From the NCBI GenBank assembly GCA_022826185.1, contig JAJDVH010000061.1, positions 1 through 39,333 on the forward strand: 39,333 nucleotides of DNA, read 5' to 3'. The translations under genes and the position numbers were made by a program. Shown here piece after piece: positions 1 to 39,333 of this stretch (position 1 is its first letter; the number at the start of each line of letters is the position of its first letter). The stretch is from Alphaproteobacteria bacterium. Lineage in GTDB: Bacteria > Pseudomonadota > Alphaproteobacteria > Bin95. The notes below the pieces were generated by a model. It did no database searches, had not been told where the DNA came from, and saw nothing but the letters and a program-made list of their open reading frames with translations.

Positions 1-1
1 G

Positions 2-202
2 GCAGAATACCTGAAGGAGATGCACGAGCGCTGCAAGCGGCTCATCTGGCTCAATCCCGAACCGCCGCCGCTCTGGGGCACGGGAGACAGCGAAATGCGC
101 CGCTACCGGCCTTATTGTGACCTCCTTCGTGAATGCAACACACTCAATCATCTGGAGCGTGTTGTTAACGATTTGCTTGAGACAGCGCAAAGAGCCGCCT
201 GA
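2..202 (+). CDS. CoxE-like VWA domain protein, C-terminal end (partial)
   Basis: Only the last 66 codons lie in the window; the frame is open from base 2 to the TGA at 200-202. The sequence around HERCKRLIWLNPEPPPLWG, followed by a conserved arginine/tyrosine stretch and LNHLERVVNDLL, resembles the C-terminus of CoxE-type von Willebrand factor A proteins, which work with a MoxR-type AAA+ ATPase in maturing carbon monoxide dehydrogenase and related molybdo-enzymes. The N-terminal part and any MoxR/CoxD or molybdenum hydroxylase partner are outside the window, so the enzyme it serves cannot be told. It converges on yciB with 10 bp between the stops. The family call rests on a short tail. Confidence 0.7.
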   Translation, partial: AEYLKEMHERCKRLIWLNPEPPPLWGTGDSEMRRYRPYCDLLRECNTLNHLERVVNDLLETAQRAA

Positions 203-212
203 CACCGGGCGG

Positions 213-785
213 TCAGCCGCTTTCCGCGGGCTCCTCGACCCAGTGACGCCGGAAGACCGGTATCTGCGTCAGCGAGAAGGCGAATGTGAGGCCGATCGTG
301 CCGAACAGCTTGTAGTTGACCCAGAAATCCGTGGACTGCGTGCGCCAGACGATCTCGTTCAGCACCGCCATGGCGACGAAGAACAGCCCGAAACGCAGGG
401 TCAGCTTGCGCCATCCGTCGTCGTCGATCTTCCAGACCGCGCCGAACAGCGGCTTCAGCAGCGGCTTCCCGAAGGCGAGGCCGCCGAGCAATATGGCGGC
501 GATGAACGCCTTCACGATGGTCGGCTTCATCTTGATGAACGTCTCGTCCGCAAGCAGCAGGGTCAGCCCGCCGAACACCGCGACCAGCCCCGCCGTCACC
601 AGCGGCAGGGGCGCCAGACGCCGTTCGAAATACCAGGAGACGGCCAGCATGACGGATGTTGCCGCCATGATCGCCGCCGTCGCCCACATGATGCCGGCGG
701 CGTAGTAGGTGACGAAGAAGACCAGAAGCGGCCCGTAATCGACCGCGAAGCGAAGGCCCTTCGGCGATGCGTTCGGTTCAGACAT
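213..785 (-). CDS. yciB: Septation protein A / inner-membrane protein YciB (IspZ family)
   Basis: A 190-residue polytopic membrane protein beginning MSEPNASPKGLRFAVDYGPL. About five hydrophobic segments are visible, together with the family features GPLLVFFVTYYAAGIMWAT near the N-terminus and FGKPLLKPLFGAVWKIDDDGW in the middle, and a C-terminal WVNYKLFGTIGLTFAF segment. YciB/IspZ proteins are inner-membrane proteins linked to cell division and envelope integrity. I chose the ATG at 785 because it overlaps the stop of the upstream dioxygenase beta gene by 8 bp and begins at the conserved N-terminus; the frame stays open further upstream to 815. The neighbourhood is unusual, since in many alphaproteobacteria this gene sits beside ftsY; here it appears to be the last gene after a Rieske dioxygenase. 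Confidence 0.9.
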   Translation of the reverse strand: MSEPNASPKGLRFAVDYGPLLVFFVTYYAAGIMWATAAIMAATSVMLAVSWYFERRLAPLPLVTAGLVAVFGGLTLLLADETFIKMKPTIVKAFIAAILLGGLAFGKPLLKPLFGAVWKIDDDGWRKLTLRFGLFFVAMAVLNEIVWRTQSTDFWVNYKLFGTIGLTFAFSLTQIPVFRRHWVEEPAESG

Positions 786-1278
786 TGTAGATATCCAGGG
801 CGACATCGACCCCATCGTTCAGGAAAATGACCGTCTTGGCGGCAATCCGCCATTCGCCGTCCTCGCAACGGAGCCGGTAGCGGTAGCGCCCGCCATGCAC
901 GCGCGCGCCCTTGAGCGTGGCATATTGATGCACCGTCCAGGACGCGACGGCCTCGACCTCGCCTTCCTCGGCGGAGAGGATCAGCACATTGCCGACCACA
1001 TGGCACGACCGCGGCATCGGCAGCGAGGCGTAGCTGTCCCGCGTGCCGATGCGGAACACCCGGTCGTCGAGGCCTTCCTTGCCCTGGATGTAGATCAGCG
1101 CGAGCTCGGTTTCGGGGTCGCGGGAGAGGGTTTCCTCTCCGGTCCATGCGGGCACCCAGAAGGTCACATCGTCCGTGAACAGCGCCAGCCAGTCCTCGAA
1201 GCGGCGTTCGTCCAGCAGCCACGCGTCGAGATGGATGACCCGCTCAATGGCGAGCTGCAGGTCCGGGTCGATCTTCAC
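778..1278 (-). CDS. Aromatic-ring-hydroxylating dioxygenase, beta subunit
   Basis: A 166-residue small subunit of a Rieske non-heme iron ring-hydroxylating oxygenase. Family features are the helix LDAWLLDERRFEDWLALFTDDVTFWVPAW near the start, RDSYASLPMPRSCHVVGNV in the middle, and the C-terminal RYRYRLRCEDGEWRIAAKTVIFLND typical of the NTF2-like fold. The beta subunit is structural and assembles with alpha as an alpha3beta3 hexamer. I chose the GTG at 1278: it makes a 4-bp GTGA overlap with the alpha stop and has an AGGA about 8 bases upstream. An ATG at 1317 is possible but would overlap alpha by 43 bp. Its stop overlaps the start of yciB. Confidence 0.9.
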   Translation of the reverse strand: MKIDPDLQLAIERVIHLDAWLLDERRFEDWLALFTDDVTFWVPAWTGEETLSRDPETELALIYIQGKEGLDDRVFRIGTRDSYASLPMPRSCHVVGNVLILSAEEGEVEAVASWTVHQYATLKGARVHGGRYRYRLRCEDGEWRIAAKTVIFLNDGVDVALDIYNV

Positions 1279-2597
1279 TCGGCGGTCCTGTCGGCCCGGG
1301 CTATTAGGCGCCGCCACTGGCGGTATTGTCCGTGATAGAGCGTTTCATGATCCCAGCGCGGACTGGTCGAAACCGGACGGATACCGAGGTCGGCTGCCGC
1401 GTCGTCACCGCCCTCCAGCATGGCGGAAAAGCCGCGTGAGAGGTCGTTCCAGCGGTCGAGGCGGCCTTCGCATCCCGCCTGCGTGTCCTCCAGCGCCGCT
1501 GAATCGTCCGGCGTTGCCAGCCCGCTCATCAGGAAGAAATCGCGGAACTTGGAGAGCCTTGCCGCGCGAGCGGTGCGGCTCTCGCCCTTCGGCGCGATGC
1601 AGTGGACCGTGACTTCCGTGCGGCTCGGCGAAATCGGGCGGATGACGCGAATCTGCGTCGAGGACTGGTCCATGAGGAAGACGTTGGGGAACAGCAGGAG
1701 GTTGCGCCCGCGCGCGCACATCCAGTTCCATTTCCGCTCGCCGACGAGCGGCAACAGGCGGTCGCGTGCTTCCCAGAGCGGCGCCGATTCCGGCATCCCC
1801 CGCTCGGTCCAGATCAGGTTGTGGCCGTTGCCGAGGTCGTAGCAGCCATTACGGGTCTTGCCCATGAAGCGCGTGTTGTCGGTGCGTCCGGTCCCGGTCG
1901 CGCCCGATTTCAGATCGCGGCGCTGGACCGTGGTGACGAAGTTCCGATGGACGGTGGAGACATGGTAGCCGTCCACGCCGTTTTCGGTCTGGAGCTTCCA
2001 ATTGCCGTCCACGACGTAGCTCGCCTGGCCCGGAACGACCTCCATGCCGTCAGGCGACTGGTCGGCGAGCAGGTCGATGACCGGAAGAGCCTCGCCCAGA
2101 TGCTCGGCGAGCGGCGGCGCATCGGCATTGAGCGAGCCGAAGATGAAACCCTTGTAGCTCTCCAGCAGCGGGACCGTCTTGAGGGCGAAATCGGCGCGCG
2201 ATGCGCCTGGCGGCAATGCTGAAGTGCGCTCGTCCTTGATCTTCGTGCAGGCGCCGAAGGTGTCGTAGCACCAGCCGTGGTAGCGGCACACGAACGTGGT
2301 CGCCTTGCCCTGCCGGGTTGGCGTCAGGCGGGCGCCGCGATGGGCACAGGCGTTCAGCATGGCGCCGACAGAGCCGTCGGCCCGCCGGTTGACGATCACC
2401 GGCTGCCGGCCCATCCAGACGGCAAGATAGTCGCCGGGCGCGGCAATCTGGCTCTCATGCGCGAGATAGATCCAGTTACCCTCGAAGATCGTCTCGATCT
2501 CCGCGGCGAAAACCTCAGGGTCCGTATAGACGGCCCGGTCCACCCTGAAGACGCCCTCGCCGGCGCGGTCGTCCACGAGCGATGCAAAGGCGTTCAT
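1275..2597 (-). CDS. Benzoate/anthranilate-type ring-hydroxylating dioxygenase, alpha subunit
   Basis: A 440-residue catalytic large subunit. The Rieske [2Fe-2S] motif is CAHRGAR followed by CRYHGWCYD, and the mononuclear iron site is the GVDGYHVSTVH segment (D-x2-H-x4-H). The phrases IFEGNWIYLAHESQI and GNWKLQTENGVDGYH are close to those of BenA/XylX (benzoate and toluate 1,2-dioxygenase) and AntA (anthranilate dioxygenase), so I place it in that branch; the actual substrate cannot be read from sequence. The start is the ATG at 2597 (MNAFASLVDDRAGEG). Translation is coupled to beta. No reductase (BenC-like) and no cis-diol dehydrogenase of BenD type lie next to it, so electron supply must come from elsewhere. 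It is divergent from the flavin oxidoreductase gene with 67 bp between starts. Confidence 0.92.
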   Translation of the reverse strand: MNAFASLVDDRAGEGVFRVDRAVYTDPEVFAAEIETIFEGNWIYLAHESQIAAPGDYLAVWMGRQPVIVNRRADGSVGAMLNACAHRGARLTPTRQGKATTFVCRYHGWCYDTFGACTKIKDERTSALPPGASRADFALKTVPLLESYKGFIFGSLNADAPPLAEHLGEALPVIDLLADQSPDGMEVVPGQASYVVDGNWKLQTENGVDGYHVSTVHRNFVTTVQRRDLKSGATGTGRTDNTRFMGKTRNGCYDLGNGHNLIWTERGMPESAPLWEARDRLLPLVGERKWNWMCARGRNLLLFPNVFLMDQSSTQIRVIRPISPSRTEVTVHCIAPKGESRTARAARLSKFRDFFLMSGLATPDDSAALEDTQAGCEGRLDRWNDLSRGFSAMLEGGDDAAADLGIRPVSTSPRWDHETLYHGQYRQWRRLIARADRTAE

Positions 2598-2664
2598 CGC
2601 ATTGCGTCTCCCCTGCGGATGACGCTCTATACCGCAAAACGCCAGCCACGGGGGAGGGAGGCGC

Positions 2665-3645
2665 ATGGCGCTCCGGCTCGAAGAGGGACTGAAACTCGGC
2701 ATCCAGACGATCCACCGCCAGGGGGATTTCGAAACCGGCCACTGGCTCCCGCGCATCGACGATCTCGTGGCCTTCGTAGAGGACGTGGACAGGAAGGGCT
2801 TCGACGAGATCTGGCTGGGCGACCATGTTTCCTTCGCCATACCGTTTTTCGATCCCCTGCTGATGATCGCGCAGGCGGCGGTGGCGAGCCGGCGGCTGGT
2901 CTTCGGCACGGGCGTTTACCTGCTGCCGCTGCGCCATCCGGGGCCGGTGGCAAAGATGACGGCCACGCTCGACCACCTGACCGAGGGACGGTTCATCTTC
3001 GGTGTCGGCGTCGGCGGCGAGTTCCCGAAGGAATACGAGGTCTGCGGCGTGCCCCGGGAGGAGCGGGGCCGCCGGTTGACCGAAAGTATCGAGGCGGTCC
3101 GCGCGCTCTGGTCGGGGAAGCCGGCAAGCTATCGCGGGCGCCATTTCTCCTTCGAGGATGTGCCGATGCTGCCGCCGCCAAGGCGGGCGGGCGGCCCGCC
3201 GATCTGGTGCGGGGGACGGCGGCCGCCGGCATTGCGGCGCGCCGGGCGGCTCGCTGACGGTTACCTCTCCTATGTCGTGACGCCGGAGATGTTTGCGCGC
3301 GCGCTGGCTGAAATCGACGGCGCAGCGGAAGCGGCCGAGCGCAAAGACGCGCCATTCGGCACCGGCCATCTGCTCTTTGCGCGCATAGACGACAGCTACG
3401 AGCGCGCCCTCGACATCGCAACCGAGTCGCTGTCCCGCCGTTACGCCATGGACTTCCGCAAGGCGGCGGCGCGCTATGCGGCGCTCGGCACGGGCGAACA
3501 GGTGGCCGAGCGCATAGCCGAGTTCCACCGGGCGGGCGCAAGACACATGGTCGTCGATTTCGTCGGCCCGTATGACCGGCGCTCGGAGCAGATCGAGCGC
3601 TTCGCCAGCGACGTCATGCCGCTCCTGGCCGACCTGAGGAAATGA
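2665..3645 (+). CDS. LLM-class (luciferase-like) flavin-dependent oxidoreductase
   Basis: A 326-residue TIM-barrel flavin oxidoreductase of the bacterial luciferase/F420-dependent superfamily. Visible family features are DEIWLGDHVSFA after the first strands, LVFGTGVYLLPLRHPGPVAKM, the GRFIFGVGVGGEFPKEYEVCGV loop, and PPIWCGGRRPPALRRAGRLADGYL. Such enzymes reduce flavin or F420 and act as monooxygenases or dehydrogenases; the substrate is unknown. An ATG start with a GGGGGAGGGAG Shine-Dalgarno region just upstream supports position 2665. A possible promoter is TTGCGT (2602) with TCTATA (2626). It is divergent from the Rieske dioxygenase, which suggests a shared catabolic role, and converges on the selenoprotein gene with 4 bp between stops. 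Confidence 0.9.
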   Translation: MALRLEEGLKLGIQTIHRQGDFETGHWLPRIDDLVAFVEDVDRKGFDEIWLGDHVSFAIPFFDPLLMIAQAAVASRRLVFGTGVYLLPLRHPGPVAKMTATLDHLTEGRFIFGVGVGGEFPKEYEVCGVPREERGRRLTESIEAVRALWSGKPASYRGRHFSFEDVPMLPPPRRAGGPPIWCGGRRPPALRRAGRLADGYLSYVVTPEMFARALAEIDGAAEAAERKDAPFGTGHLLFARIDDSYERALDIATESLSRRYAMDFRKAAARYAALGTGEQVAERIAEFHRAGARHMVVDFVGPYDRRSEQIERFASDVMPLLADLRK

Positions 3646-3649
3646 TCGG

Positions 3650-5296
3650 CTACTCCCGGATCGCCTCGGTGACGGAGAGCGTGCTGCCGAAGGACGGGAT
3701 GACGCAGGAGTGGCGTCCCGCCCCGCCGGCGACCATGACCATGAGTTGTTCCCGCTCGCTGACGATGCGCACGCCGTCCCTGCCGTCCGGGCCGACGAAA
3801 CGCTCCGGCACCTGCTGGCCGTAAAGCGCCATCTGCGCCTTGCCGATATGCCAGCGCGGGATGATCGCGCGCTCGATGATGAATCGCTCCACATCCTCCT
3901 TCGACCAGCCTTCGCGCGCGATCACCTCGGCATGTTCCGGGCCGATCACCACCAGATATTCGCCGTGGAAATAGGAGTTGTTGCAGCCGGGCGTCGCCAT
4001 GGTGCCGCAGATCGTCAGCAGAACGTCTTCGGCCGTTTCGCTGTAATGGTCGTTGACATTGTGCGGCCCTTCGACGCCGCAAAGCGTGACGGCATTCTGC
4101 TCCGCGCCGAAGCCGCGTTCCGTGTGGAAGGCGGCCCAGGGATTGGCCTCGCCGTTCTCCGCGAAGCAGTAGCTGTATTTGGCGGGCGTGCCCATCGTCG
4201 CGCGGTCGAGCACGCCGGGCTGCGCGCCGCCGATATTGGTCAGCACCAGGCGGACCGCGCGCCCGATCGCGGCATTGGCGTGGACGCCCTGGCCCATGCA
4301 GTTGGTGCCCGACGCGATATCGAGCTCTTCTGCTATCGGCCCGTGCACGACGGTCAGCAGGCCGCAGGGATGGGTCGTGGACTGGAGCGCCTTCAGGTTC
4401 AGCCGCTCGGCGGTCATGGCCCGCGTCGCGGCGAGGATGACCGGCATCATCGCCGGCACCGCCCCGGCCATAACGGCGTTGGCGGCGACCTTGCCGACCG
4501 TCGCAAGGCCGAGGCGCGGCTCGATAAGCCCGATTTCCTCATCGGGGTCGCGCCCGCCCAGCATGGCGTCCCAGCGGTCGGGCGTCGGCGGAACGAAAGG
4601 CAGGCCGTCGGTCCAGCCGCGCTGGTAGAAAACGCGGTTCAGCGCCTCCGGTGAGTCGGGACCGGAAATCCGCTCCGGCGCGCCGGGCGCGTTGAAGTCG
4701 CCCTCGAACAGCGAGCGGTAGCGCATCCGGCCCCGCTTCGGCAGGGGGCGGTTGCGGCATTCCTCCGCGAGCGCCGCCGCGTCCGCCTCCAGCATGTGGA
4801 CGATCTGGTCTATCGCCTCGTCGGCGATCTCCGAAACGCCGGGGGGCGGCAGCTTCGCCACCGGATGCGGCACGACCGCAATCGGCAGGCCCGCCATGCC
4901 GAGGCATTCGGCCTCCGCCTTGCCGAGAGCGAAGAATTCGTCCGTGCAGGTGACCGCTACCGGAATGCCGCGCTCTTCAAGCTTGATCGCGTCATGGATA
5001 CACCACGACGTGCAGGAGCCTCAGTCCCCGAAAGCGGCGGCCACGGCGTGGACCCGGTCGAGCCAGTGCTGCGAGAAATTGGCGGGCTCGCTCGCGATCT
5101 TCTGGAAGAGCTCGAACTCCAGATGCGGGTAGCGCGCCTTCAGCCGGTGCGACACCTCTTCCAGGTAAAGGTCTGCATTCGCCTTGAGATTGGAGAACAG
5201 GCCAACGGTCTTGACGTCCTCCAGCGAGCGCCGCGGCGCCAGCGCGCCGCTATTGCGCTGGTAGATGCCGCAGGGATTGATAAGCTCCTGTGCCAT
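3650..5296 (-). CDS. UGSC-family selenoprotein (in-frame TGA at 5023-5021 read as Sec92), with long C-terminal domain
   Basis: Read from the ATG at 5296, the frame runs MAQELINPCGIYQRN to an in-frame TGA at codon 92 and then continues without interruption to the stop at 3650, giving 548 residues. Around the TGA the protein reads AAAFGD-U-GSCTSWCIHDAI, exactly the U-G-S-C motif that names the UGSC family of (seleno)proteins. Coding character and homology-like content continue on both sides of the TGA, which a pseudogene with a random nonsense mutation need not preserve at precisely this residue. Residues 1-140 form the UGSC domain (Sec92, Cys95, Cys99). Residues of about 215-548 form a second domain I do not recognise, with GWTDGLPFVPPT (about 227-238), THPCG (Cys311) and GTNCMGQG (Cys333). 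The role is presumed to be thiol/selenol redox chemistry, but the substrate is unknown. A conventional gene call would start at 4897 and lose the N-terminus. The gene is divergent from two SDRs (40 bp) and convergent with the flavin oxidoreductase. No sel genes are in the window. Confidence 0.88.
4990..5020 (-). promoter_or_regulatory. Bacterial SECIS-like hairpin directly downstream of the selenocysteine codon
   Basis: On the minus strand, 10 nt after the TGA (5023-5021), the segment CGTCGTGG (5010-5003) pairs over 8 bp, including one G-U, with CCATGACG (4997-4990) around the 5-nt loop TGTAT (5002-4998). The loop starts 18 nt after the TGA and carries G in its second position. Bacterial SECIS elements recognised by SelB lie within the coding region just after the UGA, with an apical loop roughly 16-37 nt downstream and a conserved G in its first two positions, so this hairpin fits. 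Base pairing was found by eye; folding energy was not computed. Confidence 0.7.
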
Positions 5297-5336
5297 GGGC
5301 GCGACCCTAGCGCCCGGATCGGGAGGAAAGCAAGAG

Positions 5337-6095
5337 ATGGGACGCCTGGAAGGCAAGATTGCGATCATTACCGGCGCCGGGTCCGGGATCGCCAGGGCAG
5401 CCACCGGAATCTTCATTCGCGAGGGCGCGAAGGTGATGGTGGCGGAGATCGACGAAGCGGCGGGCGCTGCGGCGGCGGCGGACACAGGAGCCGCATTTCA
5501 CCGCACCGACGTGACCGACGATTCCTCGGCGGCGGCCTGCGCGGCGGCGGCGATGGCCGAGTTCGGGCGCATCGACATCCTGTTCAACTGCGCCGGCGGG
5601 TCGGTGATCGAGGACACGGCGATCCACGACGTCGATCTCGGTGTCTGGGACCGCACCATCCCGCTCGACCTCAAGGGCCCGATGCTGATGTGCCGCCATG
5701 TCGTGCCGCACATGATCGCGGGCGGCGGCGGCGCCGTCGTCAATGTCTCTTCCGTCGTGGCGCTGCGCGGCAACCATCCGGCGCATATCTATTCCGCTGC
5801 GAAGGGCGGACTGATCTCGTTCACGCGCTCGCTCGCCGGCTCCTATTCGGACCAGGGCGTGCGCGCCAATGTGATCTGCCCCGGCCTCATCCTGACCGAG
5901 CGCGTCCGCGCCCGCTACCGCCAGCCGAACGAGGAGCGCCCGCGCGAAGGCTCGATCGGCACCTTCGAGAAATATCCGTTCGGCGTCGGCCAGCCCGAGG
6001 ACATCGCCAATATCGCGCTCTTCCTCGCATCGGACGAGGCGCGCATGGTGAACGGCGCGGTCATTCCGGGAGAAGGCGGCATCTCCGCCTATTGA
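5337..6095 (+). CDS. SDR family oxidoreductase (first copy of a tandem pair)
   Basis: A 252-residue short-chain dehydrogenase/reductase. It has the Rossmann nucleotide motif TGAGSGIA near residue 12, the structural NCAGG motif, a conserved VSSV segment, and the catalytic YSAAK. The acidic residues after the second strand (VAEIDE) suggest NAD+ preference. The likely reaction is NAD-dependent oxidation or reduction of an alcohol or ketone; the substrate is unknown. The ATG at 5337 has GGAGG about 9 bases upstream; an upstream open stretch from 5265 overlaps the selenoprotein start and is not needed. It is followed after 30 bp by a paralogue of about 80% identity and is divergent from the selenoprotein gene. 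Confidence 0.93.
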   Translation: MGRLEGKIAIITGAGSGIARAATGIFIREGAKVMVAEIDEAAGAAAAADTGAAFHRTDVTDDSSAAACAAAAMAEFGRIDILFNCAGGSVIEDTAIHDVDLGVWDRTIPLDLKGPMLMCRHVVPHMIAGGGGAVVNVSSVVALRGNHPAHIYSAAKGGLISFTRSLAGSYSDQGVRANVICPGLILTERVRARYRQPNEERPREGSIGTFEKYPFGVGQPEDIANIALFLASDEARMVNGAVIPGEGGISAY

Positions 6096-6125
6096 CGGGC
6101 GGCGGCAGCGAGAGGAGTGCAGGAT

Positions 6126-6884
6126 ATGGGACGGCTCGAAGGCAAGATCGCGGTGATTACCGGGACTGGAACCGGAATCGCCAGGGCGGCCACCGGAATC
6201 TTCATTCGCGAGGGCGCGAAGGTGATGGCGGCGGAGATCGACGAGGCGTCGGGCGCTGCAACGGCAGCCGAGACCGGCGCGGTCTTTCATCGCACCGACG
6301 TGACCGACGACGCTTCCGCAGCCGCCTGTGCGGCGGCGGCGATGGCCGAGTTCGGGCGCATCGACATCCTGTTCAACTGCGCCGGCGGATCGGTCCCCGA
6401 GGACACGAAGATCCATGAGGTCGATCTCGAAGTCTGGGACCGCACGATCCCGCTCGATCTCAAGGGCCCGATGCTGATGTGCCGCCATGTGGTGCCGCAC
6501 ATGATCGCGGGCGGCGGCGGGGCGGTCATCAACATCTCCTCGGTCGCGGCCCTGCGCGGTTTCGTGCCCAGCCATGTCTATTCGGCGGCGAAGGGCGGGC
6601 TGATCTCCTTCACCCGCTCGCTCGCCGGCTCCTATTCCGACCAGGGCGTGCGCGCCAATGTCATCTGCCCCGGGCTCATCCTGACCGAGCGCATCCTTGC
6701 GCGCTATCCGGGGCCCGGCGGGGAGCGCCCGAAGGAAGGGCCCTTCGCGGTTTTCGAGAGCTATCCGTTCAGCATCGGCCCGCCGGAGGACATTGCGAAT
6801 ATCGGGCTCTTCCTGGCCTCGGACGAATCCCGCATGGTCAATGGCGCGGTCATCCCGGCGGAAGGCGGCGTCTCCCACTACTGA
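6126..6884 (+). CDS. SDR family oxidoreductase (second copy of a tandem pair)
   Basis: A 252-residue paralogue of the preceding gene, the same length and aligning without gaps at about 80% identity. It keeps the cofactor loop (TGTGTGIA), NCAGG, the ISS segment and the catalytic YSAAK. The differences cluster in the substrate-binding region around residues 190-215 (ARYPGPGGERPKEGPF against ARYRQPNEERPREGSI) and after the catalytic serine, as expected if the copies act on related but different substrates. Both probably share one transcript (30 bp apart). The ATG at 6126 matches the start of copy one; a GTG at 6117 is an alternative. The 3' end overlaps the convergent transporter gene by 7 bp. 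Confidence 0.93.
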   Translation: MGRLEGKIAVITGTGTGIARAATGIFIREGAKVMAAEIDEASGAATAAETGAVFHRTDVTDDASAAACAAAAMAEFGRIDILFNCAGGSVPEDTKIHEVDLEVWDRTIPLDLKGPMLMCRHVVPHMIAGGGGAVINISSVAALRGFVPSHVYSAAKGGLISFTRSLAGSYSDQGVRANVICPGLILTERILARYPGPGGERPKEGPFAVFESYPFSIGPPEDIANIGLFLASDESRMVNGAVIPAEGGVSHY

Positions 6885-7396
6885 ACGGCCCGCCCGGCCG
6901 TCGCCGGCATCAGCAGCCGGAACGGAACCAGCATGGCGAGCGCGAAGGCGACCTTCCAGAGGAAGTCCCCGATCCCGAGCGTGACCCAGGGAATCCCGGT
7001 GCCGTAGAAGGCGATCGAGAAGAACAGCGCCGTATCGACCGCCGAGCCGAGCATCGAGGAGACCAGCGGCGCCTGCCACCATGCCCGCTGCCGCATCCGG
7101 TCGAACACCGTCACGTCCAGAAGCTGGGCGGTCAGGAAGGCCAGGCCCGAGGCGACCGCGATTCGCGGCGTCGCGAGCACGATGGACAGCAGCACGGCCG
7201 CGGCAAACCCGACATAGACGACCCGCCGCGCCGTCGCCGCGCCGTGCATCCGGTTGGTGAGGTCCGTGACCAGGAAGCAGACCGGGTAGGTGAACGCGCC
7301 CCAGGTCAGCCAGTCATTGATCGGATACTGGACGAGCACATTGGAGAGCGCGACCAGCCCGGCCATCGCAGCCAGCGGCAGGAGGGGAAGGCGCAT
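6878..7396 (-). CDS. VUT family (queuosine precursor) transporter
   Basis: A 172-residue integral membrane protein with about five or six hydrophobic helices. Family features are the N-terminal NVLVQYPIN, WGAFTYPVCFLVTDLTNR, the AFLTAQLLDVTVFDRMR segment, and the C-terminal GIGDFLWKVAFAL. These match the YhhQ/VUT family, members of which import queuosine precursors such as preQ0 for tRNA modification. The ATG at 7396 (MRLPLLPL) lies 20 bp after the stop of the RraA-like gene, so the two are probably co-transcribed. No queuosine biosynthesis gene is next to it, so the substrate is inferred from the family only. Confidence 0.85.
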   Translation of the reverse strand: MRLPLLPLAAMAGLVALSNVLVQYPINDWLTWGAFTYPVCFLVTDLTNRMHGAATARRVVYVGFAAAVLLSIVLATPRIAVASGLAFLTAQLLDVTVFDRMRQRAWWQAPLVSSMLGSAVDTALFFSIAFYGTGIPWVTLGIGDFLWKVAFALAMLVPFRLLMPATAGRAVQ

Positions 7397-7416
7397 GGCG
7401 CGGGGCCCCGGCGCCC

Positions 7417-8124
7417 TCAGTGTACGTCTTCGGGGCCGAGCATGGCGCGTTTCAGCTTCTCGAAGGTGAAGCCGGAGCCGCGGCAGACATCCAGCACGAT
7501 CTTCTCCTTGGCCGCGACCTCGGCCGCCGCCTTCGGCACTTCGCGCGCCTGGTCGATGGGAATGACCGCCGCGCCGTGCTGGTCCGCATGCACGAGGTCG
7601 CCATCGTTGACGACCATGCCGGCGACGCTCACCTGCCCGCCGAAGCTCACCACATGCACATGGGCATGCGCGGGCTTGATAGAGCCGGCCACGGCCTGGA
7701 ACCCGTCGGCCCAGTCGGGAATGTCGCGGATGCAGCCGTCGGTGACGACGCCGAGGCAACCGAGCGCCTTGTGGATGTTGGAGTTGACCTCGCCCCAGAA
7801 GGCGCCGAAGCCGGCCCTCGGGCCGTCAAGGTCCTGCAGCACCACGATCTGCGGCGCGGGGCCGCCATGGGCGACATAGTCGTAATAGGAGACGCGCAGC
7901 TTCGCGGCGTCGTCGCCGCCGACGGCGCTCGGGAATTGCGAGCGGATGGCGCCGGTGCGCGCATAGCCGACGATGGGCGGCAGGTCCGGGAAGGGGCAGA
8001 CCAGCGGCTCGACGGTGAAGCCGGTGTTCAGCCGGCTGCCGGCCACGACCTCGAGCGCATTGCAGATCGTGGGCGTATCGAGGGCGCGAAGGGCGGCAAG
8101 GTCCTGTTCGGTCAGCTTGGACAA
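7417..8124 (-). CDS. RraA family protein (HMG aldolase / oxaloacetate decarboxylase-like)
   Basis: A 235-residue protein of the RraA/HMG-aldolase fold. The signature GCLGVVTDGCIRDIPDW (about residues 122-138) contains the conserved arginine-aspartate pair that binds the divalent metal and substrate, and VNDGDLVHADQHGAAVIP follows as in 4-hydroxy-4-methyl-2-oxoglutarate aldolases. Family members cleave HMG or 4-carboxy-4-hydroxy-2-oxoadipate to pyruvate or decarboxylate oxaloacetate, often at the end of aromatic acid breakdown; others bind RNase E. The catabolic enzymes nearby favour an aldolase or decarboxylase role, but this is inference. The ATG at 8124 is chosen. The upstream intergenic stretch carries the 10-bp TGTCATG repeats. 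Confidence 0.88.
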   Translation of the reverse strand: MSKLTEQDLAALRALDTPTICNALEVVAGSRLNTGFTVEPLVCPFPDLPPIVGYARTGAIRSQFPSAVGGDDAAKLRVSYYDYVAHGGPAPQIVVLQDLDGPRAGFGAFWGEVNSNIHKALGCLGVVTDGCIRDIPDWADGFQAVAGSIKPAHAHVHVVSFGGQVSVAGMVVNDGDLVHADQHGAAVIPIDQAREVPKAAAEVAAKEKIVLDVCRGSGFTFEKLKRAMLGPEDVH

Positions 8125-8200
8125 GGTTCAGGTCTCCTGATGGAAGCGGCAATCGGAGCGGCGACTATGCCCCGCGCCGGAGGGTGCCGGAAGGGCAGAG

Positions 8201-8240
8201 GCGTCATGAAGTGTCATGGGATGTCATGAAATGTCATGTT
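8201..8240. repeat. Four tandem 10-bp TGTCATG repeats (array A)
   Basis: Four consecutive decamers read GCGTCATGAA, GTGTCATGGG, ATGTCATGAA and ATGTCATGTT. The core GTCATG recurs exactly every 10 bp, so all copies face nearly the same side of the helix. The array lies between the start of the RraA-like gene (8124) and the end of the enoyl-CoA hydratase pair (8260). A related three-copy array lies at 11005-11034. I do not recognise the motif; a regulator binding site or a small dispersed repeat are both possible. Confidence 0.85.
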
Positions 8241-8259
8241 TCGGTGCGGGCGGGGGCCG

Positions 8260-9048
8260 TCACCGGCCCTTGAACTCCGGCGCGCGCTTCTCGCGGAACG
8301 CCGCCACGGCTTCGACATGGTCCTCCGACGACCGCACGACGGTCATGTGCGAGGACACGAGGTCGAAGCTGGTCAGCATGTCGGTCGCGAGCGAGCGATA
8401 GACCGTCCGCTTGATGTAGCGCACCGAGAGCGGCGCGGCGGCGGCGATACGGCCGGCAAGCGCCATCGCGTCATCGAGGAAGCTCTCGTCCGGATAGACA
8501 TGGTTGACCAACCCGATGCGCTCGGCCGTCTCCGCGTCGATGAACTCCGCCGTCCACAGCAGCTCCAGCGCGCGGGCCACGCCCACGGTGCGCGGCAGGA
8601 AATACGCCCCGCCCGCGCCGGGGATGAGGCCGAGGCGGGCATAGGTCTCGGCGAAACGCGCCGAGGCGGCGCAGACCCGTATGTCGCAGGCGAGCGCGAC
8701 ATCGACCCCGCCGCCCGTGGCGACGCCGTTGACGGCGGCGATCGTCGGCGTGTCCATGCCGGCGAGGCGCTTCGGTACCGCCTGGATCGTCTCCCAGATG
8801 CGGTCCTTCGTGGTCTTCGGGCTGTTGTCCTGCCCGCTTCCCATCGTGGAAACATCGCCGCCGGTGGTGAAGCCACGCCCCGTGCCGGTGATGACGGTGC
8901 AGCGCACGTCCTCGCGGGCCTCCGCCTCGTCCAGCGCCTCCAGCCAGTCCTCGAGCATGGCGTTGGTGAAGGCGTTGAGTTTTTCCGGCCGGTTGAGGCG
9001 GATGAGGCCGACCCCGTCGCGGACCTCAAAGACGACCTCGTCGTTCAT
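8260..9048 (-). CDS. Enoyl-CoA hydratase/isomerase family protein (1)
   Basis: A 262-residue crotonase-fold protein starting MNDEVVFEVRDGVGLIRLNRPEKLNAF. The oxyanion-hole segments are RGFTTGGDVS near residue 60 and NGVATGGGVDVALACDIRVC near residue 105; the acid/base region is FAETYARLGLIPGAGGAYFLPR and the C-terminus ends FREKRAPEFKGR, as in PaaG-type hydratases/isomerases. It probably hydrates or isomerises an acyl-CoA intermediate of fatty or aromatic acid breakdown. It is the second gene of a pair, coupled by an ATGA overlap to the upstream paralogue. The two share only family-level similarity, so this is not a recent duplication. Confidence 0.93.
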   Translation of the reverse strand: MNDEVVFEVRDGVGLIRLNRPEKLNAFTNAMLEDWLEALDEAEAREDVRCTVITGTGRGFTTGGDVSTMGSGQDNSPKTTKDRIWETIQAVPKRLAGMDTPTIAAVNGVATGGGVDVALACDIRVCAASARFAETYARLGLIPGAGGAYFLPRTVGVARALELLWTAEFIDAETAERIGLVNHVYPDESFLDDAMALAGRIAAAAPLSVRYIKRTVYRSLATDMLTSFDLVSSHMTVVRSSEDHVEAVAAFREKRAPEFKGR

Positions 9049-9797
9049 CGGCCGGTGAACGCAGGCTTGCGCTTCTCGCGGAACGCGCGCCCGCCTTCCT
9101 TCTGGTCCTCGCTGCGGCTGATCGAAAGCAGCTCCCGCCGGGCCAGCGCCTGGAGCTCCGAGGGGCCGCGCGCCACCACAGTATCGCGCACGAAACGCTT
9201 GACCGTCCTGAGCACGAGCGGCGCGCTGTCCCGGAGGATGGTGGCGTAGTCCCTCGCCGCGGCCATCAGCTCGCCTCTCGGTACGGCGCGGTTGACCATG
9301 CCGATCTCGGCGGCGCGCTCGCCGTCGAAATGCTTCCCGGTCATCATGAATTCCATCGCGAGCTTGTGCGGGATGCGCGCCGCCAGCCCGGCAATCAGCC
9401 CGCCGCAGAATCCGATCTGCGCCTCGGGATAGAAGAAATCCGCGGTCTCGTCGGCGACGGCGAGGTCGCAGAATTCGACCAGGCAGAAGGCCCCGCCGAC
9501 GCAGTAGCCGTGAACGGCGGCGATGATCGGCTTGTCCACCATCACGCCCACGCCCGGCATGCACTCCCAGAGTTCCGGGTCGCGGGGCGGGTCGCGCAGG
9601 TCCGCGCCGACCGAGAAGGCCCGCTCGCCGGCGCCGGTCAGGATCGCGACGCGGTCGTCGCCGTCCTGCAACCGCTCGAAGGCCTGGATGAGTTCGGCGA
9701 CCAGCCCGTTCGAGAGCGCATTCATCTTGTCGGGCCGGTTGAGCGTGATGGTTGCGATACCGTCTTCGGAGCGGTAGTCGATCAGCGGCGCAGTCAC
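9045..9797 (-). CDS. Enoyl-CoA hydratase/isomerase family protein (2)
   Basis: A 250-residue crotonase-fold protein. ITLNRPDKMNALSNGL opens the fold, GERAFSVGADLRD and VHGYCVGGAFCLVEFCDLAVA form the oxyanion-hole region, and YPEAQIGFCGGLIAGLA carries the probable catalytic glutamate. The C-terminus FREKRKPAFTGR is the usual family end. It is likely to act on CoA thioesters together with the next gene, which starts inside its stop codon (ATGA). The start at 9797 faces the persulfide dioxygenase gene across a 64-bp divergent gap. The exact substrate is unknown; the TGGKHF-like region of related 2-enoyl hydratases is replaced here by MTGKHFDGERAAEIG. Confidence 0.92.
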   Translation of the reverse strand: MTAPLIDYRSEDGIATITLNRPDKMNALSNGLVAELIQAFERLQDGDDRVAILTGAGERAFSVGADLRDPPRDPELWECMPGVGVMVDKPIIAAVHGYCVGGAFCLVEFCDLAVADETADFFYPEAQIGFCGGLIAGLAARIPHKLAMEFMMTGKHFDGERAAEIGMVNRAVPRGELMAAARDYATILRDSAPLVLRTVKRFVRDTVVARGPSELQALARRELLSISRSEDQKEGGRAFREKRKPAFTGR

Positions 9798-9861
9798 GGA
9801 TGCGTTCTCCCGTTTGTGAATCCGGTATAGGATAGCGCCTCACCGCAGGGGAGGGCGACTC

Positions 9862-10728
9862 TTGGCCGACCGACCGCTGGTGGAGGCGCTGTTTCACGAG
9901 CCGAGTTCGACGGTGAGCTATATCGTGGCCTGCCCTGAGACCGGCCGGGCCGCCATTGTCGATCCGGTGCTCGACTACGACATCTATTCCGGGCGCACGG
10001 AAACCGCCTTCGCGGAGCGTATTCTGGAGCGGGTCCGCGAGCGCGGCCTGACCGTCGAGTGGGTTCTCGAAACCCATGTCCACGCCGATCATCTGAGCGC
10101 CGGCTCCTTCCTGAAGGGAGCCGTCGGCGGGCAAACGGCCATCGGCAGCCACATCGTCGATGTGCAGGCGGTTTTCAAGGACATCTACAACCTGCCTCCG
10201 GAGTTCCTCGCCGACGGCTCCCAGTTCGACCGCCTGTTCGAGGACGAGGAGCGTTTCCGGGTCGGGCGGGTGGAGGCGCGGGTGCTGCACACGCCGGGCC
10301 ACACGCCGGCCTGCGTCACCTATGTCATCGGCGATGCCGCCTTCACCGGCGACACGGTCTTCATGCCGGATTTCGGCACGGCGCGCTGCGACTTCCCCGG
10401 CGGCGACGCGGCGGCGCTCTACCGCTCGGCGCGCCGCATCCTGTCGCTGCCGCCCGAGACGCGCATTTTCGTCGGGCACGACTACGCGCCCGGCGGCCGG
10501 GAAGTCGCCTGGGAGACGACGGTGGCGGAGGAGCGCCGGGCGAACCGGCATGTGCGCGACGGCATCGACGAGCAGGCCTTCGTCGCCATGCGCACCGAGC
10601 GGGACAAGGTGCTGGGCGTGCCGGCGCTGTTGTTGCCGTCCATCCAGGTCAACATGCGCGGCGGAGACCTGCCGGAGCCCGAAAGCAACGGCCGCGCCTA
10701 TCTCAAGATCCCTCTCAACGCCTTTTGA
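9862..10728 (+). CDS. MBL-fold persulfide dioxygenase (ETHE1/Blh type)
   Basis: A 288-residue metallo-beta-lactamase-fold protein. THVHADH places His72, His74, Asp76 and His77; then come HTPGHTPACVTYV, the GDTVFMPDFGTARCDFPGG loop and FVGHDYAPGGREVAWETTV, all typical of ETHE1-type persulfide dioxygenases and the Blh proteins of BigR operons. These oxidise glutathione persulfide to sulfite, clearing sulfide. The start is a TTG at 9862 after GGGGAGGG; no ATG fits the conserved N-terminus. The tusA-like gene follows after 3 bp, forming a sulfur-handling pair. No BigR-type regulator or sulfide:quinone oxidoreductase is adjacent. Confidence 0.93.
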   Translation: MADRPLVEALFHEPSSTVSYIVACPETGRAAIVDPVLDYDIYSGRTETAFAERILERVRERGLTVEWVLETHVHADHLSAGSFLKGAVGGQTAIGSHIVDVQAVFKDIYNLPPEFLADGSQFDRLFEDEERFRVGRVEARVLHTPGHTPACVTYVIGDAAFTGDTVFMPDFGTARCDFPGGDAAALYRSARRILSLPPETRIFVGHDYAPGGREVAWETTVAEERRANRHVRDGIDEQAFVAMRTERDKVLGVPALLLPSIQVNMRGGDLPEPESNGRAYLKIPLNAF

Positions 10729-10731
10729 CGC

Positions 10732-10956
10732 ATGGCCGAACGTCTCGACGCGACCGGCCTGCGCTGCCCGATTCCGGTGTTGCGGGCGCGCAAGCGGCTC
10801 AAGGCGATGGCGCCGGGCGACCGGCTGGAGGTGCTGACCGACGACCCGGTATCGCCCATCGACATGCGCCATTTCTGCGCCACCGAAGGCCATGACATCG
10901 TGGAAGCGCACGAGACGGACGCGCCCTACCGTTTCGTGATCGCAAAGGCCGGATAG
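10732..10956 (+). CDS. TusA-family sulfurtransferase
   Basis: A 74-residue TusA/SirA-fold protein. The sequence LDATGLRCPIPVLRARKRLKAM has the Cys-Pro-x-Pro motif with the sulfur-accepting Cys12, and the usual length is about 75-80 residues. TusA proteins carry persulfide sulfur between enzymes. Its position 3 bp after a persulfide dioxygenase argues for persulfide or thiosulfate handling rather than tRNA thiolation, though that is inference. The C-terminal half (VLTDDPVSPIDMRHFCATEGHDIVEA) fits the family and carries one further cysteine. Confidence 0.93.
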   Translation: MAERLDATGLRCPIPVLRARKRLKAMAPGDRLEVLTDDPVSPIDMRHFCATEGHDIVEAHETDAPYRFVIAKAG

Positions 10957-11004
10957 GAGGCGGAGACCTCCCCGTTCGGTCCCCGGCGGTCGGGACCCGT
11001 GCGC

Positions 11005-11034
11005 CGTGTCATGATATGTCATGTTTTGTCATGC
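11005..11034. repeat. Three tandem 10-bp TGTCATG repeats (array B)
   Basis: The core TGTCATG occurs three times at an exact 10-bp spacing (cores at 11007, 11017 and 11027), with spacers ATA and TTT. It has the same core and period as the four-copy array at 8201-8240. It lies 48 bp downstream of the tusA-like stop. The two arrays thus bracket the two enoyl-CoA hydratases, the persulfide dioxygenase and the TusA gene. Confidence 0.85.
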
Positions 11035-11270
11035 GCCGCCCTTGCGGCGGCCCTTCCTCCCCTCGTTTCGTTCCCTCCGCTCTCCCGCCGGCCGGGCCGG
11101 GAGCGGACCCTGATTCGCGCGTATCGCGTGCGGGCGCGGGCGGGCGTCGGTGCCGGCGCGGTTCGCGCACCTGATTGCGCGCGCGAGACGGCGCACGCAC
11201 CTCTCGCGCTTGCTCACGCCGGGGGCTTTTTCGACCCCCAGCCGGTCGCTTTTCTGCAGAAACGCCGAAA

Positions 11271-11289
11271 GGCGGCCCCGGAAGCCGCC
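11271..11289 (-). terminator. Candidate terminator hairpin for the amino-acid decarboxylase gene
   Basis: GGCGGC (11271-11276) pairs perfectly with GCCGCC (11284-11289) around a 7-nt loop. On the minus strand it is followed by TTTCGGCGTTTC, a short T-rich tail. It sits about 95 bp past the decarboxylase stop. The T-tract is broken, so this is a weak intrinsic terminator at best. Confidence 0.35.
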
Positions 11290-11316
11290 CCTCTCTCTAC
11301 TTTCATTCTACACCAT

Positions 11317-11337
11317 ATGGGCGAAAGTCAAGCCCAT
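11317..11337. terminator. ATGGGC/GCCCAT hairpin followed by T-tract
   Basis: A perfect 6-bp inverted repeat (11317-11322 with 11332-11337) around a 9-nt loop. In the plus direction, GAAGGGAAATTTTTG follows, so it could end transcripts arriving from the persulfide dioxygenase-tusA unit. The stem is short and the T-tract starts 9 bases after it, so confidence is low. Confidence 0.3.
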
Positions 11338-11384
11338 GAAGGGAAATTTTTGTATATTTTCCGGGAAAGAAACGCCGGGCGCTC

Positions 11385-12794
11385 CTACAAGCGGTCCGCC
11401 GCGGTCCGGATCGCTTCCCACGCCTGCTCGACATGGATGCGTTCGGTGCCGGTCTGTCCGATGGAGATGCGGATGGCGTAAGCGCCGCGCACGATGTTCT
11501 GCGTCAGGTAAATGCGGCCTTCGTCGTTGAGTGCGTGCAGCAGCCGCTCGTTCAGTTCGTCCAGCGAATCGACCCCGGCAGGCGCATAGCGGAAATTGAG
11601 CAATGACAGGGATCTGGGGGCCATAAGCTCGAAATCCGGATGCGCTGCGATCTCGCCTTCCAGCCATGCCGCGAGCGCAACATGCCGGCGGATCAGCTCC
11701 CTGAGTCCGGCCAGTCCGTAGCTGCGCAGCACGAACCAGAGCTTGAGCGCGCGGAACCGCCTCCCCAGCGGCACGCTCCAGTCGCGATAGTCGATCACCG
11801 CGTCTCCCTCCCGGCTTTGCAGGTAGGCGGGGAGGATCGAAAGCGTGCGGACGAGCGAGTCCGAATCGCGAACGAAATGCGCCGAGCAATCGAAGTTGGT
11901 CAGCAGCCATTTGTGCGGGTTGAAGACGAGGCTGTCCACGGTCTCGATGCCCCGCAGCATCCAGCGGTGCTCCTCGCAGATGAGCGCGCTGCCCGCCCAG
12001 GCGGCATCGACATGGAAGAAGACGTCGTGCGCCCGGGCGACAGCGCCGATCTCGCCCAGCCGGTCGATGGCGCCGACGCCGGTCGTGCCCATGCTTGCGA
12101 CGATGCAGGCGGGCCGGAGACCGGCCGCCCTGTCGGCGCGGATCGTGGCGTCGAGCGCATCCGGCCGCATCGCGAAGTCGCCGCCGGTCTCGACCAGTCT
12201 CACATGATTGCGCCCGTAACCGGCGATTTTCGCTCCCTTTTCCGTGGCGGAGTGGGCCTGGTCCGAGGTGTAAGCGACCGGCGCCGCCCCGGCCCCGGCG
12301 AGGCCCTGCTCATTCGCAGCCCCTCCCGTCGCCCGTTCGCGCGCCGTCAGCAAGGCGCAAAGAATGGCTGACGACGCCGAGTCCTGTATGACGCCCGAGA
12401 AGCCTTCCGGAAGGCCGATGGCCTGCCGCAGCCATTCCAGCATCCGGGTTTCCATCTCGGTGGCGGCGGGCGAGGTCTGCCAGAGCATGCACTGCGCGCC
12501 GAGCGCCGCCGTCAGCATCTCCGCCAGCACGGAAGGCGGGCTGGAGTTGGCCGGGAAATAGGCGAAGAAGCGCGGATGCTGCCAATGGGTCATGCCCGGC
12601 ATCACGATGCGCTCGAAATCCGCGAACACGGAGTCCATCGGCTCTCCCGCCTCGGGCGCCGCCGGGGGCAGGGCGGACGCAATCTCGCCCGGACGGGTCT
12701 GCGCGCGGACGGGGTAGCGCTCCACCTCCGTCATGTAGTCGGCCATCCAGTCCACGAAGCGGTGGGCGTGGGTCCTGAATTCCTCGGGCGTCAC
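11385..12794 (-). CDS. Group II pyridoxal-dependent (aromatic-L-amino-acid) decarboxylase
   Basis: About 469 residues. The N-terminus VTPEEFRTHAHRFVDWMADYM is the usual opening of animal-type aromatic amino-acid decarboxylases. Further features are PGMTHWQHPRFFAYFPAN, the cofactor aspartate in FHVDAAWAG, and the Schiff-base lysine in NPHKWLLTNFDCSAHFV (Lys295). The enzyme removes CO2 from aromatic L-amino acids such as tryptophan, tyrosine or DOPA; the precise substrate is not readable. I chose the GTG at 12794 because it immediately precedes the conserved N-terminus and no in-frame ATG lies close by; the frame is open further to 13049, but that part is antisense to the TauD gene. It is divergent from that gene. 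Confidence 0.88.
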   Translation of the reverse strand: MTPEEFRTHAHRFVDWMADYMTEVERYPVRAQTRPGEIASALPPAAPEAGEPMDSVFADFERIVMPGMTHWQHPRFFAYFPANSSPPSVLAEMLTAALGAQCMLWQTSPAATEMETRMLEWLRQAIGLPEGFSGVIQDSASSAILCALLTARERATGGAANEQGLAGAGAAPVAYTSDQAHSATEKGAKIAGYGRNHVRLVETGGDFAMRPDALDATIRADRAAGLRPACIVASMGTTGVGAIDRLGEIGAVARAHDVFFHVDAAWAGSALICEEHRWMLRGIETVDSLVFNPHKWLLTNFDCSAHFVRDSDSLVRTLSILPAYLQSREGDAVIDYRDWSVPLGRRFRALKLWFVLRSYGLAGLRELIRRHVALAAWLEGEIAAHPDFELMAPRSLSLLNFRYAPAGVDSLDELNERLLHALNDEGRIYLTQNIVRGAYAIRISIGQTGTERIHVEQAWEAIRTAADRL

Positions 12795-12816
12795 GGGGCC
12801 GGGCGCTCCGGCGCCA

Positions 12817-12847
12817 TTGATTCCGGGGGCAGCATCGGGGGTATAGT
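12817..12847 (+). promoter_or_regulatory. Possible promoter of the TauD-type gene
   Basis: TTGATT (12817-12822) and TATAGT (12842-12847) lie in the gap between the divergent decarboxylase and dioxygenase genes. The spacer is 19 bp, longer than ideal, and the -10 element ends 33 bp before the ATG. Confidence is modest. Confidence 0.35.
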
Positions 12848-12880
12848 CTCCAGCAACGACATAGACCGGAAGAGCATGGC

Positions 12881-13924
12881 ATGACGACCGTTTCTCCAGA
12901 AGTCCTCGACAGCCCCGCGGCCTGGCGCGGCCCGGAAATGTGCGCCGGGAGCGGCTGGGAGCTTCGCCTCTCCGATACCGAGATCGAGGAAATCGACCGC
13001 GCTGTGGCTGCGATCGACCGGCCCCTGATCGAGGTGGACAGGGACGCATTCCCGTTGCCGGCGCTCGGTCCGAAGCTCGCCCGGCTCAGGCGCGAACTGC
13101 TGGAGGGCAGGGGGTTCTTCCTGTTGCGCGGCCTGCCGGTCAAGCGGATGAGCCGGGAAGAGGCCGTCGCCGCCTTCTGGGGCATCGGCGCGCATTTCGG
13201 CAGCGCGCGCTCGCAGAACGCCAGGGGCCACCTGATGGGCCATGTCAAGGATGTGGGCCTGCACAGCAGCGATCCCAATGTCCGCGTTTACCAGACCCGT
13301 GAGCGCCAGCTTTTCCACACCGATTCGGTCGATATCGTTGCGCTGATGTGCCTGCAGCCGGCGCGGTCGGGCGGCCTCAGCTCCATCGTGAGTTCCGTTG
13401 CCGTCCACAACGAGATGGCGCAGCGGCGCCCGGACCTTGCCGCCGAGCTTTACGAGCCGTTCATCGTCGACCGGCGCGGCGAGGTGCCGGAAGGCATGAA
13501 GCCCTGGTTCGCGCTGCCCGTCTTCAACCGGATCGGCGACGAGCTGACCACGATCTATACGCGGCGCTACATCGAGTCCGCGCGGCGCTTCCCGGAGGTG
13601 CCGGCCCTGACGCCGAAACAGGTCGAGGCGCTCGATCTGTTCGATTCGCTCTGCAACAGCGAAGAATTCCGGCTCGACATGGCCTTCGAGGCCGGCGACA
13701 TGCAGTTCCTGTGCAACCATGTCATCCTGCATGACAGAACGGCCTTCGAGGACTGGCCCGAGCCCGAGCGCCGCCGCCACCTGCTCAGGCTCTGGCTCTG
13801 CCCGCCCAGCGGGCGCCGGCTTCCCGACGCCTTCGCCGCGCGCTATGGCAGCGTCGAGCCGGGCGACCGGGGCGGAATCGTGGTGAAGGACGTCGTGCCT
13901 ATCGTGCCGCTGGAGGCTGCGTAA
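12881..13924 (+). CDS. TauD/TfdA-family Fe(II)/2-oxoglutarate dioxygenase
   Basis: A 347-residue dioxygenase. The iron-binding HxD is His146-Thr-Asp148 in RQLFHTDSVDIV, the distal histidine is probably His284 in CNHVILHDRTAFED, and the 2-oxoglutarate arginine lies in RRRHLLRLWL near residue 303. The family hydroxylates small organic substrates with release of CO2 and succinate; taurine, carnitine-type amines and herbicides are known substrates, but this one is unassigned. The ATG at 12881 has GGAAGAG 6 bases upstream. It is divergent from the aromatic amino-acid decarboxylase, so the two may act on one compound. Its end overlaps the convergent aat gene by 26 bp. Confidence 0.92.
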   Translation: MTTVSPEVLDSPAAWRGPEMCAGSGWELRLSDTEIEEIDRAVAAIDRPLIEVDRDAFPLPALGPKLARLRRELLEGRGFFLLRGLPVKRMSREEAVAAFWGIGAHFGSARSQNARGHLMGHVKDVGLHSSDPNVRVYQTRERQLFHTDSVDIVALMCLQPARSGGLSSIVSSVAVHNEMAQRRPDLAAELYEPFIVDRRGEVPEGMKPWFALPVFNRIGDELTTIYTRRYIESARRFPEVPALTPKQVEALDLFDSLCNSEEFRLDMAFEAGDMQFLCNHVILHDRTAFEDWPEPERRRHLLRLWLCPPSGRRLPDAFAARYGSVEPGDRGGIVVKDVVPIVPLEAA

Positions 13925-14564
13925 GCCGCGCCGCGGCCAGGAAGCGCTCCAGCGCGCCCTCCGGCAGGTCGCGCGGCAGTTCGGTCTCCACCTCCAGCGC
14001 AGCCTTGAGGCGGCGGCGATAGTCCGTGCGGCTGATCTCCACCGCGCCGAAGGTCGCCAGGTGGTCGGTCAGAAACTGCGTGTCCAGAAGGCGGTAGCCG
14101 CCGAGCCTGAGGCGGGCCGCCAGGTGGACCAGCGCCACCTTGCTGGCATCCCGGACCCGCGAAAACATGCTCTCGCCGAAGAAGGCGCCGTCTATGGCTA
14201 CTCCGTAAAGACCGCCCGCCAATTGGCCGTCGAGGCGGCATTCCACACTGCGTGCGGCGCCTTTCCGGTGGAGCTCGCGGTAGAGCCGCAGGATGTCGTC
14301 ATTGATCCAGGTATCGCCGTCATCCGCGCGAGGCTCGGCGCAGGCCGCGATCACCGCGTCGAAATCGCCGTCGACAAGGACCTCGAAACGGCCCTGCCGC
14401 ACGGTGCGCGCGAGGCGCCGCGACACATGGAAGCCGTCGAGCGGGATGACGCCGCGCCGGCGGGGGTCGAGCCAGTAGAGCGTGCTGGAGCGGCGCCCGT
14501 CCGCCATGGGGAAAAGCCCGAGACGGTAGGCCGTCAGCAGCATGTCCGCCGAAATCCGCTTCAA
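13899..14564 (-). CDS. aat: Leucyl/phenylalanyl-tRNA--protein transferase
   Basis: A 221-residue cytosolic enzyme that moves Leu or Phe from aminoacyl-tRNA to proteins with N-terminal Arg or Lys, marking them for ClpAP degradation. Diagnostic segments are LLTAYRLGLFPM near the start, YWLDPRRRGVIPLDGFHVSRRL, TWINDDILRLYRELHRKGAARSVE, and GGLYGVAIDGAFFGESMFSRVRDASKVAL. The start is the TTG at 14564, which overlaps the accC stop (TTGA) and places the conserved N-terminus correctly; an ATG seven codons later is the alternative. It is the last gene of aroQ-accB-accC-aat. Confidence 0.96.
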   Translation of the reverse strand: MKRISADMLLTAYRLGLFPMADGRRSSTLYWLDPRRRGVIPLDGFHVSRRLARTVRQGRFEVLVDGDFDAVIAACAEPRADDGDTWINDDILRLYRELHRKGAARSVECRLDGQLAGGLYGVAIDGAFFGESMFSRVRDASKVALVHLAARLRLGGYRLLDTQFLTDHLATFGAVEISRTDYRRRLKAALEVETELPRDLPEGALERFLAAARLTQPPAAR

Positions 14565-15901
14565 GCGCCGTCCATCCAGCGTTCGAGCCAGTGGATGTCA
14601 TAGGCTCCGCTGTTGAAATCCCGGTCGCCGGCGATGCGCCGGTGCAGGTCCAGATTGGTGTCTATGCCTTCGATGACATATTCGTCGAGGGCGCGGGCGA
14701 GCCGGGCGACCGCGGTCCGGCGGTCCGGCCCGTGGACCACCAGCTTGGCGATCAGGCTGTCGTAATGCGGCGGCACCATGCAGCCGGCGAAGAGCGCGGA
14801 ATCGACCCGCACACCGGGCCCGCCCGGCGGGTGGTATTCCCGGACCCGTCCGGGCGAAGGCACGAAGGTGCGGGCGTCCTCGGCATTGACGCGGCATTCG
14901 ATGGCGTGGCCGTCGAAGCGCACCTCCTCCTGTGCGAAGGGCAGCCTGCCGCCGGCCGCAACCGTCAGCTGCTCGCGAACGAGATCGATGCCGGTGACCA
15001 TCTCCGTGACCGGATGCTCGACCTGCAGGCGCGTGTTCATCTCGATGAAGTGGAAGTCGCGCCCGTCGAACAGGAACTCCAGCGTGCCCGCGCCCAGATA
15101 GCCGAGCCGGCGGACGGCCTCCGCAGCGCGCGCGCCGATCCCGGCGCGCTGCGCCTCGTCCAGAACCGGGGAGGGCGCTTCCTCGATGACTTTCTGGTGG
15201 CGGCGCTGGATGGAGCAGTCGCGCTCGCCGAGATGAACGGCGTTGCCGTGCGAGTCCGCCAGCACCTGGACCTCGATATGGCGCGGGTTCTCGACGAATT
15301 TCTCGATGAACACCCGCGAATCGCCGAACGCGCCTGCCGCCTCGCGCCGCGCCAGCCCGAGCGCGCGGGCGAGGCCCTCCGGCGCGCGGGCAATCTGCAT
15401 CCCGCGCCCGCCGCCGCCCGCCGCCGCCTTGACGAGCACCGGATAGCCGATCCCGTCGGCGATCCTCGCCGCTTCCGCGTCGTCCTCCACCGCGGCATCG
15501 CTGCCGGGCACCGGAGAGATGCCGACCTCGATCATCGCCGCCTTGGCGGCGATCTTGTCGCCCATCGTCGCGATATGTTCGGGACTGGGCCCGATGAAGG
15601 TGAAGCCGTGATCCGAGACCACCTGGGCGAAGGCGGCGTTCTCCGCGAGGAAGCCGAGGCCCGGATGGATCGCGTCCGCGCCGGCCACGCTCGCGGCCGA
15701 GACCAGCGCGGACATGCTCAGATAGCTGTCGCGCGGCGCGGGCGGGCCGATGCACACGCTCTCGTCCGCAAGGCGCACATGCATCGCGTCGGAATCGATG
15801 GTGGAATGGACCGCGACCGTGCGGATGCCGAGGTCCCGGCAGGCGCGGATGATGCGAAGCGCGATTTCGCCGCGGTTGGCGATCAGAACCTTTTCAAACA
15901 C
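14561..15901 (-). CDS. accC: Acetyl-CoA carboxylase, biotin carboxylase subunit
   Basis: A 446-residue ATP-grasp enzyme that carboxylates the biotin on AccB using bicarbonate and ATP, the first half-reaction of malonyl-CoA synthesis. It begins MFEKVLIANRGEIALRIIRA and carries HPGLGFLAENAAFA, the glycine-rich ATP loop KAAAGGGGRGM, ERDCSIQRRHQKVIEEAPSP, and the active-site FIEMNTRLQVEHPVTEMVTGIDLV. The length is normal for AccC. It lies 4 bp after accB and is translationally coupled to aat. The order aroQ-accB-accC is widespread in proteobacteria. Confidence 0.97.
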   Translation of the reverse strand: MFEKVLIANRGEIALRIIRACRDLGIRTVAVHSTIDSDAMHVRLADESVCIGPPAPRDSYLSMSALVSAASVAGADAIHPGLGFLAENAAFAQVVSDHGFTFIGPSPEHIATMGDKIAAKAAMIEVGISPVPGSDAAVEDDAEAARIADGIGYPVLVKAAAGGGGRGMQIARAPEGLARALGLARREAAGAFGDSRVFIEKFVENPRHIEVQVLADSHGNAVHLGERDCSIQRRHQKVIEEAPSPVLDEAQRAGIGARAAEAVRRLGYLGAGTLEFLFDGRDFHFIEMNTRLQVEHPVTEMVTGIDLVREQLTVAAGGRLPFAQEEVRFDGHAIECRVNAEDARTFVPSPGRVREYHPPGGPGVRVDSALFAGCMVPPHYDSLIAKLVVHGPDRRTAVARLARALDEYVIEGIDTNLDLHRRIAGDRDFNSGAYDIHWLERWMDGA

Positions 15902-15905
15902 CGGC

Positions 15906-16367
15906 TCAGCCGAGGATCATCATGGTCTCGCCATATTCGACCGGATCGCCGCTGGAGACGAGAACCTGGCGCACCACGCCGTCGCAGGGGGCGGGAATCT
16001 GGTTGTAGACCTTCATCGCCTCGATAATCAGCAGGATCTGGCCTGCCTCGACGCGGTCGCCGACCTGCACGAATGCCGGCTGCCCCGGCTCCGGCTGAAG
16101 ATAGACCGTGCCCACGATCGGCGCGGCGACGGGCGTGCCTTCAGCGGCGCCGGCTGCCTGCTGGGCCGGCGGAGGCGCTTCGACCGGCGCCGCTGCGTGC
16201 TGCGGCGCCCCGGCGGCATGGACGGGAGCAGCGGCCTGCACGGCGCCGGGGGCGGAGATTCGAAGGCTGCGTTCGCCATCCCGATACTCGATTTCGGCAA
16301 CGCCCGTTTCCTTGAGCAGCGCCGCGAGCCGGCGGACCGCCTCCTCGTCGATGGGAAAGCCGCTCAC
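15906..16367 (-). CDS. accB: Acetyl-CoA carboxylase, biotin carboxyl carrier protein
   Basis: 153 residues: an N-terminal domain ([22 protein letters not shown]), an Ala/Pro-rich flexible linker at about 41-80, and the C-terminal biotinyl domain. The biotin-accepting lysine is Lys119 in [11 protein letters not shown], and the domain ends [14 protein letters not shown]. It carries carboxybiotin from AccC to the carboxyltransferase AccAD, which is not in this window. It starts with an ATGA overlap on aroQ and is followed closely by accC. Confidence 0.97.
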
Positions 16368-16819
16368 GGCGCATCTCCGTCCGCGCGCCAGCGGTCGGCC
16401 AGGGCCAGCAGCGCCAGCCGGTATCCGACGGGACCGAAGCCCGCGATCATGCCGAGCCCGGCGCCCGATATGTAGGAGTGATGGCGGAAGGCCTCGCGCC
16501 GGTGGATGTTGGAAAGATGAACCTCGACCACCGGCCCCTCGAAAAGCGTGAGCGCATCGAGCAGCGCGACCGATGTGTGGGTGTAGGCCGCGGCGTTGAT
16601 GACGATGGCGTCGAAATCCCCGCGCGCCTCCTGTATCCAGGTGACGAGCTCGCCCTCATGGTTGCTCTGCCGGCAGACGGCCTCCATGCCGAGTTCGCCC
16701 GCGGCCGTCTTCACGTCCGCGTCGATCTCGGCCAGGGTCGTGCGCCCGTAAATCTCCGGCTGGCGCTGGCCGAGCATGTTGAGATTCGGCCCGTTCAGAA
16801 CCAGCACGCGCTTTGCCAT
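16364..16819 (-). CDS. aroQ: Type II 3-dehydroquinate dehydratase
   Basis: A 151-residue dodecameric enzyme converting 3-dehydroquinate to 3-dehydroshikimate in the shikimate pathway. It has [19 protein letters not shown] with the catalytic Tyr24, [16 protein letters not shown], and [21 protein letters not shown] with the catalytic histidine. Two ATGs lie close together (16825 and 16819); I chose 16819 because GGGA is then 6 bases upstream. An ATG at 16843 is also in frame. It is the first gene of the aroQ-accB-accC-aat unit. Confidence 0.96.
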
Positions 16820-16860
16820 GGTCATTCCCGCACTCGCGGCCATTCAGGCCCCGCCGCTCC

Positions 16861-17553
16861 TCAGAAGGACTCCGTCCACGGCCTGAGATCGACCTCATGC
16901 GCCCAGGCCGAGCGATGCTGGCGGTGGACATGCAGATAGGTCTCCGCAATCGAATCGGGGACCAGCAGATGGTCTTCCGGCAGGCCGGGGTCAGGCGCAT
17001 GGTGCGGCCCCAGAATGCCGCCGTCGATGACGAAATGCGCGATATGGATGCCCTTCGGCCCGTAGTCGCGCGCCATCGACTGCGCTAGCGCGCGCAGGCC
17101 GAACTTGCCGACCGCGAAGCCCGCCGACATGGCATAGCCCTTCACGGAAGCCGTGGCGCCGGTGAAGAAGATGCTGCCCGAGCCGCGCGGCAGCATGGAA
17201 CGCGCGGCCTCCCGGCCGACGATGAAGCCGCCGAGGCAGGCTTGCCGCCACGCCTGCTCGAACGCTTCGGTCTCGATGTCCACCACCGAGGCGCGGACGC
17301 GGCCCGAGGCGTTGAAGACCACGATGTCCGGGTCCGGCGCCGCCGCGAACAGCGCCTTGACGCTCGCATCGTCGGTGGCGTCGCAGGCGTGAAGGCTGAC
17401 GGCGTCGCCCAGTTCGGCGGCGACCCGCTCCAGCTTCGCCGGCGTGCGCGCGGCCAGCGCAACCTTCATGCCGGCGCGAGAGAAAATGCGCCCAAGCGAA
17501 GCGCCAAGGCCGGGCCCCACCCCGACAATGATCGCGGTTTCCGTCCCGTTCAT
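16861..17553 (-). CDS. SDR family protein with Phe in place of the catalytic Tyr
   Basis: A 230-residue short-chain dehydrogenase fold: VGVGPGLGASLG binds the cofactor near residue 10, NASG stands for the usual NAG, and TGATAS precedes the active-site helix. Where the family has YxxxK this protein has Phe146-Ala-Val-Gly-Lys150, so the proton-donating tyrosine is missing. A subgroup of bacterial SDRs with KFALRALAQSMARE-like helices and a HVVIDG end shares this feature, so it is probably a conserved variant rather than decay. Function is unknown. It lies 13 bp after the indolepyruvate oxidoreductase gene and is probably co-transcribed with it. Confidence 0.88.
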   Translation of the reverse strand: MNGTETAIIVGVGPGLGASLGRIFSRAGMKVALAARTPAKLERVAAELGDAVSLHACDATDDASVKALFAAAPDPDIVVFNASGRVRASVVDIETEAFEQAWRQACLGGFIVGREAARSMLPRGSGSIFFTGATASVKGYAMSAGFAVGKFGLRALAQSMARDYGPKGIHIAHFVIDGGILGPHHAPDPGLPEDHLLVPDSIAETYLHVHRQHRSAWAHEVDLRPWTESF

Positions 17554-17566
17554 ATTGGGAATGCTC

Positions 17567-20500
17567 CTATTCGGCGGCGGCTACTGTGTGTTTGCCCGGA
17601 TTGCGAAGCGCTTCGAGATGCGCGTCGCGCTGCTTCTCCGCGGCTTCGAGATGGCGCAGCTTCACATGGCCGTAGCCGCGGATGTGCTCCGGCACGCTCG
17701 CCAGGGCGACGGCGGCGGCGCTTGTCTCCGGGGAGAAGCGGCTGAGGATTTCCTCGGCATCGGCCTCGTATTGCGCGATCAGCGCGCGCTCGCGGCGGCG
17801 CTCTTCCGTCCGCCCGAAGGGGTCGAAGGCCGTGCCGCGCAGGCCGCGCATGGCGGCCAGCAGCCGGAAGACCGGCAGCATCCACGAGCCGAAACGCATC
17901 TTGCGCGGCTCGCCCGTCACCGGGTCCTTCCGGGCGAAGAGCGGCGGGGCGAGGTTGAACTCCAGCCGGTAGCTCCCCTCGAACTGGCGCTCGATCTGCT
18001 TGCGGAAATCCCCCGAGGCGTGCAGCCGGGCGACCTCGTATTCGTCCTTGTAGGCCAGCAGCTTGAAGTAATAGCGCGCGACCGCATGGGAAAGCGGCCC
18101 GCCGCCATCGACGCCCTCGGCTTCGCGCACACGATTCACAAGTGCGGTGTAACGCGCTGCATAGGCGGCATTCTGGTAGCCGGTCAGGAAGTCCGACCTG
18201 CGGGCGACCATGTCGTCCAGGCTTTCGAGAACGGGACGTTCCTGCCTCGCATCCGCCGGGTATGCGATCCGCTCGACGAAGGCGAGATCGTGCGCCGCCC
18301 GCCGGCCCCAGTCGAACGCGGTCTTGTTCATCTCGACGGCGACGCCGTTGAGCTCGATGGCGCGCTCGATGGCCTCGGCCCCGACCGGGACCAGGCCCCT
18401 CTGATAGGCGAAGCCGGCCATGAACAGGTTGGAGCCGATGGCGTCGCCGAGCAGCGCCGTGGCGAGGCGCGTGGCGTCGATCATTTCCACGGCATCGCCG
18501 CCGAGCGCCGCCTCGATCCGGGTGCGCAGCTCGTCCTCCGGGAAGGACATGTCCGGATTGCGGGCGAACTCGTTCGTGTAGGTGCGATAGGTGTTGATGA
18601 CCGCCCGGCTGGTCCCGCGCCCCAGCCTGGAGAGCGTATCGACCTGGCTGGAGGTGACGAGATCGCAGCCGATGAGCGCGCGCGCGCCGCCCAGGCCGAT
18701 GCGCACGCTGTGCAGGTCCTCCGGATTGTCGGCGATCCTGAGATGGCTCCAGACGGCGCCGCCTTTCTGGGCGAGGCCCGTCATGTCCATCACGGTGGCG
18801 GCCTTGCCTTCGAGATGCGCCGCCATGGCGAGCAGCGCGCCCACCGTGATGACGCCCGTGCCGCCGATGCCGTCGATCATGATGGAGTAGGGCTCGTCTG
18901 TCCCCGGAATGACCGGTTCCGGCAGGACTTCCAGCGGCCCCGGCGCCTGGCCGGCGGGCTTGCCCTTGCGCGGCTCGGCGTCATAGACCGTGACGAAGCT
19001 CGGGCAGAAGCCGTTCAGGCAGGAATAGTCCTTGTTGCAGGCGGACTGGTCGATCATCCGCTTGCGGCCGAACTCGGTCTCGACCGGGATGACGGAGACG
19101 CAGTTCGACTTGACCCCGCAATCGCCGCAGCCTTCGCACACGGCCGGGTTGATGAACATGCGCTTGGGCGGATTCGGGAAGGCGCCGCGCTTGCGCCGGC
19201 GGCGCTTCTCCGCGGCGCAGGTCTGCACATAGACGAGGCCCGAAACGCCCTTGATTTCCCGGAGTTCGATCTGGACCTGGTTCAACTCCGAGCGGTGCTT
19301 GACCACCGTGCCTGGCGCGAGGTCGCGCGCCTTTTCATAGGCTTCCGGCGTGTCGGTGACGAGATAGACCGGCTTCACCCCCTCGGCGGCAAGCTGCTGC
19401 GTCACCATCGCGGGCGACAGCGGCCCGTCCACCGGCTGCCCGCCGGTCATGGCGACGGCGTCGTTGTAGAGCACCTTGTAGGTCATGTTGGCGCCCGACG
19501 CGACGGCGGCGCGCACCGCCAGGATGCCGGAATGATAGTAGGTGCCGTCGCCGATATTCTGGAAGATGTGCGGCGTCTCGACGAAGTGGTGGAGCCCGGC
19601 CCAGGTCGCGCCTTCCGCGCCCATATGGGTATAGGTGGCGGTCTTGTCCGGGTCGACCCACTGCGCCATGAAATGGCAGCCGATGCCCGAGAACGCCCGC
19701 GACCCGTCCGGCAGCCGCGTGCCGGAATTGTGCGGACAGCCCGAGCAGAAGGAGGGCGTTCGCACAAGGCTCGGCTGGTTGCCGCCCGACTGGCGCGTCA
19801 CGTCGCGTATCGCCGCCAGGCGGGACTCGAAGCGCGAGATGTCCGCCATCCGGCCGAGCCGGGAGAGAATGGCCTCGGCCACTTCCTCCGGCTGCAATTC
19901 CCCGTGGGTCCGCAGCAGCTCCCGCCCGTCCTCGTCGGTCTTGCCGACGACCCGGGGCCGGCGGTCGGCCGGCGTGCTGAAGAGAAGCTCCTTGATCTGC
20001 GGCTCGATCAGCCCGCGCTTTTCCTCGACGACGATGACCTCCTCCAGGCCCTCGCAGAAGGCGCGCATGCCTTCCGGCTCGATCGGCCAGGAGAGCGCCA
20101 CCTTGTAAACCGAGAGCCCGAGCTCGCGGGCGGTCGAGTCGTCGATGCCGAGCGCCGAGAGCGCCTGCCGCGTATCCAGATAGGACTTGCCGGTCGTGAC
20201 GATGCCGATCCGCCGGCCCGGCCCGCCGACCGTCACCCGGTCCAGCCGGTTCGCACGCACGAAGGCCACGGCCGCCGGAAGCTTGACGTGGTGCAGGCGG
20301 GGTTCCTGTTCGACCCAGACATCCGGCCAGCGGATGTTGGGCCCGCCCTCCGGCATCTCGAAATCGGTCGGCAGCCGGATCTGGACCCGGTCGGGATCGA
20401 TATCGACGGTCGCCGTCGAATCGACCGTGTCCGTGACGCAGATGAAACCCGCCCAGAGGCCCGCATAGCGCGACATGGCGAAGCCGTAGAGGCCGAAGTC

Positions 20501-21040
20501 GAGGAACTCCTGGACCCCCGATGGATTCAGGATCGGCACCATGGCGTCAACGAAGGCGAACTCGCTCTGATGCGCCGTCGTGGAGCTCTTGGCGATATGG
20601 TCGTCGCCGGCGAGCGCAATGACGCCGCCCTGCGGATGCGTGCCGAACAGGTTGGCATGCTTGAGCGCATCGCCGGTCCGGTCCACGCCGGGCCCCTTGC
20701 CGTACCAGATGCTGAAGACGCCGTCATATTTCGCATCGCCGAAGAAACCGGACTGCTGCGTTCCCCACACGGAGGTCGCGGCGAGGTCTTCGTTGACGCC
20801 CGCCTTGAAGACGATGTGGTGGTCCTGAAGATGCTTGCGCGCCGCCCAAAGCTGCTGGTCGTAGCCGCCAAGGGGAGAGCCGCGATAGCCGGAAATGAAG
20901 CCGGCGGTATTCAGGCCGGCCGCAAGGTCCCGGCGGCGCTGCACCAGCGGCAACCGCACAAGGGCCTGGGCCCCGGTCAGCAGGACCCGTCCTTCGTCCA
21001 GATTGTATTTGTCGTCCAGCTTGACTTGCGCAAGCGCCAT
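17567..21040 (-). CDS. Indolepyruvate:ferredoxin oxidoreductase family protein (fused alpha-beta type)
   Basis: A 1157-residue single-chain 2-oxoacid:ferredoxin oxidoreductase. The N-terminal pyrimidine domain has NTAGFISGYRGSPLGGYD; the thiamine-diphosphate half has FCSGCPHNSGT (Cys435) and GIGCHFMAQW; a cysteine cluster for a [4Fe-4S] centre starts with VCEGCGDCG at Cys635; and the gamma-type domain has GIGGTGVITVGALLAMAAH. The enzyme oxidatively decarboxylates aryl-pyruvates such as indolepyruvate to acyl-CoA with reduction of ferredoxin, in amino-acid breakdown. The length is normal for the aerobic fused form. The start is the ATG at 21040. It follows emrA by 86 bp. Confidence 0.95.
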   Translation of the reverse strand: MALAQVKLDDKYNLDEGRVLLTGAQALVRLPLVQRRRDLAAGLNTAGFISGYRGSPLGGYDQQLWAARKHLQDHHIVFKAGVNEDLAATSVWGTQQSGFFGDAKYDGVFSIWYGKGPGVDRTGDALKHANLFGTHPQGGVIALAGDDHIAKSSTTAHQSEFAFVDAMVPILNPSGVQEFLDFGLYGFAMSRYAGLWAGFICVTDTVDSTATVDIDPDRVQIRLPTDFEMPEGGPNIRWPDVWVEQEPRLHHVKLPAAVAFVRANRLDRVTVGGPGRRIGIVTTGKSYLDTRQALSALGIDDSTARELGLSVYKVALSWPIEPEGMRAFCEGLEEVIVVEEKRGLIEPQIKELLFSTPADRRPRVVGKTDEDGRELLRTHGELQPEEVAEAILSRLGRMADISRFESRLAAIRDVTRQSGGNQPSLVRTPSFCSGCPHNSGTRLPDGSRAFSGIGCHFMAQWVDPDKTATYTHMGAEGATWAGLHHFVETPHIFQNIGDGTYYHSGILAVRAAVASGANMTYKVLYNDAVAMTGGQPVDGPLSPAMVTQQLAAEGVKPVYLVTDTPEAYEKARDLAPGTVVKHRSELNQVQIELREIKGVSGLVYVQTCAAEKRRRRKRGAFPNPPKRMFINPAVCEGCGDCGVKSNCVSVIPVETEFGRKRMIDQSACNKDYSCLNGFCPSFVTVYDAEPRKGKPAGQAPGPLEVLPEPVIPGTDEPYSIMIDGIGGTGVITVGALLAMAAHLEGKAATVMDMTGLAQKGGAVWSHLRIADNPEDLHSVRIGLGGARALIGCDLVTSSQVDTLSRLGRGTSRAVINTYRTYTNEFARNPDMSFPEDELRTRIEAALGGDAVEMIDATRLATALLGDAIGSNLFMAGFAYQRGLVPVGAEAIERAIELNGVAVEMNKTAFDWGRRAAHDLAFVERIAYPADARQERPVLESLDDMVARRSDFLTGYQNAAYAARYTALVNRVREAEGVDGGGPLSHAVARYYFKLLAYKDEYEVARLHASGDFRKQIERQFEGSYRLEFNLAPPLFARKDPVTGEPRKMRFGSWMLPVFRLLAAMRGLRGTAFDPFGRTEERRRERALIAQYEADAEEILSRFSPETSAAAVALASVPEHIRGYGHVKLRHLEAAEKQRDAHLEALRNPGKHTVAAAE

Positions 21041-21126
21041 ATCCGGGCTCCTGGGGCCAGGGCCTTACCTCGCAGGCCGTGCCCCCGATTATCTACGATG
21101 AAGCGGCGTCTCGTCCATGGGGCGCC

Positions 21127-22245
21127 CTATTCGGCGTCGGACCGGGTGCGGGCCCAGCTTTCCTTGATGACGGTCAGCAGGTGGCGTTCGCGCACCGTGT
21201 CGATCGAAGCGGACACGGTCATGCCGGCGCGCAGCGGAGGCGCGCCCGGCCGCTCCTGGAGTTTCAGGCGCACCGGCAGCCGTTGCACCACCTTGACCCA
21301 GTTTCCGGTTGCGTTCTGCGGCGGCAGCACGGCGAATTCTGCGCCCGTCGCCGGGCTGATGCTGTCCACGACCGCCTGCCACACGAACTCCGGATAGGCA
21401 TCGACCACAACCGTCGCCTTCTGGCCGACGCGGACATGGGTCAGTTCCGTCTCCTTCAGATTGGCTTCGACCCAGGGCTGCCGCCGGGCGATGATCGAGA
21501 ATACGGGCTTGCCGGACTGGACATATTCGCCGGCCTGCAATTTGACATTGCTGACGATGCCGCCGACCGCAGCATGGACAACGGTGCGTTCGAGATCGAG
21601 CCGGGCCGCATCGCGCAGCGATTGCTTCTCCCGGTACATCGGGTGGCTCTCGACCGGCGTATCGAGCGCTCCGCCCAATTCCACCAGCACCCGGTTCATC
21701 CGCTTCCGGGCCACCTCCGCCTGCTTGCGAACCACCTCTGTCCGCTGACGGGCGACTGCCAGATCGTGCTCCGCCGCTTCCAGCTTGATCCGGGCCGCGG
21801 CGCCGCGCCGCTGCAGACTGCGAAACCGTTTCACTTGCGCCTTGTGGTAGCGAACGGCCTCAAGCGCCTCGCGCCGCTCGCCCTCCGTTACCTCCAACTC
21901 GCTTGCCGCGACGTCATATTCGGCCCGCAGGCTGAGCAATTCGTCGCGCACCATTCCCAGTTCCGCCTCGGCGCGGGCGAGGCGAATCTCGACGGGGACG
22001 GAATCGATCCGGAAGAGCAGGTCGCCGGTGCGGACTTCCTGATGGTCGCGCACGGCGACATCCACGACCCGTCCCTCGATATCGGCGCTGACCTGGACGA
22101 TGTCGTTCTTCACATAGGCGTTTTCGGTCGTCACATAGCGTCCGCCGGTGAGATAGACATAGGCTCCCACCGCTATCGCGGCGAGCGGAACCACGATCAG
22201 CAGGAACAGGCGGGTCAGGGCCCGGCTTATGCGGCGCAAACTCAT
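21127..22245 (-). CDS. HlyD/EmrA-family periplasmic adaptor of a drug efflux pump
   Basis: A 372-residue membrane-fusion protein: a single N-terminal transmembrane segment (about 14-33), the first lipoyl half (TTENAYVKNDIVQVSADIEGRVVDVAVRDHQEVRTGD), a long alpha-helical hairpin rich in Arg/Glu/Ala (about 90-195), the second lipoyl half (VVHAAVGGIVSNVKLQAGEYVQSG), and a beta-barrel end (WVEANLKETELTHVRVGQ). EmrA-type proteins bridge an MFS exporter (EmrB) and an outer-membrane channel. Here no emrB or tolC follows: the next gene is the indolepyruvate oxidoreductase. It is coupled by ATGA to marR upstream. Confidence 0.92.
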   Translation of the reverse strand: MSLRRISRALTRLFLLIVVPLAAIAVGAYVYLTGGRYVTTENAYVKNDIVQVSADIEGRVVDVAVRDHQEVRTGDLLFRIDSVPVEIRLARAEAELGMVRDELLSLRAEYDVAASELEVTEGERREALEAVRYHKAQVKRFRSLQRRGAAARIKLEAAEHDLAVARQRTEVVRKQAEVARKRMNRVLVELGGALDTPVESHPMYREKQSLRDAARLDLERTVVHAAVGGIVSNVKLQAGEYVQSGKPVFSIIARRQPWVEANLKETELTHVRVGQKATVVVDAYPEFVWQAVVDSISPATGAEFAVLPPQNATGNWVKVVQRLPVRLKLQERPGAPPLRAGMTVSASIDTVRERHLLTVIKESWARTRSDAE

Positions 22246-22721
22246 TGGGCTGCCATCTGTCGGTCGGCCGCACTGGCCGTCTGGTTGCTGTTCTGGAGCA
22301 TTTCCTGCAAACGGGCCTTGACGGTTATGAGCGCTTCCACCGCCTTGTCGTGTTCGGCTTCGTCGAGGTCGCTCAGGGCTTCGTGAATCGTCTCAAGGGC
22401 GATCGTGCGCATGGAGCGTTCGATCGCTTCGGCCTTGGGCGTCAGGTGTATACGCCTTACACGCCGGTCCGTCGGGTCCGTTTCCCGAACCACGAAGCGG
22501 CTTTTTTCAAGCCGGTCGATCAGGCGGCCGGCGGAGCCCTTTTCCATCTCCATGGTCTCGGCGAGCTCCGACTGGGTGCAGCCCGGCTGGCGGTAGATGC
22601 GCGTGAGCGCCAGCCATTGCGAGCGCGTGAGGCCGAAATCCCGCACCCGGCGGTCGAACTCCGTGCGCAGCAGCCGGGCGACATCGGACACCAGAAATCC
22701 GAAATAGCGTTCGTCTTCCAT
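22242..22721 (-). CDS. MarR family transcriptional regulator
   Basis: A 159-residue winged-helix regulator. The DNA-binding core is LTRSQWLALTRIYRQPGCTQSELAETMEMEKGSAGRLIDRLEKSRFVVRETDPTDRR (given here as landmarks from about residues 30 to 85), with the wing DRRVRRIHLTPKAEAI. It resembles MarR/EmrR repressors of efflux operons. It is co-transcribed with the emrA-type gene through an ATGA overlap. Two near-identical 14-bp palindromes lie in its promoter region (22743-22786), so autorepression relieved by a small aromatic ligand is likely. Confidence 0.93.
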   Translation of the reverse strand: MEDERYFGFLVSDVARLLRTEFDRRVRDFGLTRSQWLALTRIYRQPGCTQSELAETMEMEKGSAGRLIDRLEKSRFVVRETDPTDRRVRRIHLTPKAEAIERSMRTIALETIHEALSDLDEAEHDKAVEALITVKARLQEMLQNSNQTASAADRQMAAQ

Positions 22722-22742
22722 GCGTTGGGGAACCCGGAATTA

Positions 22743-22756
22743 GTTACCTAGGCGAC
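22743..22756. promoter_or_regulatory. MarR-type operator, site 1
   Basis: GTTACCTAGGCGAC is a near-perfect palindrome with the CCTAGG core seen in MarR-family operators. It overlaps the expected transcription start of marR. Its centre is 30 bp from that of site 2, about three helical turns. Confidence 0.6.
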
Positions 22757-22785
22757 TTTATGCACAGATATAGTCGCTCAGGCAA
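22757..22785 (-). promoter_or_regulatory. Promoter of marR-emrA
   Basis: On the minus strand, TTGCCT (22785-22780) and CATAAA (22762-22757) are separated by 17 bp. The -35 box lies within operator site 2 and the predicted start falls in site 1, as expected for autorepression. The assignment is by inspection. Confidence 0.5.
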
Positions 22786-22786
22786 C
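22773..22786. promoter_or_regulatory. MarR-type operator, site 2
   Basis: GTCGCTCAGGCAAC is, in reverse complement, GTTGCCTGAGCGAC, matching site 1 at most positions. It overlaps the -35 region of marR. Confidence 0.55.
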
Positions 22787-22832
22787 GAAATCAAGGCCCG
22801 ATTCGATATACCCGGATAGGCAAAGCAACCGC

Positions 22833-23786
22833 TCAGGCGCCGCCGCAGGCGCCGCCGCCAAGCACGCAGAATCTGGCGCAATGCACATGGTTGAGCGGGA
22901 CCGGTCCCGCAGCCTCCGACAGCGTCCCGCCCAGCTCGAAGCGCGGGTCGTAGGGCAGGAGCGTGCAAGCGACGACGACGGGCTTCGCCGCGCCCCGGCG
23001 CTTCACGACCATGCGGGAGGATGAGCACATGATATCCGCGGGAGACTTGCCGAGCGCCGCCCAGCAGGAAGTGGAGATTTCCGGCACGATGGCGCCTTCG
23101 TCCATTTCGGGAAACAGCGTCAGCGCAACCGGGTCGTCGGCGTTGCAGGTGAGGCCAAGCGTCCCGAACAGGCGGGCGTAGCCGGCGCGCGCATCGACCT
23201 CGTCCTCTCCCCAGCAGGTCCGGCCCGCTATTTCGGGCGCGAAACCGTTTTCGTCGAGCCAGGACAGCCCGGCCAGCGCCGGAGCCCAACTGCGCTCGCC
23301 GCGCTCCGTTTCGTGCAGGGCCTTCGTGTAATGGTCCAGAGAGACGCGCACGCGAAGCCGCCGGCCGTGCCGGGCCCGGAGCGCGAGCAGCGCCTCGCGA
23401 TGCTTCATCATCGGGCGCATCGCGTTGGTCAGGGTCAGCGTCTCGAAGCCGCGCCCGAGCGTGTCCGCCAGCATCGCCATGAAGGCGGGGTTCATGAACG
23501 GTTCGCCGCCGGTGAAACCGATCACGCGGGTCCCGGCGCCCGTCTGGGCGATCTCGTCCAGATATGCCGCGACTTCGCCGGCCCGGATGTAGGCCAGCCG
23601 GTCGTTGCGGGGGCTCGACTCGATGTAGCAATTGCGGCAGGCGAGGTTGCAGAGCGTCCCGGTGTTGATCCAGAGGGTTTCCAGCCGGCGCAGCGCAACC
23701 GTGGCGCGGCGGCTGCCGTCCGCAGTGAAGTCGGGATCCTGGAATTTCCCGCGGTCCGCCACGCCCGCCGGCACCGAATCCGGCAT
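22833..23786 (-). CDS. Radical SAM protein of unknown function, with Cys-rich C-terminus
   Basis: A 317-residue radical S-adenosylmethionine enzyme. The [4Fe-4S] motif is Cys46-x3-Cys50-x2-Cys53 in [16 protein letters not shown], and the SAM-binding [11 protein letters not shown] lies at 90-100. The C-terminal part holds further cysteines ([16 protein letters not shown] and the tail [15 protein letters not shown] with Cys303, Cys307 and Cys314), suggesting an auxiliary cluster as in SPASM/twitch enzymes. The substrate is unknown; no short peptide precursor gene was recognised beside it. I chose the ATG at 23786 because GGAGG lies 6 bases upstream. It is divergent from the peroxiredoxin gene. 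Confidence 0.88.
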
Positions 23787-23810
23787 AAGCGCCTCCGGCC
23801 AAATCGACAA

Positions 23811-23832
23811 CGGCGTTATAGAAGGAACGCCG
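23811..23832. promoter_or_regulatory. Perfect 7-bp inverted repeat in a divergent promoter region
   Basis: CGGCGTT (23811-23817) and AACGCCG (23826-23832) flank an 8-bp spacer containing ATAGAAGG. On the minus strand the left arm overlaps TATAAC, a possible -10 for the radical SAM gene, so it could be an operator. No known regulator motif was recognised. Confidence 0.4.
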
Positions 23833-23873
23833 GTCGCTATCCAGCCCGGCCGGCCCTGCTTCAATCCTTCGCC

Positions 23874-23901
23874 TTGCGCTGGCGCGGAGGGTTTTTATGG
23901 T
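23874..23901 (+). promoter_or_regulatory. Possible promoter of the peroxiredoxin gene
   Basis: TTGCGC (23874-23879) and TATGGT (23896-23901) are separated by 16 bp, and the start codon lies 29 bp beyond. The -10 hexamer is identical to that proposed for the tRNA-Arg promoter in this window. Confidence 0.4.
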
Positions 23902-23930
23902 GCGGGGATCGAATGCGAGGAGTAGCAGGC

Positions 23931-24413
23931 ATGACGATTGCTGTAGGAGACAAGGTGCCGGCGGCAACCTTGAAGGAAATGGGCGACGGCGGCCCGCAGA
24001 GCGTCGAAACCGGGGACCTGTTCGGCGGCAGGAAGGTCGTCGCCTTCTGCGTGCCGGGCGCCTTCACGCCGACCTGCTCGGCAAAGCACCTGCCGGGTTT
24101 CGTGGAGAAAGCCGGCGCAATCCGGGCGAAGGGGGTGGACGACGTCGTTTGCGTTGCGGTCAACGACCCGTTCGTCATGGGAGCCTGGGGCGAACAGCAG
24201 GGCGCCGCGGGCAAGGTCCGCATGCTCGCCGACGGCAGCGGCGATCTCGCGAAGGCGATGGGGGTCGAACTCGACCTGAGCGGCCTCGGGCTCGGCGTGC
24301 GGGCTCGCCGTTATTCGATGATCGTCGAGGATGGGACCGTCACGCAGCTGAACCTGGAGGAGGGCGGCGCCTTCGAAGTCTCCAGCGCCGAAAAGATCCT
24401 GGAACAGCTCTAA
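23931..24413 (+). CDS. Peroxiredoxin (Prx5/type II family)
   Basis: A 160-residue thioredoxin-fold peroxidase. The active site [17 protein letters not shown] has the peroxidatic Cys49; [11 protein letters not shown] and [15 protein letters not shown] are typical of the Prx5 group. Other cysteines are Cys40 and Cys74. The reaction is reduction of H2O2 or organic peroxides using glutaredoxin, glutathione or thioredoxin. GAGGAG lies upstream of the ATG at 23931. It converges on rnhA with a 4-bp overlap of stops. The association of this gene with ispH-thrB-rnhA is common in alphaproteobacteria. Confidence 0.95.
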
Positions 24414-24853
24414 AGCCGGTCGCCCTCGCGCTCGGCCTGCCGGCGCGCGAGGGCGTCGACGCGCTCGTTCTCTTCATGGCCGGCATGGCCGCGGACCCAG
24501 ACCCATTCGACCTCGTGGCGGGCCGACGCCTCGTCGAGCCTCTGCCACAGGTCGGTATTCTTCACGGGTTTCCGGGCCGCGGTCCGCCAGCCATTGCGCT
24601 TCCATGCCGGCAGCCACGACCGGATGCCGTCCATCACATAGCGGCTGTCCGTCGTGAGTTGCACGGAGCAGGGCCGGGTCAGCGCTTCGAGGCCGGCGAT
24701 GGCGGCCATCAGTTCCATGCGGTTGTTCGTGGTGTGGCGGGCGCCGCCGACCAGTTCGGACTCGGTCGCGCCGCAGCGCAGCAGGGCGGCCCAGCCGCCG
24801 GGGCCCGGATTGCCGAGACAGGCGCCGTCGGTGAAGATTTCGACCCTCGTCAC
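24410..24853 (-). CDS. rnhA: Ribonuclease HI
   Basis: A 147-residue endonuclease cutting RNA in RNA-DNA hybrids. All four acidic catalytic residues are present: Asp9 in [17 protein letters not shown], Glu47 in [10 protein letters not shown], Asp69 in TTDSRYV, and Asp133 in NERVDALAR. The histidine loop is [10 protein letters not shown]. It starts inside the thrB stop (ATGA overlap), forming ispH-thrB-rnhA. Confidence 0.97.
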
Positions 24854-25767
24854 GACAGCCCGTCCAGCTTGCGCAGATATTCCAGCGGGTCCTTGGGCGT
24901 CATCAGCGCGGCCGGGGCCGGATACAGCCAGTCGTGGAGGCGGGTCAGAAGGAAGCGGAGCGCCGCGCCCCGCCTGAGATGCGGCAACGCAGCCCGTTCG
25001 GCGGGTTCAAGCGGCCGGACGGCTTCGTAGCCTGCCTGCATCCCGGCGCTCGCGCGGGCGTCGAACCGCCCCTCCGGGTCCACGGTCCACGCGACCTGCG
25101 CAATGGCGAGATCGTAGGCCAGCGCATCCGTGCAGGCGAAATAGAAGTCGTAAATGCCGGAAACCGCGCCGTTCCGGAAAACCGCATTGTCCGGAAACAG
25201 GTCTGCGTGGATGGCGCCGGCCGGGAGGCCCTCGGGCCAGTGTCCGGCCAGATCCGTCAACGCCCCGGCGATGCGCCGCTCCAGGCCGGGGGCCACCTCG
25301 TCGGCGCGAGAGGATGTCAGCGCGGCGAGCCGGCGCCAGCCGTCCGGCCCCAGATCGTTGAAACGCCTGGACGAAAACCCCGCGCCCGCGAGATGAAGCC
25401 GGCCCAGCGCTTCGCCGATGGCGCGGTATGCGCCGGGGTCGCGTTCCCCCTCCAGGAAGGTCACGATCAGGGCCGTCCGCCCTTCCAGCGGCGCCAGGCT
25501 GGTTCCGTCGGAGCGGCGCACCGGGGCGGGGCAGGGCACGCCGCGAACGGCGAGGTAGTCCATCAGGTCAACGAAGAACGGCAAGTCCGCCGGATCGATC
25601 CGGGTCTCGAACAGGGTCAGCACATATCGGCCCGACGATGTTTCGAGCAGGTAGTTGGTGTTGTCGATTCCTTCCGGTATCGGCTCGAAGCGCCGCACGG
25701 CGCCCAGCCGGTAGCCGGCCAGGAACCGCTCCAGCGCGGCCTCGCCGACCGGCGTATAGACCGCCAT
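24850..25767 (-). CDS. thrB: Homoserine kinase (ThrB2, aminoglycoside-phosphotransferase fold)
   Basis: A 305-residue kinase phosphorylating L-homoserine in threonine synthesis. Features are [23 protein letters not shown] near the start, [11 protein letters not shown], the catalytic [12 protein letters not shown] with the Asp-Asn pair, and [20 protein letters not shown] with the metal-binding aspartate. The length is normal. It begins 6 bp after the ispH stop and overlaps rnhA by 4 bp. Confidence 0.96.
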
Positions 25768-25773
25768 TCAGAG

Positions 25774-26724
25774 TCAGGCCGCCAATTCGCGCGGGAGTTT
25801 GAACTTCACGGTTTCGAGCCTGTCGGTCCACTCTTCCAAGGTCACGTCGAAACGCTGCCGGCACGCTTCCACGACCTCCTCGACAAGCACTTCGGGCGCG
25901 GATGCGCCCGCGGTGATCGCCAGGACCCCGACATCGGTGAGAATCGCCCAGTCGATGTGCGCCACGCCGTCCACGAGATAGGCGCGCGGGCACCCCGCCG
26001 CCCTGGCGACTTCGACCAGGCGATTGGAATTCGAGGAGTTGCGGGATCCCAGCACGAGCACGGCGTCCGCGCCGGGAACCGCGGCCTTGACCGCCGCCTG
26101 CCGGTTGGTCGTGGCGTAGCAGATATCCTCGCGCCTCGGCTCGTGCAGGTCGGGGAACCGCGCGCGCAGCGCCTCGATGATCTCGGCGGTATCGTCCACC
26201 GAAAGCGTCGTCTGCGTCACATAGGCAAGTTCGCGGTCCGCCGGCGGTTCGACCCGCTGCGCTTCATCGACGGTCTGGACCAGCTCGACGGCCCCTTCCG
26301 GCAACTGTCCCATCGTGCCCACGACTTCCGGATGGCCGGCATGGCCGATCAGGAGCAGATGCCGCCCCGCCGCGAAATGCCGCTCGGCTTCCCGATGGAT
26401 CTTGCTGACCAGCGGGCAGGTGGCGTCGATGTAGTGGAGTTCGCGCTGCCGCGCTTCCTCGGGAACGGATTTCGGCACGCCATGCGCGGAGAAGACCACG
26501 GGCACGTCGTCCGGGACCTCGTCCAGCTCCTCGACGAAAACGGCGCCCTTGTCCTCGAGTGTCCGGACGACGAACCGGTTGTGGACGATCTCGTGTCGCA
26601 CGTAGACAGGTCCGCCGTAGCGTTCGAGCGCCGCCTCCACAATCTGGATCGCGCGAACCACGCCCGCGCAGAAGCCGCGGGGGCCGACAAGGCGAACGGT
26701 GAGAGCGGGTTTTTCGGTCGTCAT
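25774..26724 (-). CDS. ispH: 4-hydroxy-3-methylbut-2-enyl diphosphate reductase
   Basis: A 316-residue iron-sulfur enzyme of the non-mevalonate isoprenoid pathway, reducing HMBPP to IPP and DMAPP. The three cluster ligands are Cys19 ([12 protein letters not shown]), Cys103 ([11 protein letters not shown]) and Cys202 ([10 protein letters not shown]). Also present are [24 protein letters not shown] and [14 protein letters not shown]. It is first of the unit ispH-thrB-rnhA. Its start is divergent from the lipoprotein gene across 75 bp containing a perfect palindrome. Confidence 0.97.
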
Positions 26725-26756
26725 TGTGCGTGCCTCCCGTCCGTTCTAAGGTCGGC

Positions 26757-26773
26757 GATGCGCATGGCGCATC
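26757..26773. promoter_or_regulatory. Perfect palindrome in the ispH/lipoprotein divergent gap
   Basis: GATGCGC (26757-26763) and GCGCATC (26767-26773) are exact inverted repeats separated by ATG. It sits midway between the two divergent starts and may be an operator. No regulator is known for it. Confidence 0.4.
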
Positions 26774-26799
26774 ACCGAACCTAATCCAGAGGCCGGCCG

Positions 26800-27333
26800 A
26801 TGGCGAGAAGATTTGCGGTCCGGGCCGGACTATTGGCTGCGGCGTTTTCTTTGTTGGGCGCCTGTTCCATGTTCGAGGGAACGAGCGTTTCCTGCCCGAC
26901 GATCGGCGTGCTCGACTATTCGGGAAACATGACAAGGTTCAGGAGCGGCGGTCAACGCGACCTGACGGATATCGAGTTTCAGGCCCAGATCGGGAGCCTG
27001 GCCGCCGAATGCAGCTTCGACAACGACACGAGGACCGGTACGGTCGATCTCGACATCGTATTTCGAGGCCAGCGCGGACCCGCCAGCTCGGCGGCGCAGG
27101 ATAATTTCGGCTATTTCGTTGCGGTGGTCGATCCGGACGGCGAAGTGGCGGCCCGGACGGCGTTTTCGGTGCAGGTCGACTTCGACGGGGGCAGGACGGA
27201 GGCCACGCAGGAGGAGACGCTGGTCCTAGACGTCCCGATCGGGGAAAACAGGTCGTTCGCGGCCTACCGCGTCTATGTCGGAATGCAGCTGACCAAGGAT
27301 CAGTTCGACCGCAATCTGGGCGGCGGCCGCTAG
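26800..27333 (+). CDS. Conserved lipoprotein of unknown function
   Basis: 177 residues with an N-terminal signal: Arg-rich start, hydrophobic AGLLAAAFSLLGAC and a lipobox LLGAC with Cys22 as the lipidated residue. The mature part is probably beta-rich (alternating strands around FQAQIGSLAAECSFD, TVDLDIVF, NFGYFVAVVD and AFSVQVDF) and ends in a charged stretch. It would be anchored in the envelope. Hypothetical lipoproteins of this pattern are common in alphaproteobacteria; no function can be given. The ATG at 26800 is well placed. It converges on the MntR-PtrB fusion with a 4-bp overlap. Confidence 0.85.
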   Translation: MARRFAVRAGLLAAAFSLLGACSMFEGTSVSCPTIGVLDYSGNMTRFRSGGQRDLTDIEFQAQIGSLAAECSFDNDTRTGTVDLDIVFRGQRGPASSAAQDNFGYFVAVVDPDGEVAARTAFSVQVDFDGGRTEATQEETLVLDVPIGENRSFAAYRVYVGMQLTKDQFDRNLGGGR

Positions 27334-29849
27334 TCGGTTATCCCGAAGCGGCTCAGCGCGAAGGCGTACAGTTCCGCCAGTTCGTGCAATGTCTCGAAGC
27401 GGCCCGACGCGCCGCCATGTCCGGCCGTCATGTTCGTCCGCAACAGCAGCACGGGGTCGCCTTCGACCGTGTCCCGGAGCGCGGCAATCCATTTCGCCGG
27501 CTCCCAGTAGGTGACCCGCGGATCGGAGATGCCCGCCGTCGCGAAAATGTCCGGATAGGGCGCTGCCGCGACATTCTCGTAGGGGCTGTAGGCGGCAATG
27601 CGCCGGAACGCCTCCTCGTCCTCGACCGGATTGCCCCATTCCGGCCATTCCGGCGGCGTCAGCGGCAGGGAGGGGTCGGACATGGTGTTGAGCACATCGA
27701 CGAACGGCACTTCGGCCAGCACCGCCCTGAACAGGTCCGGCGCCCGGTTGGCCGCCGCGCCGACGAGCAGGCCGCCGGCGCTGCCGCCATGCGCGACGAT
27801 GCCCCCGGCATAGCCTTCGGCCTCCAGGTGGCGTCCGGCCGCGACGAAATCGTCGAAGCTGTTGGTCTTGCCCGCGAGCTTGCCGGCCAGGTACCACCGG
27901 TAGCCGCGGTCCGTCCCGCCCCTGATATGGGCGATGGCATAGACGAATCCCCGGTCGACGAGGCTCAGCCTCGAAGTCGAGAACGCAGCGGGGATCGATA
28001 TGCCGTAAGCGCCGTAGCCGTAGAGGAGGCAGGGCGGCGGCGGCGAGAATTCGAGATCGGCGCGATAGAGCAGGGTGACGGGCACGTCCTCGCCGTCGGG
28101 CGCGGTCGCCATCAGCCGGCGCGTGCGGTAGTCCCCGGGGTCGTGGCCGCTCGGCACTTCCTGCTTGCGCAGCAGCCGGCGCGTCCGACTGGCCATGTCG
28201 TAGTCATAGACATGCGCCGGCGTGGTCGGCGAGGCATAGGAGAAGCGCAGCGTGTCGGTTGCATATTCGAAGCCGGGCAGGATGCCGAGCGCGTAGGCCT
28301 CCTCCTCGAAGGCGATGGCGTGTTCCTCGCCGGTTTCCATCGCCCGCACGACGATCCGGGGCAGCCCGTCCTCGCGCTCCAGGCGCACCATCCAGTCCCG
28401 GAACAGCAGCAGCTGCAGGATGAGGCGTCCCGGCCGGTGCGGCACAAGGTCTTCCCACGCTCCAGGGTCCGGGGCGTCGAAGGGAGCGGCGGCGATGCGG
28501 AAATCCTCGGCCTTGCGGTCGTTGGTGAGGATCAGCAGCCGAGCGCCTTGATCTCCCAGCGAATATTCGACATCCGCGCGCCGGGCGGCGACAAGGCGCG
28601 GCGGGCTCTCGGGCCGGTCCGCATCGACCAGCCGGATTTCGCCGCTCGTGTGGTCATGCGAATCCAGGAGGATGAACCGGCCGCTCTCGGTCTTGCCGAC
28701 ACCGAGGAAGAAACCGGGGTCGGGTTCCTCATACACCAGCTCGGGCTCGCCTCCGAGACTGCGGCGGTAAACCCAACGGGGCCGCGCATTGTCGTCCTTC
28801 ACGGTGTAGAAAACGGTCCGGCCGTCATTCGCCCAGACGACATCGCCCGCCGTCCGCTCGACCCTGTCTGCGAGATCCGCGCCGCTGGCGGCGTCCCGGA
28901 AGGCGAGCGTGTAGTCTTCGGAACCGGCGAGATCGACCGTGTAGGCGATCAGCCTGTGGTCCGGGCTGTGGGCGCAGGCGGCGATGCGGCAATAGGGCTG
29001 GCCTTCCGCCAGCAGGTTGCCGTCGAGCAGCACCGTCTCCTCGCCGCCGCCGTCCTGCCGGCAGAAGATCGGATGCTCGCCGCCGGTCACGAACCGGGTG
29101 TAGTAGGCGAACGGCCCGTCGGGCGCAGGCGCCGTGGTGTCGTCCTCCTTGATCCTGGCGCGCATCTCCTGCACGAGCCGCTCCTGCAGGCCGCGCAGCG
29201 GCTCCATGACCGCCTGCGTGTATTCGTTCTCCGCCTCCAGATGCTCCCGGATGTCGTCGGGGAGAACGGCAGGGTCGCGCATGGCCTCCTGCCAGTTCTC
29301 GGCCCGGAGCCAGGCATAGGGGTCGGTGCGCTCCTGCCCGTGCTGGGCGATGCTGTGCGCCCGCCGCTCGGCTATCGGCGGGCTTGCGGCGGGGTCTCCC
29401 TCGCTGATGCGGGTAAAGGCCCGCAATGTCTCCTCGCTGACATGGTGTTCGATGCCTTCGGCGTCGCGCCGCGCGGTCTCGTCGCTGACGCCGATGGTCT
29501 TCAGGAAATCCAGCACGATCTGGTGGCGCCGGCGCGAGCGCAGCGCCATCTTGCGGCCCCTGCCGGTGAGGAAGATCGAGCGGTAGGGCCGGGTCGTCAC
29601 CAGTCCGTCGCGCTGCAGGCGGGCGACCGCCTTGCTGGCCGTCATGTGGGTCACGCCCATGCGCCGCGCGATCTCGACGAGGCGGGCCTCGCCGTTCGCC
29701 TCGATCAGGTCGTCGATCAGCTCGACATAGTCTTCCGCGAGTTCCTTGCGCCGCGCGCGCCGGGTGTGGGTGAACACGGCAGCCTGGCGCTCCGCGTCCC
29801 CCAGCGCTTCGTCGGCATCGTCGCGCTCGTCATCCTGCCGGCCGTTCAT
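27330..29849 (-). CDS. In-frame fusion of MntR (DtxR-type regulator) and oligopeptidase B
   Basis: An 839-residue protein of two complete parts. Residues 1-148 are an MntR-type manganese-responsive repressor: winged helix at about 53-95 (LVEIARRMGVTHMTASKAVARLQ) and the six metal ligands expected from B. subtilis MntR, Asp40, Glu43, His109, Glu131, Glu134 and His135, at matching spacing. Residues of about 156-839 are an S9A oligopeptidase B: PPIAERRAHSIAQHG and DPYAWLRAENW open the propeller, and the catalytic triad is Ser690 (HGGSAGG), Asp776 (GISDPRV) and His811 (MTAGHGG), spaced as in E. coli PtrB. Oligopeptidase B cleaves short peptides after Lys or Arg. There is no stop, and no ATG, GTG or TTG in frame at the junction (about 29405-29370), so separate translation looks impossible; GAGGGAG there may be a leftover Shine-Dalgarno site. 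The start is the ATG at 29849, with AGGTGG upstream. It lies downstream of polA. Confidence 0.88.
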   Translation of the reverse strand: MNGRQDDERDDADEALGDAERQAAVFTHTRRARRKELAEDYVELIDDLIEANGEARLVEIARRMGVTHMTASKAVARLQRDGLVTTRPYRSIFLTGRGRKMALRSRRRHQIVLDFLKTIGVSDETARRDAEGIEHHVSEETLRAFTRISEGDPAASPPIAERRAHSIAQHGQERTDPYAWLRAENWQEAMRDPAVLPDDIREHLEAENEYTQAVMEPLRGLQERLVQEMRARIKEDDTTAPAPDGPFAYYTRFVTGGEHPIFCRQDGGGEETVLLDGNLLAEGQPYCRIAACAHSPDHRLIAYTVDLAGSEDYTLAFRDAASGADLADRVERTAGDVVWANDGRTVFYTVKDDNARPRWVYRRSLGGEPELVYEEPDPGFFLGVGKTESGRFILLDSHDHTSGEIRLVDADRPESPPRLVAARRADVEYSLGDQGARLLILTNDRKAEDFRIAAAPFDAPDPGAWEDLVPHRPGRLILQLLLFRDWMVRLEREDGLPRIVVRAMETGEEHAIAFEEEAYALGILPGFEYATDTLRFSYASPTTPAHVYDYDMASRTRRLLRKQEVPSGHDPGDYRTRRLMATAPDGEDVPVTLLYRADLEFSPPPPCLLYGYGAYGISIPAAFSTSRLSLVDRGFVYAIAHIRGGTDRGYRWYLAGKLAGKTNSFDDFVAAGRHLEAEGYAGGIVAHGGSAGGLLVGAAANRAPDLFRAVLAEVPFVDVLNTMSDPSLPLTPPEWPEWGNPVEDEEAFRRIAAYSPYENVAAAPYPDIFATAGISDPRVTYWEPAKWIAALRDTVEGDPVLLLRTNMTAGHGGASGRFETLHELAELYAFALSRFGITD

Positions 29850-29900
29850 CACCCGCCACCTATGACGGAAGCGCACGCTCCGGGCAAGCGAATCGCCGGG

Positions 29901-32618
29901 TTAATGCGAGTCGGCCCAGTTGTCCGCCGCCCCGGTCTCGACCACCAGCGGCACCGCAAGCTCCGCCGCGCTTTCCATCGCCGCGGCGACGCAGGCGCGG
30001 GTCTCCTCGACCTCGGCCTCCGGCACCTCGAACAGCAGTTCGTCATGGACCTGGAGGATCATGCGCGCCTTCAGGCCCGCCGCCTCCAGGGCCGGGGGAA
30101 CCCGCAGCATGGCGCGCTTGATGATGTCCGCAGCCGAGCCCTGGAGAGGCGCGTTGATCGCCGCGCGCTCGCCGAAGCCGCGCCGCGCGGGGTTCTTGTC
30201 GGAGATGTAGGGCGTCCGGCATTTCCGCCCGAATATGGTCGGGACATAGCCGTGCTTGCGCGCGAACGACCGCGCCCGGCCCATATAGTCGCGGATGCCG
30301 GGATAGCGCTCGAAATAGGCGTCGATATAGGCCCGCGCCTCGCCCTGGGGGATCGCAAGCTGGCGCGAGAGGCCGAAGGGCGAAATCCCGTAAATGATGC
30401 CGAAATTGATCGCCTTGGCCCGCCGGCGGGTCATCGGGTCCATGCCCTGCACCGGCTGCCCGAACACCTGCGAGGCGGTGAGCGCGTGGATGTCGAGGCC
30501 GGCATGGAACGCATCCCTCAGCGGCTCGATCTCGGCCACGTGGGCCAGCAGGCGCAGCTCGATCTGCGAATAGTCGGCGCTGACGAGCACATGGCCCGGT
30601 TCGGCAATGAAGGCGCGGCGGATCTTCCGGCCTTCCTCGGTGCGCACCGGAATGTTCTGGAGGTTGGGGTCGTTGGAGGAGAGGCGGCCTGTGCCGGCGA
30701 CCGTCTGGGAGAAGGAGGTATGCACGCGCTGCGTGCCGGGATGGGCCGCTGCGGCCAGCGCTTCCGTGTAGGTGCTGCGCAGTTTCGAGAGCTGGCGCCA
30801 GTCGAGCACCCTGGCCGGCAGGTCGTGACCCTGCGCGCGCAGGTCCTCCAGGATTTCGGCGCCCGTTGCATAGGCCCCGGTCTTGCCCTTCTTTCCGCCG
30901 GGAAGGCTCATCTCGTCGAACAGGATTTCGCCGAGCTGCCTGGGAGAGCCGATATTGAAGGACCGCCCGGCAAGGCCGTGAATTTCCTGCTCAAGGTCGC
31001 CGATGCGCCGCGCGAAATCCTTGGAGAGGGCGTTCAGCGCCGCGACATCGACCTTGATGCCGGCATTCTCCATGTCGGCGAGCACAGGGATCAGCGGACG
31101 TTCGATGGTCTCATAGACCGCCGCCATGCGCTCCTCGCGCAGGCGCGGGCGCAGGATTCCGTGCAGTCTGAGCGTGATGTCGGCGTCTTCGGCCGCATAG
31201 TCGAGCGCCTTGTCGAGCGCCACCTTGTCGAAGGTGACGGCGTTCCGCCCCTTGCCGCAGACGCTTTCGTAGCTGATGCATTCATGGTCGAGATACAGGC
31301 GCGCAAGCTCGTCCATGCCATGTTTGTGGCTGGAGCCGTAGAGCACGTATGAGAGCACCATCGTGTCGTCGATGGGCGACACGCGAATGCCATGCGGCGC
31401 CAAGACTTCCATGTCGTATTTTATGTTCTGCCCGACCTTCAGCACGGCGTCGGAGGCAAGCAGCGGCTGCAGGATCGCAAGCGCCGTTTCGGGGGCAAGC
31501 TGTTGCGGCGCGCCGGTCTCCAGAAGCTCCGCCGTCTGGCTGTGGCCGACGGGGATGTAGCAGGCCTTGCCCGGCGCCACCGCCAGCGACAGGCCGACCA
31601 GGCGCGCGCGCTGCGCATCGAGGCTGTCCGTTTCCGTGTCGACGGCGACGATTCCGGCTTCGAAACCCGCCTCGACCCAACGCCTTAGCGCCTCCTCCTC
31701 GGTAACGAGTTCGTACTCGGCCTCAACCGGGGCGGCCGGCTGCTCCTCCTCGCCGCCGCCGCCGAGGCGGGCGAGGATCGAGGCGAAGCCCTGCTCCTCA
31801 AGGAAGGGCCTGAGCAGCGCCGGATCCAGACCCGGCACGGCGAAGGCATCCAGGTCTTCCGTGACCGGCGCATCGTCGTCCAGCAGCACGAGCTTCCGGG
31901 AGACGCGCGCCTGACCGGCGAATTCGATCAGGTTGGCGCGGCGCTTGGGCTGGCGGATTTCGTCGGCCCGCGCGAGCAGCGTGTCGAGATCGCCATACTC
32001 GCCGATCAGCTGCGCCGCCGTCTTGACGCCGATGCCGGGCACGCCCGGCACATTGTCGCTGGAATCGCCGGCAAGCGCCTGTACTTCCACCACCTTCTCA
32101 GGCGGCACGCCGAAGCGCTCGATCACTTCCGCCTCGCCGATCCTGCGCTGCTTCACCGGGTCGAGAAGCGAGATGCGCTCGTCCACGAGCTGCATCAGGT
32201 CCTTGTCGGAGGAGACGATGGTGACCTCCGCGCCCAGCGCCGCCGCCCGGCGGGCATAGGTCGCGATGATGTCGTCGGCCTCGTAGCCCGGCAGTTCGGC
32301 GACCTGGAGGTTCAGCGCCCTGACGGCCTCCCGGATCAAGGAGAATTGCGGCACGAGTTCGGGCGGCGGGTCGGGGCGGTTCGCCTTGTATTCGGGGTAG
32401 ATGTCGTTGCGGAAGGTCGTGCGGGCCACGTCGAACACGACCGCGATCCGGTCTGCATCCGTGTCCTCGACCAGCCGCATCAGCATGGCGGTGAAGCCGT
32501 AAACCGCGTTGACGGGCGTGCCGTCCGGGCGCGTCATGGGCGGCAGGGCGTGGAAGGCGCGGAAGATGTAGCCGGAGCCGTCGACCAGGAAGACGTGGCG
32601 CGGCGCGCTCGCGTTCAA
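29901..32618 (-). CDS. polA: DNA polymerase I
   Basis: A 905-residue, three-domain enzyme for Okazaki fragment processing and repair. Residues of about 1-300 are the 5' nuclease ([58 protein letters not shown]). The 3'-5' proofreading domain has [12 protein letters not shown], and the polymerase domain has [43 protein letters not shown] and the catalytic [11 protein letters not shown]. Proofreading residues appear intact. The start is a TTG at 32618 overlapping the zinc-finger stop (TTGA); no clear Shine-Dalgarno site, so translation is probably coupled. Confidence 0.97.
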
Positions 32619-32794
32619 TGCGCGGCGCGGAGTTCGACTCCGTCCTTCAGCACGAAACGCCGGCCGCAATAGGGGCAATCCACCCGGCCTTCGCTGTCCA
32701 GATGAAGATAGACGCGGGGGTGGCCGAGCGCGCCGCCGCCGCCGTCGCAGGCAATCGCGGCCTCCTCGACCTCAATCGTCTCCGGCGGTTCCAT
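32615..32794 (-). CDS. Small CHCC-type zinc-finger domain protein (NDUFS6-like)
   Basis: A 59-residue protein starting [21 protein letters not shown]. The pattern [15 protein letters not shown], then [11 protein letters not shown], gives the Cys-His-Cys-Cys zinc ligands of the small zf-CHCC family related to mitochondrial complex I subunit NDUFS6. Bacterial members are widespread in alphaproteobacteria and of unknown role. I chose the ATG at 32794 because GGGGAA is 7 bases upstream; an ATG five codons earlier (32809) is possible. It precedes polA with a 4-bp overlap. Confidence 0.9.
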
Positions 32795-32871
32795 CGGCGC
32801 TTCCCCCATGCTGTCCGAACCAGGCGGGGATGATAGCGAAGCCCCCCCGGCGCGCAATATGCGGGGCGCGA

Positions 32872-33702
32872 TTACACCCTTCGACAGAGTATCTCGATGG
32901 GCAGGGTGCGGCGCTCCTTTGCCGCGCGGCCCGTATTGGCCACCGCTTCGCGGGCGCGTTCGCCCAGCGCCAGCATGACGGCGCGGTGCGGCGGTTTTCC
33001 GCCAGCCTCGACGATGGCGCGCGAGCGGGCGGCGAAGTCGCGCGCTTCGCTGCTTGTGTCCCGCAGGCTCTCGATGCTGAAGCCCGAGGCTTCGAGGTCG
33101 GCGCGGGTCGTCTCCGGCGTTGCGAGGAAGCTCGACGAGGCGGTCGCCGCCCAGGGCAGCGGGTATTCCGGTTCTCCGCCCGGCCCTTGTGCGACCTCGG
33201 ACAGGCAGAGCCATGCGCCGGGCTTGAGCACGCGGTGGATTTCCCGGTAAAGCGCGCGTTTGTCGGCGATGTTCATGGAGACGTTCATGGAATAGGCGCC
33301 GTCGAAGGCCGCGTCCTCGAACGACATGGCCAGCGCATCGCCCTCGTCGAAGGACACGCCGTCTTCCAGCCCGAGCCGCGCCGTCAGCAGCCGCGCCACC
33401 TCGCAGAACTCCGCCGTCAGGTCGATCCCGCTGACCCGGCAGCCGAAGCGCCGGGCCATGTAGCGCGCCGGGCCGCCGAGGCCGCTGCCGATATCCAGGA
33501 TTCGGTCCTTCGCGGAGACCGGGAGGCGGTTCGCCATGTCCCCGGTCGCCTCCAGCCCGCGGCCGTGGAAATGGTCGTAGGGCGCAAGCTCCTCCAGGGT
33601 CGGTCGCGCAGGGTCGACCCCGTCCTTCCTGAGGTTCGCCTCCAGCCGCGCAAGCAGGCCGCCTTGCGAGTAATGGTCCGAAATATCGGCTGCCGCGTTC
33701 AT
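32872..33702 (-). CDS. Class I SAM-dependent methyltransferase
   Basis: 276 residues. Motif I is [15 protein letters not shown] (about 69-83), the ribose-binding acidic residue is Asp94 in [10 protein letters not shown], and [33 protein letters not shown] follows. This arrangement resembles the sarcosine/dimethylglycine and phosphoethanolamine N-methyltransferase group, but the acceptor cannot be assigned. The ATG at 33702 has GGGG upstream. It is divergent from the amidohydrolase gene (86 bp). Confidence 0.9.
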
Positions 33703-33788
33703 GGCCGGCCCCTTTCCCCTTGAAATGCCGGACGATAGCAGGCCCTCTGGCGCGTGTCCGGGACGGCGGAAACGGGGAGGCGGCAGCC

Positions 33789-34976
33789 ATGAAGGACGGA
33801 ACGACCCTGCTTGCGAATGTGCGGCTCGCCGACGGGAGCCGGGCGGATATCCGCATGGCCGGCGGCGCGATCGAAGAGGTCGGGCCCGGCCTCGACCCGG
33901 CAGGCGCGGAACGCCTGGACGGCGGCGGCCTGCTTGCGCTGCCGGGCATGATCGACGGGCATGTGCATCTCGACAAGACGCTGACCGGCCTGCCCTGGAT
34001 GCCGCATCCGGCCGGGCCGGACAGGGCGAGCCGCATCGCAACCGAGCGCGGCCTGCGCGCGGGCCTGCCGCCGCCGGCCGAGCGCGCGTCCAACCTCGTC
34101 CGCCAGGCCGTGGCCCTCGGCGCGACCGCGTTCCGCAGCCATGCCGACATCGGCCCCGATATCGGCGTCCGGCACGTCGAGGCGCTGCTGGAGGTCAAGG
34201 CCGCCTTCGCTGACGCCGCCGACCTCCAGATCGTCGCCTTTCCGCAATATGGCGTGCTCGCCGCGCCGGGCAGCTACGAGCTGATGGACGAGGCGCTGGC
34301 GATGGGCGCGGACCTTGTGGGCGGCATCGACCCGATAGGCCAGGACGGGGACCTGGACGGCCAGCTCGACCTGCTGTTCCGGCTGGCCGCGAAGCATGAC
34401 AAGGGCATCGATATCCACATCCACGATCCCGGCGAGGCGGGGCTGCGGGAAATCGGGGCCCTCGCCGAACGCACGAGCGCGGCCGGGCTGGAAGGCTGCG
34501 TCACCGTCAGCCACGGCTTCTGCCTCGGGGCCTGCCCGGACGATGTCTTCGAGCGCCTGGCCGCCGCCATGGCGGCGGCGGGCCTGCCGCTCGCCACCCA
34601 CGGAGGCGGGGCCTCGCCGCTGCCGCCGGTGAAGAAGCTGCGCGAGCGCGGCGTCGAGGTGTTCGTCGGCAATGACGATGTGCGCGATACATGGGGACCC
34701 TATGGCAACGGGGACCTGCTGATACGCGCCATGCTGCTGTCATGGCGCTCGGGCTTCCGCACCGACGGTGACCTCGCCATCGCCTTCGACTGCGCCGCGG
34801 CCGCCCCGCGCCGGGTATTCGGCCACGACGACCGGGGCATCGCCGCCGGCGCGCCCGCCGACCTGTTCACGGTCCACGCCGAAACGCTGGCGGAGGCGGT
34901 CGCCCAGCACCCGCCGCGCGGGCTGGTGTTCAAGGCCGGAAGGCTGGTGGCGCGCGACGGGTCGTATCTCGGTTGA
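33789..34976 (+). CDS. Amidohydrolase, cytosine-deaminase-like
   Basis: A 395-residue TIM-barrel hydrolase. Metal ligands are His58 and His60 ([10 protein letters not shown]), His212 (IDIHIHDPG), His242 (VSHGFCLG) and the aspartate in [16 protein letters not shown] (296-297). This last segment and the HLDK sequence are typical of CodA-type cytosine deaminases and related N-isopropylammelide or triazine amidohydrolases. It hydrolyses an amidine, amide or ring C-N bond; the substrate is unknown. The ATG at 33789 follows GGGGAGG; an open stretch back to 33720 overlaps the neighbouring methyltransferase start region. The stop codon lies in the tRNA promoter. Confidence 0.92.
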
Positions 34977-35000
34977 CAGCCGGGGCCGCGCATCTATGGT
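34973..35000 (+). promoter_or_regulatory. Promoter of tRNA-Arg
   Basis: A consensus TTGACA (34973-34978) and TATGGT (34995-35000) with a 16-bp spacer, ending 12 bp before the tRNA. The -35 box contains the amidohydrolase stop codon TGA. Confidence 0.7.
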
Positions 35001-35012
35001 CTCGGGCCACAA

Positions 35013-35088
35013 GCGCCCGTAGCTCAGTGGATAGAGCGTCTGCCTCCGGAGCAGAAGGTCGCACGTTCGAATCGTGCCGGGCGCGCCA
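35013..35088 (+). tRNA. tRNA-Arg (anticodon CCG)
   Basis: A 76-nt cloverleaf: acceptor stem GCGCCCG (35013-35019) pairs with CGGGCGC; D arm GCTC/GAGC; anticodon stem TCTGC/GCAGA with loop CTCCGGA (anticodon CCG, reading CGG); T arm GCACG/CGTGC with loop TTCGAAT; discriminator G; CCA encoded at 35086-35088. Confidence 0.97.
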
Positions 35089-35108
35089 GAGTTCCGGGCG
35101 CGTGCTCC

Positions 35109-36524
35109 ATGTCCCGATTTTCCATGCCGGCAATGACGCGCCGCGCGTTTCTCGCCTCGACCGGGGCCGGCCTTGCGCTTGCGCCTCTGGGCGGGGCCCG
35201 TGCGGCGGCAGCCTCGGAACTGCGTTTGCGCGCGGCGCCGGCATCCGTCCGGCTCGTGCCGGAGCCTTACGGCGAAACGCCGGTCTGGTGCTATGACGGC
35301 AGCGTACCGGGCCCTGAAATCCGGGTGCGCCAGGGGGACCGGCTGCGCGTCTTGCTCGACAACGGCCTCGACGAAGACACCACGGTCCACTGGCACGGGC
35401 TCCGGCTCCCCAACGCCATGGACGGCGTGCCGGAGGTGACGCAGCCGCCGGTGCCCCCCGGCGGGACCTTCGCCTACGAGTTCGACGCCGTGGATGCCGG
35501 GACCTTCTGGTACCACCCGCATTCCAACAGCGTCGAACAGGTCGCGCGCGGCCTTTACGGCGTGCTGGTCGTCGAGGAGCGCGAACCGGCGCTCCGGGTT
35601 GACCGGGACGTCACCTGGGTTCTGGACGACTGGCGGATGACTGAGGAAGCCGAGCTCGCCGGCGCCTTCGAGGCCCCGCACGACATGAGCCATGCCGGGC
35701 GCCTCGGCAATTGGGCCACCGTCAACGGCTCCAGTCCGGGAGAGTTCGCCGTGCGCGCGGGCGAGCGCATCCGGCTGCGCCTCGTCAACACCGCGAATGC
35801 GCGGGTCTTCGGCTTGCAGTTCGAGGGCCACCGTCCGCAGGTCGTGGCGCTCGACGGCCATCCGGTCGCGCCCCATGCGCCCGAGGGCGGCCAGGTCGTG
35901 CTCGGCCCCGGCATGCGCGCCGACATCGTGCTCGACATGGCTGCGGAGCCGGGAGCGAAGACGCCCGTGGTCGATGCCTTCTACCGCAACCGGGAATACC
36001 GCCTGCTCGACCTCGCCTATGCGGCCGAGCCGCTGCGCAGGGAGCCGCCCGGCTGGCCGCTCGCCCTGCCGCCCAACCCGTTGGCCGAACCGGAGGTCGA
36101 GGGCGCGGTCCGCCACGAGATGATGTTCACCGGCGGCGCGATGGGCGGGGCGATCATGGCCGAGATGGGCGGCAGCATGGGCCCGGTCGGACCGCGCTCC
36201 TTCTGGTTCGTCGACGGAGAAGCTCCCTCGGGAGACATTCCGGAGCCGATGCTGACGCTAAGGCGCGGCCGGAGCTGTGTGATCGCGATGACCAACGCCA
36301 CCGCCTGGCCCCACCCGATGCACCTGCACGGCCACGCCTTCCGCATCCTCACCCGCAACGGCAGGCCGACGGCGCACCGGGAATGGCGGGACACCGTGCT
36401 GATGGACCCGCGCGAGCGGGTGGAGATCGCTTTCGTTGCTGACAATCCCGGCGACTGGCTGTTTCATTGCCATGTCCTCGGGCACCAGGCGAGCGGTATG
36501 AAGAGCATGATCCGCGTGCTTTGA
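35109..36524 (+). CDS. Multicopper oxidase (Tat-exported)
   Basis: 471 residues. A twin-arginine signal TRRAFLASTGAGLALAP (10-26) ends near ARAAAA. The three cupredoxin domains carry the copper ligands: HWHG (His94, His96), WYHPHS (His136, His138), HPMHLHGH near the C-terminus, and HCHVLGHQASGM with Cys454, flanking His453/His455, His459 and the axial Met464. It is a periplasmic oxidase, as CueO or laccase-like enzymes that oxidise Cu(I) or phenols. Methionine-rich MMFTGGAMGGAIMAEMGGSMG may bind copper. It starts only 20 bp after the tRNA, so it may be read from the tRNA promoter or a promoter within it. Downstream genes follow closely. Confidence 0.94.
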   Translation: MSRFSMPAMTRRAFLASTGAGLALAPLGGARAAAASELRLRAAPASVRLVPEPYGETPVWCYDGSVPGPEIRVRQGDRLRVLLDNGLDEDTTVHWHGLRLPNAMDGVPEVTQPPVPPGGTFAYEFDAVDAGTFWYHPHSNSVEQVARGLYGVLVVEEREPALRVDRDVTWVLDDWRMTEEAELAGAFEAPHDMSHAGRLGNWATVNGSSPGEFAVRAGERIRLRLVNTANARVFGLQFEGHRPQVVALDGHPVAPHAPEGGQVVLGPGMRADIVLDMAAEPGAKTPVVDAFYRNREYRLLDLAYAAEPLRREPPGWPLALPPNPLAEPEVEGAVRHEMMFTGGAMGGAIMAEMGGSMGPVGPRSFWFVDGEAPSGDIPEPMLTLRRGRSCVIAMTNATAWPHPMHLHGHAFRILTRNGRPTAHREWRDTVLMDPRERVEIAFVADNPGDWLFHCHVLGHQASGMKSMIRVL

Positions 36525-36544
36525 GGCGGGCAGGGAGGAAGAAG

Positions 36545-37384
36545 ATGGGCGCAGCGCTGAGTGTCGATGTCGGGGCCTTCGAGCGGGACGGCTTCGGCGG
36601 TCCCTACTACGCCATGAGCGCAGAGGAGGCGCAGGATTACCGCCGCAAGTTCGAGGCTTACGAGGCCGAGCTCGGCCACCGTGTCACCGAGGGCGACCCC
36701 GAGACCCGCTACAAGACGCATGTGCTGATGCCGTTCGCGGCGGAACTGGCGCGCCATCCGCGCATCCTCGACGCGGTGGAAGCCCTGCTCGGCCCGGACA
36801 TCCTCTGCTGGACCAGCACCTGGTTCGTGAAGGACGCGCACACGGAAGCGCAGACGATCTGGCACCAGGACGCCACCTATTTCGGCCTGCGCCCCCACCG
36901 CCATGTCACCGCCTGGCTGGCCTTGAGCGAGGCGTCGGAAGAGGCGGGCTGCATGCGCTTCGTTCCCGGCACCAGCCGCGGCGGGCTGCTCCGCCATATC
37001 GCCAACGCGGCGCCCAACAGCATCAACAGCGCCGGCCAGCGCACCGAGGCCGATTTCCTGACGGAAGACGCGGTGCCGGTGCCGCTCTCGCCCGGCCAGT
37101 TCTCGATCCATCACACGCTCGCCGTCCATGCCTCCGGCCCCAACGAGGCCGACGACCGGCGCATCGGCATCGGCATTTCCTACATTCCGGCGAATGTCCG
37201 CCATATCGGCAGCATCCGCGTCCCGGCGACGCTGGTGCGGGGCGAGGACCGCTACGGCCATTTCGAGCTCGAGCCGGAACCGGAAGGCGCGCTGCAGTGG
37301 GACAGCTACTTCCGGCACCGCGCCGCCTACAGCGCCAGCTACGCCGAGCAGGTGGAGTGGCACGCGCAAGGGCGGTGGGAATAG
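36545..37384 (+). CDS. Phytanoyl-CoA dioxygenase (PhyH) family protein
   Basis: A 279-residue Fe(II)/2-oxoglutarate dioxygenase. Iron ligands are His107 and Asp109 (IWHQDATYFG) and His195 (HHTLAVHASGPN); Arg206 (RRIGIG) probably holds 2-oxoglutarate. Members hydroxylate acyl-CoAs, ectoine precursors or phosphonates; the substrate is unassigned. The ATG at 36545 has GGGAGG upstream. It shares one base with the next gene (TAGTG), so PhyH, SDR and the binding protein form one operon, possibly with the multicopper oxidase 20 bp before. Confidence 0.92.
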   Translation: MGAALSVDVGAFERDGFGGPYYAMSAEEAQDYRRKFEAYEAELGHRVTEGDPETRYKTHVLMPFAAELARHPRILDAVEALLGPDILCWTSTWFVKDAHTEAQTIWHQDATYFGLRPHRHVTAWLALSEASEEAGCMRFVPGTSRGGLLRHIANAAPNSINSAGQRTEADFLTEDAVPVPLSPGQFSIHHTLAVHASGPNEADDRRIGIGISYIPANVRHIGSIRVPATLVRGEDRYGHFELEPEPEGALQWDSYFRHRAAYSASYAEQVEWHAQGRWE

Positions 37385-38121
37385 TGGGCCGGCTCGCGGG
37401 CAGGGCCGCCATCGTCACGGGCGCGGCCGGGGGCATCGGCCACGCCATCGCCGCCGCCTTCCTGCGCGAGGGCGCGGAAGTCATCGTTGCGGACAAGGCC
37501 GCCGACATCGAGGAGCGCGCGCCGGAGGGCGCGGTCGCCATGCGCTGCGACGTGTCCCGTTCGGCCGATGCGGAAGCCGCAGCAGCTTTGGCGCAGGAGC
37601 GCTTCGGCAAGCTGCATGTGCTCGTCAACAATGCCGCCCTTTTCGTGCCTTACGGCAGCGTTGTGGATGTCGCGGAGGAAGACTGGACGCGCTCGCTCTC
37701 CGTCAACCTCACCGGGCCGTTCCTGATGAGCAAATACGCCGTTCCGCTGATCGCGGCGAGCGGCGGCGGCAGCATCGTCCATGTGGCCTCGCAACTGGGG
37801 CAGGTCGGCAAGCCGGGGCACTGCTGGTACAACGCCGCCAAGGGGGCGCTGATCCAGCTGGCGAAGGTCATGGCGATCGACCATGCGGGCGAGCGCATCC
37901 GCGTGAACAGCCTCTCGCCCGGCCCCATCGGCACGGCGCGCGTCCACGCCAAGCACGGGGGGCGGGAAGCGGCCGAGCGCGAAAACGGCGCGCTCACCAT
38001 GCTGGACCGCATGGGCCGGCCGGAGGAGATCGCCGAGGCGGCGCTGTTCCTCGCCAGCGAGGAGTCCAGCTACATGACCGGCGCCGACCTGCTGGTGGAC
38101 GGCGGCTACAACGCATGGTGA
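37384..38121 (+). CDS. SDR family oxidoreductase (glucose 1-dehydrogenase-like)
   Basis: A 245-residue short-chain dehydrogenase starting with GTG at 37384 (VGRLAGRAAIVTGAAGGIG). Cofactor motif TGAAGGIG, VNNAA, the active-site VASQ stretch with the catalytic YNAAK, and the end GADLLVDGGYNAW are canonical. VADKAADIE after the second strand suggests NAD. It probably oxidises or reduces the product of the PhyH reaction. It overlaps the next gene by 7 bp. Confidence 0.93.
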   Translation: MGRLAGRAAIVTGAAGGIGHAIAAAFLREGAEVIVADKAADIEERAPEGAVAMRCDVSRSADAEAAAALAQERFGKLHVLVNNAALFVPYGSVVDVAEEDWTRSLSVNLTGPFLMSKYAVPLIAASGGGSIVHVASQLGQVGKPGHCWYNAAKGALIQLAKVMAIDHAGERIRVNSLSPGPIGTARVHAKHGGREAAERENGALTMLDRMGRPEEIAEAALFLASEESSYMTGADLLVDGGYNAW

Positions 38122-39020
38122 AGCTGTTCGAGTCGCTCCGGGCGGTCTTCTATGCGCCCTTCTACCTGGCTCTGGAACTGGACGCTTACGGCAAGCGGGG
38201 GCTGGAGGTGGAATTCGGCCGGCCCGACAGCCCCGACGACGCGGCTTCGAGCCTGTTCGGCAGCGGCGCCGACGTCATCTGGGGCGGCCCGATGCGCATG
38301 ATGCAGTATCAGCAGCGGCACGGCGACGGGACCGTGGTGGCGTTCGCGGAGGCGGTGACGCGCGACCCGTTCTATGTCATCGGGCGGGAGCCCCGGCCGG
38401 ACTTCCGCTTCGCCGACCTCATGGAAACGCGCTTCGCCAGGGTTTCGGAAGTGCCCACACCCTGGCTCTGCCTTCAGGACGACATCCGCCGCGCCGGCTT
38501 CGACCCGGCCGCGCTGGATCGCGCGCCCGACCGCAGCATGGCGGAGAATGCCGGGGCGCTTCGCGAGGGCAGGGTGGATGCGATCCAGGTCTTCGAGCCG
38601 TTCGTCGAAGCGCTGCTGCATGAGGGCGCCGGCCACATCTGGTACGCCGCCGCCTCGCGGGGGCCGACCTCCTACACGACGCTCTACACCTCGCGGCAAT
38701 ATGCCGAGGCCAACCCGGACGCGCTCTCTGCCCTGGCAGGCGGGGTCAAGGAGGCGCTCGACTGGCTGCACGGCCACGATCCGGAGGCGCTGGCGGGCCG
38801 GCTGCAAGCCTATTTCCCGGACCTCGACCCGGCGCGACTCGCCGGCGCGCTCGCGCGCTACCGGGCCGGCGGCGTCTGGGGCCGCGACCCGGTGCTGCCG
38901 CTGGAAGGCTTCGTCCGGCTGAAAGGCGCGCTCATCTCCGGCGGCTTCATCGACCGCGACATCCCCTTCGAAGCCTGCGTGGACAACAGCCACGCCGAAC
39001 GCGCACGGGACCGCCGCTGA
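38115..39020 (+). CDS. NMT1/THI5-like (SsuA/ThiY-type) substrate-binding protein without signal peptide
   Basis: A 301-residue protein with the fold landmarks of the ABC-transporter binding-protein family: FYAPFYLALELDAYGKRGLEVEF, SSLFGSGADVIWGGPMRMMQY, FADLMETRFA, GRVDAIQVFEPFVEALLHEG and TTLYTSRQYAEANPDALSAL. The N-terminus MVKLFESLRAVFY has no signal peptide, and no ABC permease or ATPase gene follows. It may work in the cytosol, as Thi5-type or riboflavin-related relatives do, or pair with a distant transporter. The ATG at 38115 overlaps the SDR stop. Confidence 0.85.
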   Translation: MVKLFESLRAVFYAPFYLALELDAYGKRGLEVEFGRPDSPDDAASSLFGSGADVIWGGPMRMMQYQQRHGDGTVVAFAEAVTRDPFYVIGREPRPDFRFADLMETRFARVSEVPTPWLCLQDDIRRAGFDPAALDRAPDRSMAENAGALREGRVDAIQVFEPFVEALLHEGAGHIWYAAASRGPTSYTTLYTSRQYAEANPDALSALAGGVKEALDWLHGHDPEALAGRLQAYFPDLDPARLAGALARYRAGGVWGRDPVLPLEGFVRLKGALISGGFIDRDIPFEACVDNSHAERARDRR

Positions 39021-39205
39021 AGGCAGTGCAGGCCCGCGACTGCCGCCCCGGCCCGACGCCCGATCGCCCCTTCCGTCATGGGTTCCGGTCAACGACCGTG
39101 GGTATTGTAGCAGGGTGGTGCGTAATTCAAGCCTCATGTTGGGGGCGCTCGGTTTTCTCCCCTCCCGCTCGGCGGGAGGGGTCGGGGGAGGGCCTCTCGG
39201 CGGTA
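39021..39205. other. Short intergenic stretch before the IS element
   Basis: No gene is recognised. It holds a strong hairpin (39159-39181) followed by the G-rich TCGGGGGAGGGC. The end of the IS lies around 39200, but its exact boundary cannot be fixed without the other end. Confidence 0.5.
39159..39181. repeat. REP-like palindrome
   Basis: CCCCTCCCGC (39159-39168) pairs perfectly over 10 bp with GCGGGAGGGG (39172-39181) around the triloop TCG. No T-tract follows on either strand, so it is not an ordinary terminator. Hairpins of this kind followed by GGGGGAGGG are often repeated in GC-rich genomes. Confidence 0.55.
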
Positions 39206-39207
39206 CA

Positions 39208-39253
39208 GACCGGATAGATAGGTAACAGATTGGACCGGATAGATGGGTGACAG
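39208..39253. repeat. Twofold end repeat of the IS481-type element
   Basis: GACCGGATAGATAGGTAACAG (39208-39228, 21 bp) recurs as a close copy at 39233-39253 with three changes, a 25-bp period. Tandem copies of an ACCGGATAGAT(A/G)GGT motif next to the transposase start are typical of the ends of IS481-family elements and may be transposase binding sites. Confidence 0.6.
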
Positions 39254-39279
39254 GTTATGGGTAGGCCAGGAGGTGGCCG

Positions 39280-39333
39280 ATGCCTTGGAAGGAGACCTGT
39301 CTGATGGACGAGAAGATGTCGTTTGTTGCGGAT
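39280..39333 (+). CDS. IS481-family transposase, N-terminal fragment (partial)
   Basis: The first 18 codons read MPWKETCLMDEKMSFVAD, matching the usual IS481-family N-terminus (PWKE...MDEKMxFV), which precedes a helix-turn-helix and a DDE integrase domain. AGGAGG lies 8 bases upstream of the ATG. The gene is cut by the window end, so whether it is intact is unknown. Confidence 0.75.
   Translation, partial: MPWKETCLMDEKMSFVAD

Follow-up and report, generated by a model that had tools for sequence, protein, structure and literature searches.

An in-frame UGA predicted to encode selenocysteine in an alphaproteobacterial UGSC-family gene, and a suggested distant kinship of the family to GrdB-type selenoproteins

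A gene on the minus strand at positions 3650–5296 of the window, the 39,333-nucleotide stretch of alphaproteobacterial DNA analyzed here, is predicted to encode a full-length UGSC-domain selenoprotein of 548 codons in which the UGA at 5021–5023 is read as selenocysteine (Sec) at codon 92, and we put the probability of this reading at roughly 93%. Six independent lines of sequence evidence, namely matches to the family models, the Sec machinery of the genome, the presence of one TGA in each of its six UGSC loci, the co-occurrence of selB with the TGA form (p=5e-33), the alternation of Sec with Cys and purifying selection, indicate that the TGA is a Sec codon, in agreement with an earlier note made from these letters alone. 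A conserved downstream hairpin adds to them. That note had taken two minus-strand open frames (5296–5024 and 5020–3650) for one frame split by the TGA at 5023–5021; all of these coordinates proved right, and the TGA is the sole stop before the terminal TAG. Translating it as U yields 548 residues, and the FGD-U-GSCTSWC stretch with its U-G-S-C signature lies at residue 92 as had been proposed, in the context AAAFGD-U-GSCTSWCIHDA. The start codon, ATG 5296, is common to close homologues (MARELINPCG, MATELMNPCG). A standard gene caller would begin at ATG 4897 (3650–4897, minus strand), and the resulting product of 415 amino acids, as against 548, lacks the 133 N-terminal residues that the note said would be lost. 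The window gene is confirmed as one that standard annotation truncates, as is the case for a relative on a plasmid of Acidovorax sp. T1 (NZ_CP021650.1). There, the coding sequence WP_087748617.1 (L098, 5956–6246) stops exactly at the Sec UGA (6244–6246), and no coding sequence is listed for the rest of the UGSC fusion.

The gene clearly belongs to a known, functionally unexplained selenoprotein family. Its product matches the UGSC models of both NCBIfam (NF041046; 129 bits, cut-off 125) and Pfam (PF24696; 143.4 bits, cut-off 25). In its passages on the family, the GOS survey of 2008 named a 'UGSC-containing' family, reported the fusion of UGSC with a domain called 'Unknown_1' and supposed a thioredoxin (Trx)-like fold (PMC2398784). 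Set against the family as those passages and the two models present it, the window protein is alike in profile, U-G-S-C motif, Sec/Cys alternation, SECIS element and fusion to an unnamed domain, and differs in its individual sequence and genome only. What is new is that the C-terminal domain is fused to, or encoded beside, nearly every UGSC that was examined, and that the UGSC domain, modelled as flavodoxin-like, is suggested to be a distant relative of GrdB-type selenoproteins, with Sec aligned on Sec. A conserved partner domain together with distant GrdB kinship makes the function of the family testable, so that a widespread orphan selenoprotein family gains a biochemical hypothesis, as well as a defined partner domain still without a name in Pfam or NCBIfam.

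Alignment of the homologues at residue 92 showed Sec, encoded by TGA, or Cys. The TGA is retained in all seven of the closest public copies (93–98% protein identity), and Cys (TGC or TGT) occupies the site in the motif-bearing homologues that lack TGA, examples of which are found at class loci L090–L093, in Pseudonocardia, Embleya and Variovorax, and in the haloarchaea Natrinema and Halalkalicoccus. The motif, with Sec or Cys as its first residue, was thus found among the homologues with the exception of one degenerate Ser copy. This is a UGSC-like copy from Chloroflexi (L038, 4001–5617) in which Ser occupies the Sec site and the motif has decayed. It lies between two TGA-form copies and is possibly a degenerate or repurposed paralogue. 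The stretch at 5023–4898, between the UGA and ATG 4897, aligns in every full-length homologue and, as the earlier note had supposed, is protein-like: over residues 93–133, each of the seven relatives differs from the window gene by 4–10 synonymous and 0 non-synonymous changes. Upstream of the TGA, pN/pS is likewise low in these relatives (0.00–0.19), and the sequences point to purifying selection before as well as after the UGA. Relatives were also sought among viral contigs and none was found.

Bacterial SECIS elements are hairpins immediately 3' of the UGA with a small apical loop containing a G (PMC1088965), and the window sequence has such a structure at 4990–5010 (minus strand). An 8-bp hairpin, CGUCGUGG-UGUAU-CCAUGACG, begins 10 nt past the UGA codon, its 5' arm lying at 5010–5003, its loop at 5002–4998 and its 3' arm at 4997–4990; the loop is 5 nt long with G in second place, and 18 nt separate the UGA from the apical loop. 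We stacked 63 distinct UGSC sequences at the UGA and compared their pairing with 1000 draws of random synonymous codons. Standard pairs made up 78% over the eight positions compared with 61.3±1.9% in the null (z 8.8; 0 of 1000 draws as high), and the proportion was at most 53% when the arms were slid and at most 65% when the whole hairpin was shifted along the gene. Two-sided changes were seen at the loop-closing pair (51 C-G, 9 G-C) and at the pair next to it (44 G-C, 16 A-U), with some of them arising through amino-acid changes. The single-sequence fold gave z=−2.5, and the Dehalococcoidia subset was not clearly above the synonymous null (0.617 vs 0.571±0.025). Taken as a whole, the alignment indicates a bacterial-type SECIS hairpin that is conserved at a single fixed distance from the UGA with compensatory changes, and this hairpin would steer SelB and Sec-tRNA-Sec to read the UGA at 5023–5021 as selenocysteine.

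The machinery for such decoding is present in the window genome (4.48 Mb, completeness 100), where a search for selA, selB, selC and selD, as the earlier note had suggested, found all four. A tRNA-Sec with a UCA anticodon was detected, selB (434.7 bits, cut-off 242) lies on contig 232 with selA adjoining it, and selD is also present. The selD match (C206:968–1852, L018) sits in a 748-aa open frame that probably joins an oxidoreductase to SelD, like the fusions reported from marine bacteria. The same genome carries six UGSC loci with exactly one in-frame TGA in each. The five outside the window (C206:18386, C243:9087, C192:22138, C20:23732 and C219:365; L021, L022 and L024–L026 of genome G000) have the partner domain in a neighbouring gene in most cases, and L026 is a fusion. 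Across 385 genomes of the class, UGSC was found in 38, with one TGA in 97 of the 102 matches. selB was present in 34 of the 35 genomes with a TGA-form UGSC, compared with 21 of the 350 others (Fisher p=4.6e-33), and the lone exception, G011, is 77% complete. The tRNA-Sec gave the same picture (33 of 35 TGA-form genomes).

The fold of the UGSC domain (residues 5–170; 4787–5284, minus strand) was considered in an AlphaFold model built from 24 homologues (mean pLDDT 87.5). Strands and helices of the modelled N-terminal domain alternate in the manner of flavodoxin and PurE, with Sec92 opening the helix after strand 3, and the structures it matches, with middling Z scores near 9, are of the flavodoxin-like, PurE and Rossmann types. 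Searches of solved structures by sequence, using the protein and three profiles, returned nothing significant. The Pfam GRDB model (PF07355) did not match the window protein at E≤1, and with the limit relaxed to E≤10 it found none of the 31 UGSC domains searched; the GrdB link consequently rests on a GRDB-like alignment of three sequences (two selenoproteins and one Cys protein) and on profile comparison. With hhalign, the UGSC and GRDB-like profiles aligned Sec on Sec with P=1.9e-6; the value was 1e-5 with the Sec column masked and 2e-5 when the column of the resolving Cys was masked as well, compared with 0.13 or worse in 60 column-shuffled controls. A GRDB-like selenoprotein also matched PF24696 directly (E=0.0022). 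These comparisons suggest that the Sec region of UGSC is a distant homologue of that of GrdB/PrdB. UGSC shares with GrdB/PrdB a strand that ends in the Sec-containing U-x-x-C motif and leads into a helix and then a GIPT-type strand. However, the partner domain is a different one and, unlike GrdB/PrdB, UGSC is found for the most part next to oxygenases and in genomes that gave no GRDB matches, which is not obviously an anaerobic Stickland setting. When full-length GrdB was sought in the class and in the phylum, short GRDB-like proteins were all that turned up. Those from related Alphaproteobacteria (L087:1420–2325, L088:1122–1900 and L089:1099–2004) include two with an in-frame TGA (VPV-U-PVC and LPV-U-PNC) and one with Cys, and the TGA-bearing ones resemble selenoproteins whose genes, too, would be split by gene callers.

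The fold and the profile similarity also bear on the supposition made in the GOS survey's account of the family (PMC2398784), under which UGSC would be a thioredoxin-like thiol-disulfide oxidoreductase or peroxidase-type redox protein using U-x-x-C as its redox pair. On such a reading the partner domain would be a mere client. The UxxC motif itself favours this. However, Sec follows strand 1 in the thioredoxin fold and strand 3 in our model (pLDDT 87.5), the N-terminal fold matches listed belong to flavodoxin-like, PurE and Rossmann-type proteins, and the profile similarity goes to GRDB-like proteins. The model does not support a Trx-like fold for the Sec domain, and we regard a thioredoxin-like function as rather unlikely, although it is the strongest of the competing explanations.

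The second element of the GrdB-like reading is the C-terminal partner domain, which in the window protein spans residues 204–548 (3653–4687, minus strand). No Pfam or NCBIfam model matched this domain in any member tried. It is present in the fused UGSC homologues and, where UGSC is free-standing, an adjacent gene encodes it in 28 of 29 class loci (L058–L086), each fetched with about 1.5 kb of flanking sequence. We infer, from the GOS survey's passages on the fusion, that it corresponds to 'Unknown_1' (PMC2398784). In plasmids of Natrinema and Halalkalicoccus (L096 and L097), a Cys-form UGSC gene is directly followed by a partner gene labelled 'hypothetical protein'. The domain is predicted with a pLDDT of 93.2 and has a putative pocket with the conserved residues R346, N354 and E380. 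A fold search with it gave no confident structural neighbour, the weak matches being fumarate hydratase (E=2.8e-4 at rmsd 17.5) and chorismate-mutase-like chains (best VIA Z 6.4).

GrdB/PrdB proteins, whose UxxC-type motif works with thioredoxin-linked partners (PMC13188914), have relatives implicated in cleavage of even the C–F bond of fluoroacetate (PMC10838667). By analogy with these distant homologues, Sec92, which the model places at a helix N-terminus within the flavodoxin-like domain, may attack a bond of a small organic substrate as a nucleophile and cleave it reductively; C95 of the U-x-x-C motif would resolve the Sec adduct or a selenenylsulfide, with the Sec centre then re-reduced by a thiol donor such as thioredoxin. 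We hold this sequence of steps tentatively, at a little short of even odds. The C-terminal domain, whether fused or encoded next door, would most likely bind or activate the substrate. Somewhat more tentative still is the wider proposal that UGSC and its partner constitute an unrecognized class of two-component, GrdB-like, Sec-dependent reductases that cleave small organic compounds, rather than a thioredoxin-like redox protein, and that their hosts are bacteria in which the catabolic neighbourhood is rich in oxygenases, while haloarchaea carry Cys versions. Of 30 UGSC loci, 3 have trxB-like genes nearby (Variovorax, Dehalococcoidia L041 and, at the locus edge, Paracoccus), and we treat these neighbours as a lead only.

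The genes around the window locus, among them a pair of short-chain dehydrogenases/reductases (SDR), Rieske oxygenase subunits, a luciferase-like monooxygenase (LLM) and an RraA-like protein, suggest the catabolism of a small organic compound. They also bear on the decoding of the UGA. TGA ends the Rieske, LLM, SDR and RraA genes in the window, ruling out a genome-wide reassignment of this codon. A plain ORF caller does give two ORFs at the UGSC locus, as it would if the TGA were a true stop, a recent nonsense mutation or a sequencing error, leaving two products or a pseudogene. This is very improbable, given that the TGA is held in many species with Cys as the only alternate, that purifying selection spans the junction, and that there is a SECIS hairpin, selB co-occurrence and six such genes in one genome. 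We reject a stop codon, frameshift or pseudogene on the strength of the TGA conservation and the selection. Equally remote is the insertion of Trp or Cys by ordinary suppression, despite Cys being the alternative residue among homologues, since the Sec machinery is present and co-occurs with the TGA form, the hairpin is there, and neighbouring genes use TGA as an ordinary stop.

The UGSC gene is divergent from an SDR (5337–6095, plus strand; PF13561/PF00106) whose start lies about 40 bp from its own, and a divergent SDR of similar kind adjoins the UGSC gene in L027. Across UGSC loci, SDR genes alone recur widely, which carries little meaning because such genes are too common. In the window, the SDR genes at 5337–6095 and 6129–6884 stand in tandem beside the UGSC gene and are very similar, apparently the result of a duplication.

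Follow-up and report, generated by a model that had tools for sequence, protein, structure and literature searches.

A putative bacterial SECIS hairpin within the coding sequence of a UGSC-family selenoprotein gene

Background

Is the TGA that interrupts a long minus-strand reading frame in this DNA read as selenocysteine (Sec), and is the hairpin that follows it the SECIS element directing that recoding? The locus was examined in the window, by which we mean the whole 39,333-nucleotide stretch of DNA that was analysed. The question matters for annotation, as under standard rules the gene would be ended at codon 92 and a selenoprotein of 548 residues would go unnoticed. A sequence-only reading had proposed a SECIS-like hairpin placed to bacterial rules behind the TGA, and had held that it supports recoding independently of the protein motif.

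Results

The interrupted gene belongs to the UGSC family, with its protein scoring above the cut-offs of both NF041046 (UGSC_fam; 129 bits, cut-off 125) and PF24696 (143 bits, cut-off 25). The motif DUGSCTSW occupies residues 91-98, with Sec predicted at the TGA. The gene and its two domains are as follows:

3650-5296, minus strand: UGSC-family selenoprotein gene, 548 aa with Sec92, ATG at 5296 and stop at 3652-3650 (translation, NF041046, PF24696, full-length relatives aligned)
4787-5284, minus strand: UGSC domain, residues 5-170 (PF24696 match, predicted structure)
3653-4672, minus strand: C-terminal domain (FYQRGWTDGLP domain), function unknown (no family; conserved in relatives)

In the predicted structure, the UGSC domain is an alpha/beta domain in which Sec92-Gly-Ser-Cys95 opens a helix. 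The C-terminal domain, ~340 residues long, had no match in Pfam or NCBIfam, and its pattern FYQRGWTDGLP...AENEE.SPWEPLH is kept in Proteobacteria, Chloroflexi, and Actinobacteria. In Bacillus (L028) the C-terminal domain is instead a separate gene adjoining UGSC, and this neighbouring arrangement suggests that the two act together. A sequence search of the PDB returned no match. Structure searches found only generic alpha/beta folds for the UGSC domain, with no stand-out relative, and weak, inconsistent matches to class I fumarases and cyclic amide hydrolases for the C-terminal domain; from these predicted models we would name no firm relative and draw no function for either domain.

Divergent from the UGSC gene are two tandem short-chain dehydrogenase genes on the plus strand (5337-6095 and 6126-6884), which share 84% DNA identity and represent a duplication. 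The same region also encodes a luciferase-like, F420-type oxidoreductase (2665-3645, plus strand; TIGR03619 above cut-off) and the alpha subunit of a Rieske ring-hydroxylating oxygenase (1275-2909, minus strand).

The elements around the TGA, in the direction of reading, are these:

5023-5021, minus strand: in-frame TGA, selenocysteine codon 92 (translation with TGA as Sec)
5020-5011, minus strand: 10-nt spacer GGCTCCTGCA from the TGA to the hairpin (sequence)
5010-5003, minus strand: SECIS stem, 5' arm CGTCGTGG (= CGUCGUGG) (folding, pair counting)
5002-4998, minus strand: apical loop TGTAT / UGUAU, containing G23 and U24 (sequence, folding; GU kept via AGT/TGT)
4997-4990, minus strand: SECIS stem, 3' arm CCATGACG (= CCAUGACG) (folding, pair counting)

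The stem has 8 bp, one of them a G-U pair, and the loop reads U22 G23 U24 A25 U26 when the U of the UGA is counted as 1. The sequence-only reading had described an 8-bp stem with loop TGTAT beginning 10 nt past the TGA, a loop 18 nt from the TGA with G at its second position, and an overlap with coding sequence. All of this proved accurate on the minus strand across 5023-4990, the TGA being codon 92 of the 548-residue frame. Folding, which had been suggested as a check, recovered the hairpin in both the MFE and centroid structures of a 57-nt fold and in 51% of the ensemble of a 41-nt fold starting at the TGA. The 21-nt hairpin alone has a stability of -11.1 kcal/mol (z -4.2), which was equalled by 0 of 200 shuffles; the stability of the 57-nt stretch as a whole is ordinary (z -0.33).

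How often such a hairpin arises by chance was evaluated over every TGA triplet in the window, with both strands counted. A hairpin passing a loose SECIS rule, in our own version of the published one, follows 94 of the 744 triplets (13%), and at 27 of the 744 the passing hairpin is at least as stable as the one at 5010-4990; the published loose rule, taken alone, is weak evidence. An 8-bp stem at exactly +10 was found for a single triplet among the 744, the one at 5023-5021. The encoded protein imposes a further constraint. When synonymous codons were shuffled with the protein held fixed, 14.5% of draws formed all 8 pairs and 1.45% formed them together with the loop GU, while under synonymous randomisation the conserved peptide CTSWCIHD alone yielded a mean of 6.1 of the 8 pairs. 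Because this peptide already gives about six of the eight pairs, the hairpin in a single gene amounts to moderate extra evidence for recoding. The earlier claim of support for recoding holds, and the claimed independence from the protein motif calls for qualification.

The firm evidence pointing to a SECIS is the conservation of synonymous sites across the family. We compared homologues from the window's own genome, its genus and family, other Alphaproteobacteria, Gammaproteobacteria, Chloroflexi, Bacillus, and Actinobacteria. Across 97 distinct downstream sequences, the Sec column holds TGA or TAG in 87 and Cys in 10. Actinobacterial UGSC homologues (L129, L130, L132, L133, and L138) were observed to have an in-frame TAG in place of the Sec TGA while retaining the hairpin; UAG-coded Sec has already been reported in UGSC genes of Geodermatophilaceae (PMC5330540).

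In most of the proteobacterial and actinobacterial Sec genes the hairpin sits gap-free at the same place, and the loss of pairing in Sec-keeping orthologues that the sequence-only reading had named as counting against it was not seen in close orthologues. Of the 87 Sec homologues, 84 retain the closing pair (C-G in 66, G-C in 18), which changed ~4-5 times on the tree, too few for a sign or independent-pair test to reach significance; it is paired in 5 of the 10 Cys homologues. Intact inner five pairs were found in 62/87 Sec homologues versus 1/10 Cys homologues, in which loop and stem features are mostly lost, a contrast drawn from a Cys set of just 10 and from few independent changes. In a set of 25 diverse sequences, 88% of the cells in the helix pair count were paired, and four stem pairs showed two-sided changes, with far lower values in slid controls. 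The covariation score of this set was 0.275 versus 0.139 in shuffles (0/500), so the check for covariation in homologues came out in favour of the proposed element, with synonymous covariation across the stem.

Pair counting also revealed that conservation across the family is poor for the outermost pairs, at the base of the stem. In more distant Sec homologues, among them those of Chloroflexi, just the upper stem is retained; the Chloroflexi genes keep ~4 inner pairs with the loop CUUGU. Longer folds of the window sequence add extra outer pairs to GGCTCC. These patterns would fit a situation in which the UGA is read as Sec and SelB needs a different or larger structure overlapping the hairpin. 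We consider this unlikely, given that the shared core identified by RNAalifold consists of the inner five pairs and the loop, which lie inside the hairpin as described. On one Chloroflexi contig (L020), several UGSC copies were observed, of which one carries the motif UGTU, with two TGA codons, and another has the motif shifted to CSGVYT.

The number of pairs that the peptide yields under synonymous randomisation, including all 8 in the fraction of draws given above, could also mean that the hairpin is a by-product of CTSWCIHD, without a role as RNA. Against this, the free synonymous sites are fixed as the hairpin needs. Sec genes with Ser in the loop all use AGT for it (48/48), and those with Cys there all use TGT (16/16), set against a background elsewhere in these genes of 6% AGT among Ser codons and 18% TGT among Cys codons; at codon +2, only 5 of 71 Ser codons are AGT. 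At +8, Val is written GTC opposite TGG and GTG opposite TGC or TAC, and Leu is written CTC opposite TGG and TTG or CTG opposite TGC. This rule of NNC opposite TGG and NNG opposite TGC or TAC is mostly not followed by the Cys homologues. A by-product of the peptide is accordingly a very improbable account. A true stop or a sequencing error, leaving the gene broken or split and the hairpin irrelevant, would agree with the TGA splitting the frame under the standard code, yet it is in practice excluded by conservation, since dozens of genomes, as well as the six paralogues of this one, have a TGA in that alignment column, the frame is otherwise open, and some Actinobacteria have TAG there and others Cys.

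The host genome was found to encode the full Sec machinery, with selA and selB adjacent on C232, selD on C206, and a tRNA-Sec (selC) with anticodon TCA/UCA. It has six UGSC genes (on C206, C243, C81, C192, C20, and C219; L045-L050), each with exactly one in-frame TGA, and its genus and family relatives have two to six UGSC genes each. A search of the genome with a model of the hairpin detected five of the six UGSC genes at E < 1e-12. The sixth, on C219, has a different upper stem-loop and matched the model only at E 0.04. Nothing besides the UGSC genes rose above noise in this search; a match at C232:16322-16366 (L148) was rejected as noise, as no selenoprotein was seen when the locus was inspected.

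Discussion

We hold with high confidence that the hairpin at 5010-4990 serves as a bacterial SECIS for UGA codon 92, with SelB binding and Sec insertion expected by analogy with E. coli. The SECIS interpretation of the sequence-only reading is supported by the structural constraints, by synonymous conservation, by decay in the Cys homologues, and by the Sec machinery of the genome. In the E. coli mechanism, carried over to this gene, SelB with Sec-tRNA(Sec) and GTP would bind the hairpin loop through G23 and U24, a short way downstream of the ribosome, and would deliver selenocysteine at UGA codon 92 in place of termination. The expected product is a selenoprotein of the full 548 residues that carries the redox motif Sec-Gly-Ser-Cys.

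The family alignment offers an unusually clear case of RNA-level selection within coding sequence, in which the loop GU fixes rare Ser and Cys codons and the two sides of the stem covary at synonymous sites. In other respects the biology is as expected from known Sec decoding. More tentatively, and somewhat short of an even chance in our judgement, this alphaproteobacterial lineage may have multiplied its UGSC selenoproteins to as many as six per genome, nearly all with one stereotyped SECIS that lacks the bulged U, and with one of the proteins joined to a widely conserved domain that is uncharacterised. If true, this would point to a family of Sec-dependent enzymes whose chemistry is unknown.

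Comparison with known systems

An Rfam scan returned no family, SECIS or otherwise, for the hairpin site, and its two sub-threshold matches were attributed to chance. The published bSECIS model (PMC13188914) specifies an apical loop of 3-9 nt, an upper stem of 4-16 bp, G at one of the first two loop positions, usually then followed by G or U, a distance of 16-37 nt from the UGA to the apical loop, and an MFE of at most -7.5 kcal/mol. With a loop of 5 nt, a stem of 8 bp, GU in the loop, a distance of 18 nt, and -11.1 kcal/mol, the window hairpin violates none of these, and the earlier placement to bacterial rules agrees with all four constraints of the model. Like the SECIS of E. coli fdhF, it overlaps coding sequence, and its loop G23 and U24 lie at the same distance from the UGA, as we checked against the fdhF sequence. 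Roles for G23 and U24 have been described in fdhF, where a bulged U17 is essential (PMC8659212). Unlike fdhF, the window hairpin has no bulged U17, with C17 instead pairing with G31, and its stem is an uninterrupted 8 bp rather than bulged, without the long lower stem. Since it lacks the bulged U17, we do not file it as an fdhF-type SECIS.

The protein itself falls within a selenoprotein family that is known and abundant in environmental data, with its function unknown (PMC2398784). The GOS data held 255 Sec against 21 Cys members of UGSC, and a fusion of UGSC to an unnamed domain was also reported there (PMC2398784). Like this family as defined by NF041046 and PF24696, the window protein has the UGSC motif, and its Sec homologues outnumber its Cys homologues; it carries a fused C-terminal domain of 340 residues. 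The hairpin is almost certainly an ordinary bacterial SECIS by the consensus definition, in a gene of the already known UGSC selenoprotein family.
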